A DNA stretch of 64,000 nucleotides from Labrenzia sp. OB1 (lineage in GTDB: Bacteria; Pseudomonadota; Alphaproteobacteria; Rhizobiales; Stappiaceae), in contig NZ_JSEP01000001.1 in NCBI RefSeq assembly GCF_001624695.1, positions 368,079 through 432,078 on the forward strand, in the 5' to 3' direction. The stretch's first letter is position 1, and every line of letters begins with the position of its first letter. Made by a program: the position numbers and the translations under genes. Positions 1 to 64,000 of the stretch are shown piece after piece. The notes under the pieces were generated by a model that was not told where the DNA came from, made no database searches, and saw only the letters and a program-made list of their open reading frames with translations.

Positions 1-673
1 CGCGAGTGAAACCGGTGGTTCTGCCCGATTTGCACAGAATTTCTCCCAGCTCTGGATCTCTCGCTTTCCCGGTCACTGAGAAATTGCCGTATTGAAGCGG
101 CAACCATGGCCGCACGCCGCCAATTTCCGCTATTGCCGCATCCCCGCCTGTTTCCAGCATCCAACGGCTCAGCATCGCCACCTCGTCGCGCACCGGTACG
201 CCGCTGTCGATCTGGCCCGGCTGCACTATCGGGTCCCCCACCATGGCCCGCGGACCCGCAAGCACATGCCAGTTCGACAGGAGCGCCGGCCGGCCTGTCG
301 CCTGGTCGATCACCACCGCACCGATGGTTCCGGTCCCCTCATTGACCCGACCGCAGGACAATCCACCCATCAGATAGGGGCTGCGGACCCGGTGATCGGC
401 GGGAAGCGTCGTCAGATTGACGCGATAGGGACCCTGTATGACGTCGAGGTGAACGCCATCGATCTCTGCGGGGAAGACCTCTGCCGCCTCCAGTTCCGGA
501 ATCGGAATTTTCGCCGCGACGTGAATGCGGGCGCAGAGTCCCTCCGTGCGCTTGCCGCCGTCCCAGCGGTAACCCACGTCGAAGCCGGTCACGTTTCGCC
601 GATGGCCAAAACGCCGTCTGGCCTCCATCATGGCGGCATCGCATTGCTCGCGTGATATCTTTCGGACTGCCAT
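1..673 (-). CDS. Trypsin-fold serine peptidase-like protein (partial, C-terminus off left edge)
   Basis: The frame is open from the ATG at 671-673 down to base 1, so 224 codons are visible and the C-terminus is missing. A GGGAGG ribosome site lies just upstream. The stretch LLSNWHVLAG (His about 136) looks like the catalytic-His block of chymotrypsin-fold peptidases, and GGDAAIAEI (Asp about 178) fits the Asp block. KSGRTTGFT near the edge resembles the strand before the catalytic Ser in Trypsin_2/Nal1-like proteins; the Ser itself would lie beyond the edge. There is no signal peptide: the N-terminus (MAVRKISREQ) is charged. It is read in the same direction as the holin-like gene and the haem peroxidase. 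The fold is fairly sure; activity cannot be judged without the Ser. Confidence 0.75.
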   Translation of the reverse strand, partial: MAVRKISREQCDAAMMEARRRFGHRRNVTGFDVGYRWDGGKRTEGLCARIHVAAKIPIPELEAAEVFPAEIDGVHLDVIQGPYRVNLTTLPADHRVRSPYLMGGLSCGRVNEGTGTIGAVVIDQATGRPALLSNWHVLAGPRAMVGDPIVQPGQIDSGVPVRDEVAMLSRWMLETGGDAAIAEIGGVRPWLPLQYGNFSVTGKARDPELGEILCKSGRTTGFTR

Positions 674-790
674 ATTCCTATCCTCCCGATTTCGAAGACA
701 TGCAAACCGTCGATGTGCTGCCGCGGCTCGGGGCTCTTTCGCCCGAAGAACTGCCGCATGCATGTCGATGAATGCAGTCAACTCTGGTCT

Positions 791-1018
791 TCAGGTCTGT
801 TTGAGGCTCGCGGTCTCCATGACGCCGTCCCGCGCACCTGGTGGAGTGAAGTACCCGAAGGCAAAGACAACCATTGTCGTAATCGCCGCCGAAACCGCCT
901 CGGGGATCACCAGATCTGGGTTCGCCGTCTTAAGCATCCACAGGACGACGGTTATAAAAGCCGTCCCGATCGCGGTGGCGGATACTTTCCTTGCGGGAAA
1001 ATTTGTTTGCATACGCAT
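791..1018 (-). CDS. Small holin-like two-helix membrane protein (75 aa)
   Basis: The start is the ATG at 1016-1018, preceded by AGAAGGAGAAAGACT, a strong ribosome site; an upstream in-frame start would lack one. The protein has two hydrophobic segments, about residues 12-30 and 38-60, separated by a short polar turn (KTANPDLVIPE), and a short charged tail. This layout, with a Pro-Glu turn and a second helix ending in GYFTPP, recalls small putative phage-type holins of alphaproteobacteria. That is a resemblance of layout, not proof of pore formation. The gene lies between a leaderless haem peroxidase (45 bp upstream) and a leaderless trypsin-like protein (about 117 bp downstream), all on one strand. 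It could equally be a membrane anchor or a small unknown protein. Confidence 0.6.
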   Translation of the reverse strand: MRMQTNFPARKVSATAIGTAFITVVLWMLKTANPDLVIPEAVSAAITTMVVFAFGYFTPPGARDGVMETASLKQT

Positions 1019-1062
1019 AGTCTTTCTCCTTCTCTTACTGAAAAATTTTCCGGAACTGGCTC

Positions 1063-2601
1063 TCAAGCGTTGCCGATTGGATTGACGTCCCCGATAAAAC
1101 GCAGCATGTCAGCCATAGTGAAGTGACCGGGAACTTCAGAGGGGAGCTCCGGCCTCCAGTTTGACCGTTGCCACAGGAAGGAACGTTGATCGCCGTGAAC
1201 AAGTCCCAGGAACGTCTCGGCAACAATCGTTGCGCCGACCGGACCCAGGCGACGACCTGCGTGAAGGACCTCCGCCTCTTTCAGGATGTAGAACCACAGC
1301 GGCGTTTTCCGGTGTAGCCCGTGGGCCTCGGCGGCATCTCCCGCGGCACCGGCAGCGACATCCGCAGGTGCCAGCGGCTCAATGCCCATCGCAAGCGCAA
1401 CGTCTTGTCCCGAAGGCAAGCCGATTTGAACGCCGCGCCTCAGATTCCGGAACGCCAGAACGGCTTCTCTGTTCTGTTCTCCGGGCAGTTGCCGCAGCAT
1501 CGGCGCAAGTTGAGGATCGAGCAGGCGCGTTGCGTTAGGCTGAGTGTTTTGATCCAGCTCGAAGAACCGTCGCCAATCGATGATCCAGTTCCCCGGGAGA
1601 CGCTCGAGCTTTCCGCCGGGAACGCGAGGGTGCGCCTGAACATCCGGATCGTTTGCAAGATCACCGAGGATGGCGCCGGACTTGCCTGTGAAACCGAACA
1701 GAAAATCGAGCGTTGCCGGCGTCAAACCACCCTCTCTGAACACACGATTGAAATCGTAGGTCTCACGGACCATCGAGTGCCCGATCCGGTAGGCTGCGGC
1801 GGAAAACTCAGCAGGCATGTATGGCTTCGTCTTGAAACGATAAAAGCGCCTACCTTCATGCTTGATGCGCCGAACCAGACCGCGCTCCGTAAGGCGCTCG
1901 ACCCAATCGAAGAGAACGATCCACTGGTAGTGCCACGTGACGATGCGCCTGGCCTCGTTGAATTGATCCACCCCTTCGAGCATCGGCTGGTTCTGCGAAA
2001 CATATTCCACCACTGCATTGTGGAACTTCAGGAACGCCAGATGCGTCTGTGCGACGGCAAGATTCTCGTCGTTGCGCTCATCTCCGATAAGAGCCCGGCC
2101 CGCGCGATTGCGCGGCAAGTCGTTTGGCAGCGCATTCGGGATGTTGTCAGACGGGCTCGGAGACGTCTTGCCGATCAGAAACTGGTTGCTCGGCCCGTAG
2201 GGAGGCACAGCATTCCGATCGTAGATGTGCGGGCTGAGGCTCGGTCCGTCGGCGTAAAGAGAATCCAGATCAAGCGAAGGGGTACGGAAATTCTCCGTTG
2301 CCGTGGGATCCGACAATTGCTGCGACAGAGGCGTTGTGTCCAGCGTGATGTCGTGATCGACAAATTGCCCGAAATAGGTGTAACCGGCAGGTATCTGCGG
2401 GTTGTCACCGGCGTTCGACTGCGCCGGGTCGTCGACCATCGCTTGCGCAACTTCGAAGAGACTGTCGTCCGCCACAATCAACGGAGACAGACCCGGAAAC
2501 ATGCGCCCGAACTTGCCGGGATCGCCGTGCCCCGACAAAGTATCTAGAGTGTCGTTGGACAGACTTCTTATACTTTTTCCATGTGAACCAATATCGCTCA
2601 T
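1063..2601 (-). CDS. Animal-type (myeloperoxidase/cyclooxygenase superfamily) haem peroxidase
   Basis: This 512-aa protein carries the hallmarks of the animal haem-peroxidase superfamily. GQFVDHDIT has Asp82-His83 as the distal pair. GDERNDE has Arg176 in the place of the catalytic Arg. AAAYRIGHSMVRETY has His275 as the proximal haem ligand. Such enzymes use hydrogen peroxide to oxidise halides or organic substrates. The N-terminus (MSDIGSHGKS) is hydrophilic, with no signal peptide and no membrane segment, so export by the Sec route is not indicated. An AGAAGGAAG ribosome site precedes the ATG. It is divergent from the BTAD regulator across a 310-bp gap, which suggests control by that protein. 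The bacterial members are poorly characterised and the substrate is unknown. Confidence 0.88.
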   Translation of the reverse strand: MSDIGSHGKSIRSLSNDTLDTLSGHGDPGKFGRMFPGLSPLIVADDSLFEVAQAMVDDPAQSNAGDNPQIPAGYTYFGQFVDHDITLDTTPLSQQLSDPTATENFRTPSLDLDSLYADGPSLSPHIYDRNAVPPYGPSNQFLIGKTSPSPSDNIPNALPNDLPRNRAGRALIGDERNDENLAVAQTHLAFLKFHNAVVEYVSQNQPMLEGVDQFNEARRIVTWHYQWIVLFDWVERLTERGLVRRIKHEGRRFYRFKTKPYMPAEFSAAAYRIGHSMVRETYDFNRVFREGGLTPATLDFLFGFTGKSGAILGDLANDPDVQAHPRVPGGKLERLPGNWIIDWRRFFELDQNTQPNATRLLDPQLAPMLRQLPGEQNREAVLAFRNLRRGVQIGLPSGQDVALAMGIEPLAPADVAAGAAGDAAEAHGLHRKTPLWFYILKEAEVLHAGRRLGPVGATIVAETFLGLVHGDQRSFLWQRSNWRPELPSEVPGHFTMADMLRFIGDVNPIGNA

Positions 2602-2911
2602 GGCTTTTACTTCCTTCTGATTTTTATATTTTCTTCAAATATGGAATTCGCCGTTACACGCCGATGCGGGAAACAGACGTTCGCCGCTGGAATGGGTGCC
2701 CCCTCTAGGCAAAACGAGCGTTTCGTCTGGTAGGCATGGCTATTGAACCCGCGCGGCTCAGAAGCAAGCTGGTCTCAGGACGCAAATTTAGCGTTAGCTG
2801 AACGTGAAAATTTCGATAGAATAATATAAAATGAAAATTCAACTGCCCATGAACTCAACCAAACGCATATAAACCACTAATACTTCAGCGTTTTTACTTG
2901 AAAGACATCTG
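2602..2911. promoter_or_regulatory. Divergent promoter region between haem peroxidase and BTAD regulator
   Basis: This 310-bp gap separates two genes read away from each other and must hold both promoters. The half near the regulator is markedly A+T-rich (about 2790-2890) and includes the hexamer-like TATAAA around 2825-2832. I see no clear inverted repeat and no third gene. Confidence 0.4.
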
Positions 2912-4894
2912 ATGATTGTGGACATTTCGCTTTTGACGAGACTTTCATTATCCTGCGGCGGAAGGGACATCACGCCGAACTCGTCAAAGTCCCGAGCGCT
3001 CATCGCAATGATAGCGCTTGCCCGAAACGGACAGGTTTCAAGATCAAGGCTCTCGGAGTTCCTGTGGAGTCCTCCACGGGATCCTCTGGGAAACCTTCGT
3101 CAACTCATCAGTTTCCTGAACGCGCATCTGACCGCAGAAAACGCAAATTTCCTCAAGGCGGACAGGAGGCACGTAGGGCTCGACTTTTGCCGCGTGAGGA
3201 CCGACTTCCACGACCTGGAAGGGTTGGCAAGAGCCGACGACCTGCCGGGAGCCGACAAGATCCGGAACCTTGAAGTCGGGGAAATCCTGGGCGACCTCGA
3301 CATCGGAGAGGCCGCGTTTGAAGAGTGGGCCGAAGAGCAAAGAAGTTATTTGCAGCGCAATACCTATCTTGCCTTGATGCACTTGCTGGAGAGAGCTGAA
3401 GACGCAACGAACGACGCTCTCATTGAAGCCATTTCAGATAAGCTTCTGAAAATCGAACCCGCGTCCGAGGAACCCCACAGGGCACTGATCAAGGTAGCTA
3501 ACAGGCGCGGCGACAAGGGAATGGTCATTGCACGCTATAAAGCATGCGAGGAATCGTTGCGCCGACTGATCGATGCCGACACCTCGCTCGAAACCAGACA
3601 GTTGATGCAGGAAATTCGCTCCGACTGGGCGCTCGCGGCGCAGAAGCCGGCCGGAACGCCGCCGACCGTCCGCTCCGAACCGGACTTGCTCCATCCGAAT
3701 GAACGATCCGATGTCGCGGCTGAAACCCAGGAGAAGACAGGCTCCCCGCTCCTGCGCGTGAACGTACGGCATGTCAACACTGGATCGACGGTCGATGCCC
3801 GCGTCGCCGGACTGATTGATGAATTGGTCTCCGAAGCCCTGGCGGACGCGGCGTGGCTATACAGCGTCGTGGACGACCCCGCAGACATGCTGGACGTTGA
3901 CTACGAACTGGTTTGCAGCGTCTCGCCAACGGAAGAGACGATCCGAATTGGCTTGAGACTGCTGAAGCTACCTGCCCGAACCTTGACATGGATGCAGTTC
4001 GTCGAGACGCCCGCCGCAGATACCATTCGGGCAGCCAAGGAACTGGCAATAGTCGCGACGGCTGCCCTTGAGAGGGAAATCCTGATTTCGGAAACATCCT
4101 CCGCCTGGTCGTGCCCGCCTGAACAACTCAGCGCGCACGGACAGCAGATGCTGGCAATTCCGCTCCTCTTTCGCTTGACCCCCAAGGCCCTGAACGAAGC
4201 TGACTCGCTTTTGACCAGCGCCGCAGAACGATTGCCGCAGAACGGCACTCCGATGGCATGGAAGGCGATCGTCGGCTTCCTGAAGTTTGGCCAGGGGTTC
4301 ACCAGCGACAGCCGTGCTTCCAGAGAAGAACTGCACTTCCTCACGCGAAGAGCACTGGAACTGTCACCCAAGAACGCGTTTGCAGTCACAGTCGCAGGTC
4401 ATGTGGCGGCATTTGTCGAACATGAATACGACCTGGCATTTCAATTCTATGAGCGGGCGCAGCAGCTCAACCCGAGTTCCGCCTATTACTGGGCATTCAG
4501 TGCGCTGGCCCATTGTTACATTGGCAACACGCAAGAAGCGATCGATCGCCTGGAAAAATATCGCAGTCTGTGGCCGATCGACCCCTACCCGCATTTCTTC
4601 AACACGGCCCGCTGCATCGCGGCTTCAATGCACGGGGCTCATGAGATTGCAGTAAGCATTGCCAAGAAAACCATAGCCGAAAATCCGAATTTCAACGCAA
4701 CATATCGCCCACTCATATCGAGTTTGGGTCACTTGAAAAGATATGACGAAGCGAAATACTTCATCGACGAATTGAAACCACGTCAACCAGGATTTTCTCT
4801 CGAATGGTTCAAGAAAAACTACCCGCCACTTAAGTCAGATCAACACGACAATTACATTAACGGATTTATAAAAGCAGGCCTGGAAAAGGATTAA
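2912..4894 (+). CDS. BTAD/TPR transcriptional regulator (SARP-like)
   Basis: This 660-aa protein begins with a winged-helix region (residues about 1-95; SRSRLSEFLW and GNLRQLISFLNAHL fit the recognition part). A bacterial transcriptional activator domain follows at about 100-240, with the typical phrase FEEWAEEQRSYL. A middle region (about 265-400) resembles the adenylate-cyclase-associated linker of similar proteobacterial proteins. The C-terminus (about 440-650) is TPR-like, for example AFQFYERAQQLNPSSAYYW. There is no receiver, sensor or membrane segment. The ribosome site at the ATG is weak. Its position between the peroxidase and the PAP2/subtilase genes suggests it controls the whole cluster. 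BTAD regulators often govern secondary metabolism or secreted functions; that role is inferred here. Confidence 0.82.
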   Translation: MIVDISLLTRLSLSCGGRDITPNSSKSRALIAMIALARNGQVSRSRLSEFLWSPPRDPLGNLRQLISFLNAHLTAENANFLKADRRHVGLDFCRVRTDFHDLEGLARADDLPGADKIRNLEVGEILGDLDIGEAAFEEWAEEQRSYLQRNTYLALMHLLERAEDATNDALIEAISDKLLKIEPASEEPHRALIKVANRRGDKGMVIARYKACEESLRRLIDADTSLETRQLMQEIRSDWALAAQKPAGTPPTVRSEPDLLHPNERSDVAAETQEKTGSPLLRVNVRHVNTGSTVDARVAGLIDELVSEALADAAWLYSVVDDPADMLDVDYELVCSVSPTEETIRIGLRLLKLPARTLTWMQFVETPAADTIRAAKELAIVATAALEREILISETSSAWSCPPEQLSAHGQQMLAIPLLFRLTPKALNEADSLLTSAAERLPQNGTPMAWKAIVGFLKFGQGFTSDSRASREELHFLTRRALELSPKNAFAVTVAGHVAAFVEHEYDLAFQFYERAQQLNPSSAYYWAFSALAHCYIGNTQEAIDRLEKYRSLWPIDPYPHFFNTARCIAASMHGAHEIAVSIAKKTIAENPNFNATYRPLISSLGHLKRYDEAKYFIDELKPRQPGFSLEWFKKNYPPLKSDQHDNYINGFIKAGLEKD

Positions 4895-5029
4895 GGGACC
4901 TGTCTCTCAGATTATTATTTAGCCGCTCACGCGGAATTCACGCTCGATTTACGACCACCTGCAAAAACGCCGTCGTTTTAGGGCGGGCACGAACGATCAA
5001 CGCAGTCAAACGAGAAACGGGGGCGTCAA

Positions 5030-5071
5030 ATGACTATGACTATGACAATGACCATGACGATGACCATGAAC
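5030..5071. repeat. Hexanucleotide tandem repeat at the start of the PAP2 gene
   Basis: Seven tandem units of ATGACN (the last is ATGAAC) span the first 42 bases of the coding region and encode alternating Met-Thr. Every unit supplies an in-frame ATG. Gain or loss of units would leave the reading frame intact but change the distance from the GGGGG ribosome site to the following ATGs. Confidence 0.9.
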
Positions 5072-5734
5072 CAGTTTCCTAGCAGGAACTGGGATCCGGC
5101 TCTTAGGTTCAACCTTGAACTCATAAAGTTCATGGAGGGAGAAAAGGTGTTCGACAGTATCTCCATACCCGATGTCCCAACGCCGGAAGAAACCCGGGTG
5201 GAAATAGAAGAGCTCAAGAGGAAACAAGAAGTTCGTGAGGAAGATACACGCGCCGGCGAAGTCAGGCGTGCACGGATCATTGAACAAATCTCGCTTGTGC
5301 CGGATTTTCACCGCATCCTAATGTTCAATGCCCAATCGCATCCGCATACGAAGCAACTGATGCAGTCGGTGCAGCAATTGGGCACCATCGGATCAATGTA
5401 TTTCAAGGACAAATTCAGGAGACCCCGTCCATCTCAACTTGAGCCCAAGTTACGGCCGCTGATTGATGTCCCGGGCCATCCTTCCTATCCCAGCGGCCAC
5501 GCGACGCAAGCCTATCTAGTCGCACAGGCTTTGGCGACGGTGGTCGGCAATCCCGAAGCCGGCGAAGAACTCATTCGTGTGGCAGACGACGTTGCCGTGA
5601 ACCGGGAATACGCTGGCGTTCATTATGCCAGCGATTCCGTTGCGGGCAAGCAGCTAGCCTACGCTCTCTTTCGGCGGGCGGAAGATTCAATGGTCGAAAC
5701 AATCAAGAACGCCATACAAGAATGGCGGACGTAA
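5030..5734 (+). CDS. PAP2 / vanadium-dependent haloperoxidase-type enzyme
   Basis: This 234-aa protein has the three PAP2 superfamily motifs in order: K-x6-RP (Lys126 to Arg133-Pro134 within KDKFRRPRP), PSGH (residues 154-157), and R-x5-H-x3-D (Arg192, His198, Asp202). These bind phosphate in acid phosphatases or vanadate in haloperoxidases. There are no membrane helices, unlike lipid phosphatases, and no signal peptide, which favours a soluble phosphatase or a vanadium haloperoxidase-like enzyme. It is short compared with classical haloperoxidases. The N-terminus is a Met-Thr repeat; the ATG at 5030 follows GGGGGCGTCAA, but any of the first seven ATGs could serve. The companion haem peroxidase makes an oxidative role attractive. 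The substrate is unknown. Confidence 0.78.
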   Translation: MTMTMTMTMTMTMNQFPSRNWDPALRFNLELIKFMEGEKVFDSISIPDVPTPEETRVEIEELKRKQEVREEDTRAGEVRRARIIEQISLVPDFHRILMFNAQSHPHTKQLMQSVQQLGTIGSMYFKDKFRRPRPSQLEPKLRPLIDVPGHPSYPSGHATQAYLVAQALATVVGNPEAGEELIRVADDVAVNREYAGVHYASDSVAGKQLAYALFRRAEDSMVETIKNAIQEWRT

Positions 5735-5782
5735 CGCTTCAAATACAAGCAACTCATCGCCTAGATAAAACTGGAGTGAGAT

Positions 5783-7087
5783 ATGTTGGACGTTAGATCA
5801 CGCAATACCGACGTAGATTCAGAAAATATTCTGTGGCATCTGCAAGAAAACGGAATTACAAGACATCATCCCGAACAAAACAGACATCGGTCCATTTGCG
5901 GTCTGAACGCCTTAAAGGCACATAACGACGGCCATTTGGGCAAGGGTGTGACCGTGGCGATCATCGACAGCGGCGCCGATCGCGAACACCACAACCTGAC
6001 CGACGCGATCAGCGCCAAGAGCGCCAGCTTCGAAGCCTACCATGACGGCCAGGGACAGACCGCAACCGACAAGAAGATATTCAACCGATTTGACGCCCAT
6101 GGCTCCGCTCTTGCCGGCATCGTTGCGGGGCGACCGAACCACAGAGTATCCGCCGCAGATCTTGACAAGCTCACCCCGCAGGATCAGGCGCTCGTCAAGA
6201 CCTACACCGGCGTCGCGCCCGCCGCCGAAGTGCTGGTTATCAGATTGTTCGTGAACTTTCAGCCGGAGCAATTCGAGTCCGCCTTGAACTATGCGGCAAA
6301 GCACGCGGACGTCTTGCTTCTGGCTCGAACCTTGCCGCAGGTCAGAAAGAAAAGAGCGACAGCCGCCCTGGCGGACGACCCCGATGCTCGAGCCTCAACA
6401 GACACGCTTGACGACAGCAGCTCGTTTTCTCGGATCGAGAGTTTGCTGACGAATATCGCAAAAGAAATGCCGGTCGTCTGTGCAGCCGGAAACGGTGGCT
6501 TCGACGAACTGTCTTTTCCGGCAAGCCTGTCGATGACAATTGCAGTGGGTGCGGTGAACGAGCTGGGGTGGCGCAGTACCTACAGTCAGTACGGATCGGG
6601 CCTGGATGTCGTTGCACCCTCATCCGATGCAGAATTGCTGAACAGAGACCAGAATCGCGTACGGCTGAGCAGAAAAACGGCAAAAGAACGCAGATTCACA
6701 GGCGATCCAAATTCAGAAAGGCTGGGATACTGGGGAATAGTCTCCACCGACAATCACGGTGAATGGGGGTATGTCGGCCTTGTTGGCGAGCCCGGCAATT
6801 TTACGCCCCAAAAGGGCGAGCTGCGTTTTGGCGGCACGTCCGCGGCCGCCGCGCAAGTCGCCGGTGTCGTGGCTTTGATGATCGGAGCTAACCCTGCGCT
6901 GCGGAACAGGCCGGCCAAAATCCGCGAGATACTGCGAAAGACGGCAACTTTCAAGGAACTGGATGATGCGCTGACTCGCGACAACCAGAACCGCCGAGAC
7001 GCGAGCACTCAACCGAGCGCTGAATTCGGTTGGGGCCTCGTCGATGCAACTGACGCTGTCAAAGAAGCCGCCAGGAGCACCGACTGA
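5783..7087 (+). CDS. Subtilisin-like S8 serine peptidase
   Basis: This 434-aa subtilase has a complete apparent triad: Asp62 in VAIIDSGAD, His106 in DAHGSALAGIVAG, and Ser353 in GGTSAAAAQVAG. The oxyanion Asn237 lies in CAAGNGG. The His block departs from the usual HGTHVAG form. No signal peptide, I9 prodomain or C-terminal secretion domain is visible; the protein starts about 50 residues before the catalytic core. A GGAGTGAGAT site precedes the ATG. It lies 48 bp after the PAP2 gene and is probably co-transcribed with it. Subtilases without export signals can act in the cytoplasm or leave by non-Sec routes; which applies here cannot be read from the sequence. Confidence 0.88.
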   Translation: MLDVRSRNTDVDSENILWHLQENGITRHHPEQNRHRSICGLNALKAHNDGHLGKGVTVAIIDSGADREHHNLTDAISAKSASFEAYHDGQGQTATDKKIFNRFDAHGSALAGIVAGRPNHRVSAADLDKLTPQDQALVKTYTGVAPAAEVLVIRLFVNFQPEQFESALNYAAKHADVLLLARTLPQVRKKRATAALADDPDARASTDTLDDSSSFSRIESLLTNIAKEMPVVCAAGNGGFDELSFPASLSMTIAVGAVNELGWRSTYSQYGSGLDVVAPSSDAELLNRDQNRVRLSRKTAKERRFTGDPNSERLGYWGIVSTDNHGEWGYVGLVGEPGNFTPQKGELRFGGTSAAAAQVAGVVALMIGANPALRNRPAKIREILRKTATFKELDDALTRDNQNRRDASTQPSAEFGWGLVDATDAVKEAARSTD

Positions 7088-7179
7088 TGCCAACCGGCTG
7101 CCTCTTCGTTCCCGTGGAGCGGAGTTGCGGCTTGTCCCTTGAGGCGACGCTCGGGCAAAATCGGTAAAAACCGCGCGCC

Positions 7180-7214
7180 GATCCGGAATCCAACGGGTCA
7201 GCGTGAGCGCAGCG
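7180..7214. repeat. Partial copy of a dispersed intergenic repeat
   Basis: GATCCGGAATCCA followed by TCAGCGTGAGCGCAGCG matches the right half of the elements at 58458-58526 and 61527-61595. It lies in the 210-bp gap between the convergent subtilase and ABC ATPase genes. The left half of the element is not recognisable here. The rest of the gap holds no gene. Confidence 0.6.
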
Positions 7215-7297
7215 ACACATTAGGGTACGGTCTCATAAAATTGTGCTTTCAGGAGTCAATCTTGTGAGTCCGCACCTCGAGGGAAGCCCATGCAAGA

Positions 7298-8359
<1,062 letters not shown>

Positions 8360-8385
8360 GAATTTCAACCTCCCTGGGAATTTGT

Positions 8386-9186
8386 TCAGGCGGGGAACTG
8401 CCAGTCTTCGACAGCCTTCGCTATGCTGGACGCGGTTTCGAGAAGCGCCGGGCGCATCTCCATCAGCGCGTCCAGGCTGTTCCGCCGTGTAGTCGTTGTA
8501 ACGGACAGCGCACCGACCGGCCGGCCGCCGGCCGACAGGATAGGCGCCGCGATGCAGATGATGCCGGGCTCGTGCTCCTCTCGGTCGAAGGCCACCCCGG
8601 CCTGGCGGATTTCCCGCAGCTCCGCCTGCAGATCCGCCTCTGTGGTCAGCGTCCCCGGCGTATAGCGATAGAAAGACTGCTTCTGGATGACCTGTTCCAG
8701 CGCTGCCGGATCGAGAAAGGCCATCAGGGCCTTGCCGACACCGGTGCAATAGGCAGGCCCGACCTTGCCGGCCTGCGAATACATGTCGATGGGACTACTG
8801 GCGTTGCGCTTGTCCACATAGAGCACCTGCCCGCTATCCAGTTGCGCCAGGTGAACGGTTTCACCGGCCAGTTCCGCAAGCGCGTTGACGAACGGCCGCG
8901 CGATCGGCGCGATCGAGCTCTGCCGCCAGGCGGCATGCGCCAGCCGCACGAGACGGATGCCCAGTGTGTAGGTCTGGTGCCGGTCGTCATAGGCCAGCAT
9001 GCCCTGGCTCACCAGGGTCTGGAGCAGGCGATAAAGCGTTGCCTTGGGATGGGTGCTGCCTGACAGAAGCTCGGAAAACCGGACAGGCCGTCCGACATCC
9101 GCGACCCTGTCGAGCACTTCCAGCGCCTTTCCGACCGTTCCGTCGCCGCTTCCCGGGACTACCTGCTTGTTCACGAATTCCTCCAT
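8386..9186 (-). CDS. IclR-family transcriptional regulator
   Basis: This 266-aa protein has an N-terminal winged helix-turn-helix (residues about 17-75; ATLYRLLQTLVSQGML is the recognition part) and a C-terminal IclR effector domain (about 90-255) with the usual GKVGPAYCTGVGKALMAFL and final PVGALSVT blocks. The start at the ATG 9184-9186 removes an unlikely 20-residue extension. It is divergent from the galactoside binding-protein gene across a 106-bp gap and is followed closely by an ABC ATPase gene, so it is the natural regulator of the galactoside locus. The effector is probably a galactoside, galactose or galactonate; this is inferred from context. Confidence 0.88.
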   Translation of the reverse strand: MEEFVNKQVVPGSGDGTVGKALEVLDRVADVGRPVRFSELLSGSTHPKATLYRLLQTLVSQGMLAYDDRHQTYTLGIRLVRLAHAAWRQSSIAPIARPFVNALAELAGETVHLAQLDSGQVLYVDKRNASSPIDMYSQAGKVGPAYCTGVGKALMAFLDPAALEQVIQKQSFYRYTPGTLTTEADLQAELREIRQAGVAFDREEHEPGIICIAAPILSAGGRPVGALSVTTTTRRNSLDALMEMRPALLETASSIAKAVEDWQFPA

Positions 9187-9212
9187 CCGTCCGTTTCTTT
9201 GCGCCGGACCGG

Positions 9213-9276
9213 TTGACAACCTAACCCGGTCAAAGCAAAGTATCAATATACAAAACCAAGTTTCAAATAATGGAAC
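9213..9276 (+). promoter_or_regulatory. Putative promoter and IclR operator before the galactoside transport genes
   Basis: TTGACA at 9213-9218 could be a -35 box, but no good -10 hexamer stands at the ideal distance. GTTTCAAATAATGGAAC at 9260-9276 is a near-palindrome (arms GTTTC and GGAAC, one mismatch) like operators of IclR-type proteins. It lies just before the ribosome site GGGAGG, where a bound repressor would block transcription. Confidence 0.35.
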
Positions 9277-9292
9277 CTATAGGGAGGACACC

Positions 9293-10552
9293 ATGCGTTC
9301 CATAATGAAGACGTCTGCTGCTGCGATTGCCATTCTGGCAGCGACACTTGGCGGAGCCTCCGCCGACGGTCTGACGGGCAACCTGAAAATCTTCCTCGAC
9401 ACATCAAACCCGGCGCCGCGCGCCACGATGGAAGAAATGATTGCCCAGTTCGGCGAAAAGAACCCGGATCTGACCATCGAAACGACGGTGATCGACCGGG
9501 AAGCCTACAAGACCCAGATCCGCAACTTCCTGACCGCCAATGCGCCGGACGTGGCCACCTGGTACGCGGCCAACCGCATGCGCCCCTACGTGGAAGCGGG
9601 CCTCTTCGAGGATGTTTCCGACCTGTGGGCGGAACCGGAAATCGGCGACAACCTGGCCTCGACCAAGGGCGCGCTGACCATCGACGGCAAGCAGTGGGGC
9701 GTGCCCTACACCTACTATCAGTGGGGCGTCTACTACCGGAAAGACATCTTCGACGAGTTGGGCCTGAGCGAACCGGCCACCTGGGAAGAGGAAAAGGCCA
9801 ACTGCCAGAAGATCATCGACGCCGGCAAGAAGTGCTACACCATCGGCACCAAGTTCCTCTGGACCGCCGGCGGCTGGTTCGACTACCTGAACATGCGCAC
9901 CAACGGCTTCGACTTCCACATGGACCTGCTCACGGGCGAGGCCTCCTGGCAGTCCGACGAAGTCCGCAAGACCTTCGCCAACTGGCGTGAGCTTATCGAC
10001 ATGGGCGCCTTCATCGACAACCACCAGACCTACAGCTGGCAGGAAGCCCTGCCGTTCATGGTCAAGGGCGATGCCGCCGCCTACCTGATGGGCAACTTCG
10101 CTGTCGCGCCGCTGCGTGACGCGGGCCTCACCGATGACCAGATCGATTTCTACCAGTTTGTCGAAATCACGCCGGGCGTCGAAAAGGCGGAAGACGCGCC
10201 GACCGACACGTTCCACATTCCGGCGAACGCCGAGAACAAGGAAAACGCCCGCGAATTCCTGAAGTTCGTGGTGTCGCCGGACGTCCAGACCCAGATCAAC
10301 GACGGCAAGCATCTCGGCCAGTTGCCGGTGAATGCCAAGTCCTCGGTGGACAACGACAAGTTCCTTGTCGAGGGCTTCGAAATGCTGTCCACGAATTCCC
10401 CGGGCGGCGTCGCCCAGTTCTTCGACCGCGACGCACCGGCTGAAATGGCCAAGGTCGCCATGGAAGGCCTGCAGGAATTCATGGTCAAGCCGGACAACCT
10501 GGACAAGATCCTGGCCCGCCTGGATCGCGCCCGCGAGCGTATCTACAAATAG
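9293..10552 (+). CDS. Sugar ABC transporter substrate-binding protein (galactoside type)
   Basis: This 419-aa periplasmic protein has a signal peptide of about 24 residues ending GGASA. The mature part has the family-1 solute-binding layout of CUT1 importers (TMEEMIAQFGEKNPDLTIE at the start, TPGVEKAEDAPTDTFHIPA late in the chain). The ATG at 9293 follows AGGGAGGACACC; a longer frame that starts inside the IclR gene is rejected. It is the first gene of a nine-gene run to 19688. Alpha- and beta-galactosidase genes in the same run point to raffinose/melibiose- or lactose-type ligands. The ligand is inferred. Confidence 0.88.
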   Translation: MRSIMKTSAAAIAILAATLGGASADGLTGNLKIFLDTSNPAPRATMEEMIAQFGEKNPDLTIETTVIDREAYKTQIRNFLTANAPDVATWYAANRMRPYVEAGLFEDVSDLWAEPEIGDNLASTKGALTIDGKQWGVPYTYYQWGVYYRKDIFDELGLSEPATWEEEKANCQKIIDAGKKCYTIGTKFLWTAGGWFDYLNMRTNGFDFHMDLLTGEASWQSDEVRKTFANWRELIDMGAFIDNHQTYSWQEALPFMVKGDAAAYLMGNFAVAPLRDAGLTDDQIDFYQFVEITPGVEKAEDAPTDTFHIPANAENKENAREFLKFVVSPDVQTQINDGKHLGQLPVNAKSSVDNDKFLVEGFEMLSTNSPGGVAQFFDRDAPAEMAKVAMEGLQEFMVKPDNLDKILARLDRARERIYK

Positions 10553-10572
10553 GCTCCGCCTGACCCGGAACA

Positions 10573-10605
10573 GGGCAGGGTGCCACGGCTCCCTGCCCCG
10601 CTTTT
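10573..10605 (+). terminator. Hairpin between binding-protein and permease genes
   Basis: GGGCAGGG (10573-10580) pairs with CCCTGCCC (10591-10598) across a 10-base loop and is followed by CGCTTTT. It may end part of the transcripts or protect the upstream mRNA, giving more binding protein than permease. Confidence 0.6.
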
Positions 10606-10626
10606 CGAAGCCTTTGCCCGTTCCTC

Positions 10627-11559
10627 ATGAAGAGCCCCAACATGGCCCAAGCGTCCCTCGCCGCATCGCGGCAGAATTCCTGGTGGCACCGTAACCAGCA
10701 GCAACTCACCCCCTGGCTGTTTCTGGCCCCCGGAATCCTGTTTTTCCTGTTTTACGTCATCTTTCCGATCTTCCAGTCCTTCAACCTGTCGCTTTTCGAA
10801 TGGGACGGACTGGGCGAGGCGGAATATGTCGGGCTCTACAACTATGAAGAACTCTACTGGGACGAGGCCTTCTACACCTCGCTGAAGAACAACGTCATCT
10901 GGCTGGTTCTGTATCTGGCCGCCATTCCGGCGGGCCTTTTCATCGCTCTGTTCCTGAACCAGACCGTGACCGGCATCCGGCTCTACAAGTCTCTCTTCTT
11001 TTTCCCCTTCGTGATTTCCCAGGTCGTCGTCGGCCTGGTATTCACCTGGTTCTACGATCCGACCTTCGGCCTTCTCAACGTGATGCTGGGCGCGGTCGGT
11101 CTGCCGCCGATGAACGTGCTTGGCGACGAGAACTGGGTCACCGTCGGCATCATTGTCGCCGGCCTGTGGCCGCAGACCGCCTATTGCATGATCCTCTATC
11201 TCACAGGCCTCAATGCCGTCGATCCCGAGCAGATAGAAGCCGGACGGCTTGACGGCGCAAAGGGCTGGCGCATGCTCTGGTACATCATCGTGCCGCAGCT
11301 CCGCCCGGCGACCTTCATCGCCTTCGTGGTCACCATCATCGGCGCGCTGCGCTCCTTCGACCTGATCTCCGTGATGACCAACGGCGGCCCCTTTGGCTCC
11401 AGCCGGGTTCTCAGCTTCTACATGTTCGAGGTCGCGCTCTCCGAATACGGCTTCCGCATGGGCTATGGCGCGGCCATCGCCGTGGTGCTGTTCATGATCA
11501 TGCTGGCCTTCATCGCCTATTTCCTCTGGACGATGTACAAGGAAGAAAGGGCGCGCTGA
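10627..11559 (+). CDS. Sugar ABC transporter permease (MalF/UgpA type)
   Basis: This 310-aa inner-membrane protein has six predicted helices, the first starting near residue 33 (PWLFLAPGILFFLFYVIF). The EAA loop of the MetI-type permease domain is seen in DPEQIEAGRLDGAKGWRMLW. The ATG at 10627 lacks a clear ribosome site; the ATG at 10642 five codons on is an alternative. It ends 1 bp before the next permease gene and pairs with it. Confidence 0.9.
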   Translation: MKSPNMAQASLAASRQNSWWHRNQQQLTPWLFLAPGILFFLFYVIFPIFQSFNLSLFEWDGLGEAEYVGLYNYEELYWDEAFYTSLKNNVIWLVLYLAAIPAGLFIALFLNQTVTGIRLYKSLFFFPFVISQVVVGLVFTWFYDPTFGLLNVMLGAVGLPPMNVLGDENWVTVGIIVAGLWPQTAYCMILYLTGLNAVDPEQIEAGRLDGAKGWRMLWYIIVPQLRPATFIAFVVTIIGALRSFDLISVMTNGGPFGSSRVLSFYMFEVALSEYGFRMGYGAAIAVVLFMIMLAFIAYFLWTMYKEERAR

Positions 11560-11560
11560 G

Positions 11561-12409
11561 ATGTTTCCCACTCCGATTGAACGCACCTCGCGCACCTGGC
11601 AAATCAGCTATCAGACCCTGCTGCCGCTGGCGCTGATCCTCTGGCTGCTTCCGCTGATTGCCGTTGCGATCTTCTCCGTCAAGCCGGACATCGACTTTGC
11701 CAACGCCAACTACTGGGGCTGGCCGACCTCCTTCGAGGGCTTCACCAATTACGCGCTGGTGTTCACCGGCTCGGACATGCCGCAATATCTCATGAACTCG
11801 TTCAGGATCACCATTCCGACGGTAATCGGCGCGGTGGCCCTGTCGTGCATGACCGGCTTCGCCCTCGGCGTTTACAAGTTCAAGGCCAATATCTGGATCT
11901 TCTTCATGTTCGTGGCCGGCAACTTCGTGCCGTTCCAGATCCTGATGGTGCCAGTCCGCGACCTCACCCTGCAGATGGGTCTCTACAACACCATCACCGG
12001 CCTGGTGCTGTTCCACATCGCCTTCCAGACGGGCTTCTGCACGCTGTTCATGCGCAACTTCATTCGCGCCCTGCCTTTCGAACTGATCGAGGCTGCCCGG
12101 GTGGAAGGTGTCGCCGAATGGCGGATCTTCTGGTACGTGGTCCTGCCCCTGATGAAACCGGCCATCGCCGCGCTTTCCGTGCTGATCTTCACCTTCATCT
12201 GGAACGACTATTTCTGGGCCGTGGTGCTGACCCAGGGCGTCGAGAGCCAGCCGGTCACGGCGGGGATCACCTCCTTCAACGCCCAGTATCGCGCCGCCTA
12301 TCACCTGATGAGCGCGGGCTCCATCGTCGCCGCCCTGCCGCCGGTGGCCATGTTCTTCCTGATGCAGCGCCACTTCATCGCAGGCCTGACGCTCGGAGCC
12401 GTGAAATGA
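11561..12409 (+). CDS. Sugar ABC transporter permease (MalG/UgpE type)
   Basis: This 282-aa inner-membrane protein has six predicted helices and the EAA loop PFELIEAARVEGVAEWRIFW, typical of the second permease of CUT1 importers. The family-typical C-terminus (LMQRHFIAGLTLGAVK) is present. It begins 1 bp after the preceding permease stop codon, so translation is likely coupled. It forms the channel with the 10627-11559 product and is powered by a MalK-type ATPase such as the one at 7298-8359. Confidence 0.9.
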   Translation: MFPTPIERTSRTWQISYQTLLPLALILWLLPLIAVAIFSVKPDIDFANANYWGWPTSFEGFTNYALVFTGSDMPQYLMNSFRITIPTVIGAVALSCMTGFALGVYKFKANIWIFFMFVAGNFVPFQILMVPVRDLTLQMGLYNTITGLVLFHIAFQTGFCTLFMRNFIRALPFELIEAARVEGVAEWRIFWYVVLPLMKPAIAALSVLIFTFIWNDYFWAVVLTQGVESQPVTAGITSFNAQYRAAYHLMSAGSIVAALPPVAMFFLMQRHFIAGLTLGAVK

Positions 12410-12457
12410 CCTGCCCATTTCGCCTAATTGGGACGCAGGGTGCGGGGAGCGAAAGAA

Positions 12458-14539
12458 ATGCGGTTGACTAGGACCTGGCATCTGAGCGACGCCCGCCAGA
12501 GCCTGGTTCTCGCAAGCTTCGCTGACCGCCTGCCGGAGGTCGTCTACTGGGGTCCGCCTCTGCCGGAAAGCGAGCACATCGAGACCCTGGCCGAAGCCGC
12601 GGCCATGGACGTCACAGGCGGCATGATCGACGCGAACGCACCGGTCAGCCTGAACCCGGAAGCCTCCCGCACCTTCCCCGGCCAGACGGGCCTGATCGCC
12701 CGCAACGCCGCCGGGCAGCCGCTCGCGCCGTCCTTCAGCTTCAAGAGCGAGACGGCGTCGGAGCACGGACACACGCTTGTCTTCACCGACAGCAACCTCG
12801 GACTCAGCCTGAGTTTCGATCTGACGCTGACACCGGACACCTCACTCCTGAAACTGCAGACCCGGCTCGACAGCACCACCGCGATCCAGGTGGAGTGGCT
12901 GGCGGCGCCGGTTCTGCCCGCACCCGCGCATCTGGATGAAATGATCGAGTTTTCCGGCCGCTGGTGCTCCGAATTCCTGACCCGCCGCCTGCCCTTCGCG
13001 CCGGGCGCGCGCCTGCGCGACAATCGCACCGGCCGGACGGACCACGCGCATTTTCCCGGATTGATCGTCTGCGGCGCCGAGACCCGCAACACCCGGGGCG
13101 AGGCCTATGCCTTCCACTACGGCTGGTCTGGCGGGCACAGGATGGTGGCCGAGGAACTCGCCGACGGGCGGCGGCAGGTCCAGTTCGGCCACGCCTCCGC
13201 CAGCATGGCCAGGGGGCAGAGATTTCAGACCGCTCCACTCTATGCCGCCTATTCCCCCGAAGGCCTCAACGGCGCGGCGGTTCTCTTCCAGCGGCACGCC
13301 CGCGATCACATCGTCACGGGCGCCCGCACCCCGCGCCCGGTGCACTATAATTGTTGGGAAGCGATCTATTTCGATCACAAGCTCGATGAGCTCAAATCCA
13401 TCGCCTCCCGGGCGGCCGATCTGGGGGCCGAGCGCTTCGTTCTGGACGACGGCTGGTTCGGCAAGCGCGACGACGACACCTCGTCTCTGGGCGACTGGGT
13501 CATCGACCACCGCAAATACCCCGATGGCCTGACCCCGCTTATCGACCATGTCAAGGCGCTCGGCCTGGAGTTCGGCATCTGGTTCGAGCCGGAAATGATC
13601 AACGAGAACAGCGATCTCTACCGCACCCACCCCGACTGGGTGCTCGGACCTGCCGAGCAGATCCGCGGCCGTCAGCAGCTTGTGCTCGACATGGCGCGCG
13701 AAGATGTCCGTGCTTATCTCCATGACCGGATTGCCGACATCCTCGCGAACAACAATATCGGCTACATCAAGTGGGACCACAACCGGGTCCTTCCCGTTAT
13801 CGACAGCACCCAGAGCGAAGGTGTTTACGCGCTGCTGGACCGATTGCGTACAGGTTTTCCCCATGTCGAGATCGAGAGCTGCGCGTCGGGGGGCGGGCGG
13901 ATCGATTTCGGCATTCTGGAGCGCACACAGCGGGTCTGGCTTTCCGACAGCAACGACGCGCTGGAGCGCCAGCGCATCCAGCATGACGCGGCTCTGTTCC
14001 TGCCGGCCTCCGTCACCGGCTCCCATGTCGGACCGCGCCACTGCCACACCTCCGGACGGGTGCTCGATATCGGCATCCGTGCCTGGACGGCCGCCCAGCG
14101 GCATATGGGTTTCGAGATGGATCCGCGCGAGCTGACGGAGGATGAAGCGGCCACATTGCGTCAGGTGACGGGCTGGTGGAAGGCCAATCGCGACTGGATG
14201 ATGCAGGCCGATATTCTGCGTCTGGACAGCTCCGATCCCGCCGTGATCGCGGAACAGCAACTTTCGGAAGACGGCGCGCGCTTCGCGGTCTTCGCGGCGC
14301 AGATCCGGACCTCGGACCAGATCCTGCCGCATCCGCTTCGCCTCACCGGTTTGAACCCGGAGGCGACATACAGCATAACCTTGACCAATCGGGACGATGC
14401 GTCACGCTTGTCACGCGGCGCGCCACTGCTTAAGCAAACAGATCTTGAAGCCAGCGGACAATATCTCATGTCCCACGGCCTGACACTCCCCTGGCGGTTC
14501 CCGCAAACGATCTGGGTGCTGGAAGGAAGGCGGCTCTGA
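12458..14539 (+). CDS. GH36 alpha-galactosidase
   Basis: This 693-aa enzyme would remove terminal alpha-galactose from melibiose, raffinose or galactomannan fragments. The GH36 landmarks are present: LDDGWFGKRDDD, GIWFEPEMIN, the nucleophile Asp440 in YIKWDHNR, the ESCASGGGRID block, and the acid/base Asp497 in WLSDSNDA. The N-terminal supersandwich and C-terminal beta domains give the usual length of about 700 residues. There is no signal peptide, so it acts in the cytoplasm on imported sugar. The start is the ATG at 12458 with GGGGAG upstream; a TTG ten codons earlier is less likely. It stands directly after the permease pair. Confidence 0.93.
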   Translation: MRLTRTWHLSDARQSLVLASFADRLPEVVYWGPPLPESEHIETLAEAAAMDVTGGMIDANAPVSLNPEASRTFPGQTGLIARNAAGQPLAPSFSFKSETASEHGHTLVFTDSNLGLSLSFDLTLTPDTSLLKLQTRLDSTTAIQVEWLAAPVLPAPAHLDEMIEFSGRWCSEFLTRRLPFAPGARLRDNRTGRTDHAHFPGLIVCGAETRNTRGEAYAFHYGWSGGHRMVAEELADGRRQVQFGHASASMARGQRFQTAPLYAAYSPEGLNGAAVLFQRHARDHIVTGARTPRPVHYNCWEAIYFDHKLDELKSIASRAADLGAERFVLDDGWFGKRDDDTSSLGDWVIDHRKYPDGLTPLIDHVKALGLEFGIWFEPEMINENSDLYRTHPDWVLGPAEQIRGRQQLVLDMAREDVRAYLHDRIADILANNNIGYIKWDHNRVLPVIDSTQSEGVYALLDRLRTGFPHVEIESCASGGGRIDFGILERTQRVWLSDSNDALERQRIQHDAALFLPASVTGSHVGPRHCHTSGRVLDIGIRAWTAAQRHMGFEMDPRELTEDEAATLRQVTGWWKANRDWMMQADILRLDSSDPAVIAEQQLSEDGARFAVFAAQIRTSDQILPHPLRLTGLNPEATYSITLTNRDDASRLSRGAPLLKQTDLEASGQYLMSHGLTLPWRFPQTIWVLEGRRL

Positions 14540-14590
14540 GCTGTCTCCAGGCATCCGTTCGAACCGCAAGCATGAACGAAGGAAACGCAA

Positions 14591-15355
14591 ATGTACGCCA
14601 AATTTCCGGATCTCAAGGACGCATCGGTCTTCATTACCGGCGGCGGGTCCGGCATCGGCGCATCGCTCACCGACGGTTTCCTCGCCCAGGGCGCTAAGGT
14701 CGCTTTTGTCCAGCGGTCGGATGCGTCCGCCTTCTGCGACGAGATGCAGGAAAAACACGGTCAGCGACCCCTCTTTCTGCCTTGCGACATCACCGATATT
14801 GCCGCGCTGAAACGCGCCATGACAGAAGCGGCGGAAGCCCAGGGCGCCATCACAGTGCTGGTCAACAACGCCGCCAACGACAAACGCCACAAGACTGAAG
14901 AGGTCGACGAGGCTTTCTGGGACTGGTCCCAGGCCATCAACCTGAAATCCTATTTCTTCGCCTGCCAGCAGGTAATCGCCGGTATGCGCGCAGCCGGAGG
15001 CGGCTCGATCGTCAACTTCTCCTCGATCTCCTACATGATGGGAGGGGACGGATTCCCATCCTACACGACGGCCAATTCCGGTATCAACGGCATGACCCGC
15101 AGCCTGGCGCGGGAATTCGGGCCGGACAACATCCGCGTCAACGCCATGGCGCCGGGCTGGGTGCTGACGCAAAAGCAGAAGGACCTCTGGGTGACACCCG
15201 AAGGCCTGGCGGCCCATATCGACCGTCAGTGCCTCAAGGTGGAGCTTGTGCCAGAAGACATGGTCGACCCGGTGCTTTTCCTGGCCTCCTGCGCCAGCAA
15301 GGCGATGACAGGCCAGGCCCTGGTGGTCGATGGCGGAGTTGTGGTGACCGGATGA
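14591..15355 (+). CDS. SDR-family sugar dehydrogenase (probable galactose 1-dehydrogenase)
   Basis: This 254-aa protein has the short-chain dehydrogenase cofactor motif TGGGSGIG (about residues 17-24) and the NNAA motif. The active-site Ser is in FSSISYM and the Tyr in PSYTTANSG. In the usual YxxxK the Lys is replaced by Asn here (codon AAT, near 15090). Context points to oxidation of D-galactose to galactonolactone, the first step of the De Ley-Doudoroff route, since DgoK, DgoA and a lactonase follow. Its stop codon overlaps the dgoK start (ATGA). A dehydrogenase for another aldose is possible, and the Asn makes classical catalysis uncertain. Confidence 0.8.
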   Translation: MYAKFPDLKDASVFITGGGSGIGASLTDGFLAQGAKVAFVQRSDASAFCDEMQEKHGQRPLFLPCDITDIAALKRAMTEAAEAQGAITVLVNNAANDKRHKTEEVDEAFWDWSQAINLKSYFFACQQVIAGMRAAGGGSIVNFSSISYMMGGDGFPSYTTANSGINGMTRSLAREFGPDNIRVNAMAPGWVLTQKQKDLWVTPEGLAAHIDRQCLKVELVPEDMVDPVLFLASCASKAMTGQALVVDGGVVVTG

Positions 15356-16287
15356 CACCCCAGGAAAACCCCGGACCGGTTACGGCGGACTGGATCGCAG
15401 TGGATTGGGGAACAACCAATCTGCGTATCTGGGCCATCGACAGTTCCGGAAAGACAATCGCTCACCGCAGCTCGGCAAAGGGCATGGGCACACTCGCCCC
15501 GCATGAATTCGAACCCGCGCTTCTGGATCTGACAGAAGACCTTCTGGGCAAAGGCCACAGGACACCGGTCATTGTCTGCGGCATGGCGGGCTCTCGTCAG
15601 GGCTGGGCCGAGGCGCCGTACAAGACGACACCGTGCCCGCCGCCCTCCATCGAGGACGCAACGATCGTCGCCACCCAGGACACCCGGCTCGAGGTGCGCA
15701 TCCTGCCGGGTGTCAAGCAACTCGAGCCCGCCGATGTGATGCGCGGCGAAGAAACACAGATCGCCGGATTTCTTGCCGGAGACCACGATTTCAAGGGGCT
15801 GCTGTGCCTGCCGGGAACGCATACGAAGTGGGTGTTTCTGGACAACGGGCAGATAACGTCGTTCAGAACCTTCATGACGGGCGAACTGTTCGCGCTGCTG
15901 TCCGGCCAGTCAGTCCTGCGCCACGGTCTCTCGCAGAAAGAGATGGACCTTGATGCCTTCACCAAGGCCGCCGGCGACATCGTGAATGAACCGGCAAAGT
16001 TCTCTGCGGAGCTCTTCGGAATCCGGGCTGCGGGCCTGATCGCCGGCTTCGGTCCCGAGCAGGCCCTCGGCCGTCTGTCCGGGCTGCTCATCGGTGCGGA
16101 ACTGGCGGCGGCGCACGATGACATCGCAGACCTGCCGATCAAGATCCTCGGCAGCGACACCCTGGCAAGAACCTACCGGACCGCTCTGGAGAGCCTCGGC
16201 CACAATGCCGAACTGCTGGATGCGGACACCACTACGCTGCAAGGCCTCACCCTCGCCCATTCTTCCTGTTCAAAGGTATCCTCATGA
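15352..16287 (+). CDS. dgoK: 2-dehydro-3-deoxygalactonokinase
   Basis: DgoK phosphorylates 2-keto-3-deoxygalactonate at C6 with ATP. The N-terminal [11 protein letters not shown] is the phosphate-binding signature of the family, and [11 protein letters not shown] and [12 protein letters not shown] are further conserved blocks. At 311 aa the length is normal. The start is the ATG at 15352, which overlaps the preceding stop codon; a longer frame from 15229 would run far into the dehydrogenase gene and is rejected. The gene overlaps dgoA by 4 bp, so the three genes are tightly coupled. Confidence 0.93.
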
Positions 16288-16898
16288 GCCGCAACCTTAT
16301 TGCGATCTTGCGCGGGCTGACCCCGGACGAAGCTCTGCCCGTTACCGAATGCCTGATCGAAGCCGGCATCACCCGGATAGAAATCCCGCTCAACTCCCCG
16401 GACCCGTTTAAAAGCATCGCCGCCATGGCCGCAGCGTTTTCCGGCGCGGCGGAAATCGGTGCGGGAACCGTGCTTGAGCCCGCCCAGGTCCGGGACGTCA
16501 GGTCCGCCGGGGGAACATTGATCGTGTCGCCGGATTGCAATCCGCAGGTGATCATGGCGACCAAATCGGAAGGCATGTCTTCCTTTCCCGGCGTCATGAC
16601 CCCGAGCGAGTGTTTCTCCGCCCTGCGCAGTGGAGCGGACGGCCTGAAATTCTTCCCCGCATCGCTCATCGGTCCGGACGGCCTGAAAGCCATGCTCGCG
16701 ATCCTGCCGAAAGGAACCGCGACCTATGCGGTCGGTGGTGCGGGTCCCGATAATTTCGGCGACTGGTTCAAGGTGGGAGCCACCGGTTTCGGTATCGGCA
16801 CCGCGCTTTTCAAGCCCGGCTTCACGGTTGCCGAGATAGGCGAGCGCGCAAAGAAGATCGTTGCCGCCTATGACACGGCGGTATCGGCCTGTGAATGA
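16284..16898 (+). CDS. dgoA: 2-dehydro-3-deoxy-6-phosphogalactonate aldolase
   Basis: This 204-aa class I aldolase would cleave KDPGal to pyruvate and glyceraldehyde 3-phosphate. The catalytic Glu is about residue 33 in RIEIPLNSP and the Schiff-base Lys about residue 122 in [15 protein letters not shown] and VGGAGPDNF are further KDPG-aldolase family blocks. The start codon overlaps the dgoK stop (ATGA). The closely related KDPG aldolase (Eda) is the alternative; the dgoK neighbour favours DgoA. Confidence 0.92.
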
Positions 16899-17742
16899 GC
16901 CGGTGAGCGAGATTTTCGATGAACGCCGGTGCGAACTGGGCGAAGGCCCGCTCTGGCATCCGGGGCGCCGGCAACTGTTCTGGTTCGATATTCTCAACAA
17001 ACGTCTGATGAGCAATGAGAACGGCGCTGCGAAATCCTGGCAGTTCGACGAATATGTCTCCGCCGCCGGCTGGGTCAGCGATACGGAATTGCTTGTCGCC
17101 AGCGCCAGCATGCTGTTCCTGTTCGATCTGGACACCGCCGCTTCGCGCAAGCTCACAGACCTGGAGGCCGACAATCCGGTGACCCGGTCCAATGACGGCC
17201 GCGCCGACCCGAAGGGCGGATTCTGGATCGGCACTATGGGCTTGGACGCGGAACCGGGCGCCGGGTCGATCTACCGCTACTACAAGGGCGAACTGCGCAA
17301 GCTGTTCGGCGGCATAACCATCACCAACGCCATCAGCTTCTCCCCCGATGGCACGACCGCCTATTTTGCCGATACGGAGAGCCAGTTGCTTCAGCGGACG
17401 GCCCTGGACGAGGAGGGCTGGCCAACTGGTGAACCGATGCTGTTCAGGGATTTTTCCGAAGAAGGCTTTTTTCCCGATGGCGCTGTTGTCGACAGCGAAG
17501 GCTTTTTGTGGAATGCCCAATGGGGCGCGGGCCGCGTTGCCCGCTACGCGCCGGATGGCCGTTTTGCCGGGGAAGTCTCCCTTCCTGCAGGCCAGACCAC
17601 CTGCCCGGCCTTCGGCGGGCCGGACCTGCAGACGCTGTTCGTGACCTCGGCAGCGATTGGCCTGTCAGGCGAAGCTGACGGCAAGACCTGGTCCAGCTCG
17701 ACTGGCGTTCGCGGCCAGGCCGAATACCGCGTAATTCTCTAG
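16870..17742 (+). CDS. SMP-30/gluconolactonase family sugar lactonase
   Basis: This protein (290 aa from the ATG at 16870) is a six-bladed beta-propeller lactonase. Metal-ligand blocks are visible: Glu in [10 protein letters not shown], Asn and Asp in [14 protein letters not shown], Asn in [11 protein letters not shown] and Asp in FFPDGAVVD. It would hydrolyse galactonolactone to galactonate after the sugar dehydrogenase. The start is uncertain: the ATG at 16870 overlaps dgoA by 29 bp, and a GTG at 16891 gives a shorter overlap. Confidence 0.88.
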
Positions 17743-17786
17743 AGCTTCCCGCGTTGAAATTTCCGCGGATCGATCAAGGTGATCAA

Positions 17787-19688
17787 ATGAAACGTACTCT
17801 GGGCACCTGTTATTATCCCGAACATTGGCCGGAAGAAATCTGGGAGGCCGATGCGCGCCGCATGGCGGAAACCGGCTTGACCTGGGTCCGCATCGGCGAG
17901 TTCGCCTGGTCGCGCATTGAACCCTCCGAAGGCAAACTGGAGTTCGACTGGCTCGACCGGGCCATTGAAACGCTTGGCCAGGCGGGACTGAAGGTCGTGC
18001 TCGGCACGCCAACGGCCACACCGCCCCGCTGGGTGGTTGAAAAGCATCCGGACATGATCGCCATAGACGCCGAGGGCAAGCCGCGCGGCTTCGGTTCGCG
18101 CCGCCACTACTGCTTTTCCCATGAGGGCTTCGGGCGTGAAAGCGACCGCATCGTCGGGCAGATCGCCGGGCGCTACGGCAGAAACCCTTATGTCGCCGCC
18201 TGGCAGACCGACAATGAATATGGCTGCCACGACACAGTGCATTCCTATTCGGATGCCGCGCTGAAAGCCTTCCGCCTCTGGCTCCTGGCCCGTTACGGCA
18301 GCATCGAGGCCTTGAACCGGGCGTGGGGCAACATCTTCTGGTCCATGGAATATACCTCTTTCAACGAGATCGGATTGCCGAACCTGACCGTTACGGAACC
18401 CAACCCGTCGCACACGCTGGCTTTCCGGCGGTTTTCATCCGACCAGGTCGTCAGCTTCAACAGGCGGCAGGTCGAGATCATTCGCAAGTTCTCCGACGCA
18501 CCAATCAGCCACAACTACATGGGCCGGATCACCGATTTCGACCACTTCAAGGTTGGCGACGACCTGGAGATCGCGACCTGGGACAGCTATCCGCTCGGCT
18601 TCCTGGAAGATCGCGTCGGTGCCGGCGACGCCCATCAGCGGGCTTTCGCCCGGCAAGGCGATCCGGACTTCCAGGCGTTTCACCATGATCTTTACCGGGC
18701 GGTCGGCAAGGGACGCTGGTGGGTGATGGAACAACAGCCCGGCCCGGTGAACTGGGCTCCACACAATCCCGCACCACTGCCGGGCATGATGCGGCTATGG
18801 GCCTGGGAAGCTTATGCACATGGCGCCGAGGCGGTCTGTTATTTCCGCTGGCGGCAGGCCCCCTTCGCGCAGGAACAGATGCACGCGGGCATGCTGCGCC
18901 CGGACAACGCCGATGCCCCGGCCTTGCTGGAGGCCCGTCAGGTCGCCGACGAATTGCGGCAAGCCCCGGATGTCTCCGCGCCCCGCGCCCGGGTAGCGCT
19001 TGTTTTCGATTACGACGCGGATTTCGCCTGGACCACCCAGCCCCACGGCGCCGGCCTCAGCTATTTCCAGCTGATTTTCGACACCTACAAGGCCCTGCGC
19101 AAGCTCGGACTGTCCGTCGACATCCTGCGCGGCGAGACACGCGACTTTCCCGGTTACAAGATCATCGCGGCACCCGGTCTGATCTACATGCCCCAGGATC
19201 TGAAGAAGGTTCTGGCGGAAGCGGATGCGGAAGTTGTTCTGGGGCCGCGCACGGCGGCCCGCAATGCGGACATGGTGATCCCGGTGCCCCTTCCCCCGGA
19301 CATGCCGGGACTGGACGTCACTGTCTCCCGCGTCGAAACCATGCGGCCCGACATGCCGATACCGCTGAAGGGCGGCGGCTGTTTTTCCGGCTACCGGGAA
19401 GAGCTTGAAGGTGCCGCGGAGACCGTTTTCGAACAGGAAGACGGTCAACCCGCCGTCATGCGCACCGGACGCCTGACCTATGTCGGCGGGTGGCCCGATG
19501 AAGTTGCCCTGAAGCGCCTCTATACGGAACTCTGCCGGGAGGTCGGCATCGAGACGCTGAACCTTGAAGGCGGCGTGCGCTGCCGGGACACGGACGGCAT
19601 ACGCGTCTGGACCAACTACTGTGCTGAACCCGCGGACACGCCTGCTGGCCGCATAGAGGCGGCCGGAGTGTTGCTGGAGAAGATCTGA
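17787..19688 (+). CDS. GH42 beta-galactosidase
   Basis: This 633-aa enzyme hydrolyses beta-galactosides. The acid/base Glu144 lies in TDNEYGCHDT and the nucleophile Glu315 in WWVMEQQPG, at the spacing known for GH42. The N-terminal TIM barrel (GTCYYPEHWPEEIW) is followed by the trimerisation and C-terminal beta domains, giving the usual length. There is no signal peptide, so it works inside the cell. The ATG at 17787 follows AAGGTGATCA. It closes the galactoside run, 44 bp after the lactonase gene. Confidence 0.93.
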   Translation: MKRTLGTCYYPEHWPEEIWEADARRMAETGLTWVRIGEFAWSRIEPSEGKLEFDWLDRAIETLGQAGLKVVLGTPTATPPRWVVEKHPDMIAIDAEGKPRGFGSRRHYCFSHEGFGRESDRIVGQIAGRYGRNPYVAAWQTDNEYGCHDTVHSYSDAALKAFRLWLLARYGSIEALNRAWGNIFWSMEYTSFNEIGLPNLTVTEPNPSHTLAFRRFSSDQVVSFNRRQVEIIRKFSDAPISHNYMGRITDFDHFKVGDDLEIATWDSYPLGFLEDRVGAGDAHQRAFARQGDPDFQAFHHDLYRAVGKGRWWVMEQQPGPVNWAPHNPAPLPGMMRLWAWEAYAHGAEAVCYFRWRQAPFAQEQMHAGMLRPDNADAPALLEARQVADELRQAPDVSAPRARVALVFDYDADFAWTTQPHGAGLSYFQLIFDTYKALRKLGLSVDILRGETRDFPGYKIIAAPGLIYMPQDLKKVLAEADAEVVLGPRTAARNADMVIPVPLPPDMPGLDVTVSRVETMRPDMPIPLKGGGCFSGYREELEGAAETVFEQEDGQPAVMRTGRLTYVGGWPDEVALKRLYTELCREVGIETLNLEGGVRCRDTDGIRVWTNYCAEPADTPAGRIEAAGVLLEKI

Positions 19689-19739
19689 GCGCGGAAACGG
19701 CCTCATGCTGAGGACAAGACCGGCTCATTACCCCTTGCC

Positions 19740-20408
19740 TCAGGCTGCCTCGTTGTCCACGAGTTGCTTGATGATCGCGGCGTAGTTTTCAGCCCCTTGC
19801 GCCCCCGAGATCATGTGGCGGCGTTCGAAGATGACGGCGGGCACGCCCTCTATGCCGTTCTGTCTCCAGAAACTCTCCTCCTCGCGCACCACGTCGGCAA
19901 ATCGGCCGTCCTGAAGAACCCGGACGGCCTCCTGCCGGTCAAGGCCGACAGACGCCGCGATGTCCGCCAGGGTGTCCGTGTCGCTGACATCCTTGCCGTC
20001 TTTGAAATAGGCTTCGAACAGCGCCATCTTCAACGGGTGTTCCTTGCCTTCCGGTCCGGCCCAGTGAAGCAACTGGTGGGCCTTGAAGGTGTTCACCATC
20101 TGCATGCCGTCGGTGAAGCGGAAATCGAATCCAAGGCCGGCGCCAAGCTGCGTCAGCCGCTCGCGCGTGTCCTGGGATTGCTCCGCGCTCACGCCGTATT
20201 TGCGCATGATATGCGCGCGCAGGTTCTCTCCCTCTTGCGGCATATCGGGATTGAGCTCGAAGGGATGCCACTTGATCGCCGCAGACACGCCGGTCACTTC
20301 GATGGCCTGTTCCAGCTGCTTGAAGCCGACAATGCACCAGGGACAGACAACGTCCGAAACGATGTCGATCTGGAGAAGATTCTCAAGGTTGTCCACGTCT
20401 GTTGTCAT
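19740..20408 (-). CDS. DsbA-family oxidoreductase (FrnE type)
   Basis: This 222-aa protein has the thioredoxin-like fold with the active-site CPWC (Cys22 and Cys25) near the N-terminus, and the EGVPAVIFERRHMISGAQ block that supplies the cis-Pro (VP). FrnE-type proteins are cytoplasmic thiol-disulphide oxidoreductases or isomerases; the lack of a signal peptide agrees. The ATG at 20408 follows GGAAGGAA. It is convergent with the beta-galactosidase gene and seems unrelated to the sugar genes on either side. Confidence 0.88.
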   Translation of the reverse strand: MTTDVDNLENLLQIDIVSDVVCPWCIVGFKQLEQAIEVTGVSAAIKWHPFELNPDMPQEGENLRAHIMRKYGVSAEQSQDTRERLTQLGAGLGFDFRFTDGMQMVNTFKAHQLLHWAGPEGKEHPLKMALFEAYFKDGKDVSDTDTLADIAASVGLDRQEAVRVLQDGRFADVVREEESFWRQNGIEGVPAVIFERRHMISGAQGAENYAAIIKQLVDNEAA

Positions 20409-20628
20409 GTCGTGTTCCTTCCGCAAGTCCTGCCGGCGCCGGGTGGCTGTTCGCCGTTCTTCGGGTCGGTCTCACTCTGTTCTTATCTGGAGCAGATATG
20501 GGGAGCAATGCGCAGCACGGAAAGATTGTGACTATCTCGGGAATACTCTTTTCTGCGCGGTGGCCGCCTCCGCGATGGCATGAATGGCCGCTTCGAAATG
20601 CAGCGTTTCGATGACAAGACGCCCCGCC

Positions 20629-21627
20629 TCAGATCTCGTCCATACCGACGGCGCGGCGTTCGGCGATCGACTTGAGGGCGGCTTCCGCCAGAGCCAGCGC
20701 CTTCAGGCCGTCAGTCCCGCTCGGAGACGGCTGTTTGCCGCTGACGATGGTGTCGACAAAGACGGCGATTTCCGCCGCATAGGCTTCCAGATAGCGGGTC
20801 ATGAAGAAATCATGTAGCGGAGCACGGGTATAGCCGTCCCGCGTTGCCAGTTCGACCGACACCGGCCGCAGGTTTTCCGCGGAGACCGCCCCCAGGGAAC
20901 CATGCACCTCGATACGCTGGTCGTATCCATAGGTCGCGCGGCGCGAATTGGAAATGGAACACTGCTTGCCCGAGCCGGTGGTCAGCACCACCATGGCGCT
21001 GTCATAGTCTCCAAGTTTGCCGATTTCCGGATCGATCAGAACCGAGCCGGTTGCATAGACGGTCGTGACCTCTTCCCCCAGCAGAAACCGCGCCATGTCG
21101 AAATCATGGATGGTCATGTCCCTGAAAATCCCGCCGGAAGTCTGGATATAGGATGGCGGCGGCGCGCCCGGGTCGCGCGATGTGATCTGCACCATCTCGA
21201 CATCGCCGATCCGGCCGGCGTCGATGGCATCACGCACCGCCTTGAAATGTGGATCGAAGCGCCGGTTGAATCCGATCATCAATGTCGCGCCAAGGTCCTC
21301 GACCGTCTTCAGGCAGGACTTCACCCGGTCAAGCGACAGGTCGATGGGCTTTTCGCAGAACACCGCCTTGCCGGCACGGGCGAACTGTTCGATCAGATCC
21401 GCATGTGTCGTGGTCGGCGTGCAGATCACCACCGCTTCGACATCCTCCGATGCCGCGATCTCGTCGATCGTCCGTACACTGGCGCCATACTCGGTGGCAA
21501 GACTTTCAGCAGCCTCCGGAAAAGCATCCGCAACCGCGACGACCGTAGCCCCCTCCGCGGCGGAAACCGCCTTGGCGTGCACCTTGCCGATACGTCCGGC
21601 GCCTAGCAGCGCAACCTTGATAGCCAT
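20629..21627 (-). CDS. iolG: Inositol 2-dehydrogenase
   Basis: This 332-aa protein oxidises myo-inositol to 2-keto-myo-inositol (scyllo-inosose) with NAD. The N-terminal Rossmann motif GAGRIGKVHA, the catalytic Lys in EKPIDL and the Asp/His pair in DMTIHDFDMARFL are those of IolG/Gfo-Idh-MocA enzymes. GGAGGAAGAC precedes the ATG. It is divergent from iolR, and the gap carries a palindrome that fits an IolR operator. It is separated in direction from the other iol genes, which allows independent expression. Confidence 0.93.
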   Translation of the reverse strand: MAIKVALLGAGRIGKVHAKAVSAAEGATVVAVADAFPEAAESLATEYGASVRTIDEIAASEDVEAVVICTPTTTHADLIEQFARAGKAVFCEKPIDLSLDRVKSCLKTVEDLGATLMIGFNRRFDPHFKAVRDAIDAGRIGDVEMVQITSRDPGAPPPSYIQTSGGIFRDMTIHDFDMARFLLGEEVTTVYATGSVLIDPEIGKLGDYDSAMVVLTTGSGKQCSISNSRRATYGYDQRIEVHGSLGAVSAENLRPVSVELATRDGYTRAPLHDFFMTRYLEAYAAEIAVFVDTIVSGKQPSPSGTDGLKALALAEAALKSIAERRAVGMDEI

Positions 21628-21681
21628 GTCTTCCTCCCGAGGCGTGAAGCAGCGCATCGACATGATCGCAGCTTGCCAATC

Positions 21682-21697
21682 TAGAATAAAAATTCCA
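21682..21697. promoter_or_regulatory. Putative IolR operator 1 (iolG-iolR gap)
   Basis: TAGAATAAAAATTCCA is a near-perfect palindrome with GAA and TTC arms around six A/T-rich bases; read on the other strand it is TGGAATTTTTATTCTA. It fits the GGAA-N6-TTCC type described for rhizobial RpiR-family IolR. It lies between the divergent iolG and iolR starts. A near-identical site is found at 22622-22637. Confidence 0.55.
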
Positions 21698-21742
21698 AAA
21701 TCACTTTAATCGGAATGTGTCAAGCTGGAAAAGAAGAAACAG

Positions 21743-22585
21743 ATGCCAGATACAGAATCGGCCCCCTGCCCCCAGACCTCGCCACCTGAAACCATTGATG
21801 CCTTTTTCGAGCGTCTGGGCAGCACGGCGGAGCAGCTCCCCAAACGGCTTAAACAATTCGCCGACTTTATCGCGGCCAACCCGGACCGCGTCCCCGTTTC
21901 GACAGTGGCCGAGCTTGCGGAAGGAGCCGATGTGCAACCCTCTGCGGTGATGCGGTTCTGCCAGGAGATGGGGTTCTCCGGCTATTCCCAGATGCAGAAA
22001 CTGTTCCGGTCCGATTATTCCCAGAAATGGCCCGATTATACCACCCGTCTGGCGAAACTTCGTGAACACGGTACGGAAACCCCTTCGGCGCTGCTTGCTG
22101 AATTTGTCGAAGTTGGCCGCTCTTCCCTGGAAAACCTGCTGACAACCGTGGATCCGGTTGCCTTGCAACAGGCGGTCGATGTTCTAGCCCGGGCCGAAAC
22201 CATTCACATGATCGGCTTCCGGCGCGCCTTTCCCGTCACCTCCTATCTTGCCTATGCCTTTGAGAAAATGAACGTGCCGGCGGTTCTCCATTCCGGCATC
22301 GCCAACATCAACATGGAGCATCTGATCCGGCCCAACGACGCGGTGATCGCGGTGACCTTCGCACCCTATTCGCAGATCACAATAGACATGGCCACTCAGG
22401 CCCGCAGCAACGGGGCGGACATTGTAGCGATCACCGACGTTGTCACGAGCCCTCTGGCGCGGCTGAAAGCCATTCAGCTTCTGGTCTCGGAACTGGATGT
22501 CGGCGCCTTCAGAGCCCTGTCGGCAACCCTGTCGCTTGCCATCGCCCTGGCCGTGTCCGTGGGTGCGCAGCGCAACCGAATTTGA
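21743..22585 (+). CDS. iolR: RpiR-family regulator of inositol catabolism
   Basis: This 280-aa protein has an N-terminal RpiR/HTH_6 domain (residues about 25-105; VAELAEGADVQPSAVMRFCQEMGFSG contains the helix-turn-helix) and a C-terminal SIS domain (about 130-270) that would bind a phosphorylated sugar intermediate. In alphaproteobacteria, RpiR-type IolR represses iol genes and is relieved by a phosphorylated inositol catabolite. Position between iolG and the inositol importer supports that role. Paired GAA-N6-TTC palindromes flank the gene. Confidence 0.85.
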   Translation: MPDTESAPCPQTSPPETIDAFFERLGSTAEQLPKRLKQFADFIAANPDRVPVSTVAELAEGADVQPSAVMRFCQEMGFSGYSQMQKLFRSDYSQKWPDYTTRLAKLREHGTETPSALLAEFVEVGRSSLENLLTTVDPVALQQAVDVLARAETIHMIGFRRAFPVTSYLAYAFEKMNVPAVLHSGIANINMEHLIRPNDAVIAVTFAPYSQITIDMATQARSNGADIVAITDVVTSPLARLKAIQLLVSELDVGAFRALSATLSLAIALAVSVGAQRNRI

Positions 22586-22604
22586 TATTTTTGACAAAAA
22601 TGTA

Positions 22605-22637
22605 TTGCATCATAAAAGAAATAGAATTTATATTCTA
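22605..22637 (+). promoter_or_regulatory. Putative promoter with overlapping IolR operator 2
   Basis: TAGAATTTATATTCTA (22622-22637) is a perfect 16-bp palindrome that matches operator 1 in its arms. TTGCAT (22605-22610) and TATATT (22629-22634), 18 bp apart, could be the -35 and -10 boxes, so a repressor on the palindrome would cover the -10. A better -35-like TTGACA lies at 22591-22596 but has no good -10 at the right distance. The importer and iolCDEB genes lie downstream. Confidence 0.5.
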
Positions 22638-22698
22638 AAAAATATGCCGGTGGCGCTGTGCATGCGCCCTCGCAAAAAAGATCGTATCGGGAGGACTG

Positions 22699-22860
22699 AT
22701 GGCATTGAGCAATGCTGTCGCGCGACACGGCGCCGACAGCCTGGAGACGCGCGCTCCCGGCCCCAATCCGTTCACACCTGACAAAGGCACCGGCCTTGAG
22801 GACATCGTGGAAACGCAACCCGCGGCTTCCATGATCGAACTCGGGAGACCGGGAGCATGA
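22699..22860 (+). CDS. Possible 53-aa small protein in the inositol importer leader
   Basis: An ATG at 22699 follows ATCGGGAGGACTG, one of the best ribosome sites in the region, and opens a 53-codon frame that ends in TGA at 22858-22860. The peptide is hydrophilic, rich in Ala, Gly and Pro, and has no membrane segment or known motif. Third codon positions are G/C-rich like real genes here. A small hairpin (22863-22879) follows, then the binding-protein gene. It could be a leader peptide, a small protein or a gene remnant; I do not recognise it. Confidence 0.35.
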   Translation: MALSNAVARHGADSLETRAPGPNPFTPDKGTGLEDIVETQPAASMIELGRPGA

Positions 22861-22862
22861 AA

Positions 22863-22879
22863 TTCGGCTGAAAGCCGAA
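22863..22879 (+). promoter_or_regulatory. Leader hairpin before the inositol binding-protein gene
   Basis: TTCGGCT and AGCCGAA pair perfectly around GAA. A second small stem (AATCA/TGATT, 22892-22906, followed by TTT) comes next, before the ribosome site GGGAGGAG. Together they form a structured 5' leader whose role is not evident. Confidence 0.35.
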
Positions 22880-22931
22880 GTCCGGAGCCGTAATCATGCG
22901 GTGATTTTCTTCACATTCGGGAGGAGTAAGT

Positions 22932-23858
22932 ATGAAAAACTTCATCAAGGGCGCACTGGTCGCAGGTGCTGTCGCAATGGCAATGCCAGCCATGGCTGCC
23001 GACATTATCGTCGTATCCCACGGCCAGGCCAATGACGCGTTCTGGTCAGTCGTCAAGAACGGCGTCGACAAGGCCGCGAAAGACACCGGTGCGAACGTCA
23101 GCTATCGCTCGCCGGAAACCTTCGACATGGTTGCCATGAGCCAGCTCATCGATGCCGCGGTCAATCAGGAGCCGGCAGGTCTCGTCGTATCCATTCCGGA
23201 TGCCGACGCCCTCAGCCCTTCCATCGAGCGCGCCGTGGCGGCCGGAATTCCGGTCATTTCCATGAACTCCGGTTCGGATGTCGCCGCCAAGCTCGGCGCC
23301 CTGCTGCACGTCGGTCAGGACGAATTCACCGCCGGCAAGGCCGCCGGCACCAAGCTTGCCGAAATGGGTGGTTCCAACGGTATCTGCGTCAACCAGGAAG
23401 TCGGCAACGTCTCGCTTGACCTGCGCTGCGCCGGGTTTGCCGAAGGCTTCGGCGGAACGGTAGAAGTGCTGCCGACCTCCAACGACCCGGCCGAAGTGCA
23501 AGCCAAGGTGCGTGCCGCGCTGGATTCCAACCCGGACATCGACACCGTCATGGGCCTCGGCGCCTCAACGGTGGGTGAGCCTGCGATCGCCGCCGTCGAA
23601 GCCCTCGGCCGCACGGGCGAGATCAATATCGCGACATTCGACCTGTCCGCCAACTTCCTGAAGGCCGTTGCCGACGGAAAAGCCGCTTTCGCAATCGACC
23701 AGCAGCAGTTCCTGCAAGGTTATCTCCCGGTCGCGTTCCTGGCGCTGAACGCAGAATACGGCCTGATCCCGGGCGGCGATGTTCCCTCCGGCCCCAACCT
23801 GATCACCAAGGACAAGGCTTCCCAGGTCATCGACCTGTCCTCGAAGGGCATCCGCTAA
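22932..23858 (+). CDS. Sugar (probably inositol) ABC transporter substrate-binding protein
   Basis: This 308-aa periplasmic binding protein has a signal peptide of about 22 residues ending PAMA. The mature part is a ribose-type family (Peripla_BP_4) fold: DIIVVSHGQANDAFWSVVKNGV at the start, a LVVSIPDADAL strand, and VMGLGASTVGEPAI. The permease and ATPase follow, and iolC-iolB come next, so myo-inositol is the likely ligand. The ATG follows GGGAGGAGTAAGT. A hairpin after the gene may raise its level above the membrane subunits. Confidence 0.87.
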   Translation: MKNFIKGALVAGAVAMAMPAMAADIIVVSHGQANDAFWSVVKNGVDKAAKDTGANVSYRSPETFDMVAMSQLIDAAVNQEPAGLVVSIPDADALSPSIERAVAAGIPVISMNSGSDVAAKLGALLHVGQDEFTAGKAAGTKLAEMGGSNGICVNQEVGNVSLDLRCAGFAEGFGGTVEVLPTSNDPAEVQAKVRAALDSNPDIDTVMGLGASTVGEPAIAAVEALGRTGEINIATFDLSANFLKAVADGKAAFAIDQQQFLQGYLPVAFLALNAEYGLIPGGDVPSGPNLITKDKASQVIDLSSKGIR

Positions 23859-23871
23859 CACGTAAAAAAAG

Positions 23872-23895
23872 GGCGGCGGCCTCAAGGCCGCCGTC
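23872..23895 (+). terminator. Hairpin after the inositol binding-protein gene
   Basis: GGCGGCC (23875-23881) pairs perfectly with GGCCGCC (23886-23892) around TCAA, and flanking bases extend the stem. No T-run follows, so an mRNA-stabilising or attenuating role is more likely than full termination. Confidence 0.6.
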
Positions 23896-23928
23896 TCTTG
23901 AACCGTGACCATATAAAGGGAGGGAACA

Positions 23929-25035
23929 TTGAGCGAAGTAACCACACCCGTCGGTGATGAACGCCTGAAGGCAGAGTCCTTTGGCGCGAAACTCATGAAA
24001 CGCCCCGAACTCGGCGCAATTGCCGGTGTCATTCTGGTCGTGCTGTTTTTTCTTGCCACCGCAGACAGCAGCATGTTCACGCTCTCCGGCGTGATGAACT
24101 TCATGACCCCCGCAGCTCAACTTGGCATTCTGGCAATCGGCGCAGCCATGCTCATGATCGGCGGTGAGTTCGATCTTTCCATCGGCTCCATGGTCGCCTT
24201 TGCCGGCCTGTTCTTCGCCGCTTGCGTCGTCAACTGGGGCCTGCCCCTCGTTCTGGCAATCCCCCTCACGTTCGTCTTTGCCGCCATGGTTGGTGGCGTC
24301 AACGGCACCATCGTGATCCGTTCGGGACTGCCCTCCTTCATCGTCACGCTGGCTTTCCTTTTCATCCTGCGCGGCCTCTCTCTCGTCGGCCTCAAACTGG
24401 CTACCGGCGGGTCCACCCAGCTTCGCGGTGTCCGTGAAGCCGTGGAAGGCGACTGGCTTGCTCCCTTCTTTTCCGGCGAGGCCTTCGGCGGCCTGTTCGC
24501 CTGGCTCGCAGATGCCGGGTTGATCGAAACCTTCAAGAACGGAACCCCGAAAGTTCCCGGCATTCCCGTCGAGATCATCTGGTTCGTCATCGTCGCGTTG
24601 CTGGCGACCTACGTTCTGCTCCGCACCCCCGTCGGCAACTGGATCTTCGCGTCCGGCGGTGACAGGGTTGCGGCCTCCAATTCCGGCGTGCCGGTCAACA
24701 AGGTCAAGGTCTCGCTGTTCATGCTGACCGCCTGCTGCGCTGCCATGGTTGCCATCATCACCGTGATGGATGCCGGATCCACCGATGCGCGGCGCGGTTT
24801 CCAGAAGGAATTCGAAGCCATCATCGCCGCCGTGATCGGGGGCTGTCTCCTTACCGGCGGATACGGATCGGCCATCGGTGCGTTTTTCGGATCCATCATC
24901 TTCGGCATGGTTGTCATCGGTCTGACCTACACCAACTTCGACCAGGACTGGTTCCAGGTCTTCCTTGGCGGCATGCTGCTGATCGCCGTCCTCTTCAACA
25001 ACGCCATTCGCAAGCGTGTTACGGGAGAACGCTGA
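23929..25035 (+). CDS. Ribose/inositol-type ABC transporter permease
   Basis: This 368-aa protein is a BPD_transp_2 (RbsC-like) inner-membrane permease. Eight to ten hydrophobic segments are visible, with family-typical [33 protein letters not shown] and a late [18 protein letters not shown] block. The start is a TTG at 23929, well placed after GGGAGGGAACA. A region of about 60 residues (about 165-225) between helices is longer than in RbsC. It ends 2 bp before the ATPase gene. Confidence 0.87.
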
Positions 25036-25037
25036 TC

Positions 25038-25817
25038 ATGTCAGAACCAATCATCCATATGGATCAGATCGAAAAGCACTTCGGCAACATCATTGCCCTG
25101 GCCGGTGTCAGTTTCGATGTCTTTCCCGGAGAATGCCATTGCCTTCTGGGCGACAATGGAGCGGGCAAATCCACTTTCATCAAGACCATGTCCGGTGTCC
25201 ACAAACCGACAAGCGGCCAGATCTTTCTCGAAGGAAAACCGATGTCCTTCGACAGCCCCCGCGATGCGATGGAGGCAGGTGTCGCCACGGTCTATCAGGA
25301 TCTGGCGATGATCCCTCTCATGTCGGTCACCCGGAACTTCTTCATGGGCCGGGAACCGACGAAGGGTTGGGGGATCTTCAAGCGCTTCGACACCACCCGG
25401 GCAAACGAGATCACTATGACGGAAATGGCCGGCATGGGCATTCGCCTGCGCTCGCCTGACCAGGCTGTCGGGACGCTTTCCGGCGGCGAGCGTCAGACGG
25501 TGGCGATTTCCCGCGCCGTCCATTTCGGCGCCAAGGTGCTGATCCTCGACGAACCCACCTCTGCGCTCGGTGTCCGCCAGACGTCCAACGTCCTGGCAAC
25601 CATCGACAAGGTGCGCAAGAACGGGATCGGCATTGTCTTCATCACCCACAACGTTCGCCATGCGATGGCCGTCGGAGACCGGTTCACCGTGTTGAACCGG
25701 GGCAAGACCCATGGCACGGCAAAGCGGGGAGAAATCAAGGCCGAGGAGTTGCAGGACCTGATGGCGGGCGGTCAGGAACTGGCCCAGTTGGAGGGTTCCC
25801 TGGGCGGTACGATCTGA
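25038..25817 (+). CDS. Ribose/inositol-type ABC transporter ATPase
   Basis: This 259-aa ATPase has a single nucleotide-binding domain: Walker [10 protein letters not shown], signature [14 protein letters not shown], Walker [13 protein letters not shown]. RbsA-type proteins usually have two such domains in about 500 residues; single-domain forms like this are common in alphaproteobacterial importers of this class. It starts 2 bp after the permease stop and would power inositol uptake. Confidence 0.88.
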
Positions 25818-25848
25818 TCCGGATTTCCGGCTGATCGGTTTTATAATG

Positions 25849-25896
25849 CTGGAACATCTTGTCTGCGTGCGCCCAATCACCGACAAGATGTTCCAG
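25849..25896. repeat. Perfect 15-bp inverted repeat between importer and iolC
   Basis: CTGGAACATCTTGTC (25849-25863) is repeated as its exact reverse complement at 25882-25896, with an 18-base spacer. TATAAT at 25842-25847 lies just before the left arm. It may be a transcript hairpin, a paired operator at an internal promoter, or a mobile-element relic. No T-run follows. Confidence 0.7.
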
Positions 25897-25956
25897 GTCA
25901 CGGACCGGTATCATCCTCTTTTGTGGATCAGGAACCTGAACTGACGGGACGAGCAT

Positions 25957-27903
25957 GTGAAGAAACTTGATGTCATCACCATTGGCCGGTCTTCGGTCGA
26001 TCTCTACGGAGCACAGATCGGCGGACGGCTGGAGGACATGGCGTCCTTCAACAAATATGTCGGTGGCTCACCCACCAACATGGCGACCGGCACGGCACGG
26101 CTCGGCCTCAAATCCGGCCTGATCACCCGTGTCGGCGATGAGCACATGGGCCGTTACATCCGCGAGGAGCTGGAACGGCACGGCGTCGATACCAGCGGTG
26201 TCATCACCGACAAGGAGCGACTGACCGCCCTGGTCCTGCTCGGCATCCGCGACCAGGAACAGTTCCCGCTGATTTTTTACCGCGAGAATTGCGCCGACAT
26301 GGCCCTGTGCGAGGACGATATCGATCCGGCCTTCATCGCCTCGGCCAAGGCTGTGGTTGCGACCGGCACGCATCTGAGCCACCCGCAGACTGAAGCCGCC
26401 GTCCTGAAAGCGCTGACGCTTGCCCGCGAAAGCGGCGCACAAACCGCGCTCGATATCGACTACCGGCCAAACCTGTGGGGGCTTGCCGGCCATGGCGACG
26501 GTGAAAGCCGCTTCATAGCTTCTCAAAAGGTGACCGCGAAGCTGCTGGCTACATTGCATCTCTTCGACCTCATCGTCGGCACGGAAGAGGAGTTCCACAT
26601 CGCCGGCGGCACGACGGATACGATCCGGGCGCTGAAAAACGTCCGCAAGGTTTCCGCCGCGACCCTTGTGTGCAAACGCGGTCCCATGGGTGCTTCAGCC
26701 TTTACGGGCGACATCCCGGACAGTCTGGACGACGGTATTTCCGGTCCCGGCTTCCCGATTGAGGTCTTCAACGTGCTCGGCGCCGGCGACGGCTTCATGT
26801 CCGGCCTGCTGAAAGGCTGGATCACCGGCGAGGACTGGGTGACTGCCCTGACCTACGCCAACGCCTGCGGCGCCTTCGCGGTGTCGCGTCACGGCTGCAC
26901 GCCCGCCTATCCGAGCTGGGAGGAGCTGCAGTTCTTCCTCAAGCGCGGCGTGAAGGACAAGGCGCTGCGCAAGGACCCGGAGCTGGAACAGATTCACTGG
27001 TCCACCAACCGGCATCGGACCCATGGCGGCGACTGGTCGACGATGCGGGTGTTCGCCTTCGATCACCGTATTCAGCTCGAGCAGATGGCCGACGAGGCCG
27101 GCGTCACTCATGAGCATATCGGCGCCTTCAAGAACCTGTGCCTCGACGCGGCGCTCACAGTCGCGGACGGTCAACCCGGCTACGGCATTCTTTGCGACAG
27201 CCGTCTCGGCCGCGAGGCTCTGTATCAGGCCGCCGGAACCGGCCTCTGGATCGGACATCCCGTGGAGTGGCCGTCCTCCCGCCCGCTCACGCTGGAGCCG
27301 GAAATCGGTCCGGATTTCGGCGGCCTGGCCGAATGGCCCGCGGAACATGTGGTCAAGGTCTTGTGTTTCTACCATCCGGACGACACAGATGCGATGAAAG
27401 CTGAGCAGGAGGATGTTCTCCAACGGCTGTTCGCCGCCTGCCGCCGCAACCGGCTGGAATTGCTGCTGGAAGTTATCCCTTCCAAGGTCGGTGCCATAGA
27501 CAACGACACCACGGCGGACATTATCCGTCGGATCTACGAGATTGGCATCTATCCCGACTGGTGGAAGCTGGAACCGCTGACTTCGAGAGAAGCCTGGGCA
27601 AAAGCTTGCGGAGCCATTATCGAGAATGATCCGCATACACGTGGCGTGGTCGTGCTCGGTCTGGATGCCCCGGAAGACCAACTGGCCGCGAGCCTGGCCG
27701 AAGCCGCGCAATTCCCTCTGGTCAAGGGGTTCGCGGTCGGCCGCACGATCTTCGCCGATGCCGCTCGCGGCTGGCTCGCCGGTCGCATGTCGAATGAAGC
27801 CGCCGTCGCCGACATGTCCAACCGCTTCGAACGCCTGTGCCGCATCTGGGACGATGCCCGCGCGCAGGCGCGCCTCAACTCCGCTCAAGGACAGCAGCAA
27901 TGA
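25957..27903 (+). CDS. iolC: Bifunctional 5-dehydro-2-deoxygluconokinase with DUF2090 aldolase-like domain
   Basis: The N-terminal half (about residues 1-330) is a PfkB-family kinase with GGSPTNMATGTARLG and the active-site VLGAGDGFMSGLLKG; it phosphorylates 2-deoxy-5-keto-gluconate. The C-terminal half (about 340-640) is a DUF2090 domain (MRVFAFDHRIQLEQMADEAG at its start), which resembles class I aldolase barrels and is thought to split the phosphorylated product. This fused form is common in proteobacteria and explains the lack of a separate iolJ nearby. The start appears to be GTG at 25957. The stop overlaps iolD (ATGA). Confidence 0.92.
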   Translation: MKKLDVITIGRSSVDLYGAQIGGRLEDMASFNKYVGGSPTNMATGTARLGLKSGLITRVGDEHMGRYIREELERHGVDTSGVITDKERLTALVLLGIRDQEQFPLIFYRENCADMALCEDDIDPAFIASAKAVVATGTHLSHPQTEAAVLKALTLARESGAQTALDIDYRPNLWGLAGHGDGESRFIASQKVTAKLLATLHLFDLIVGTEEEFHIAGGTTDTIRALKNVRKVSAATLVCKRGPMGASAFTGDIPDSLDDGISGPGFPIEVFNVLGAGDGFMSGLLKGWITGEDWVTALTYANACGAFAVSRHGCTPAYPSWEELQFFLKRGVKDKALRKDPELEQIHWSTNRHRTHGGDWSTMRVFAFDHRIQLEQMADEAGVTHEHIGAFKNLCLDAALTVADGQPGYGILCDSRLGREALYQAAGTGLWIGHPVEWPSSRPLTLEPEIGPDFGGLAEWPAEHVVKVLCFYHPDDTDAMKAEQEDVLQRLFAACRRNRLELLLEVIPSKVGAIDNDTTADIIRRIYEIGIYPDWWKLEPLTSREAWAKACGAIIENDPHTRGVVVLGLDAPEDQLAASLAEAAQFPLVKGFAVGRTIFADAARGWLAGRMSNEAAVADMSNRFERLCRIWDDARAQARLNSAQGQQQ

Positions 27904-29741
27904 GCCACATCCGTCTGACGGCCGCTCAGGCCATGGTCCGCTTTCTCGCCGCGCAATTGACCGAGGATGGAAATCGCTTCATCGACGGTGTCTGGGCGAT
28001 TTTCGGCCACGGCAATGTCGCCGGCATGGGCGAAGCCCTGGAACAGGCCGGCAATGCCCTGCCGACATGGCGCGGCCAGAACGAACAGACAATGGCCCAT
28101 ACGGCAATCGCCTTCGCCAAGGCCAGCAAACGCACCCGCGCCATGGCGGTCACATCCTCCATCGGGCCGGGAGCGACCAACATGGTCACTGCTGCGGCAC
28201 TTGCCCATGTGAACCGCCTGCCGGTGCTTCTCATCCCCGGCGATGTTTTCGCCAACCGCGCACCTGACCCTGTGCTCCAGCAGGTCGAGGATTTCGCGGA
28301 CGGCACCGTTTCCGCCAATGACTGCTTCCGCCCGGTCTCGCGCTACTTCGACAGGATCAGCCGGCCGGAACATCTGTTGACCGCCCTGCCACGGGCTTTT
28401 CAGGTCATGACCGACCCGGCGAACTGCGGACCCGTCACCCTGGCTTTCTGTCAGGACACCCAGACCGAAGCCTATGATTATCCCGAAAGCTTTTTCGAGC
28501 CGAAGGTCTGGCGGATCCGCCGCCCGGAACCCGACAGCCGTGACATTGCAGACGTCGCCGGCCTGATCAGAACCGCGAAGACCCCGGTGGTCGTCTGCGG
28601 TGGCGGTGTCATCTATTCACAGGCGGAAGACACGCTCGCGGAATTTGCCACCCGGCACGGCATTCCGGTGATCGAGACTCAGGCCGGCAAGTCGGCTCTG
28701 GCACAGTCCCATCCGATGAATTTCGGTGCCGCTGGCGTGGACGGCGCCGAGAGCGCGAACAGGCTTGCCGAAACAGCCGATCTGGTGATCGGTGTCGGCA
28801 CGCGCTTTCAGGATTTCACCACCGGGTCCTGGTCCCTGTTCAGACAGCCCGGCCGCAAGCTCGTTTCCATCAACGTACAGAGCTATGACGCCCTGAAACA
28901 CGGCGCAACAGGCATTGTGGGTGACGCGAAGGTTTCTCTTGAGAGGATTTCAGCGGAACTCGGCGATCACAGCACAGCCGCTTTCGACCCAGGTTCCCGG
29001 CGCGACTGGCTCGCCAGGGTGGATGCCCATTGCAAGGCGCGAACCAATGTGCCGGAAGACTATCTGCCGCTCGATGCGGAGGTCATCGGCGCCGTCCAGC
29101 GCACCGCCACCGACAAAACCGTCGCCATGTGTGCCGCCGGCACGATGCCGGGCGCCCTGAAGCTTCTGTGGCAATCGCCACAGGGCGGCTATCACATGGA
29201 ATACGGCTACTCCTGCATGGGCTACGAAATCGCCGGTGCGATGGGTGTCAGGCTTGCCTGCCCGGAGCGCGATATCGTCTGCTTCGTCGGCGACGGCTCC
29301 TACATGATGGCCAATTCCGAACTTGCCACCGCGGTGATGCGTCAGGTTCCGTTCACGGTGGTTCTGACCGACAACCGCGGTTATGGTTGCATCAACCGGC
29401 TGCAGATGGGCACCGGCGGAGAGCAGTTCAACAATCTCTACAAGGACTGCAACGTCGAGGCCCAGCCGGATATCGACTTCGTGGCCCATGCGGCCGCCAT
29501 GGGAGCTCATGCGGTCAAGGCGAAGGATATTGCCGACCTCGAAACGCAAATCCTCGCGGCCCGCGGCAGGCCCCTCCCGACGGTCATCGTCATTGACACC
29601 GACCCGATGCACGGACCGGGAGAAAATGGCGGCGGTGCCTGGTGGGACGTCGCGGTGCCGGAAATCTCCTCCCGCGCCGAGGTCAACAAGGCGCGCGCAG
29701 GCTATGTCGACGCACTGAAACACCAGAACCTCGTGGACTGA
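27900..29741 (+). CDS. iolD: 3D-(3,5/4)-trihydroxycyclohexane-1,2-dione hydrolase
   Basis: This 613-aa thiamine-diphosphate enzyme hydrolyses the ring of the IolE product to 5-deoxy-glucuronate. The three domains of the acetolactate-synthase family are visible: the N-terminal catalytic part with GQNEQTMAHTAIAFAKA (Glu for ThDP activation), a central domain (about 200-340), and the cofactor motif GDGSYMMANSELATAV with downstream Asn near residue 508. It starts at the ATG overlapping the iolC stop. A 300-bp repeat-containing gap follows before iolE. Confidence 0.93.
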   Translation: MSHIRLTAAQAMVRFLAAQLTEDGNRFIDGVWAIFGHGNVAGMGEALEQAGNALPTWRGQNEQTMAHTAIAFAKASKRTRAMAVTSSIGPGATNMVTAAALAHVNRLPVLLIPGDVFANRAPDPVLQQVEDFADGTVSANDCFRPVSRYFDRISRPEHLLTALPRAFQVMTDPANCGPVTLAFCQDTQTEAYDYPESFFEPKVWRIRRPEPDSRDIADVAGLIRTAKTPVVVCGGGVIYSQAEDTLAEFATRHGIPVIETQAGKSALAQSHPMNFGAAGVDGAESANRLAETADLVIGVGTRFQDFTTGSWSLFRQPGRKLVSINVQSYDALKHGATGIVGDAKVSLERISAELGDHSTAAFDPGSRRDWLARVDAHCKARTNVPEDYLPLDAEVIGAVQRTATDKTVAMCAAGTMPGALKLLWQSPQGGYHMEYGYSCMGYEIAGAMGVRLACPERDIVCFVGDGSYMMANSELATAVMRQVPFTVVLTDNRGYGCINRLQMGTGGEQFNNLYKDCNVEAQPDIDFVAHAAAMGAHAVKAKDIADLETQILAARGRPLPTVIVIDTDPMHGPGENGGGAWWDVAVPEISSRAEVNKARAGYVDALKHQNLVD

Positions 29742-30041
29742 GGGGAAAGGGCGACACGAAGACCGGACACCGTCCCATCCAGACGTCATCCCATGACCTG
29801 ATCATGGGAGCCATGCCGATCGCTCCCACCGTGAGACCATCCCTTGGCCTGGTCATGGCATGGATTGCCGGGTCAGACCCGGCAATGACGGAGAACGGAT
29901 GGACCTTAAAACCACCAGATCAGCACCTGCCATCTCCCACCCTTATCCCGGCGAGGACCGACTGGTCCGGTTCGAGGGGCGAGGTTTGCGATGGAATACA
30001 GACAACCCAGACGTTCCTTCGAACGTTACAGGACACGACCC
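29742..30041. repeat. Intergenic repeat region splitting iolD from iolE
   Basis: This 300-bp gap carries two palindromes: TCCCATGA/TCATGGGA (29789-29809, 5-base loop) and ATTGCCGGGTC/GACCCGGCAAT (29864-29886, 1-base centre). The second is of the kind found in dispersed intergenic elements of alphaproteobacteria. I see no gene. Elsewhere the iol genes overlap or nearly touch, so the insertion stands out. Confidence 0.6.
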
Positions 30042-30938
30042 ATGATCCTTTACGGCACCAACCCGATTGCCTGGGCCAACGACGACGACCAGACGCTCGG
30101 TGCGCATATCCCGACAGAACAGATCCTGAAGGAAACCTCCGATATCGGCTTCGACGGCATCGAGAACGGCCACCGCTGGCCGAACGATCCCGAAGAGCTG
30201 AAACAGCTTCTGGGCAGCTACTGTCTGAAATTCATTTCAGGCTGGTACTCCCTTAACCTGCTCACACACTCCGTCGAGGCGGAGAAGAAGGCGATCCAGC
30301 CGCATCTGGACAAGCTGAAGCACAATGGCTGTTCGGTCTGCATCGCCTGCGAAACCTCCAACACCATCCAGGGGTCCGACGCCGACATCTCCGGGAGCCC
30401 GGTGCTGAGCGCCGAGGCGATGAAGGACTTTGGTGCCAGGGTCGAGGAACTCGCGGCCTTCTGCGCGCAGCAGGGCATCGATCTGGTCTATCACCACCAC
30501 ATGGGCACAGTCGTGGAAACCCCGGCAGAGATCGACGCTTTCATGGCGGCGACCGGCCCGGCAACCAAATTGCTGTTCGATGCGGGCCATTGTTATTTCG
30601 GCTCCAATGGCGGTGACCCGGCACCTGTACTTGAAAAACATGCCGGCCGTGTCCGTCACTTCCACGCAAAGAACGTGCGTCCTTCTGTGATGAAGGAGAT
30701 CCGCGACACCGGAAAATCGTTCATGGACGGCGTGCGCGCCGGTGTCTTCACGGTGCCCGGTGACGAAGACGGTGGCGTCGATTTCGAGCCGCTGCTTCAA
30801 ATCCTCAGGGACACGGACTATCAGGGCTGGATCGTCATCGAGGCCGAACAGGACCCGGAAGTCCGCAATCCCTTCCAGTACCAGAGTCTGGGACTGGAAA
30901 CCCTGAAACAAATCGCAGGAAAGGTGAACTTGACATGA
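30042..30938 (+). CDS. iolE: Inosose dehydratase
   Basis: This 298-aa TIM-barrel protein removes water from 2-keto-myo-inositol. The opening MILYGTNPIAWANDDD, the metal-site regions around VYHHHMGT, LFDAGHCYFG and RHFHAKNVR, and the final Glu in WIVIEAEQDP are those of IolE in the xylose-isomerase-like superfamily. The start is the ATG at 30042; an in-frame ATG 17 codons earlier would add a basic tail not seen in the family. The stop overlaps iolB by 4 bp. Confidence 0.92.
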   Translation: MILYGTNPIAWANDDDQTLGAHIPTEQILKETSDIGFDGIENGHRWPNDPEELKQLLGSYCLKFISGWYSLNLLTHSVEAEKKAIQPHLDKLKHNGCSVCIACETSNTIQGSDADISGSPVLSAEAMKDFGARVEELAAFCAQQGIDLVYHHHMGTVVETPAEIDAFMAATGPATKLLFDAGHCYFGSNGGDPAPVLEKHAGRVRHFHAKNVRPSVMKEIRDTGKSFMDGVRAGVFTVPGDEDGGVDFEPLLQILRDTDYQGWIVIEAEQDPEVRNPFQYQSLGLETLKQIAGKVNLT

Positions 30939-31753
30939 GCGAGTTGCTCCGCAAACCGGTTGGAACGAACGGCAAGGTTCACGATATCACCGCCGAAAGC
31001 GCCAGGGGACCGAAGTCGCCCGACTGGGGATATGTCGGTTTCGGTCTTTACCGGCTGAAGGCGGGCGAGACCGTCGGTGAGGACACGGGCGATCTGGAGA
31101 TCATCCTGGTCATGGTCGAGGGCAAGGCGAAGATTTCGGCCGGCGGCGAGGACTTCGGCGAGCAGGGCGAGCGCATGAACGTGTTCGAAAAACTGCCGCC
31201 TCGCAGTGTCTACGTCCCGAACGGCACCGGCTGGTCAGCAACGGCGACCACCGATTGCACCATTGGCGTCTGCACAGCCCCGGGCAAGGGCGGTCACAAG
31301 GCGCGCGTCCTGCCGGTTCCCGAGCAGGTGATCCGAGGAAAGGGCGCCAACACCCGCTACATCTTCCCGATTGCCATGGAAGAATCGGATGTTGCCGACA
31401 GTCTGCTGGTCACGGAAGTGTTCACGCCGTCGGGAAACTGGTCGTCCTATCCGCCCCACCGGCACGACGAGGACAATTATCCGGATATGACTTATCTGGA
31501 GGAAACCTATTATCACCGTCTCGATCCGGACCAGGGCTATGGTCATCAGCGGGTGTTCACCGAAGATGGGGCACTCGATGAAACGGTGTCCGTCAGCAGC
31601 CATGATGTGGTGCTTGTCCCGAAGGGTCATCACCCCTGTGGAGCCCCTTATGGCTATGACATGTACTATCTCAACGTCATGGCCGGCCCCATACGCAGGT
31701 GGCGCTTCCAGAACCATCCGGACCACGACTGGATCGCCCGGCGCGACGCCTGA
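30935..31753 (+). CDS. iolB: 5-deoxy-glucuronate isomerase
   Basis: This 272-aa bicupin isomerises 5-deoxy-glucuronate to 2-deoxy-5-keto-gluconate, the substrate of IolC. The family block with metal ligands, YPPHRHDEDNYPDMTYLEE, and the later GYGHQRVF and VLVPKGHHPCGAPYGYDMYY are well conserved. It is translationally coupled to iolE (ATGA overlap) and is the last gene of the operon, 16 bp before a strong terminator. Confidence 0.94.
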   Translation: MSELLRKPVGTNGKVHDITAESARGPKSPDWGYVGFGLYRLKAGETVGEDTGDLEIILVMVEGKAKISAGGEDFGEQGERMNVFEKLPPRSVYVPNGTGWSATATTDCTIGVCTAPGKGGHKARVLPVPEQVIRGKGANTRYIFPIAMEESDVADSLLVTEVFTPSGNWSSYPPHRHDEDNYPDMTYLEETYYHRLDPDQGYGHQRVFTEDGALDETVSVSSHDVVLVPKGHHPCGAPYGYDMYYLNVMAGPIRRWRFQNHPDHDWIARRDA

Positions 31754-31769
31754 CAAAAGGCGCCATGTT

Positions 31770-31797
31770 AAAAAAGGCGCATCGAGCGCCTTTTTTT
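31770..31797. terminator. Rho-independent terminator after iolB (bidirectional)
   Basis: GGCGC (31776-31780) and GCGCC (31786-31790) pair around ATCGA, flanked by an A-run (31770-31775) and a T7 run (31791-31797). The A and T runs make it work on both strands, so it can also end the convergent chemoreceptor transcript. Confidence 0.9.
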
Positions 31798-31809
31798 GTT
31801 TTCTTCCGA

Positions 31810-34230
31810 TCAGGCGGCCACGAGGAGATGGTCTTCCGCCAGCTGTTCGCTGAACCGGATGCCGCACCCGCTCTCTGTCTGCCGCACGACATTGCCGCGG
31901 ACGATCGTCCCGTCAGACAGTCTGATCTTCAGTTGCTCGTCGATGCCTATGCCCGGCAGGTTCTGGATATGTGCGCCCGTTGCGCTGACATCCACCATGC
32001 GGGCCGTGAGTATACGGCTATCCGCTGTCTCGACGGTAACCTCCTCGGAGACGACAATGCGCTGTGCGCTGCGCCTGTCCTCAACGTCCTGGGTCACGCC
32101 CTCAAGGAACTTTGCCACTTCATCCGCGAGGCTTGAGCTGGCTGTGGACACCAGATCCGAAGCATTATTCACCAGCCCGGCTTCTTCCGAAGTTTTCTGC
32201 ACGGCACCGGAAACCGTTGACATGCTTTCTGAAGCGGTGCCCGCGCTGTCATTCGCCGATTTGGCGGCACGGGCGATCTCCTGGTTGGCGGAACGCTGTT
32301 CCTCGATCGCACTTGCGACGGAACTTGTCAGATCCTTGATCTCCGAAACCTTGTTGGCGATATGGTCGATGGACCCGGCCGCGTCCTTAACCGAGTTCTG
32401 AATCCCCGAAATACGGCCGGAAATCTCGTCGGTTGCCTTCGATGTCTGTTCGGCGAGCTGTTTGACTTCGGATGCCACCACGGCGAAGCCCTTGCCGGCG
32501 TCACCGGCCCGAGCCGCCTCGATCGTTGCGTTCAGCGCCAGAAGATTGGTCTGTTCCGCGATATCGCGGATCAGGTTGACGACGCTGCCGATATGTTCAG
32601 CGGCATCGGACAGGGTCTTCACGTCCTGATTGGTGGTTTCAGCAGCAACCACGGTTTCCGCGACAATCCGCGCGGTGGCTTCCGTCTGGTTGGCAATCTC
32701 CTGAACGGTGGCCGTCATTTCCTCTGTTGCAGCGGCAACCGCGGCAACATTTTCAGAGGCGTCGTTGGCCGAACTGCCCGCCTGCTCAGAATCGGTCATG
32801 GCGTTGCTTGAAATTTCCTCCAGCGTCGTCGCGGCCCGGCGCATCAGGGACATCTGGTCGGACACCGTCGAGAGCCGATCGGACATGGTCATTTTGAATT
32901 CCGAGATCAGGTTTTCCATGAAAACCTGACGCTGGCGTTCCTTGTCGCGCTCATGCCGGACGCCGCCTTCCAAACGTTTGCGTTCGATGGCGTTTTCCTT
33001 GAAGACCGATACGGCCTTGAACATCTCGCCAATTTCATCTTGCCGCTGTCCGGCATCCACATCCACGTTGGTGTCGCCCATCGCAAGACGTTTCATGGAC
33101 TCGACAACCCTGTTGATCGGGCTGGTAATGGTTCTCGCCGCAAACACTCCAGCAGCGCCCGCGATACCCAGCAAGATGAGACCCGTGATCAGCATGCGGT
33201 TCCTGATAGCCACAACCGGTCCGAATGCCTCCGCATAGGCCTGTGTGGCGACGACGGCGAAGACCTTGCCGTGATACTCAAACTTGACGGCTTCCACATC
33301 CAGTGTTTCGTCCCCGTTCAGCATGTCGTATCCGAACGCCTTGCCCTCGACGAAAGCCTTGTCGATGACCGGGCTGTCGAGTTTCGTGACCAGCATATCG
33401 TTTTTGTCGGCGGTCTTTGTCGAGTCTGTCCGCATCAGGCGGTCTTCACCGATCAGCGCCAAATCGCCGGTTTCGCCAAGCCCTCGGTCCTGTTGCATCA
33501 ACGCATTGATCTTGTTGACCGGCATCTGATAGGCCAGCACGCCATAGTTCGTGCCGTCGACGCGAACCGGGTGGGCGACAAAGCTGGCGGGAGCGTCATA
33601 ACTCGGGCCATAGGGTTCGAAATCCTCGAAGGCCACATCCTTGTGCGTGGTGATCTCCATGGCTCTCCGGAACACTTCGCCAAGATCCGTATCGGCCCAT
33701 TTGCCGCCGCCCGTGCTGAAATTGGTGGCGTAGTCCAGTTCCTTGAAGACGGAATAGACCAGATTGCCCTCGGTATCGAACAGGAAGACATCGTAGTAAC
33801 CGCGATCCTGCTGCAACTTCCGGAACCAGGGATGGTATTGGGCGTGGACGTCATCATATTCCGTACCGCTTTCTCCCCGGTCAAGCAGATGCTTGCTACC
33901 GGTCGGATGATGGTTGTCGGTGATATACGCGGCCTGCAGATCTGTCTCAGCATTGCCGCCGGCTGCTTCCAACGCTTTCCATGCAGCCGAGAAATCCTGA
34001 ACGGCTTCCATTGTAGCCGGGTTCTCGGCGGTCAGAATGAGATCGAGTTCGATCGTTTTCAGGTAGAAAACAGTCTCCTCGACGATCGTCGTCGCGGCCG
34101 TCTTCATTCGTTCTCGCGTGAGCTCTTCGATACCATCCGCAGTGGTCAGGTAACTGGAAACACCAATTCCGATGCCCACAACCGCTGCGGCGCCGATCAC
34201 GAGAGCCGGGATTTTCTTTGACAAGCGCAT
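31810..34230 (-). CDS. Methyl-accepting chemotaxis protein with C-terminal PilZ domain
   Basis: This chemoreceptor (806 aa from the ATG at 34230) has a first membrane helix at about residues 8-28, a large periplasmic sensor (about 30-335) with Cache-like features ([16 protein letters not shown]), a second helix at about 345-366, a HAMP region (about 367-420) and the signalling hairpin [20 protein letters not shown]. The last 89 residues are a PilZ domain with both c-di-GMP motifs: RSAQR (about 720-724) and DVSATG (about 747-752). So one protein may link ligand sensing, chemotaxis and c-di-GMP. The start is uncertain; ATG 34242 and TTG 34272 are in frame. The ligand is unknown; the iol locus lies next door. 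Confidence 0.9.
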
Positions 34231-34443
34231 ATTTGGAACCATCCGATACAGTTTGACGAAATGAAACGGCAACCGCCAGTTACGTAAAACTGTAGAAGTC
34301 AGATAAGAATAAAAACTTAATTTACCCTTCTATATCAGATACTTAGTTATTTTAGACAAGGTTTTTGAGCGCAACTTAAGATATATATGGGCAACTATTA
34401 CGATGACATGTGCCAGCGAATCCGTCTGACGGAGCGCCGCGGG

Positions 34444-35352
34444 TCAAACTGATTCTAGACAGTCCACCAGCGCGCCACGTTGCTGGATGACCCTGCCGGC
34501 CAGCCCTGCGCCGGCCGCGACCGCTGCTTCCAGGTTCCCCGACTTGAGATACTCCGCCAGGAATGCGGCGTTGAAACTGTCTCCTGCCGCCGTCGTGTCG
34601 ACAATGTTGCTGACCGGCCTTGGCTGGAAAGCCCGCAGAGTGCCTTGCCGGGCACAGAGAACATCCTCCGGCCCGTTCTTCACGACGACAGATCCCGCTC
34701 CCGCCGCAAGATATCGCTCCACGCTGGTCTTCGGATCGGCGTCACCGAAATGGGTGAGTTCGTCTTCGAAGGAGGGCATCACGAAATCGCAGACACCGGC
34801 TGCTTCGGTGACGCAGGCCCGCATCGTGTTCGGGTCTTCCCACAGCCGGGGTCTGAGATTGGGGTCGAATGCGATCTGCGCTCCTGCCTTCCTTGCGGAA
34901 CGCATGGCTTCCAGAAAAGACTTCCGGTCACCCGCGGACAGGATTGCCAACGTGATGCCGCTGAAATAGATCAGTCCGGCCTGTTCGAGCGAAGCCTCAA
35001 GGACATCCCGATCCGCCGCCAGACAGCGGGCCGCCGACTGGGAGCGCCAATAGGCGAAGCTTCGCTCTCCATCCTTCAGCTGGATCAGATAGAGACCGAG
35101 GGTACGCTCATCCATCCTGCGGATGCCGCTGACGTCGATGTTCGCGGTCTGAAGGAATTCGAGCATCTCGCTCGACACCTGGTCCGTGCCGACCGCGGTG
35201 AAATATCCGACGTTCCAGTCGTTGCCCAGATATTTGCGCGCGTACCAAGCCGTATTCAGGGTATCCCCGGCAAAACCCATCTTGAAGGTGCCGCTGCCGC
35301 TCGGGGCCATTTCTACCATACACTCACCAATGGCCAGGAACATTCTTGACAA
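34444..35352 (-). CDS. kdgK: PfkB-family sugar kinase, probable 2-dehydro-3-deoxygluconokinase
   Basis: This 302-aa kinase has PfkB signatures: an N-terminal GECMVEMAPSGSGTFKMGFA, the motif FDPNLRPRLW typical of KDG kinases, and the catalytic DTTAAGDSFNAAF with Asp as base. It would phosphorylate 2-keto-3-deoxygluconate from hexuronate or glucose oxidation. The start is probably the TTG at 35352, since AAGGAG lies 7 bases before it; the ATG at 35343 is 16 bases away. It is 170 bp beyond the Ugp-like operon on the same strand and has its own A+T-rich upstream region. Confidence 0.87.
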   Translation of the reverse strand: MSRMFLAIGECMVEMAPSGSGTFKMGFAGDTLNTAWYARKYLGNDWNVGYFTAVGTDQVSSEMLEFLQTANIDVSGIRRMDERTLGLYLIQLKDGERSFAYWRSQSAARCLAADRDVLEASLEQAGLIYFSGITLAILSAGDRKSFLEAMRSARKAGAQIAFDPNLRPRLWEDPNTMRACVTEAAGVCDFVMPSFEDELTHFGDADPKTSVERYLAAGAGSVVVKNGPEDVLCARQGTLRAFQPRPVSNIVDTTAAGDSFNAAFLAEYLKSGNLEAAVAAGAGLAGRVIQQRGALVDCLESV

Positions 35353-35522
35353 GGGGGCACTCCTTCAACGGAAAAACCGGAAAAACTTAAGGCGGACAAT
35401 CCGCGGGAAAGCTCGATTTAAATCCATTAGCATAGGAAGCCGTCAAAGACATAGTACCTAAAAGTCAATCTCCTCATTCAAAGCGGTTTGATGCAATCGC
35501 GAACATCGCCGTGCAGCGGAAA

Positions 35523-36344
35523 TCACTTGATACCGGCACGCATGAAGCTCTGGACGAACTGACGCTGGAACAACAGGAAAGCAATCAGCAATGGACCTGA
35601 GGTCATCAGTGTGGCCGCATTGATGACCGACCATTCGACCCCGCTGTCTATCGCTGAGAACACGCTGAGTCCAACGGTGACCGGGCGGGTTTCAACGGAG
35701 TTCGTGACGATCAGCGGCCACAGGAAGTTGTTCCAGTGGTGGCTGACAGAAACGAGGCCATAAGCCAGATAGGTCGGCTTCGCGAGCGGGATATAGACCT
35801 TCCACAGGACCGTCAGAAAGGAAGCCCCTTCAATGCGGGCTGCCTCGTCCAGTTCCTTCGGAACGGTCATGAATGTCTGGCGAAGCAGAAAGATGCCGAA
35901 GCCTGACGCAATATAGGGCAGTGCGATGGCCGGAATGGTGTCCACCAGATGCAGAAGGCGCATGGTCTGATAGTTCTCCACCATCAGGATGTCCGGCATC
36001 ACCAGAAGCTGCAGCAGAACGAGCGCGAAAAGGATGTTGCGGCCGGGAAACACGAAACGGGCAAAGGCATAGGCCGCCAGGGTGCACAGAAAAAACTGGC
36101 CGGCGAGGATCATCGTCACGAGAATGAACGTATTGAGGAAATAGCGCGCAAATGGCGCCGCGTCCCACGCCTTGACGAAATTTTCCAGCGTCAGCGGCGC
36201 GAACAGCTCGAACCGGGCTTCATAGGCGGCGGGATGAAAGGCGGTCCAAACCGCGTAGACCAGCGGCAGAACCCAGATGAGCGCCAGGACCCACGCGGCG
36301 AAGACATTCAGGAACCTGTCCAGGTGCGTCGCGAGCCCGCTCAT
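35523..36344 (-). CDS. ABC transporter permease (UgpE-like)
   Basis: This 273-aa inner-membrane protein has six predicted helices and the EAA loop PKELDEAARIEGASFLTVLW. TTRPVT-like and late LLFQRQFVQSFMRAGIK blocks are family-typical for the second CUT1 permease. Its ATG overlaps the stop of the partner permease (ATGA), which fixes the start. It is the last gene of the DeoR-led operon. With the UgpB-like binding protein it probably imports glycerol 3-phosphate or a related polyol or sugar. Confidence 0.88.
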   Translation of the reverse strand: MSGLATHLDRFLNVFAAWVLALIWVLPLVYAVWTAFHPAAYEARFELFAPLTLENFVKAWDAAPFARYFLNTFILVTMILAGQFFLCTLAAYAFARFVFPGRNILFALVLLQLLVMPDILMVENYQTMRLLHLVDTIPAIALPYIASGFGIFLLRQTFMTVPKELDEAARIEGASFLTVLWKVYIPLAKPTYLAYGLVSVSHHWNNFLWPLIVTNSVETRPVTVGLSVFSAIDSGVEWSVINAATLMTSGPLLIAFLLFQRQFVQSFMRAGIK

Positions 36345-37228
36345 TTGTAGTGCACCTTGCGGTCGAAGATGAAGAACTGGCTGATGGCGAGCAGGCACAG
36401 CAGGATCAGCAGTGCCACGGTGAGCGTCGCGCCATAAGCCGTCTCCCAGAAGCGGAAGGCCACTTCATAGATGTAAAACAGCAGCAGCGCCGAGGCGTTG
36501 TCGGGCCCGCCATCCGTGAGGATGAAGATGTGATCGACGAGACGGAAGGAATTGATCACCGCGTTGATGCACACGAACAGCGTCGTCGGCATCAGCAGCG
36601 GAAATGTGATCCTCCGGAAGATCGTCCAGCGACCAGCTCCCTCGATCTGCGCCGCCTCTTTCAGGGTGATCGGGATCGACTGCAGGGCCGCCAGATAAAA
36701 GATCATGAAGAAACCCGCTTCCTTCCAGACCGTCACGACAATGATGGCGTTGAGCGCGGTGTCCGGGTTGCCGAGATAGTTGGTTGCCGGCCAGCCGAAC
36801 AGGGCCCCGGTGATCTGGTCAAACAGGCCGAAACCCGGCGTATAGAAAAACAGCCAGATATTCGCGACCGCGATCAGCGGCAGGACCGTCGGTGTGAAAT
36901 AGGCCATGCGCACAAAGCTGCGCCCGAGCAGCTTTTCATTGACCCACAGCGCCATGACGATCGCCAGGCCGACAGAGACCGGGATCGTTCCAAGGGCGAA
37001 CCAGAGATTGTTCCACAGCACCTTCCAGAACACCGGATCGCCGATCATGCGCTCGTAATTGTCGAGCCCGATGAATTTTGCCTGCCGCCGGCCGCGCGGC
37101 GTGGAAAAGAAGCTGTTCAGGATTGTCATGACCGCGGGGATATGGGTAAAGGCGAACAGGAACACCAGCGCCGGCAGCAACAGCAGCCAGCCCGTGATCC
37201 ATTCGCGCCTGAAGATCAAACCCCGCAT
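36341..37228 (-). CDS. ABC transporter permease (UgpA-like)
   Basis: This permease (295 aa from the ATG at 37228) has six predicted helices, the first in ITGWLLLLPALVFLFAF, and the EAA loop ITLKEAAQIEGAGRWTIF. The open frame extends 35 codons further upstream, but that part is hydrophilic and lacks a ribosome site, so the shorter start is preferred. It overlaps the next permease by 4 bp. Confidence 0.87.
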   Translation of the reverse strand: MRGLIFRREWITGWLLLLPALVFLFAFTHIPAVMTILNSFFSTPRGRRQAKFIGLDNYERMIGDPVFWKVLWNNLWFALGTIPVSVGLAIVMALWVNEKLLGRSFVRMAYFTPTVLPLIAVANIWLFFYTPGFGLFDQITGALFGWPATNYLGNPDTALNAIIVVTVWKEAGFFMIFYLAALQSIPITLKEAAQIEGAGRWTIFRRITFPLLMPTTLFVCINAVINSFRLVDHIFILTDGGPDNASALLLFYIYEVAFRFWETAYGATLTVALLILLCLLAISQFFIFDRKVHYK

Positions 37229-37308
37229 TGCAGAAATATCCGAAGCCCTGTTGATTTTACCTTCGTTCCGGTCCGTCCCGGACGACGTTTCAAATGAAGG
37301 AAAGGCGA

Positions 37309-37332
37309 TGCGCCGGGCCTGACCCCGGCGCA
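37309..37332 (-). terminator. Hairpin between UgpB-like and permease genes
   Basis: TGCGCCGGG (37309-37317) and CCCGGCGCA (37324-37332) pair perfectly around six bases, directly downstream of the binding-protein stop codon. On the coding (minus) strand it is followed by CGCCTTTCC rather than a clean T-run, so partial termination or mRNA protection is more likely than full stop. Confidence 0.55.
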
Positions 37333-37348
37333 CCGCCCTCCCGGCGTA

Positions 37349-38632
37349 TCAGCGGTACTCGGCGAGAATTTTGTCCGCCTCGGCCTGTGCGTCCTTCAGA
37401 GCCGTCTCGGCATCCTTCTTGCCGGTAATGACGGCGGCCAGGGCATCGTTGAAGATGCCGGTGACGCGCTGGTTCTGATAGGTGGAGAGCTCCGCCTTGG
37501 CGAATTCCAGCTGGTCACGGGCGACCAGGGCCGGAGCGAAGTCGGCCGCGTAGGCCTTCATCGTATCGGTTTCCCAGGTTTCCGGGCGCGGTGCGACGTA
37601 ACCGGTCGCAATGGTCCATTTCGCCGACTGTTCCGGTGCGGTGATCCACTGGACGAATTTCACCGCGGCCTTGTTCTGTTCGTCGGAAGCGCCCTTGAAC
37701 AGATAGAAGTTGCCGCCCCCGGTCGGAGCCCCGCGCTGAACCTTCTCCGGCAGCATGGCGACGCCGAACTTGAAGGGCGCGTTGTCGCGCACGTTGGTCA
37801 GGTTGCCGGTCGAGGTCCACATCATCGCGGTCTGGCCCTCGAAGAAAGCCTTCGGGGTTGCGCCCCACTCGATGATGCCCGGTGCCATGACTCCATATTC
37901 GGTGCTGAGATCGACGAGATACTGCAGCGCCTCGACAACCTTTGGGTCGTCAAAGTAGGTCTTGTTGCCTTCCGCGTTCGCCAGGATCGCGCCGTTCTCG
38001 ATGGCGAGCCCCTGGAACAGCCAGTAAGGGAAGCCGGAAGACGGAATGCGCACCCCCCACTGGGTGGCCTTGCCCGAGGCATCCTTTTTGGTCAGCTTCT
38101 TGCTGAATGAAACCATCTCGTCCCAGGTAGCCGGAGCGACGTCCGGATCCAGACCGGCATCCTCGAACGCTGCCTTGTTCCAGTAGAGAACCGGCGTGGA
38201 ACGCTGGAAGGGAATGCCGTAGGTCTTGCCGCCGGTCTGGCTGTTTTCCATAAAGGCCGGATAGAAGCCTTCCACCCATTTCTTGTCGTTATCGGTGGTC
38301 AGATAATCGTCGAAAGGTATGATCAGGTCTTCATCGATCAGCGTGAACATGTCGACGGACAGGATCACCGAAAGCTGCGGAGGATTGCCGCCGCGCGAGG
38401 CGGTGATCGCCTTGGCGACCGTGTCCTGGTAGGACCCGGCGTAAACCGCATCGATGGTCACATCCGGGTTCTGCGCGGCATATTCATCGGTCAGTTCCTG
38501 GATGGTTTCGGCAGCCTTGCCGCCGACGGCGACAGGAAAATAGAATTGCAGGTCTACAGCCTGAGCGGAGGCCCAGGTGCTGAATGAAAGCGCCGTCGCG
38601 GCAACTGCTTTCAGGAAAAAGGACTTCAACAT
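37349..38632 (-). CDS. ABC transporter substrate-binding protein (UgpB-like)
   Basis: This 427-aa periplasmic protein has a signal peptide of about 25 residues (ending ASAQA). The mature part resembles the glycerol-3-phosphate-binding protein UgpB: YAGSYQDTVAKAITA, and the ligand-site block FQRSTPVLYWNKAAFEDAGL, which parallels the UgpB region around its STPVLYYNK. A DeoR/GlpR-type regulator at the operon head agrees with glycerol phosphate or a polyol, but the ligand is inferred. The ATG at 38632 is preferred to a TTG five codons earlier. Confidence 0.82.
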   Translation of the reverse strand: MLKSFFLKAVAATALSFSTWASAQAVDLQFYFPVAVGGKAAETIQELTDEYAAQNPDVTIDAVYAGSYQDTVAKAITASRGGNPPQLSVILSVDMFTLIDEDLIIPFDDYLTTDNDKKWVEGFYPAFMENSQTGGKTYGIPFQRSTPVLYWNKAAFEDAGLDPDVAPATWDEMVSFSKKLTKKDASGKATQWGVRIPSSGFPYWLFQGLAIENGAILANAEGNKTYFDDPKVVEALQYLVDLSTEYGVMAPGIIEWGATPKAFFEGQTAMMWTSTGNLTNVRDNAPFKFGVAMLPEKVQRGAPTGGGNFYLFKGASDEQNKAAVKFVQWITAPEQSAKWTIATGYVAPRPETWETDTMKAYAADFAPALVARDQLEFAKAELSTYQNQRVTGIFNDALAAVITGKKDAETALKDAQAEADKILAEYR

Positions 38633-38700
38633 CGGTTCAGTTCCCAAGGTTTGAGCATCCGCACCACTGCGGTCTGTCTGCGCGAAACCGCGCAGTTCAT

Positions 38701-39771
38701 TCAGGAGCGCAATTGCGCTCCATATTCCGAAATCAGATCGTCCCGGCGCGTGCCGGATTGGCCGTCGAACACATGCAGGGCGCCGGTCTCGAAACCAAGA
38801 TCGATGGACTGCCCAGGGGCGACAGGCTTTGTTGTCGGCAACCGCACCTGGAACAGGGTTCCGCCAATCACGCAGTCGGCCAGAATATCCGCGCCCAGAT
38901 ATTCAAGCGCCTGCACCGAAGCAGTCACCGGCCCGCCGTCCTCAAGATGCATGGCCTCGGGCCGAATGCCGAGAGTGTGCTCGGGAGCGCCGGCAAGCCG
39001 GCTGAAGGCTTTCGCCGGAAACAGGTTCATCGGCGGCGTGCCGACGAACCGGGCGGCGAAGGGGCTTGCCGGTTTCTCGTAGAGGTCGCGCGGAGTGGCA
39101 GCCTGCTCCAGGCGGCCGTCATTCAGGAGCACGACCTGATCCGCCATCGTGATGGCTTCCACCTGGTCGTGGGTCACATAGACCATCGTGAAGCCGAGTT
39201 GCTTCTGCAGGGCGCGGATTTCCACCCGCATTTCGTGGCGCAGCTTCGCATCGAGATTTGAAAGCGGTTCGTCCATAAGACAGATCGGCTTCTCGCCGAT
39301 GATGGCGCGGCCGAGCGCGACCCGTTGCTGCTGACCGCCGGAAAGCTGCCCCGGCTTGCGCTCCAGAAGTTCCGAAAGACCCAGCAGACCCGCCACTTTG
39401 GCGAGCCGCGCATCCCGGTCACTCCGGCCGACCCGCCGGACCTTCAGGCCGAAGATGATGTTTTCGGCGACACTCAGATGGGGAAAGAGTGCATAGGACT
39501 GAAAAACCATGGACAGATCACGCTTGGAACACGGCCGGCCGGTCACGTCCTCGCCGCCGATCAGAACCTTTCCCTCGCTCACGTTTTCCAGGCCTGCGAT
39601 CATCCGCAATGTGGTGGACTTGCCGCAACCGGACGGTCCGAGAAGGGCAGTGAAGGACCCTTCGGGAATTTGGATCGACACTCCATCGACGGCCGTTGTC
39701 TCGCCCCATCTGCGGGTGACGCTCTCCAACTGAATGGGCTTGCCGGTGCGCGGCTGCAGGTCACCGGTCAT
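38701..39771 (-). CDS. ABC transporter ATPase (UgpC/MalK family)
   Basis: This 356-aa ATPase has Walker A GPSGCGKSTT, signature LSGGQQQRVALGRA, Walker B CLMDEPLSNLD and YVTHDQVEAITMAD, then a TOBE domain. It lies 5 bp after the DeoR gene and before the binding-protein gene, an unusual order with the ATPase ahead of the other subunits. It energises the UgpB-like system. Confidence 0.9.
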   Translation of the reverse strand: MTGDLQPRTGKPIQLESVTRRWGETTAVDGVSIQIPEGSFTALLGPSGCGKSTTLRMIAGLENVSEGKVLIGGEDVTGRPCSKRDLSMVFQSYALFPHLSVAENIIFGLKVRRVGRSDRDARLAKVAGLLGLSELLERKPGQLSGGQQQRVALGRAIIGEKPICLMDEPLSNLDAKLRHEMRVEIRALQKQLGFTMVYVTHDQVEAITMADQVVLLNDGRLEQAATPRDLYEKPASPFAARFVGTPPMNLFPAKAFSRLAGAPEHTLGIRPEAMHLEDGGPVTASVQALEYLGADILADCVIGGTLFQVRLPTTKPVAPGQSIDLGFETGALHVFDGQSGTRRDDLISEYGAQLRS

Positions 39772-39776
39772 CGCGA

Positions 39777-40559
39777 TCAGCTCCCGTTATCGGCGGCATG
39801 AACCACCGTCTTCGTGCCCTGAAGACTGGCAAGAACACCGGGTGGTACGGATCGGTCCGTGAAAACCGCATCGACATCGCTCAAGTGCCCGCCGCGCACA
39901 TGGGCGCTGCGCCCGAACTTGCTGTGATCGAGCACCAGGAAGGACTTGCGGCAGTTGGCGAGGATAGACTGGCGGGCCGCCACTTCGTCCTCGTGGAAAT
40001 CCAGCAGCGTTCCGTCTTCATCGACGCCGGCGACACCAAAAATGCCGATGTCGACCTTGTAGTTGGCAAAGAAGGCCTGCGCCGACGATCCAAGCACGTC
40101 CCGGTCGCCGTGACGCAAGCGGCCGCCGGCGATGGTCACCTGGAAACTGGCGTTGACGGATGCGGTGAAGGCGACATTCAGGTTGTTCGTGAAAATCGCC
40201 AGATTCTCATGTCCGGTCAGAGCCTGCATGGCGATTTCCGGCGTCGTGCCGATCGAAAAGGCCAACGAACTGTTGTTCTCGATCTCGCCCGCCACCAGCG
40301 TCGCTATATGCTGTTTCTCCGGAAGGTTCAGGATCTGCCGGGTGGAGTAGTGAATATTGGAGGCAGGTGCCGGAGGCTCGACGCCGCCGTGCGTCCGCCG
40401 CAGAATCCCCTGTTCGCACAGGCCGTTCACGTCGCGGCGGATCGTCTGGGTGGTCACCTCAAATCGCTCGGCCAGATCCTCCACCGATGCAAAGCCCGTC
40501 TTTTGCACCAGATCGGCGATTTCCGCCTGCCGTTTTGAAATGTCAATCTGACCAAGCAT
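39777..40559 (-). CDS. DeoR/GlpR-family transcriptional regulator
   Basis: This 260-aa regulator has the DeoR N-terminal helix-turn-helix (about residues 8-60; VEDLAERFEVTTQTIRRDVNGL) and the C-terminal DeoRC sugar-phosphate sensor domain with SIGTTPEIAMQAL and GVAGVDEDGTLLDF. DeoR proteins usually repress the operon they head and respond to a phosphorylated sugar or polyol. A large paired palindrome at 40664-40705, 105 bp upstream of its ATG, is the likely operator. Confidence 0.9.
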   Translation of the reverse strand: MLGQIDISKRQAEIADLVQKTGFASVEDLAERFEVTTQTIRRDVNGLCEQGILRRTHGGVEPPAPASNIHYSTRQILNLPEKQHIATLVAGEIENNSSLAFSIGTTPEIAMQALTGHENLAIFTNNLNVAFTASVNASFQVTIAGGRLRHGDRDVLGSSAQAFFANYKVDIGIFGVAGVDEDGTLLDFHEDEVAARQSILANCRKSFLVLDHSKFGRSAHVRGGHLSDVDAVFTDRSVPPGVLASLQGTKTVVHAADNGS

Positions 40560-41055
40560 CTTTTAACCCGACCTCATCCTGCCTGCCCCTGCTGCCAACG
40601 GGATCAGGCTTCGTCCTGGGACTTCGCGCTGGCTCGAAATGGCCAACTTCGAGTTCCCATAAATCATGTTCATATGAACTTTATTCGAAGCTCATATGAA
40701 CATGATATGACAATCCGGGCCCCGCCGCACCGGCTTACCGTCCCGCAGCGCAGCATCCAGCGGCTTCACTGAACACTGCCTGCAACCTGAAACGGATTGC
40801 TGCCGGCGGCCAGGGAATGAATCTGGTTTTTCGAAAAAGGAACAAAATCGCTGGGAGTCTATCGCGGCGCGTTAGATTGTTTGCCGGATGTCATCTCCGA
40901 CTTGAACCGGGATCCATTGCTCTCCAGAGCGGCATAGCTTTGGGGAAGCCTTGGTGAAGGTTCTCAGCGCACACCCAAGACAAACGGTATCCCACTCCCC
41001 CTTGTCGGGAGGGGGTAGGGGTCTCCCCAGAAAACAGTGGCGTTTCCCTCGCCGC
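40560..41055. other. 496-bp gap with DeoR operator and a terminator-like hairpin
   Basis: This gap contains the promoter side of the DeoR operon and the end of the agl-like operon. Besides the palindrome at 40664-40705, it holds a C-run/G-run hairpin at 40991-41015 (CTCCC paired with GGGAG, plus a further CCC/GGG) that could end transcription of the ATPase gene at 41056. I see no gene in it. Confidence 0.5.
40664..40705. promoter_or_regulatory. Paired palindromic operator for the DeoR regulator
   Basis: TCATGTTCATATGA (40664-40677) recurs as its exact reverse complement at 40692-40705. The left copy extends to the 12-bp palindrome GTTCATATGAAC (40668-40679). Two near-identical dyads 28 bp apart (just under three helical turns) suit binding of a multimeric repressor. 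It lies in the promoter region of the DeoR operon. Confidence 0.6.
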
Positions 41056-42147
41056 CTACCGGTAGAGAAACGACGTCCCCTTGTCGTCGAACAGATGCAG
41101 TTTTTCCGGCGCGGCAGTCAGGCGGATATTGGTGCCCCGGGCAATCTTGTGAATGCCCGGCAGTTTCGCGATCAGCCCGGGCTCGCCGCTCCCGGACATG
41201 AAATACAGCACCGTTGTCTCTCCCAGAGCCTCGACCATGTCCACATCGGCCGCCACCAGGAAGTCATCGCTGTCCGTGATCGTCAGGTCTTCCGGACGCA
41301 CACCCAGTTTCACCGCGCTGTCGGCGTCGGAAGCGTGAGACGGAATCGGCACGGCGGCGTGGCCGCCATCGGCGGTCTGAACCGATGTCGTCTCGCCAGT
41401 CCCCGTGACCTTCGCATCAAGCAGGTTCATGGCCGGCGAGCCGATGAACTGCGCGACGAACGTGTTTGCGGGACGCTCATAGAGATCCAGCGGCGGGCCG
41501 AACTGCTCCACGTCGCCGCCATGCAGCACCACGATCCGGCTGGCCAGCGTCATCGCCTCCACCTGATCGTGGGTGACATAGACCATCGTGCTGTCCGGCA
41601 TGCTTTCCTTGAGCTGCGCGATTTCGATCCTCGTGGCAACACGCAGGGCCGCGTCCAGGTTGGACAGCGGTTCGTCGAACAAGAACACCTTCGGATCCCG
41701 CACGATCGAGCGGCCGATGGCCACCCGCTGACGCTGTCCGCCGGACAGGGCCTTCGGCAGGCGGTCGAGGTAGTCCGTCAGTTGCAGCCGGTCCGCGGCA
41801 GCGCGCACCGCTGTGTCGATCTCGACCTTGGACTTTCCTGCAAGCTTCAGCGCGAAGGCCATGTTGTCGTAAACGGTCATGTGCGGATAAAGCGCATAGG
41901 ACTGGAACACCATGGCGATGCCGCGCTGCGCCGGCGGCACATCGTTGACGACCATGCCGTCGATTTCAAGCGTGCCGCCGGTGATCTTTTCAAGACCGGC
42001 GATCATGCGCAGCAGGGTCGATTTTCCGCAGCCGGACGGTCCGACAAAGACGATCAGCTCGCCTTGCTCGATGTCCAGGTTGATGTTGCGCAGAACTTCG
42101 ACGGTCCCGTAGGACTTGCTGACATTTTTCAAGGACAGGGACGTCAT
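41056..42147 (-). CDS. aglK: Alpha-glucoside ABC transporter ATPase (AglK-like)
   Basis: This 363-aa MalK-type ATPase has Walker A GPSGCGKST, signature LSGGQRQRVAIGRS, Walker B FLFDEPLSNLD, YVTHDQVEAMTLAS and a TOBE domain. It starts at the ATG 42147 after GGGAGCAGCC; a TTG five codons upstream is less likely. It lies 33 bp after the AglG-like permease gene, in the same order as the end of rhizobial agl operons. Confidence 0.85.
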   Translation of the reverse strand: MTSLSLKNVSKSYGTVEVLRNINLDIEQGELIVFVGPSGCGKSTLLRMIAGLEKITGGTLEIDGMVVNDVPPAQRGIAMVFQSYALYPHMTVYDNMAFALKLAGKSKVEIDTAVRAAADRLQLTDYLDRLPKALSGGQRQRVAIGRSIVRDPKVFLFDEPLSNLDAALRVATRIEIAQLKESMPDSTMVYVTHDQVEAMTLASRIVVLHGGDVEQFGPPLDLYERPANTFVAQFIGSPAMNLLDAKVTGTGETTSVQTADGGHAAVPIPSHASDADSAVKLGVRPEDLTITDSDDFLVAADVDMVEALGETTVLYFMSGSGEPGLIAKLPGIHKIARGTNIRLTAAPEKLHLFDDKGTSFLYR

Positions 42148-42180
42148 GCCGGCTGCTCCCAATTTTTGATCTTGTTCATG

Positions 42181-43329
42181 TTATTTGACCGATCCCGCGA
42201 GTAGCCCGCGCACCAGATAGCGTTGCATCAGGAAGAAGACGGCAAGCGGTACCGCGATCGAGACGAAGGCCGCGGTCGCCAGAATTTCCCAGTTTCCGCC
42301 GCGCGTTCCGAGCAGCTCCACGATCTGGTTGGTCATGACGGTGGTCGAGCCTGTTGAATCGATCAGGAACACCTTGGCCACCAGAAGGTCATTCCAGGTC
42401 CACAGGAACTGGAAGATCGCGAAGGATGCCAGCGCCGGAAAACTGAGCGGCAGGATGATCCGGGTGAAGATCTCGAAATCCGTCGCTCCGTCGACCTTGG
42501 CGTTTTCGATGATGTCCCGTGGCAGGCCGACCATGTAGTTGCGCAAGAGATAGATCGCCAGCGGCATGCCAAAGGCCGTATGGGCCAGCCAGACGCCAAG
42601 ATAGCCCTTGCCGATCCCGATACCCAGATGCAGCCGCAACAGAGGGATCAGCGCCAGTTGCAGAGGCACCACCAGCAGCGCCACCACGGCAGCAATCAGA
42701 AGCGCCCTCCCCGGAAATTCCATCCAGGCCAGCGCATAGGCGGCAAAAGCCGCGATCACGATTGGAATGATCGTCGCCGGGATGGTCACGGTCAGCGTGT
42801 TGAAGAAGGCCTTGGCCATGTTGTCCTGACCGGAGCCGGAGAACAGGATGGTCGTGTAGTTCTCCAGCGAGAAGTCCGGTGGCACGGTGGCGGTGATGAA
42901 GATGCGCTGCCCGCGGCCGGAGATCTGCTTGTCGTTGCCGCGCCAGACGTAATTGCCGTCCGCCTGCAGCGTCACGCTTTCACCGTCCTTCAGCTCGGCG
43001 GTCTCGCCGGGCTGGTAGGCGGCGACATCGCGCGAGGAGACGCCCCAGGCCTTGATGTCGCGCGGCGCGCTTTCGAAGATGTTGCCCGTGACGACAAACA
43101 TGTCGCCATCGGCCACCCGTTTGTCCTTGGGATCCGCGGTCCGGTAGACCTCGTTCTGTTCCGACGGGAACAGCGCCGCCCACCAGCCCGAGCTGGAAAT
43201 CTGGTCCCCGGAGCGGAAGGACGACACGAACAGGCCGACGGTCGGAAACAGCCATAACAGCACCAGCGCCGCGACGGAGATGTGAACAGCCCAGGTCAGC
43301 CCGGACTTTTTGCCTGCGATGCTGGCCAT
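42181..43329 (-). CDS. aglG: Alpha-glucoside ABC transporter permease (AglG-like)
   Basis: This 382-aa permease has a first helix near residues 14-32, then a periplasmic insertion of about 120 residues (GDQISSSGWWAALFPSEQ onward) before the MetI-type core with EAA loop PRDIIENAKVDGATDFEIF. That large insertion is a hallmark of AglG/MalG-like proteins of alphaproteobacterial alpha-glucoside systems. Its ATG overlaps the TAA of the partner permease by one base. Confidence 0.85.
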   Translation of the reverse strand: MASIAGKKSGLTWAVHISVAALVLLWLFPTVGLFVSSFRSGDQISSSGWWAALFPSEQNEVYRTADPKDKRVADGDMFVVTGNIFESAPRDIKAWGVSSRDVAAYQPGETAELKDGESVTLQADGNYVWRGNDKQISGRGQRIFITATVPPDFSLENYTTILFSGSGQDNMAKAFFNTLTVTIPATIIPIVIAAFAAYALAWMEFPGRALLIAAVVALLVVPLQLALIPLLRLHLGIGIGKGYLGVWLAHTAFGMPLAIYLLRNYMVGLPRDIIENAKVDGATDFEIFTRIILPLSFPALASFAIFQFLWTWNDLLVAKVFLIDSTGSTTVMTNQIVELLGTRGGNWEILATAAFVSIAVPLAVFFLMQRYLVRGLLAGSVK

Positions 43330-44570
43330 TATCTCATCTCCTTCCGGGCGTTGTAGACGTTCCAGACCAGGATCGGTGTCACCAGCAGCATGATAATGAT
43401 CGCACTGGCGGAACCGACGCCCCAGTCATTGGCACGGAAGAGCTTGTCATACATGTAATTGGCCAGTACCTGGGTCTCCCACTGGCCGTTGGTCATGGCG
43501 AAGACGATGTCGAACACCTTGAGCACGGTCAGGGTAATTGTCGTCCAGACGACCACGATTGTGCCCATGATCTGCGGCACCTTGATCTTGAAGAAGATCT
43601 GGAACGGATTGGCGCCATCGATGATCGCCGCCTCGATGGTTTCCTCCGGAATGCCGCGCAGGGCGGCCGACAGGATCACCATGGCAAAGCCGGTCTGGAT
43701 CCAGATCAGCACGACCATCAGGAAGAAGTTGTTCCAGAAGGACAGGGTCAGCCAGGTCTGCGGCTCTCCATGGGGCAGCTCTGCGCTCCAGACGCCGATC
43801 GCGGAACTGACGGAGAGCCAGACAAGCCACACGCCGGCAACGCCAACAAGCAGACGCAGCGGCAAAAGCCAGACCGAGCGGTCCTGCCCCTTGCCGACAA
43901 TGTCCTTGACGAACAGCCAGGCGACATAGGCCACGATGGCGGCGAAGGCCAGATACATCAGCGTCGGCAATACCTGCAGCATCAGCACCGAGCCGATACC
44001 GCCGTCGAATTTCAGCCAGACCGCGTTCAAGATGCCGATCTGGTTCTGGTCCGCCGGACGGGTGTCATAGATCAGCTTGAAGATCACCGAGGCGCCGACG
44101 AAGGAAATTGCCATCGGCATGAAGATGAGGGATTTGGCCAGGTTGCCCCACCTGATCCGATCGGTCAGCTGTGCCACCAGAAGCCCGAAGGCGGTGGAGG
44201 CCGCCGGGACGACAATCAGCCAGAGCATGTTGTTGCGCACGGCTTCCCAGAACTTCGATTCCGCCATCATCTTGCGGTAGTTCTCGAAACCGACAAAGGC
44301 GCCGTCGAGCGACCGGTCGGTCAGCGACAGGCGCAGGGTCTCGAACACCGGATAGGCAAGATAGAGCGTCAGCGCGAAGACCGCCGGAAACAGGAACAGC
44401 CAAGGGCGCACCAGGTTGGCCCGGTTGATGTTCCGCCCCGCGTTCGGACCGGTGGCCGGAAAGATCACCTTGTCCAGGACGACATTTGAGAAGAAGAAAT
44501 ACCCGAGGCAGGCACCAACGCCGATGACGATGGTCACAAGCCCCAATAAGGCCGGGTTGTCCGTAAGCAT
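43329..44570 (-). CDS. aglF: Alpha-glucoside ABC transporter permease (AglF-like, long form)
   Basis: This 413-aa permease has an N-terminal helix (about 7-27), a second helix at about 55-75 and a MetI core with EAA loop PEETIEAAIIDGANPFQIFF. An extra stretch at about residues 205-270 (YLAFAAIVAYVAWLFVKDIV and LLVGVAGVWLVWLSV) adds two hydrophobic segments inside the usual core. AglF proteins are usually nearer 330 residues. It pairs with the AglG-like protein. Confidence 0.83.
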   Translation of the reverse strand: MLTDNPALLGLVTIVIGVGACLGYFFFSNVVLDKVIFPATGPNAGRNINRANLVRPWLFLFPAVFALTLYLAYPVFETLRLSLTDRSLDGAFVGFENYRKMMAESKFWEAVRNNMLWLIVVPAASTAFGLLVAQLTDRIRWGNLAKSLIFMPMAISFVGASVIFKLIYDTRPADQNQIGILNAVWLKFDGGIGSVLMLQVLPTLMYLAFAAIVAYVAWLFVKDIVGKGQDRSVWLLPLRLLVGVAGVWLVWLSVSSAIGVWSAELPHGEPQTWLTLSFWNNFFLMVVLIWIQTGFAMVILSAALRGIPEETIEAAIIDGANPFQIFFKIKVPQIMGTIVVVWTTITLTVLKVFDIVFAMTNGQWETQVLANYMYDKLFRANDWGVGSASAIIIMLLVTPILVWNVYNARKEMR

Positions 44571-44687
44571 GGCCGTTCCCTCCCGATTTGATTATCAGGC
44601 CCGCCCGTGTGGCCGGGAGCACCCTTGTTTCGAGGAACTTTGATTTGGACGTATTTTTGGTTTTGGACGCGTGCGTCTGCCCATCAG

Positions 44688-44720
44688 AAAAACGGCCGGT
44701 TTCCCGAAGGAGCCCGGCCG
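44688..44720 (-). terminator. Terminator-like hairpin after the AglE-like gene
   Basis: CGGCCGG (44693-44699) pairs with CCGGCCG (44714-44720). Read on the minus strand, the stem is followed by five Ts. It lies between the binding-protein stop codon and the AglF-like permease start, and would reduce permease expression relative to the binding protein. Confidence 0.65.
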
Positions 44721-44731
44721 CCTGGAGGAAC

Positions 44732-46099
44732 TTATTTAAGGGCGTCCCAGCTTTTCTGGATCTCGCTGGCGACCGCCTGGGCGTCCTTGCCGCCGGTATA
44801 GTCGACCATGCCGGTCCAGAAGGTGCCCGCGCCGACACCGCCCGGCATCAGGTCGGAGCCGTCAAAGCGGAAGGTGCTGGCATTGACGAGGATCTCCCCC
44901 TGACCGCGCAGCGTGTCGTCCTTGTAGGCCGCCGGGTTGACACCCTTGTGCGGGGTCAGGAAGCCGGTCTGCGCCATCATCACTTCATGCGCGATCGGCA
45001 GCTCGAAGAACTTCATCAGTTCGCTGGTCGCGTCGGACGGGTTGGTGATCGCCATCAGCGTGCCACCGCCCAGAACCGGGCTGCCGAGATCCTTCTCGGC
45101 ATAGGCCGGGAAGTAGAAGAAGTCGACATCCGTGCCGAATTCCACGTCATCCGGGAAGAAGGCCGGGACAAAGGACGCCTGGCGGTGCAGGTAGCACTGC
45201 GGCGGCGAGGAGAACAGGCCCTTCGGGCTGTCGCGGAAGTCGGTCGAGGCCACCGCGCCGGCACCGCCGGCTACCTTGGCATCGTCACGGGCGAACCAGC
45301 CGAATTCCTCGATCGCGGCGACAACGCGAGGATCGTCGAACGGGATCTCGTTCTTGGTCCATTGGTCATAGACGTCGGCCGGCTGGGTGCGCAGCATCAG
45401 GTCCTCGACCCAGTCGGTTGCCGGCCAGCCGGTGGCGGCGCCCGATCCCAGACCGATACACCACGGCGTTTCACCCTCGGCGACGATCTGCTCGGTGAGC
45501 GCCTTCAGGCCTTCCATCGTGGCCGGGACTTCATAGCCTGCGTCCTCGAAGTTTTCCGGCACGTACCAGACCAGGCTCTTGACGTTGACGTTGTAGAAGA
45601 AACCGAACAGCTGGTCGTTGCCGTCCTTGTCCTCGTATGTGCCGAGATCGACCCAGCTGTCGCCGGCGCCGTAATTGTTGGCGACCCAGTCGGCCATGCC
45701 TTCCGGCAGAGGCAGCAGCAGGCCGCGCGCAGCCATGTCTGATGCCAGGCCGGGCTGCGGGAACACGGCGATGTTCGGCGCCGCGCCGGCTTCGGCGTCA
45801 ATGACGATCTGCTGTTCGAAGGAGTCGGACCCGGTGTAGATCACTTCCGCGCCGGTGGCTTCGGAGAAATAGGCCAGGACATTGCGGAAATAGCCGTCTT
45901 CCGGCTGCAGCCACGGACCGGCGATGGTCACTGTCTGACCCTTGAGGTCAGGCGCGCTTTCCGCCCAGTTGTTGTAGCTGTCCCAGGTGAACGGGCCTTC
46001 ACCCGGAGCGAATTTCAGGTCGGCCGCAAGAGCGGTGCTCATGCTGAAGCCGACGCCCAGCGCCAAACCGGCGGCACAGGCCATCAAACGTGATTTCAT
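44732..46099 (-). CDS. aglE: Alpha-glucoside ABC transporter substrate-binding protein (AglE-like)
   Basis: This 455-aa periplasmic protein has a signal peptide of about 25 residues ending ALA. The mature chain resembles AglE: LKGQTVTIAGPWLQPEDGYF, a WCIGLGSGAATGWPATDWVED block and the C-terminal GVGAGTFWTGMVDYTGG. AglE binds sucrose, maltose, trehalose and related alpha-glucosides in rhizobia. It is the first gene of the minus-strand agl-like operon and is divergent from a LacI regulator, as in Sinorhizobium. No alpha-glucosidase (aglA) gene is present in the operon. Confidence 0.87.
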   Translation of the reverse strand: MKSRLMACAAGLALGVGFSMSTALAADLKFAPGEGPFTWDSYNNWAESAPDLKGQTVTIAGPWLQPEDGYFRNVLAYFSEATGAEVIYTGSDSFEQQIVIDAEAGAAPNIAVFPQPGLASDMAARGLLLPLPEGMADWVANNYGAGDSWVDLGTYEDKDGNDQLFGFFYNVNVKSLVWYVPENFEDAGYEVPATMEGLKALTEQIVAEGETPWCIGLGSGAATGWPATDWVEDLMLRTQPADVYDQWTKNEIPFDDPRVVAAIEEFGWFARDDAKVAGGAGAVASTDFRDSPKGLFSSPPQCYLHRQASFVPAFFPDDVEFGTDVDFFYFPAYAEKDLGSPVLGGGTLMAITNPSDATSELMKFFELPIAHEVMMAQTGFLTPHKGVNPAAYKDDTLRGQGEILVNASTFRFDGSDLMPGGVGAGTFWTGMVDYTGGKDAQAVASEIQKSWDALK

Positions 46100-46215
46100 G
46101 TCTATCCTCCCAGATTGTCCCTATGCTGGGACACTCGATCTAAAGTGGCACACCTAACCGGCTGCCAGCAATACCTGCAAATATATTCAAGGCAGGTATT
46201 CTCCCGGTACCGGCC

Positions 46216-46233
46216 ATCCAAACCGCTTTGGAT
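46216..46233. promoter_or_regulatory. Putative LacI-family operator (AglE-regulator gap)
   Basis: ATCCAAACCGCTTTGGAT has perfect 7-base arms (ATCCAAA/TTTGGAT) around CCGC. It lies in the 250-bp divergent gap, about 117 bp from the AglE-like start and 117 bp from the LacI start, where one repressor could control both. Confidence 0.5.
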
Positions 46234-46323
46234 TTAGCTCACACCATGTCGTTACGCTTCGGCCTTGTCAAGCAGACAACTGACGAATTAGTGTTGCATT
46301 TCAATAGAAGCCTGTCGGGAGGG

Positions 46324-46338
46324 ACGCTTTCAAAGCGT
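46324..46338. promoter_or_regulatory. Second palindrome just before the LacI-type gene
   Basis: ACGCTTTCAAAGCGT is a perfect odd palindrome (7-base arms) that lies 12 bases before the ATG of the LacI-family gene. It shares the core GCTTT with the first palindrome and may be an autoregulatory operator. It also spans the expected ribosome-site region. Confidence 0.4.
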
Positions 46339-46349
46339 TTTGGAAAAAT

Positions 46350-47414
46350 ATGGCCAAAGGTGTAAACCTTAAGGAATTGTCACATCGGTTGAACTTGTCA
46401 CAGACGACAGTCAGCCGCGCCTTGAACGGCTATCCGGAAGTCAGCGCCGAAACACGGCGGCGTGTCGCCGAAATGGCGGACCAGCTGGGCTATGCGCCCA
46501 ACAGCCAGGCAAGACGCCTTGCGACCGGCCGGTCCATGGCGATCGGCCACGTCATACCGCGTTCAATCCATGAAATGATGAACCCGATCTTTCTGGAGTT
46601 CATCGCGGGAGCGGGCGAGACCTATTCCAAGCACGGATATGACATGATGCTTTCTGTCGTCGATGACGCATATGAGGAAGACGCCTACCGGCAGATCGCC
46701 TCGCGCAAGAAAGCGGACGGAGTGATCGTTCACGGCCCCGCCAACGACGAGCGCAGGCACCTGCTGTTGAAGAAACTCAACCTGCCGTTCGTCGTGCACG
46801 GACGCATTCCGGGCGCCGAGACGGAGACTTCCTGGATCGACATGAACAACCGCAGGGCCTTCGAACGGGCGACCAATCTGCTGCTGGACCTCGGACACAC
46901 CCGGATCGCCCTTCTAAATGGTCTGGAGCATATGGACTTCGCCCATCGGCGCCGCAGAGGTTTCGAGGACGCCTTGGCAGCCAGAGGGCTATCACCGGAC
47001 CCTGCCCTCTTGCGCAGTGCCGACATGACCGAACCCTATGGCTGCGAAAATGCACTGGCGATGCTCGGCGGAGACAATCCGCCGACGGCGTTCCTGGTCT
47101 CCTCGATGATTTCGGCCATCGGAGTTGCCCGTGGCATCGGTCAAATGGGCTTGAAGACCGGCAAGGACGTTTCCATCATCACCCACGACGATGCACTGTC
47201 CTTTCTGCCCAATAGCGGCGAGGTCCCGATCTTCACCTGTACGCGTTCTTCCGTCCGCTATGCGGGACAGAAGGCGGCGGAACTGCTGCTGGCGATGATT
47301 ACCGATCCGGCCAGCGAACCCGCCTCCCTGCATATGGACGCGGAACTGATCATCGGACAATCGACCGGCCCCGCTCCGGCAAGGGAAAGTCAGAACATCG
47401 CGGCGGAGAATTGA
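46350..47414 (+). CDS. aglR: LacI-family regulator (AglR-like)
   Basis: This 354-aa repressor has the LacI helix-turn-helix in the first 30 residues (NLKELSHRLNLSQTTVSRALNG) and the hinge sequence NSQARRLATGRS. A periplasmic-binding-protein-like effector domain follows (about 60-335). It is divergent from the alpha-glucoside binding-protein gene, with two palindromes in the shared gap. By position it should be the AglR equivalent; the effector is inferred. Confidence 0.85.
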   Translation: MAKGVNLKELSHRLNLSQTTVSRALNGYPEVSAETRRRVAEMADQLGYAPNSQARRLATGRSMAIGHVIPRSIHEMMNPIFLEFIAGAGETYSKHGYDMMLSVVDDAYEEDAYRQIASRKKADGVIVHGPANDERRHLLLKKLNLPFVVHGRIPGAETETSWIDMNNRRAFERATNLLLDLGHTRIALLNGLEHMDFAHRRRRGFEDALAARGLSPDPALLRSADMTEPYGCENALAMLGGDNPPTAFLVSSMISAIGVARGIGQMGLKTGKDVSIITHDDALSFLPNSGEVPIFTCTRSSVRYAGQKAAELLLAMITDPASEPASLHMDAELIIGQSTGPAPARESQNIAAEN

Positions 47415-47424
47415 AGACAGGCGC

Positions 47425-48108
47425 CTACACGTGGGTCAGACCACAGGTTTCCAGAACATGTTGCATTGTGGCAAGGCCAGCCAGCCGATGTTCCCTGGCA
47501 ATTGCCGCGGCTTTGTCCTGATTGCCGGCACGGATCGCCTCATACAGTTCCCGATGATCGTCTGAATTGGCAGCCGGCCCCTTGTTGAGCCGCAGCAGAA
47601 CGATGTCCGCACGGAAAACCTGATTGAGAAGGCTGGAGATCATTTCGTCGAGCCGCACATTCCCGCCGCTTCGGACGATAAGCCGGTGAAAGCGATCGTC
47701 CAGCACCGCCCAGTTTTCCATGTCACCACCTGCAAGAGCATTCTCCGCGGCGATAACCGCCTCTTCGATAATGCCCAGCGCCCGATCGCTACGCTCTCCC
47801 TTTGCGACTTCACCCGCGGCAATAGCCTCAAGAGCGGCAAGGATCTCGAAGACCTCGCGGATGTCCTGTTGCGAAATGGCGAGGACCTTGGCGCCGCGCC
47901 GCGGAATGAGATCGACAAGCCGCTCTGCCTCCAGACGGATCAGGGCCTCACGCACAGGAGTCCGGCTCATTCCGAGCCGATCTGCGATATCTGGTTCAGG
48001 CGCCTGAAAGCCCGGCGGAAGTCTTCCGGCCAGAATATCGGCCTTCAAGCGCGCATAGGCTTTGTCGACCCGCGTGGATTTGTCTTTCAATGGCATTGCG
48101 GAAAGCAC
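47425..48108 (-). CDS. GntR-family regulator (FadR/FCD subfamily)
   Basis: This 227-aa protein has the N-terminal GntR winged helix (about residues 15-80; DIADRLGMSRTPVREALIRLEAE) and a C-terminal FCD domain (about 90-215) with the metal-site residues in AVLDDRFHRLIV and the late DDHRELYEAIRAGN. GTG at 48108, with GGAG four bases before it, or the ATG at 48096 could be the start. It is convergent with the LacI gene and divergent from the metal importer across 381 bp. Its target is unknown. Confidence 0.86.
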   Translation of the reverse strand: MLSAMPLKDKSTRVDKAYARLKADILAGRLPPGFQAPEPDIADRLGMSRTPVREALIRLEAERLVDLIPRRGAKVLAISQQDIREVFEILAALEAIAAGEVAKGERSDRALGIIEEAVIAAENALAGGDMENWAVLDDRFHRLIVRSGGNVRLDEMISSLLNQVFRADIVLLRLNKGPAANSDDHRELYEAIRAGNQDKAAAIAREHRLAGLATMQHVLETCGLTHV

Positions 48109-48489
48109 CCGGCTCCTACCTGTGTCACAATGAATTTCGCTGGCCCGTCACCAATTGCGGGCTGCGGTGTTGTTTTGAAAGCAAATCAATTCAGCTCGGA
48201 TAATTTTATCGCTTCAATTTTAGCCAAAACTTCAACCTTGCGGCAAAGCCCGCATGGCCAAGATCGCGAGCAAATAGTTACTCAATTGATATCGCACACA
48301 AATATGGTTTTTAGCCGGCGGTAATTTATTGTTAAAAATAACGAGCAAATCCTGGGAGAAGCCCGTCTGAACGCCTTGGCATCGCTGCGGCTGACCAACA
48401 CCACAAGCAGTTCTTGCAAATCATTCTTAAAAGCATTATTGTTGCAAATAACTCGCAAAAGCAAATTCAACAGGAGACCTGTCAAGGCC
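48109..48489. promoter_or_regulatory. A+T-rich divergent region with six GCAAAT repeats
   Basis: The motif GCAAAT occurs at 48181, 48270, 48345, 48416, 48444 and 48461, all on the plus strand. Two are preceded by TT (TTGCAAAT at 48414 and 48442, exactly 28 bp apart), and the second continues to CTCGCAAAA, giving a TTGC/GCAA dyad. Repeated sites of this kind before a Sit/Tro-type importer suggest a metal-responsive repressor such as Mur/Fur or MntR. The assignment is inferred. No gene is evident. Confidence 0.45.
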
Positions 48490-49482
48490 ATGTTCAACCG
48501 AATTTTCGACGCCCGCAGCATCCGGTTCTCCTCCACAGTTCTCGGAGTGCTTGTTTCAACTCTGCTGATTTTCACCAGCCCGCCGTCCGCACGGGCCGAT
48601 CAGTTGAACATTGTCGCCACCACCGGCATGATCGCGGATGCTGCGGCGAAAATCGGCGGCGACAGCGTTGCCGTTAAGGCGTTGATGGGTCCGGGTGTCG
48701 ATCCGCACGCCTACCGTCAGACCCGCTCCGACATCGTCGCCATGACCAAAGCGGATCTGATCCTGTGGCACGGCTTGTATCTCGAAGCCCAGATGGAAGA
48801 TTTCTTCCGCAAGCTCGACAAGTCGCGCAATGTTGTCGCGGTCGCCGAGGCCATGCCTGAGGATCAATTGATTGCCCATGACGTTTACGCCAACAAATAC
48901 GATCCCCATGTATGGATGGATCCGGGCAGGTGGCGCTATGTCGCCAAAGCCATCCGCGACGCCATGATCGAGACCCTGCCCGAACGCAAGGCAGTGTTCG
49001 AGGCCAACACGGCCGCCTACCTTCAGGAAATCGCCGCATTGGACACGTTCGCAGCCGAGGTGCTGGCGACGGTTCCGGCAGACAGCCGGGTGCTGGTATC
49101 CGCGCATGACGCCTTCAACTATTTTGGCGACGCCTATGATTTCGACGTGATCGGCATTCAAGGTATCTCGACCCAGAGCGAAGCCGGCCTGCACCGGGTG
49201 GCTGAACTGGTCGATCTGCTGGTCGAGCGCAAGATCAGGGCGGTCTTCGTGGAATCCTCAGTCTCCGACCGGAGTGTCAGGGCCCTGATCGAGGGCGCGG
49301 CAGCCAGGGGGCACGAGATCGTCATAGGCGGCTCACTCTATTCCGACGCCATGGGCGAACCGGGGACCTATGAAGGAACCTATCTCGGCATGATCGATCA
49401 CAACGTCACCACGATCTCGCGCGCCCTCGGCGGCAACGCCCCCCAAAAGGGCCGCCTCGGCCAACTGGCAGTAACAATGTGA
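48490..49482 (+). CDS. Metal ABC transporter substrate-binding protein (TroA/SitA type)
   Basis: This 330-aa cluster A-I binding protein has a signal peptide of about 36 residues. The four expected metal ligands can be placed: His73 (DPHAY), His140 (YDPHVW), His206 (SAHDAFNYF) and Asp286 (SLYSDAMG). A His in the third position is the TroA/ZnuA pattern; manganese-specific PsaA has Glu there. The His-rich loop of zinc-type ZnuA is absent. With two permease genes downstream, a Mn/Zn/Fe importer of Sit/Tro type is most likely; the metal is not fixed. The ATG at 48490 is preferred, with AGGAGA upstream. Confidence 0.88.
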   Translation: MFNRIFDARSIRFSSTVLGVLVSTLLIFTSPPSARADQLNIVATTGMIADAAAKIGGDSVAVKALMGPGVDPHAYRQTRSDIVAMTKADLILWHGLYLEAQMEDFFRKLDKSRNVVAVAEAMPEDQLIAHDVYANKYDPHVWMDPGRWRYVAKAIRDAMIETLPERKAVFEANTAAYLQEIAALDTFAAEVLATVPADSRVLVSAHDAFNYFGDAYDFDVIGIQGISTQSEAGLHRVAELVDLLVERKIRAVFVESSVSDRSVRALIEGAAARGHEIVIGGSLYSDAMGEPGTYEGTYLGMIDHNVTTISRALGGNAPQKGRLGQLAVTM

Positions 49483-50309
49483 TGACCACAAACACACTCC
49501 CGGCGCTGGAACTCGCGGCAAGCGACGGCCACACCGGCGACATGAACAGGGACACAGGACTTGCCGCCAGCGCGCTGGCGGTCAGGGGGCTGACTGTCTC
49601 CTACGGAACCAAGCCGGCGGTGTTTTCCATCGATGCCACCGTGCCGAAAGCCAGCATGACCGCGATTGTCGGCCCCAACGGCGCTGGAAAATCGACCTTC
49701 CTGAAAGCCGTGCTCGGCATCATTCCGCGCCTCTCCGGCGCTGCCTATGTCGACGGAAAACCGCTTGAGACCATGCGTAGGGCAATTGCCTATGTGCCCC
49801 AGCGCGCCTCCGTTGACTGGGATTTCCCGACGCGTGTGCGCGATGTTGTCACCATGGGCCAGTTCCGCAGTCTGGGGCTGCTCGGCTTCATCCGCCCGGC
49901 GCACAGGAAAAAGACGCTCGAATGCCTGGAACGGGTCGGCATGGCGGACTTTGCCGACCGGCAGATCGGCCAACTCTCCGGCGGTCAGCAGCAGAGGGTC
50001 TTCCTTGCCCGCGCCCTTGCCCAGGATGCCGGTCTCTACCTGCTGGACGAGCCCTTCGCGGGAGTCGATGCGGCCACCGAAAAAGCCATCATCGACGTTC
50101 TCAAGGGTCTGAAAGCAGAGGGCAAGACCGTGGTCTGTGTACACCACGACCTTGCAACGGTGAGTGATTATTTCGACCACGTCCTGATGCTGAACATCCG
50201 CAAGATCGCCGAAGGTCCGGTCACCACCACTTTCACGGGCCCGATGCTGCAGGAAACCTATGGCGGACGGCTGGCGACAACGCATATCGATCAGCTCAAG
50301 CTGGATTAG
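49482..50309 (+). CDS. Metal ABC transporter ATPase (SitB/TroB type)
   Basis: This 275-aa ATPase has Walker [11 protein letters not shown], the signature LSGGQQQRVFLARAL, Walker B LYLLDEPFAGVD and the downstream His in VCVHHDL. YVPQRASVDWDFP is the Q-loop phrase typical of metal-type ABC ATPases. The ATG overlaps the last base of the preceding stop; a GTG one codon earlier is also possible. It ends 6 bp before the first permease gene. Confidence 0.9.
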   Translation: MTTNTLPALELAASDGHTGDMNRDTGLAASALAVRGLTVSYGTKPAVFSIDATVPKASMTAIVGPNGAGKSTFLKAVLGIIPRLSGAAYVDGKPLETMRRAIAYVPQRASVDWDFPTRVRDVVTMGQFRSLGLLGFIRPAHRKKTLECLERVGMADFADRQIGQLSGGQQQRVFLARALAQDAGLYLLDEPFAGVDAATEKAIIDVLKGLKAEGKTVVCVHHDLATVSDYFDHVLMLNIRKIAEGPVTTTFTGPMLQETYGGRLATTHIDQLKLD

Positions 50310-50315
50310 ATCGTC

Positions 50316-51542
50316 ATGCTTTCCACGTTCCTCGATGCACTCACCCTGCAGGCCGGCTACAACGCCGCGCTGGTTGCCGTCGGCGCAACATTGCTGGGCG
50401 TCGCGGGCGGCTGTGCCGGCTGTTTCCTGTTCCTGCGCAAACGCACTCTTGTCAGCGACGCGGTTGCCCACGCAACGCTGCCCGGCGTCTGCATCGCCTT
50501 CATCCTGATGGTGTTTCTCGGCGGCGATGGCCGCAACCTCGTTGGCCTGCTCATCGGGTCCGCGGCAACCGCCGGACTTGGCTTGCTGACCGTGGACTGG
50601 ATTACCCGCAAGACACGGCTCAGCGAAGACGCGGCGATCGGGGCGGTCCTGTCGGTCTTCTTCGGCCTTGGCGTCGTTCTCCTGACTGTCATCCAGACCC
50701 TGTCGCACGGCAAGCAGGCGGGGCTTGAGGGATTTCTGCTCGGCTCAACGGCCGGCATGCTGTTTCAGGACGCGGTGATCATCGCCGTTGGCGGCGCCGT
50801 CTCGACGGCCATCATTCTGGTTCTGCGCCGTCCCATGACCCTGGTTGCCTTCGACCCCGAGTATGCCGGAGCCACCGGCGTGCCCGTCCGCTTTATCGAC
50901 ATTGCCATGATGAGCGTGGTGATGATGGTCACCGTCGTCGGGCTCAAGCTGGTCGGGCTGATCCTGATCGTCTCCTCCCTGATCATCCCATCGGTTTCCG
51001 CCCGGTTCTGGACGGACCGGTCGGACAGGCTACTGGTAATCGCCGCGGCCACGGGCGGGCTTGCCGGCTATCTGGGCACGGCCGTGTCGGCAACCGCTCC
51101 CAACCTGCCGACAGGGCCGATCATCGTTCTCGTCAACTTCGCGTTCTTTTCGATTTCCATGCTGCTGTCGCCGAAACGCGGCGTTCTCGCGGCGTTTCTC
51201 CGGCACAGGAAATTTCAGGTGGATGTGCATCTCCATCAGGGTCTGACATCTCTTGCCCGGGGAGAAGCAATCCGCGAGCCTCTGACCCGGAAGATGATGC
51301 GCAGCGCCGGTTACATCCGCGAGGATCTGGTCGCGACCGGCAAGGGCCGCGCAGCGGCGGCCAAGACCGTTCTCGACGAGGCCCGTTGGGCGAAGGCGCG
51401 GCAGATCATTCAGGACGAGGCAATCTTCGCCAGCTACGACGGCCTGACGCCGATCGAGGCGGTGCTCACACGCGACCAGATCAGGGACATCGACGCCGCG
51501 CTCGGCGCGCCGGCGCCCCTTGTCTCTCCGGCGGGAGGATAA
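50316..51542 (+). CDS. Metal ABC transporter permease (SitC/TroC type) with long C-terminal extension
   Basis: This 408-aa protein has an ABC-3 family membrane core of about 290 residues with LVSDAVAHATLPGVCIAF, the EYAGATGVPV loop and late VGLKLVGLILIVSSLIIPSV. Beyond it lies a soluble tail of about 115 residues with a winged-helix look: LTRKMMRSAGYIREDLVATG, then ARWAKARQIIQDEA and GLTPIEAVLTRDQIRDIDAAL. Such tails resemble part of DtxR/MntR-type metalloregulators. The second permease of the operon lacks it. The tail may sense metal and gate transport; that is inferred. Confidence 0.88.
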   Translation: MLSTFLDALTLQAGYNAALVAVGATLLGVAGGCAGCFLFLRKRTLVSDAVAHATLPGVCIAFILMVFLGGDGRNLVGLLIGSAATAGLGLLTVDWITRKTRLSEDAAIGAVLSVFFGLGVVLLTVIQTLSHGKQAGLEGFLLGSTAGMLFQDAVIIAVGGAVSTAIILVLRRPMTLVAFDPEYAGATGVPVRFIDIAMMSVVMMVTVVGLKLVGLILIVSSLIIPSVSARFWTDRSDRLLVIAAATGGLAGYLGTAVSATAPNLPTGPIIVLVNFAFFSISMLLSPKRGVLAAFLRHRKFQVDVHLHQGLTSLARGEAIREPLTRKMMRSAGYIREDLVATGKGRAAAAKTVLDEARWAKARQIIQDEAIFASYDGLTPIEAVLTRDQIRDIDAALGAPAPLVSPAGG

Positions 51543-51546
51543 AGGG

Positions 51547-52470
51547 ATGGGCGCGGAATTCGTTCAATTGAGCCTTACACCGATCCTGATCGGCATCCTG
51601 GCGGCAATCGCCTGCGCGATCCCGGGCAACTTTCTGCTGCTGCGCAAGCAGGCCCTGATCGGCGATGCCATTTCTCATGTTGTCCTGCCCGGCATCGTCG
51701 CCGCCTTCCTCGTCACCGGAACCATCTCGACCTGGCCGATGATGCTCGGCGCCGCGGGGGCGGCGGTCGTCGCCGTGGTCATGATCGAGGCTATCCGCCG
51801 GCTTGGCCGCATCGAGACAGGCGCCGCCATGGGAGTGACCTTCACCACCCTTTTCGCCGCCGGGGTTCTGCTTCTGGAGCAGACCGACACCAGTTCGGTT
51901 CATCTGGATGTGGAACACGCGCTTTACGGCAATCTGGAAAGCCTTATCTGGCTGTCGGCGACCGGTTGGACCTCCCTCTGGGATCCAGCGGCTCTGGCGG
52001 ACCTGCCGCCGGAATTGACACGCATGGCGGTGACGACCCTCGTCATTGCCCTGCTAACGGTCGTTTTCTGGCGGGCGCTCAAGATCTCCACATTCGACGA
52101 GGGTTACGCGAACTCCATCGGCATTCCGGTCAAGACCATCGGCTTCGCCCTCGTCATCGTTTCCGCCGTCGCGGCGGTCGCCGCCTTCGACGCAGTAGGC
52201 TCGATCATCGTCATCGCCATGTTCATCTGCCCGCCCGCAACGGCCCGCCTCATGACCAACCGGCTGGAACACCAGATCCTGTGGAGCATATTCTTCGGCG
52301 CGGGTTCAGCTGTCGCCGGCTACGTGCTGGCCGGCTACGGCCCTCTCTGGCTGGGCAGTTCCAACGCGGTGAGCGCCGCCGGAATGATCGCGACAGTCTC
52401 CGGACTCGTTCTGGGCGTCGCCTGCCTGTACGCACCGGCAAGGTCAAGAGTTACAGCGGCAGGGCACTAG
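51547..52470 (+). CDS. Metal ABC transporter permease (SitD/TroD type)
   Basis: This 307-aa ABC-3 family permease has eight or more hydrophobic segments, ALIGDAISHVVLPGIVAAF near the N-terminus and DEGYANSIGIPVKTIGF in the loop that meets the ATPase. The ATG at 51547 follows GGGAGGATAAAGGG, within the operon 4 bp after the first permease. It would form a heterodimer with that protein. A clear terminator follows. Confidence 0.9.
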   Translation: MGAEFVQLSLTPILIGILAAIACAIPGNFLLLRKQALIGDAISHVVLPGIVAAFLVTGTISTWPMMLGAAGAAVVAVVMIEAIRRLGRIETGAAMGVTFTTLFAAGVLLLEQTDTSSVHLDVEHALYGNLESLIWLSATGWTSLWDPAALADLPPELTRMAVTTLVIALLTVVFWRALKISTFDEGYANSIGIPVKTIGFALVIVSAVAAVAAFDAVGSIIVIAMFICPPATARLMTNRLEHQILWSIFFGAGSAVAGYVLAGYGPLWLGSSNAVSAAGMIATVSGLVLGVACLYAPARSRVTAAGH

Positions 52471-52494
52471 GGCGTAACAAACGGGCGCCACAAA

Positions 52495-52525
52495 AAAGCC
52501 CCGGAAGTGTCCCCGGGGCTTTTGC
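52495..52525 (+). terminator. Rho-independent terminator after the metal importer operon
   Basis: AAAGCCCCGG (52495-52504) pairs with CCGGGGCTTT (52513-52522), and the stem ends in TTTT with A-run on the other side. It separates the metal operon from the convergent betaine importer and may act on both strands. Confidence 0.85.
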
Positions 52526-52576
52526 GTTCCAGCTGCCTCCCGGCGCAAGGCCGGGTAGCGGAACCGGATACCGGCA

Positions 52577-53611
52577 TCAAAGTGTTGCCGGTGTTACCAT
52601 TGCACTGATCGTATCCTGCACATTCAGGACGCCGACCGGCCGGCCGTCACCGTTGACGACGCTCGCCTCGCCCAGACCGGTTTCGGCGAAGGTCTTGGCC
52701 GCCTCTTCCAGCATGATGCCGCTGGAGATCGTCAGGCCGCCTTCTTTCACGGTCCTGGTCTTGTCCATGACAGTATCCACCAGGATCACCCGTCCGCGGT
52801 TCACTTCCTTGACGAAGTCGGCGATGTACTGATCCGCAGGCCTCAGAACGATCTCCTGACCGGTCCCCTGCTGGATCACCGCACCGTCCCTGAGAATGGC
52901 GATCTTGTCGCCGAGACGCAGGGCTTCGTCCAGATCGTGAGTAATGAAGACGATGGTCTTGTGCAGTTCCTCCTGGAGATCCAGAAGCACGGTCTGCATG
53001 TCCATCCGGATCAGCGGATCGAGCGCGGAGAAGGCTTCATCCATCAGCAGGATGTCGGCATCGTTGGTCAACGCCCGGGCAAGCCCCACACGTTGCTGCA
53101 TTCCGCCGGAAAGCTGATTCGGATAATGATCCTCAAAACCTTCCAGCCCGACACGGGCAATCCAGCGTGCGGCCCGATTTTCCGCCTCTTTCATCGGCAC
53201 GCCCTGGATCTCCAGACCGTAAACGGTGTTTTTCATCACCGTGCGGTGTGGCAGAAGCGCGAATTTCTGGAACACCATCGCGGTCTTGTGCCGGCGGAAT
53301 TCCCGCAGTTCCTTCTGGGTCATCTTGCAGACGTCTTCGCTGCCGTAGAGAACCTCGCCGTCGGTCGGATCGATCAGCCGGTTGATATGCCGGATCAGGG
53401 TCGACTTTCCCGAACCGGACAAGCCCATCACCACCTCGATCTTGCCACCGGGCATGGAGATGTTGATGTCGTTCAGACCAAGAACATGGTTGAATTTTTC
53501 ATTCAGTTCGGCCTTGGACATGCCGTCCTTGACCTTCTGAACCATCTCCTTGCCGTTCGGTCCGAAGATTTTATAGAGATTCTTGATCTCTATGCCTGTT
53601 GCCTCACCCAT
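52577..53611 (-). CDS. proV: Glycine betaine/proline-type ABC transporter ATPase (ProV/OpuAA)
   Basis: This 344-aa ATPase has the ProV-specific N-terminal NLYKIFGPNG, Walker A GLSGSGKST, signature LSGGMQQRVGLARAL, Walker B ILLMDEAFSALDP and a C-terminal region of about 80 residues (VKEVNRGRVILV onward) that ends in a short CBS-like stretch. ProV usually carries a fuller CBS pair, so this one is shortened. The ATG at 53611 follows GGAGGTGGTCC and overlaps the permease gene by 8 bp; an upstream frame is rejected. Confidence 0.9.
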   Translation of the reverse strand: MGEATGIEIKNLYKIFGPNGKEMVQKVKDGMSKAELNEKFNHVLGLNDINISMPGGKIEVVMGLSGSGKSTLIRHINRLIDPTDGEVLYGSEDVCKMTQKELREFRRHKTAMVFQKFALLPHRTVMKNTVYGLEIQGVPMKEAENRAARWIARVGLEGFEDHYPNQLSGGMQQRVGLARALTNDADILLMDEAFSALDPLIRMDMQTVLLDLQEELHKTIVFITHDLDEALRLGDKIAILRDGAVIQQGTGQEIVLRPADQYIADFVKEVNRGRVILVDTVMDKTRTVKEGGLTISSGIMLEEAAKTFAETGLGEASVVNGDGRPVGVLNVQDTISAMVTPATL

Positions 53612-54488
53612 GGACCACCTCCGAATGTTTCTGAAGGCGCTTGCCATAGGCCTGTGTGGCCCGATCGAAGATGATCGCAATGGACACGATGGCGAGGCCG
53701 CTGAGGACCCCTGCGGTCAGATACTGATTGTTGATTGCGTTCAGGACTTCCTGCCCGAGCCCCTTAACGCCGATCATCGAGGCGACGACAACCATTGACA
53801 GTGACATCATGATGCACTGGTTGATACCGGCCATGATGGTGGGAAGCGCGAGCGGCAGCTGAACATTCATGAGCTTCTGGCTGCCGCTTGACCCGAAAGC
53901 GTCGGCCGCTTCGAGAACATCCTGGTCAACCAGACGGATGCCGAGATTGGTCAGGCGGATCATCGGCGGAATGGCGTAGATCACCACGGCGATGAGGCCA
54001 GGAACCTTGCCGATACCGAAAATCATGACAACCGGGATCAGGTAGACGAAGCTTGGCATGGTCTGCATGAGATCCAGCACCGGATTGACCAGCCGCTGGA
54101 CGCGATCGGACCGCGCCATGAAAATTCCGATAGGAATGCCCAGCACGATCGCCAGCAAGGTACAGACCGTGACCATGGCGATGGTTCGCATGGTGTCTTC
54201 CCACAGGCCGAAAACGCCAATCAGAGCCAGAGCAATGACTGTGCCGACGGTGATGCTCACCTTCCGGCTCATCAGAAAGACGATCCCCGCGAAGAACGCC
54301 AGCACGAGTGGCCAGGGTGAGGTGATCAGAAGCCGTTCCAGCAAAACCAGGAAGTCTTGCAGAGGGTCGAAGAATTTGTCGATCAGATCGCCATAGGCTC
54401 TGGTGAACTCCTTGAACGATCCATCGATGGTTTTCTTGATTGTCAGCAAATTGCCCCGGCTGAGCGAGGGAAATTCTATCCAGTCCAT
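53604..54488 (-). CDS. proW: Glycine betaine/proline-type ABC transporter permease (ProW/OpuAB)
   Basis: This 294-aa permease has an N-terminal soluble part of about 40 residues and then six to seven helices in a MetI core. LDLMQTMPSFVYLIPVVMIFG and IRLVDQDVLEAADAFGSSGSQKL (the EAA region) are ProW hallmarks, as is GVKGLGQEVL. It lies 78 bp after the binding-protein gene, with a hairpin in between, and overlaps the ATPase gene. Confidence 0.9.
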   Translation of the reverse strand: MDWIEFPSLSRGNLLTIKKTIDGSFKEFTRAYGDLIDKFFDPLQDFLVLLERLLITSPWPLVLAFFAGIVFLMSRKVSITVGTVIALALIGVFGLWEDTMRTIAMVTVCTLLAIVLGIPIGIFMARSDRVQRLVNPVLDLMQTMPSFVYLIPVVMIFGIGKVPGLIAVVIYAIPPMIRLTNLGIRLVDQDVLEAADAFGSSGSQKLMNVQLPLALPTIMAGINQCIMMSLSMVVVASMIGVKGLGQEVLNAINNQYLTAGVLSGLAIVSIAIIFDRATQAYGKRLQKHSEVVHG

Positions 54489-54525
54489 CTTATCTGTCCC
54501 GATGGTATTATTGCCCCTTATGGAT

Positions 54526-54550
54526 GAGGCCGCGCCTCAGGCGCGGCCTC
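54526..54550 (-). terminator. Hairpin between the betaine binding-protein and permease genes
   Basis: GAGGCCGCGCC (54526-54536) and GGCGCGGCCTC (54540-54550) form a perfect 11-bp stem around TCA. On the minus (coding) strand no T-run follows, so it more likely protects the binding-protein mRNA or attenuates read-through than terminates fully. Confidence 0.65.
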
Positions 54551-54566
54551 GGTCTTTTCTGCCTTT

Positions 54567-55559
54567 TTACAGAGAGGCTTTTACCTTCTCCGCAACTTCC
54601 GGGCTGACCCACTTGGACCAGACGTCCTGGAAGTTTTCCAGGAAGTAGTAGGCACCGTCTTCGTTGCTCGCCTGGTTGTCCGTCATCCAGGCCAGGACCT
54701 TGCCGGCCGTCCGGTTATCCCAGGTGCGGCCTTTGACGTAGTCCATTGCCGGACCTGCCTTTTCTGAGAAATCCTTGGTCACCACGGTGTAGACTTCAGA
54801 CTTCACCCAGGAATTCGGCTTCGGATCCGCACAGTCTTCGACCACGGTGCAGTTGTCCCACTCTTCCTTGTTATGCGGCGTTTCGAAGTCGAGCAGAGTC
54901 ATGTCGTACTTGCCGAGAATGGCGGTCGGTGCCCAGTAATAGCCGAGCCAGCCTTCCTTGCGCTCGTTGGCGCGGGCGAGCGCGCCATCGAGGCCCGCTG
55001 CGGAACCCGGGTCGACGATTTCAAAGCCGCCGTCGTCGAAACCGAATGCGCGGAACAGGTTGCCGGTGGTGATGCGGCAGTTCCAGCCGGTCGGGCAGCT
55101 GTAGAAAGCGCCCTTGCTGTCGTCTTCCGCGCCCGGGAACAGTTCCGGATGCGCCAGAGCATCCTTGACCGTGTAGATGTCGTGTTCCTCGGCGAGAAAT
55201 GTCGGAACCCAGAAGCCCTCGACGCCGCCTTCGTTCAGGATCTCGCCACCGATGATCAGGGAGCCTTCGGCAACGGCTGCGTCGAGCGGCTCACGCACAG
55301 CGTTGATCCAGAGCTCCGGAGCCATGTCCGGCTCACCTTTTTCGTTCATCGAGGTGAAGGTCGGCATGGTGTCGCCGGTAACCAGCTCCACATTGCAGCC
55401 ATAGCCGTTTTCGAGGATCAACTTGTCGATCTGCGCGATTGCGCCAGCGGATGCCCAGTTCATTTCGGCAACGGTAACCGTGCCGCACTCTTCCGCCAAG
55501 GCGGACGACGCCATGCCGATCAGAGCGGTCGCGGCGACCGAGACTAACAACTTCTTCAT
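54567..55559 (-). CDS. proX: Glycine betaine/choline-type ABC substrate-binding protein (ProX/OpuAC)
   Basis: This 330-aa periplasmic protein has a signal peptide of about 22 residues (ending SSALA). The mature part has OpuAC-family features: VTVAEMNWASAGAIAQIDKLILE, PELWINAVREPLDAA and GWLGYYWAPTAILGKYDM, with several Trp and Tyr residues suited to a quaternary-amine cage. Cys residues (CGTV, CPTGWNC, CTVVEDC) may form disulphides. The ATG at 55559 follows AGGAGTACCCTC. Betaine, choline or a related solute is the likely ligand. Confidence 0.87.
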   Translation of the reverse strand: MKKLLVSVAATALIGMASSALAEECGTVTVAEMNWASAGAIAQIDKLILENGYGCNVELVTGDTMPTFTSMNEKGEPDMAPELWINAVREPLDAAVAEGSLIIGGEILNEGGVEGFWVPTFLAEEHDIYTVKDALAHPELFPGAEDDSKGAFYSCPTGWNCRITTGNLFRAFGFDDGGFEIVDPGSAAGLDGALARANERKEGWLGYYWAPTAILGKYDMTLLDFETPHNKEEWDNCTVVEDCADPKPNSWVKSEVYTVVTKDFSEKAGPAMDYVKGRTWDNRTAGKVLAWMTDNQASNEDGAYYFLENFQDVWSKWVSPEVAEKVKASL

Positions 55560-56152
55560 GAGGGTACTCCTGTGCAGTCTGTTTGCTTGAGTTTGAATTG
55601 GGCACGAAAAGAAAACACTTCTGCTGAAGTATTGAATTCCCGACACATCCAAAGAAAAGGTATTACGAGCAAAGAACGCGTAAAAACCAAGAAGGCTATG
55701 AGATTATTTTTATTCAATAATGCCTTCATGTTACGCATATACGTTATTATTGCTCTGGCACCCCGACCTCAACCTCCCCAGTCAGTTGGAAGGTCATATG
55801 ACGTATTACGTTCCGATCATGGGCGCTACGACCAATACAATTGCATTATGTTGCCTTTAGCACAACAGTATAGCCGCACTTCTCATACCATTCATACGAA
55901 TAATTTCCCGAACGAGCCTGCAAACGACATTTTCATGCCTGTAATCGTCATATTTACTAATTATCTTCCGACAGGTGATTCTTGCAATTGCTCCAATATG
56001 CGAGAAAAGAGCTCCCCGGCACCGCCTTGCGAAGGCAGGGTCCCGGATCCGTCGTCGTCGTTTGCCGCCGAATTTCACCAGAGCATCAGATCACGGCTTT
56101 GCAACCGGGAAGGAAATGCTATGAGCGCAGTGTCTTTTCCAAGGAGAACCCG
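55560..56152. promoter_or_regulatory. A+T-rich 593-bp gap upstream of the betaine importer
   Basis: The part at about 55600-55980 has lower G+C than the flanks. ACTTCTGCTGAAGT (55617-55630) is a small palindrome with 5-base arms near the importer promoter. The rest holds short open frames on both strands with no ribosome site or recognisable product. The right end carries the AAGGAGA site of the next gene. I see no gene. Confidence 0.4.
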
Positions 56153-56566
56153 ATGCAGCCCTGTTTTCATCTCGCCTATCATGTCACCGATCTGGACGAA
56201 GCCCGTGCCTTCTACGGTGACCTGCTCGGCTGCCGGGAAGGCCGAAGCACCGACACCTGGGTGGACTTCAATTTCTTCGGCCATCAACTGTCGCTGCATC
56301 TCGGCAAGCCGTTCGAGACAACGAATACCGGCAAGGTCGGCGACCATATGGTGCCGATGCCGCACCTCGGTGTGGTTCTCGCCATGCCCGAGTGGCGCAC
56401 TCTCGCGGACAGGCTGACAGCTTCAAAACTCGCCTTTATCATTGCCCCCACGATCCGCTTTGAGGGCCAGCCGGGCGAACAGAGCACCATGTTTTTCACA
56501 GACCCTTCCGGGAACCCGATCGAGATCAAGGGCTTTGCCGACCAGGCAGGAGTTTTCGCATCATGA
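56153..56566 (+). CDS. VOC-family (glyoxalase/dioxygenase-like) protein
   Basis: This 137-aa protein has one pair of beta-alpha-beta-beta-beta units as in glyoxalase I and extradiol dioxygenases. His6 in FHLAYHVTDLDEARAFYGDLLG opens the first unit; His in FFGHQLSLHLGK and the C-terminal Glu in FTDPSGNPIEIKGF are the usual metal-ligand positions. The ATG follows AAGGAGAACCCG. Its stop overlaps the next gene (ATGA), so it belongs with the 2-hydroxyacid dehydrogenase. The substrate is unknown. Confidence 0.85.
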   Translation: MQPCFHLAYHVTDLDEARAFYGDLLGCREGRSTDTWVDFNFFGHQLSLHLGKPFETTNTGKVGDHMVPMPHLGVVLAMPEWRTLADRLTASKLAFIIAPTIRFEGQPGEQSTMFFTDPSGNPIEIKGFADQAGVFAS

Positions 56567-57510
56567 AACCGCTCGTCGCCTTTATCTCCCAATCGATCTT
56601 CGGTGACCGGCAGGCCTGGGAGGAGCTCCTGCCCGAGGCCCTTTCAGGGATCGCCGAAATCAAACCCTTCGCCGACATGACGGACGAAGAACGCCACGCC
56701 GCGACGCTGGCAATCGTCGCCAACCCCGATCCGGCGGAAGTTGCCGCACTTCCCAATCTCGTCTGGATGCAGAGCCTGTGGGCCGGTGTCGAGCGGCTGA
56801 CCGCCGAACTGCCTGAAGACGGCCCGTTGATCGTGCGTCTCACCGACCCGCAAATGGCGGAAACCATGTCCGAGGCCGTGCTGGCCTGGACGCTTTATCT
56901 CCATCGCGACATGCCGCGTTACATGGCACAGCAGCGCCTCAAGATCTGGCACGAGCATGAATACCTTGCGGCGGCGGACCGCACGGTCGGCATTCTCGGC
57001 CTCGGCAATCTCGGCAGCGCCGCAGCGCAGCGTCTCCACGCCAACGGTTTCAATGTCCTTGGCTGGAGCCGCAGCGAAAAGACGCTGGAGGGCATTTCCT
57101 GCCACCATGGCCCGGAGGGTCTGCTTACGGTTCTGACGCGGTCGGACATCGTCGTTCTTCTCATGCCGTTGACGGACGAGACACGGGGCATGATCGGCGC
57201 TGCGGAACTGCAGGCCTGCAAACAGGGAGCCTGTCTGATCAACTTCGCCCGCGGCCCGATCCTCGACACCCGGGCGCTGATCGCGGCGCTCGATCACGGA
57301 CCGCTCGCGCATGCCGTGCTGGACGTCTTCGAAACAGAACCTCTGCCCGCGTCCGATCCGCTCTGGCAGCACGAGAAAGTCACCGTGCTTCCGCATGTCT
57401 CGGCGCCGACGACCAGAAGCACGGCGTCCAGAATCGTCGCAGGCAACATCGAACGTTACTTCCGAACCGGGGAAATACCGCCGAGTGTCGACAGGAAACG
57501 GGGATACTGA
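56563..57510 (+). CDS. D-2-hydroxyacid dehydrogenase (GhrA-like glyoxylate/hydroxypyruvate reductase)
   Basis: This 315-aa enzyme has the NAD(P) motif GILGLGNLGSAAAQRL and the catalytic set of the D-isomer 2-hydroxyacid dehydrogenases: Arg in NFARGPILD, Glu in VFETEPLPASDPLW and His in LPHVSAPT. The order and length match GhrA-type glyoxylate/hydroxypyruvate reductases. It is coupled to the VOC gene by a 4-bp overlap and is 86 bp from the TIM-barrel gene. The true substrate in this operon is unknown. Confidence 0.87.
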   Translation: MKPLVAFISQSIFGDRQAWEELLPEALSGIAEIKPFADMTDEERHAATLAIVANPDPAEVAALPNLVWMQSLWAGVERLTAELPEDGPLIVRLTDPQMAETMSEAVLAWTLYLHRDMPRYMAQQRLKIWHEHEYLAAADRTVGILGLGNLGSAAAQRLHANGFNVLGWSRSEKTLEGISCHHGPEGLLTVLTRSDIVVLLMPLTDETRGMIGAAELQACKQGACLINFARGPILDTRALIAALDHGPLAHAVLDVFETEPLPASDPLWQHEKVTVLPHVSAPTTRSTASRIVAGNIERYFRTGEIPPSVDRKRGY

Positions 57511-57596
57511 GTATTTTGGAAAACGCGTCGCAATAGTGTCAAGGATGCCGACGTATCACGCGGGCAACCTTTCTCTCTGGATCGCAAGGTAGCCTC

Positions 57597-58415
57597 ATGT
57601 CCGATCTTCCCGTCCTCGGTGCCGCTCTCAACCTCGACTCTCTGGAAACTCACCGCAAGCTGATGCTCGACAAGCCGAGGGATCTGGAGCTGCAGGATTT
57701 CTGGCAGGCCGAAGTTCTCAACGGGGACTGGAAACCTCTGGTCGACAGGGCGAAACACCTTCTCGACGGTCAGCAGGGGCGCGTCGGCATCCACGGGCCG
57801 TTCATGGGCTTCGCCATCGACTCGTTTGACGTCGATGTCCGCGAAATCGTCAGGAAGCGGCTGCTTCAGGGCCTTGAAGTCTGCGAAGCCCTCGGCGGCA
57901 CTCACATGGTGGTGCACAGCCCCTATTCGACCTGGGATTACAACAACCTGGACAACCTCGAGAACAGCCGCGAACGAAAGACCGAACTCTGCCACCTGAC
58001 TATGAAGGACTCCGTCAGGCGTGCCGAGGATATAGGCTGCGAACTTGTCATTGAGAATATCGAGGACAAGGATCCCCATGCCCGTGTCGAACTGGCGCGC
58101 AGCTTCGGCTCGGATGCGGTCAAGGTCTCGATCGACACCGGCCATGCCCATTACGCCCATGGCTCCACCGGGGCCCCGCCGGTCGATTATTACGTCAAGG
58201 CCGCCGGAAACACTCTGCGCCATATTCACCTGCAGGATGCCGACGGCTATGCCGACCGCCACTGGACTCTCGGCGAAGGCACCGTCAACTGGCGCGCGGT
58301 CTTCGGAGCCCTGGGCGAACTCACCAGCACGCCGCGCCTCATCATAGAACTCCGCGACCACTCTGGTTTACCCACCTCCATCGCCAACATGGCGGCCCTG
58401 AGTCTGGCGCAGTAG
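57597..58415 (+). CDS. Sugar phosphate isomerase/epimerase family TIM-barrel protein
   Basis: This 272-aa protein belongs to the AP-endonuclease-2/xylose-isomerase-like barrel superfamily. Likely metal-site blocks are GIHGPFMGF, HMVVHSPYSTWDY, LVIENIEDKDP, SIDTGHAHYAHG and RHIHLQDADGYADRHWTLGEG, with a late IIELRD. Such proteins isomerise or epimerise ketoses or degrade sugar acids. It is the last gene of the three-gene run from 56153. The substrate is unknown. Confidence 0.85.
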   Translation: MSDLPVLGAALNLDSLETHRKLMLDKPRDLELQDFWQAEVLNGDWKPLVDRAKHLLDGQQGRVGIHGPFMGFAIDSFDVDVREIVRKRLLQGLEVCEALGGTHMVVHSPYSTWDYNNLDNLENSRERKTELCHLTMKDSVRRAEDIGCELVIENIEDKDPHARVELARSFGSDAVKVSIDTGHAHYAHGSTGAPPVDYYVKAAGNTLRHIHLQDADGYADRHWTLGEGTVNWRAVFGALGELTSTPRLIIELRDHSGLPTSIANMAALSLAQ

Positions 58416-58769
58416 GAAACGAGGGCAAAAGCTCCCGTCGGCGTGCCCCACCGTGCCGTCATCCCGGACAAGTGCAGCAAGGCTGCACGCAGATCCGGGA
58501 TCCAGCGCATCAGCGTGAGCGCAGCGAACACCTGTTTGACAAGAAACGCGCAGGCGCTCGGATGATATGCCGCGTCTCAGGTCGGCGCACAGCTGTCCGG
58601 AGAGCCTCGTTGCGGATACGGGCGCCAACTATCTCCCACCGCGCTGTCCCGGCCCTGAGCCGGGACCTGCATTGCGGGTCACACGGAAGAGGCCCCGGCT
58701 CAGGGCCGGGGCTGCGCCTTTATTTCCTCACCCTTCGCAAAACATGGACTGCAGCAGGCACGCGTGCCT
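58416..58769. repeat. Repeat-rich 354-bp convergent gap
   Basis: Three inverted elements stand here. The first (58458-58526) is listed separately. GTCCCGGC/GCCGGGAC (58646-58666) and CCCCGGC/GCCGGGG (58693-58711) are two further hairpins, and the second partly repeats the first in reverse (GGCCCTGAGCC against GGCTCAGGGCC). The gap is convergent, so these hairpins may also end both transcripts. I see no gene. Confidence 0.6.
58458..58526. repeat. Dispersed repeat, copy A
   Basis: GTCATCCCGGACAAGTGCAG starts an element with an inner stem (GTGCAGC/GCTGCAC), an outer stem (ATCCCGGA/TCCGGGAT) and a tail CAGCGTGAGCGCAGCG. The same structure and much of the sequence recur at 61527-61595, and the right half at 7180-7214. 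Confidence 0.8.
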
Positions 58770-60194
58770 TTACCCCATCGCCCATGGGCCGTGGTAGCCG
58801 CTGCCGTCCTTGTCGGTGCGCTCGAAGCCGTGCGCGCCGAAGAAGTCGCGCTGACCCTGCAACATGTTGGCGGTGGAGCGGGACGTGCGCATGATGTCGA
58901 AATAGGACAGCGCGGCGGAAAGCGCGGGAACCGGCAATCCATGCAGCGCAGCCTGCGCCACCACCTGCCGCAGGCTGGCCTCGGTTTCTTTCAGTTTTTC
59001 GGAGAAGAACGGCGCCAGCATCAGGTTACGCTCCGCATCGTCGGCCAGGGCGGACGACATGTCGTTGAGCATGGCGGAGCGGATGATGCAGCCGTTGCGC
59101 CAGATCCGGGCGATCTGCGGCAGCGGCATGGCCCAGCCATATTGTTTGGCCGCTTCCAGGATAAGCCCGAATCCCTGCGCGTAGCAGATGATCTTGCCGG
59201 CAACCAGCGCTGCCTCCAGTGCGTCGATGGTCACCGCTTCGCGGTCCATCTCTGTCGGAGCGGCGCCGAATTCGCTTTCGCCCGCCTTGCGCTCATCCAG
59301 CCTGGCCGACATGTTGCGGGCCGCGACGGCCGCTTCGATGGCGCTGGCCGGTGTGCCCAGCATCAAGGCCTCGATGGCCGTCCAGCGGCCGGTGCCCTTC
59401 TGACCCGCCTTGTCCAGAATGATGTCCAGCATCGGCTTGCCGGTTTCCGGATCCGCCGTTTTCGCGACCTTGCCGGAAATCTCGATCAGATAGGACTGCA
59501 GGATGCCGCCGTTCCATTTTTCCAGAACGCTGCCGATTTCCTCGGACGACAGGCCGAAACCGTCGCGCATGACGCCATAGACTTCGGCGATCATCTGCAT
59601 GTCGGCGTATTCGATGCCGTTGTGAACGGTCTTGACCAGATGTCCGGCCCCGGCTTCGCCCATGTAGGCCGCGCAGGGTTCGCCCTCATGCTTGGCGGAA
59701 ATAGCTTCAAGGATGTGACCAACCTGGTCCCAGGCATCCCGGGCGCCGCCGCCCATGATGGAAGGTCCGAAGCGGGCGCCTTCCTCGCCGCCCGAAACGC
59801 CGATCCCCATGAAGCGCGGACCTTTCTCGGAAGCTTCGGCAGCACGGCGGTTGGTGTCGTGGTAGTTCGCATTGCCCGCGTCGATGATCAGGTCGCCGCT
59901 GTCCAGCAGTGGCCGCAGCGCTTCGATCTGCGCATCGACCGCTTCACCGGCGGGCACCATCAGGATCACCGCCCGCGGTGACTTGATCGCGGCAACGAAC
60001 TCCTGAAGGGTCTCGGTGGGCACGAGTTGTCCGGCAAGATCGCCGGCCTTTGCGATGAACTGGCCGGTTTTCTCCGTCGTCCGGTTGTAAACCGCGATCT
60101 GAAAGCCATGTTCGGCAATGTTGAGCGCCAGATTGCCGCCCATGGTCCCGAGGCCGATCAGGCCGATTTCTGCTACAGCGCCCTGTGAGCTCAT
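58770..60194 (-). CDS. gnd: 6-phosphogluconate dehydrogenase (decarboxylating)
   Basis: This 474-aa enzyme oxidises 6-phosphogluconate to ribulose 5-phosphate and CO2 with NADP. It has the N-terminal GLIGLGTMGGNLALNIAEHG, the active-site GVSGGEEGARFGPSIMGGG and Lys in HLVKTVHNGIEYADMQMIAE, and the C-terminal FFGAHGFERTDKDGSGYHGPW. The length is normal. AGGAAGG precedes the ATG. It is divergent from an Fbp/Afu-type importer across a 286-bp gap; whether the two are co-regulated is not known. Confidence 0.94.
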   Translation of the reverse strand: MSSQGAVAEIGLIGLGTMGGNLALNIAEHGFQIAVYNRTTEKTGQFIAKAGDLAGQLVPTETLQEFVAAIKSPRAVILMVPAGEAVDAQIEALRPLLDSGDLIIDAGNANYHDTNRRAAEASEKGPRFMGIGVSGGEEGARFGPSIMGGGARDAWDQVGHILEAISAKHEGEPCAAYMGEAGAGHLVKTVHNGIEYADMQMIAEVYGVMRDGFGLSSEEIGSVLEKWNGGILQSYLIEISGKVAKTADPETGKPMLDIILDKAGQKGTGRWTAIEALMLGTPASAIEAAVAARNMSARLDERKAGESEFGAAPTEMDREAVTIDALEAALVAGKIICYAQGFGLILEAAKQYGWAMPLPQIARIWRNGCIIRSAMLNDMSSALADDAERNLMLAPFFSEKLKETEASLRQVVAQAALHGLPVPALSAALSYFDIMRTSRSTANMLQGQRDFFGAHGFERTDKDGSGYHGPWAMG

Positions 60195-60225
60195 GAACTG
60201 CGCCTTCCTTTAAATCGATCTAATA

Positions 60226-60248
60226 CGGAATGCGTTCACATCATTCCG
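60226..60248. promoter_or_regulatory. Inverted repeat upstream of gnd
   Basis: CGGAATG (60226-60232) and CATTCCG (60242-60248) are exact reverse complements with a 9-base spacer. They lie 32 bp before the gnd start in the gap shared with the importer gene, where an operator would be expected. The regulator is unknown. Confidence 0.4.
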
Positions 60249-60480
60249 CTTCGGTTTGTATTCAGGCGGTGATAGCCGACCACCGGCGATCCGGCAATGC
60301 TTGCTGAGGGGCGATTCCCAAAATGAAGAGCGCGCCTCAAACCGGTGCCGGGTGGGAAACTCGAATAAAACGGCCCATCCGCACCTTTTGCGCGGCAATC
60401 AAAAAAATCTGTCACACAAGCCTGCTACGCGGAAAGCCATCCGCAATCCATCCAGCGGTTCCGCGCAAAGGATCTGTCAC

Positions 60481-61461
60481 ATGAAAAGACTTCTCGTTGC
60501 AGCCGGCCTCCTGGCCGCCGTCTCCACGTCCGCTTTCGCCGAGGATGTTTCCGGCAAGCTCGTCCTTTATACCTCTCAGCCGAACGCGGACGCCCAGGCG
60601 ACCGTTGACGCCTTCACCGCCATGTATCCGGAAGTCGAAGTCGACTGGGTCCGCGACGGCACAACCAAGGTGATGGCGAAGCTGCGGGCGGAATTCGAAG
60701 CCGGCGCGCCGAAGCCCGATGTGCTGCTGATTGCAGACATGGTGACCATGGAAGGCCTGAAGAAAGAAGGGCGCCTGATGGCCCATGAGGGCGCCGATGT
60801 CTCCGCCTACGATCCGGCGATCATGGACAAGGGCAAGAACTATTTTTCCACCAAGCTGATCACCACCGGCATCATGTACAACACCAATGCGCCGATGAAG
60901 CCGACCTCCTACAAGGATCTGCTCAAGGCGGACGCCAGGGACAAGCTGGCCATGCCCTCGCCGCTGACTTCCGGCGCAGCGACCATTCACATGACGGCGC
61001 TGACCTCCAATCCGGATCTCGGCTGGGCCTATTACGAAGGTCTCGCCGACCAGGGCGCCAATCCCAAAGGCGGAAACGGCGGCACTTACAAGGCCATAGC
61101 AGGCGGTGAAAAGCTCTATGGCTTCGTCGTCGATTTCCTGCCGATCCGTGAAAAACTCAAGGGTGCTCCCGTCGAGTTCGTTTTCCCCGAAGAAGGCGTC
61201 TCCGCCGTCACCGAGCCGGTGGCGATCCTCTCCACCGCGCAGAACACCGCTGCGGCGAAAGCCTTCGTCGACTTCCTGATCTCCGAGGACGGCCAGAAGC
61301 TGGCGGCTTCCCAGGGCTATCTTCCGGCCCATCCGGGTGTTCAGGCTCCCGAAGGCTTCCCCGCCCGCGACCAGATCAAGCTCATGGCTTTCGATCCGGC
61401 CGAGGCACTGGAAAAGGATCAGGCCAACAAGATGAAGTTCACTGAAATCTTCGGCGGCTGA
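60481..61461 (+). CDS. ABC transporter substrate-binding protein (Fbp/Afu/PhnS type)
   Basis: This 326-aa periplasmic protein has a 20-residue signal peptide (MKRLLVAAG to AFA). The mature chain has the cluster D/ferric-type form: GKLVLYTSQPNADAQATVDA, VDWVRDGTTKVMAKLRAEFE, ADMVTMEGLKKEGRL and GIMYNTN. Proteins of this class bind ferric ion, hexose phosphates (AfuA), phosphonates or thiamine. The Tyr pair of ferric-binding FbpA is not clearly present, which leans to an organic anion. The ATG at 60481 follows AAAGGATCTGTCAC. Confidence 0.83.
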   Translation: MKRLLVAAGLLAAVSTSAFAEDVSGKLVLYTSQPNADAQATVDAFTAMYPEVEVDWVRDGTTKVMAKLRAEFEAGAPKPDVLLIADMVTMEGLKKEGRLMAHEGADVSAYDPAIMDKGKNYFSTKLITTGIMYNTNAPMKPTSYKDLLKADARDKLAMPSPLTSGAATIHMTALTSNPDLGWAYYEGLADQGANPKGGNGGTYKAIAGGEKLYGFVVDFLPIREKLKGAPVEFVFPEEGVSAVTEPVAILSTAQNTAAAKAFVDFLISEDGQKLAASQGYLPAHPGVQAPEGFPARDQIKLMAFDPAEALEKDQANKMKFTEIFGG

Positions 61462-61526
61462 TCCGCTCAACGCACACCAAACCGGGCAGCGCGGGGTTTC
61501 CGCGCTGTCTCCCCACACACCCAAAC

Positions 61527-61595
61527 GTCATTCCGGACAAGCGCAGCGAAAGCTGCGCGCTGATCCGGAATGCAGATATCAGCATGAGTGAAGCG
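61527..61595. repeat. Dispersed repeat, copy B
   Basis: GTCATTCCGGACAAGCGCAG starts an element with inner stem GCGCAGC/GCTGCGC (loop GAAA), outer stem CATTCCGGA/TCCGGAATG and tail CAGCATGAGTGAAGCG. It is the counterpart of copy A at 58458-58526. A second, inverted element follows (61648-61688, ATTCCGG/CCGGAAT). They lie between the binding-protein and permease genes. Confidence 0.8.
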
Positions 61596-61714
61596 AATAC
61601 TTCAGTGATAGGGAACTTGCCGCGCCTTCTGCGCATAATGTGTCTGGATTCCGGCTCGGCGCTCGGCTCCGCCTCACGTGTCCGGAATGACGTCGGCAAA
61701 CGGCGATAAGACCG

Positions 61715-63415
61715 TTGCAAACCCTGCCGACAGCCGAAAAATCGACCCTCCTGCTCCTTGTCGCCGGTGCCACGCTGATCTGCGGCCTGCCTCTTCTTCT
61801 TCTGTTCAAAACCGGTCTGACAAGTGACACCGGCCTCGACTTCGGGCCGCTGCTTGAGGCCGTTCGGAGCCGGTCGGTGCAGCGCGCGCTCTGGCATTCC
61901 ATCGAAAGCAGCTTTCTGTCCGCGCTCGCCGCCACGCTGCTCGGCACCTTTCTGGCGCTGCTGATCGGCCTGACCGACATCCGGGCCAAGGGTCTTCTGG
62001 TGTTCCTCGTTCTGCTGCCGATGATGATCCCCCCGCATGTGACAGCCATCGCCTGGATACAGACACTCGGACCGGCGAGCCCCGTGCTGCGCTGGCTGGG
62101 TCTGGCGCCGGAACTGGGGTCCACCCATCCGCTGTATTCGCGCGCGGGTCTTGTCCTCCTCCTGACGCTGCAGCACGCACCGCTGGTGTTTCTTCTGGTA
62201 CGCGCGGCCCTCAGATCGTTTCCGCGCGAATTGTCGGATGCCGCGCGAACGTCCGGGGCTCCGGCCTTTACCATGCTCCGGCGCATTACACTTCCCCTGC
62301 TAGGCCCGTCCCTTCTGGCCGGGTTCGCCCTTGCCTTCGTCGCAGCCCTGGGAAATTTCGGCATCAATGCCCTGATCGGCATTCCCGCCCGCTACACCAC
62401 ATTGCCGGTTCTGGTCTGGCGCCGGCTGGCCAGTTTCGGACCGGACGTGCTGCCCAACGTCACGGTTATCTCAGTCATTCTGGCGCTGGTGGCGCTGGCC
62501 GCCATCGTGATCCAGAGCCTGTTGCAGCAGCGAATGCGCAGCGGCCTGATCGGCCTGCCTCAGGACCCGCTCGCAATTTCCCTCGGTCGCAAGAGACCTT
62601 GGGTGGAAGCCCTTGTCTGGCTCTTCGTCACCTCCGTGCTCCTGCTGCCCGCCGCCTCCCTTCTGGCAACCGCCGTGGTAAGAACCTACGGCCTGCCGCT
62701 CTCGGCCGAAACGCTGACACTGGACAATTTCACCGAAGTCCTGTGGCGGCAATCGGTGACCCTGCGCGCCTTTGCCAACTCCACATTCATTGCCGGTGTC
62801 GCCGCAGCGGTCATCGCCCTGATCAGCCTGCTGCTCGGGTATTATCTGGCACATAGGCATGCGGGACATCGCCGCTGGGCGGGTGTTGCATTCACCCAGT
62901 CCGAGATCGCCTTCGCGGTGCCGGGACTTGTCATGTCGATTGCCTTCATTCTGGCTTTCATCCGGCCGCTGCCGGTCTTCGGCGTCTCCATCTACGGCAC
63001 GCTCTGGATCATTCTGATCGCCTATGTCTCGGTGTTTCTCGCCGTCGGCCTCAAGCCGGTCACAGCCGCCTTCCTGCAGATGGATACGTCTCTGGAAGAT
63101 GCGGCCAGGGTTTCCGGTGCCGGCTTCTTCCGGCGCATGCGCAGGATCTTCGCTCCGCTCGCCGCACCCTCGGCCGCCTCGGGCGCCATTCTCGTCTTCC
63201 TGACTGCCTACAACGAAGTCACGGTCTCCGCCCTGCTCTGGTCGACCGGCAACGAGACCATCGGCACGACCATCTTCAACTACGAGGACGGCGGCTACAC
63301 CACCCTGGCGGCAGCCATGTCCACCGTCGTCGTCCTCGCCACCATCGTCATCATGCTGGGCATGAACGCGCTGGCTGGAAGAGTTCCCGCCGGAACGATC
63401 CCCTGGAAGGATTGA
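61715..63415 (+). CDS. ABC transporter permease (FbpB/AfuB type, two fused domains)
   Basis: This 566-aa protein carries two MetI-type permease domains in tandem with about 12 predicted helices. The first EAA region is SFPRELSDAARTSGAPAFTM (residues about 168-188), and the second is TSLEDAARVSGAGFFRRM near residue 460. The start is a TTG at 61715 with a weak ribosome site; no better start is seen. It lies 253 bp after the binding-protein gene, across repeats, and is convergent with the ATPase gene at 63570. Confidence 0.85.
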   Translation: MQTLPTAEKSTLLLLVAGATLICGLPLLLLFKTGLTSDTGLDFGPLLEAVRSRSVQRALWHSIESSFLSALAATLLGTFLALLIGLTDIRAKGLLVFLVLLPMMIPPHVTAIAWIQTLGPASPVLRWLGLAPELGSTHPLYSRAGLVLLLTLQHAPLVFLLVRAALRSFPRELSDAARTSGAPAFTMLRRITLPLLGPSLLAGFALAFVAALGNFGINALIGIPARYTTLPVLVWRRLASFGPDVLPNVTVISVILALVALAAIVIQSLLQQRMRSGLIGLPQDPLAISLGRKRPWVEALVWLFVTSVLLLPAASLLATAVVRTYGLPLSAETLTLDNFTEVLWRQSVTLRAFANSTFIAGVAAAVIALISLLLGYYLAHRHAGHRRWAGVAFTQSEIAFAVPGLVMSIAFILAFIRPLPVFGVSIYGTLWIILIAYVSVFLAVGLKPVTAAFLQMDTSLEDAARVSGAGFFRRMRRIFAPLAAPSAASGAILVFLTAYNEVTVSALLWSTGNETIGTTIFNYEDGGYTTLAAAMSTVVVLATIVIMLGMNALAGRVPAGTIPWKD

Positions 63416-63569
63416 GGGGCATTCTTCTCCGGTTCATGCCGCTGGGACAATGCGCAGCCGAGATCCGGATTCAGGCCATCGCACTCATCTGCTTTTCCGG
63501 CAGGGTCGCTGCGGCTTACCGGATCCCTGACTTGACTTCGTCACACCGGAAGAACACCGAAAACGATTG

Positions 63570-64000
63570 CTACTCCGGCAGCACCCAGCCACGGATAATC
63601 TCCAGCCGGAGCGTATCGCCAGGCGACGCCTTGCGGTTGAGGATCATCAGCAAGGGGTCCTGCAAGCCCTCGAGCGTCACGAAGACTTCCCAGTATCCGC
63701 CCCTGTAAATTGTCTTTTGAACCGTGGCGGCAAATCCGTGCGGACCGGTCGCCAGCACAAGGTGCTCGGGCCGCAGCAGCAGAGTTGCCGGTCCGGGAGC
63801 AGTCTGCTCAGGGCACGCCACTTCAAGGGTAACCCCGGCGAAGCTGATTTCCGCCGCGCCGGCCTCTTCACGCAGAACCGTCACGGGAACCAGGGTGCTG
63901 CGGCCGATAAAGCCCGCGACACGTTTGGACAGCGGCCGCCGGTAGAGCGTGTCCGGATCGGCCACCTGCAGGATCTCACCGTCCCACATCACGGCGACCT
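63570..64000 (-). CDS. ABC transporter ATPase, C-terminal part (partial, N-terminus off right edge)
   Basis: The visible 143 codons encode the end of a ferric/sugar-type ABC ATPase: MWDGEILQVADPDTLYRRPLSKRVAGFIG is typical of the sequence just after the switch His, and a TOBE-like domain follows (VTLEVACPEQTAPGPATLLLRPEHL). The ATP-binding motifs lie beyond the window. It is convergent with the FbpB-like permease, 154 bp away. It may serve the importer at 60481-63415, but being on the opposite strand it must be expressed separately. Confidence 0.8.
   Translation of the reverse strand, partial: VAVMWDGEILQVADPDTLYRRPLSKRVAGFIGRSTLVPVTVLREEAGAAEISFAGVTLEVACPEQTAPGPATLLLRPEHLVLATGPHGFAATVQKTIYRGGYWEVFVTLEGLQDPLLMILNRKASPGDTLRLEIIRGWVLPE

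What the first reader, a model, noticed from the sequence alone, without database searches (positions are those of the whole stretch)
1..7087. Cluster of leaderless peroxidases and serine peptidases around a BTAD/TPR regulator
Five enzymes or enzyme-like proteins (trypsin-fold, haem peroxidase, PAP2/haloperoxidase type, subtilase) and a holin-like protein surround one large BTAD regulator. Two different peroxidase-type scaffolds beside two different serine-peptidase folds is a combination I cannot match to a named system. Motifs are seen directly; the idea that they act together (for example an oxidative-proteolytic defence or antagonism module) is inference from proximity and divergent layout.
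Basis: partly seen in the sequence, partly recalled or inferred. Interest (0 to 1): 0.75.

Follow-up and report, generated by a model that had tools for sequence, protein, structure and literature searches.

The report
Operon with self-repeating phosphatase tail
Next to a haem peroxidase this bacterium carries a regulator-enzyme-protease operon that recurs in many related bacteria, and in almost every one looked at the enzyme begins with a short peptide repeated like a stutter, with a different word in different lineages.

Summary
The right half is a recurrent operon: TPR regulator, leaderless PAP2 enzyme, subtilase. Of 77 distinct PAP2 places examined, 63 have regulator and subtilase beside them; 5 more have a glutamic peptidase and 2 a divergent subtilase, so the protease slot changes class. 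73 of 77 PAP2 proteins carry an N-terminal tandem repeat of a 2-4 residue unit (one 6), 38 distinct units: MT here, NK in Rhizobium, GGV, SGA, TGN elsewhere. Neighbouring copies are 93% identical as protein, but their codons are less alike than permutation predicts (625 of 1903 versus 699; 0 of 400 permutations as low): the peptide is selected, not simple slippage. The left half (peroxidase, holin-like, trypsin-like, outer-membrane-like) is an optional add-on: peroxidases lie beside the operon above chance (3 genomes, 0.07 expected; 2 against 0.06 without the window), yet the 80 best peroxidase relatives lack PAP2, subtilase and S1 of the set. No named system matched. The mechanism (tail controlled by its protease, perhaps for self-assembly) is inference.

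The parts
1..673 (-). N-terminal part of a 520 aa leaderless trypsin-like (S1) protease; gene continues left of the window for about 890 bases
   Evidence: phrog_20754 E 4.4e-27 for the window fragment; full frame from same contig; H, D and S motifs invariant in 3 homologues (roles recalled)
792..1018 (-). 75 aa holin-like membrane protein
   Evidence: phrog_9284 holin E 2.4e-7; homologue beside the peroxidase in L011 (region of L108) and L013 (region of L110)
1063..2601 (-). animal-type haem peroxidase, 512 aa, no leader by hydropathy
   Evidence: PF03098 E 7.6e-23; Q79, H83, D84 and H275 invariant in 8 sequences (roles recalled)
2602..2911 (.). intergenic DNA between the two divergent halves, presumed promoter region
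   Evidence: sequence only; no motif analysis done
2912..4894 (+). BTAD-TPR regulator, 660 aa (winged-helix start is my reading)
   Evidence: PF03704 E 5.6e-6 and TPR matches; a homologue by my profile lies within 3 kb of PAP2 in 74 of 77 places
5030..5069 (+). six ATGACN units coding the MTMTMTMTMTMTM tail of PAP2
   Evidence: TRF period 6, 6.7 copies, 88% matches; third bases T,T,A,C,G,C differ
5030..5734 (+). soluble PAP2 (acid phosphatase / vanadium haloperoxidase fold family), 234 aa
   Evidence: PF01569 E 4.1e-9; catalytic motifs kept; nearest solved chain to the family profile 7f17 acid phosphatase E 1.4e-25
5783..7087 (+). leaderless subtilase (S8), 434 aa
   Evidence: PF00082 E 2e-35; D62, H106, S353 invariant in 6 homologues

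Best explanation
The core of the finding is a three-gene effector operon: a TPR regulator (here BTAD type, elsewhere with a guanylate-cyclase or Trans_reg_C N-terminus) governs a PAP2 enzyme made without a leader and a dedicated protease. Shown: recurrent gene order, swapping of protease class, conserved catalytic motifs, and a periodic N-terminal peptide on the PAP2 enzyme kept at protein level. Inferred: the periodic tail is a recognition or self-assembly element (period 3 would suit a poly-glycine or polyproline II-like extended helix, period 2 a beta-strand; recalled structural knowledge) and the co-encoded protease acts on it, releasing or switching the enzyme once the regulator has turned the operon on. 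Differing units would keep several such systems in one cell apart; this genome has three, with MT, GGV and NGL tails. In this window a second, optional cassette (haem peroxidase, holin-like, trypsin-like, outer-membrane-like protein) lies divergently and would add oxidative and proteolytic payload and possibly an exit route.
For: 63 of 77 PAP2 places have regulator and S8, 5 more regulator and A4 glutamic peptidase, 2 more a divergent S8. 73 of 77 have the repeat, 10 to 58 residues long, against 9 of 590 other proteins of the same loci and 3 of 57 viral PAP2 frames, all of those with runs of 8 residues or fewer. Neighbouring codons differ more than permutation predicts and arrays diverge at the pace of the core. 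The one place with a regulator, no repeat and no S8 or A4 gene recognised is L169. PAP2 motifs complete in 71 of 75; S8 triad invariant in 6 of 6 aligned. Two further operons in this genome.
Against: No cleavage, assembly or activity was measured or modelled. Repeat units share no chemistry (NK, NAD, GGV, TGN), which argues against one fixed binding partner. L129 keeps regulator and S8 with only a degenerate HGD repeat below my threshold. S8 calls rest mostly on my own profile; the L109 subtilase is under Pfam's cut-off (17.2 versus 21.8 bits) and the partial L222 one had no Pfam match. The protease partner of L206 is below Pfam cut-off and that of L207 is a motif only; L174 ends at a contig edge. 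The no-repeat, no-protease case is a single example.
Confidence: 0.35

Rival explanations
1. Intracellular or local peptide signalling of the RRNPP type: the protease frees short repeat peptides from the PAP2 tail, and the TPR regulator senses them.
For: TPR regulator, multi-copy short peptide and protease are encoded together in most places examined; the unit differs between the three operons of this genome.
Against: No signal-like segment on the window PAP2 or S8; no export or uptake gene found fixed to the operon in 62 loci; 2-4 residue units are very short. RRNPP definition is recalled.
Confidence: 0.15
2. Secreted or lysis-released oxidative and proteolytic antagonism module; PAP2 and peroxidase make oxidants and the proteases attack competitors.
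For: Peroxidases beside the operon in the window, L109, L110, L121, and shorter homologues in L346 and L347; holin-like gene beside a peroxidase in the window, L011 and L013; LysM-CHAP gene near L161 and amidase plus CHAP near L108; HlyD and ABC exporter genes near L239, L352, L346, L347.
Against: Most of 62 loci have none of these neighbours; L109, L110 and L121 were found first through peroxidase searches; the L161 holin match is under cut-off (E 0.033); no immunity gene recognised, though none was searched for; PADLOC gave one generic subtilase model for 6 window proteins; the L346 homologue has no Pfam peroxidase match.
Confidence: 0.25
3. Ordinary phosphatase operon (phosphate or lipid metabolism) whose tail is a passive spacer.
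For: Closest solved chains to the PAP2 profile are acid phosphatases 7f17 and 7f18.
Against: A passive spacer would not need near-perfect periodicity kept against codon drift; a dedicated protease of exchangeable class is unexplained.
Confidence: 0.15
4. The repeat is a recently expanded or hypervariable microsatellite.
For: Near-perfect peptide repetition; NK copy number ranges 6 to 8 over 14 sequences, 5 to 11 over more distant ones.
Against: Codons differ between neighbouring copies more than in permuted arrays and arrays diverge at the pace of the core.
Confidence: 0.03

Closest known systems
BTAD/SARP and HilA-like wHTH-TPR transcription factors (PF03704)
   Same: BTAD and TPR matches, weak HilA/EilA match far under its cut-off; plasmid annotations call the homologue SARP family regulator
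   Different: constant partner of a repeat-tailed PAP2 and a protease; relatives show a guanylate-cyclase domain (L185, L188) or Trans_reg_C (L163)
Class A acid phosphatases / vanadium haloperoxidases (PAP2 fold)
   Same: PF01569 and catalytic motifs; 7f17 E 1.4e-25, 1qi9 E 2.5e-11
   Different: N-terminal tandem repeat and operon partners; leaderless by hydropathy in the window
Subtilases, including intracellular serine proteases and mycosins
   Same: PF00082; mycosin model 91.4 bits but under its 278.75 cut-off; intracellular serine protease 7y6m among matches
   Different: its place is taken by A4 glutamic peptidases in 5 of 77 places
Bacterial animal-type haem peroxidases (PepA of Pseudomonas putida, MopA)
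   Same: same superfamily by name; papers seen as search listing and abstract starts only (PMC3396595, PMC6247904), no sequence comparison made
   Different: this peroxidase is joined to a PAP2-protease operon; its 80 best relatives are not

Membership tests
An_peroxidase superfamily (PF03098) | profile match over curated cut-off | tested here: met
   81.3 bits versus cut-off 25
An_peroxidase superfamily (PF03098) | haem-pocket residues | tested here: met
   Q79, H83, D84, H275 invariant in 8 sequences; roles recalled
PAP2 superfamily (PF01569) | KX6RP, PSGH, RX5HX3D motifs | tested here: met
   all three in 71 of 75 family members, PS[GNA]H accepted
Vanadium haloperoxidase | halide oxidation with vanadate | not testable with these tools
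   fold family only; closest solved chains are acid phosphatases
Subtilase S8 | D, H, S triad | tested here: met
   D62, H106, S353 invariant in 6 aligned
RRNPP peptide quorum sensing | secreted pro-peptide | tested here: not met
   no signal-like segment on window PAP2 by hydropathy
RRNPP peptide quorum sensing | HTH-TPR receptor binding the peptide | tested here: inconclusive
   BTAD and TPR present; binding untested
Known anti-phage defence system | match to a catalogued system | tested here: not met
   PADLOC: one generic subtilase model, 1 of 6 window proteins
Type 10 (holin/endolysin) secretion | holin and peptidoglycan hydrolase with leaderless cargo | tested here: inconclusive
   holin-like gene in the window, no hydrolase recognised beside it; amidase and CHAP near L108, LysM-CHAP with an under-threshold holin match near L161

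The most novel reading that the evidence does not exclude
The periodic tail is a private self-recognition code: each operon's unit is read by its own protease and/or TPR regulator, or polymerises only with itself, so a bacterial cell runs several insulated protein-repeat-coded effector systems; selection keeps the copies identical as protein while scrambling codons to stop the DNA from recombining.
Probability: 0.2. Interest if true: 0.92.

Novelty: categorically new. Interest (0 to 1): 0.76.

Why it matters
An enzyme family in which almost every member examined carries a near-perfect short peptide repeat, whose unit differs between lineages while repetition is conserved, and which travels with a regulator and a protease of changeable class, has no match that I could find. 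It could be a new way to tag, assemble or switch an enzyme. It gives a directly testable question in named plasmid-bearing strains: Rhizobium johnstonii 3841 (pRL12) and Phaeobacter gallaeciensis DSM 26640 (pGal_C110) both carry it.

Tried and rejected
Peroxidase as the centre of the system: rejected, since none of the 80 best peroxidase loci (of 318 relatives found; up to 9 kb each side, some cut at contig ends, 1.42 Mb in all) has a PAP2, S8, S1 or A4 hit with my profiles; 3 of 80 have a regulator-like hit. Recent slippage and hypermutation as cause of the repeat: rejected; I had first suspected fast array turnover from the GGV/GGI sister pair, but array codon identity tracks the core. Phage origin: no match of the L188 PAP2 in 50,697 phage records at E 1e-10 (the window PAP2 was not tried); viral-contig hits are PAP2 relatives, of which 3 of 57 examined had a run of 8 residues or fewer.

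RiPP-like partners (YcaO near L108, L112 and L185; ThiF and an annotated HEXXH protein after the R. johnstonii operon, also in L181 and L182) were seen but are not general, so RiPP biosynthesis was not adopted. Structure prediction was not used: the relatives that matter came from the genome search, which its rule does not list.

Literature: searches returned no paper; one search returned 2 papers not on the subject; one search counted 834 papers and listed 8 on peroxidases and related matters, seen only as listing and abstract starts. No paper was opened. That no named system exists rests on these searches of open-licence PMC papers and on the family searches.

Limits of the counts: the 77 places are those with a fetched locus plus 3 plasmids, de-duplicated on the last 450 bases of the frame; matches listed without a locus were left out (10 of 40, seven of them weak, E above 1e-17). 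The wider searches scored only 4 or 5 candidates per genome, so their tallies are lower bounds. L109, L110 and L121 came first from peroxidase searches. My gene caller is a simple codon-score caller and misread some high-GC loci (for example L200, L202, L340, L342, L343); L200 and L202 were settled with six-frame profiles or ORF lists.
Full report
OBSERVATION. Leftward: haem peroxidase, holin-like protein, trypsin-like protease and, beyond the window on the same contig, a 370 aa protein with a signal-like start (my reading). Rightward: BTAD-TPR regulator, PAP2 enzyme, subtilase. The PAP2 reading frame opens with six ATGACN units. Both flanks look like ABC-importer genes (my reading of the ORFs). 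The peroxidase has one match in the genome at E 0.001.

WHAT RECURS. In 45 genomes of the genus, own included, 16 have a peroxidase match. In the 87 genomes of the family, 25 have a PAP2 match at E 1e-10; in two of these, G033 and G060, it is only a weak match that proved to be a PAP2 without repeat or operon (L152, L151), leaving 23. Larger samples, own genome included, gave 18 of 397 in the order at E 1e-45, 13 of 385 in the class and 21 of 398 in the phylum at E 1e-25; these are lower bounds. Around the PAP2 genes the same three-gene operon appears: of 77 distinct places 63 have a TPR regulator and an S8 protease within 3 kb by my profiles, 11 a regulator only, 1 an S8 only, 2 neither (these two are L151 and L152). 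Of the 11, five have a glutamic peptidase of family A4 (Pfam E 8.7e-21 to 1.4e-28 for four; the fifth by my A4 profile), two a subtilase on the other side of the regulator (Pfam E 8e-13 and 1.9e-10), one a papain-like neighbour below Pfam cut-off (L206), one a protein with an HEFGHY motif and no Pfam match (L207), one ends at a contig edge (L174), and one has no S8 or A4 homologue recognised (L169, within the 19 kb of L186). So 71 of the 75 places other than L151 and L152 have an S8 or A4 partner recognised by profile. The regulator N-terminus varies: BTAD, Trans_reg_C (L163) or a guanylate-cyclase domain (L185, L188). The window's genome has two further such operons, at C1:204-209 kb and on C30.

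THE REPEAT. 73 of the 77 PAP2 proteins carry a tandem peptide repeat near the N-terminus, 10 to 58 residues long: period 3 in 60, 2 in 9, 4 in 3, 6 in 1; 38 distinct units. Those without are L151, L152, L169, and L129, whose close relative L132 has HGD copies. Controls: with the same detector 9 of 590 other proteins from the same loci have runs, all of 8 residues or fewer, against 47 of 51 PAP2 proteins in that call; 3 of 57 viral PAP2 frames have such short runs (80 loci, 3 dropped at contig starts, 20 duplicates). Protein identity between neighbouring copies is 1903 of 2037; codon identity at those positions is 625 of 1903, against 733 if codons are drawn from local usage and 699 (s.d. 17.5) when synonymous codons are permuted within each array; 0 of 400 draws or permutations were as low. 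With one array per unit (38) it is 307 of 922 against 339 (s.d. 12.1), 2 of 400 as low. Arrays are related by descent, so these are not independent trials. Array codon divergence follows that of the core in 19 pairs looked at, with scatter, e.g. 34 of 41 versus 252 of 299 in L145-L149 and 16 of 36 versus 115 of 253 in L135-L154, so the array is not hypermutable. Related enzymes can differ in unit in all or nearly all copies: GGI/GGV in L140/L143 (core 92% identical), SGA/SGT in L147/L148 (86%), TGV/AGV in L215/L216 (69%). NK is kept with 6 to 8 copies over 12 named Rhizobiaceae plasmids and two unnamed relatives. The simplest reading is that homogeneity of the peptide is itself selected.

THE PEROXIDASE HALF. 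Peroxidase and PAP2 operon lie within 10 kb in 3 genomes of the genus (G000, G023, G042) against 0.07 expected for 21 gene pairs placed at random in 6 Mb genomes (P 5e-5); without the window's own genome it is 2 against 0.06 (P 0.002). Pairs were counted by hand from the tables, PAP2 matches at about E 1e-40 or better. Among 62 larger loci a peroxidase-like gene was found in 6 and an S1-like gene in 3, the window being one of each; L109, L110 and L121 entered through peroxidase searches, and the L346/L347 homologues are short (304 and 331 aa), the L346 one without Pfam match. The window's own peroxidase is of another subfamily, 59% identical to L117 and 34-36% to those of L108, L109, L110 and L121; its 80 best relatives (39-61% identical) have no PAP2, S8 or S1 of the set. 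So peroxidases of two subfamilies have joined such operons. The S1 profile matched 6 of 87 family genomes at E 1e-15; full-length matches were only the window and G014, both of which were in the query alignment, each beside peroxidase, holin-like and outer-membrane-like genes. An S1 homologue also lies beside the operon in L183 without peroxidase.

MECHANISM. Shown: recurrent genetic unit, conserved catalytic motifs, selected periodic tail, exchangeable protease class. Inferred: the protease works on the tail or on the enzyme, and the regulator sets the timing. Exchange of protease class suggests that proteolysis as such is needed. Whether the enzyme is a phosphatase or a haloperoxidase is open; the nearest solved chains are acid phosphatases. 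Export is unproven: HlyD and ABC exporter genes lie near at least 4 of 62 loci (two pairs of similar loci), holin-like or lysin genes near a few.

NOVELTY. No catalogued system matched and the literature searches found no paper on the combination. Only open-licence papers were searched.

On re-reading I corrected the family tally (25, of which 23 real), the position of the second operon, the S1 search (its two strong matches were query members), the strength of the L161 holin match, and added the chance calculation without the window.

Noticed in passing
L237 (Paracoccus sp. AK26 pAK3): PAP2 tail changes unit inside one array: NAHNAHNAH then TAQTAQTAQTAQ.
   Followed up: no
L126 (Rhizobium sophoriradicis pCC511_1): Peroxidase, DyP-type peroxidase, C25 peptidase, ferritin-like and radical SAM genes clustered; no PAP2 gene annotated in the stretch.
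   Followed up: no
L108 and L112 (same genus): YcaO cyclodehydratase genes directly beside a BTAD-type regulator homologue, with a small ORF and a peroxidase nearby.
   Followed up: partly
L122, L181, L182: HEXXH peptide-modification-like and ThiF genes follow the NK-type operon.
   Followed up: partly
L125 (Rhizobium sp. T1473): The S1-like domain of the window's protease occurs in a 632 aa protein annotated as DNA/RNA non-specific endonuclease, beside a tyrosinase.
   Followed up: no
L346 and L347: Operon followed by a short peroxidase-like gene (304 and 331 aa) and convergent HlyD and ABC exporter genes.
   Followed up: partly
L008:17111-18370 strand -: Window S1 protein has a WPWPWPW run in its C-terminal half.
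   Followed up: no
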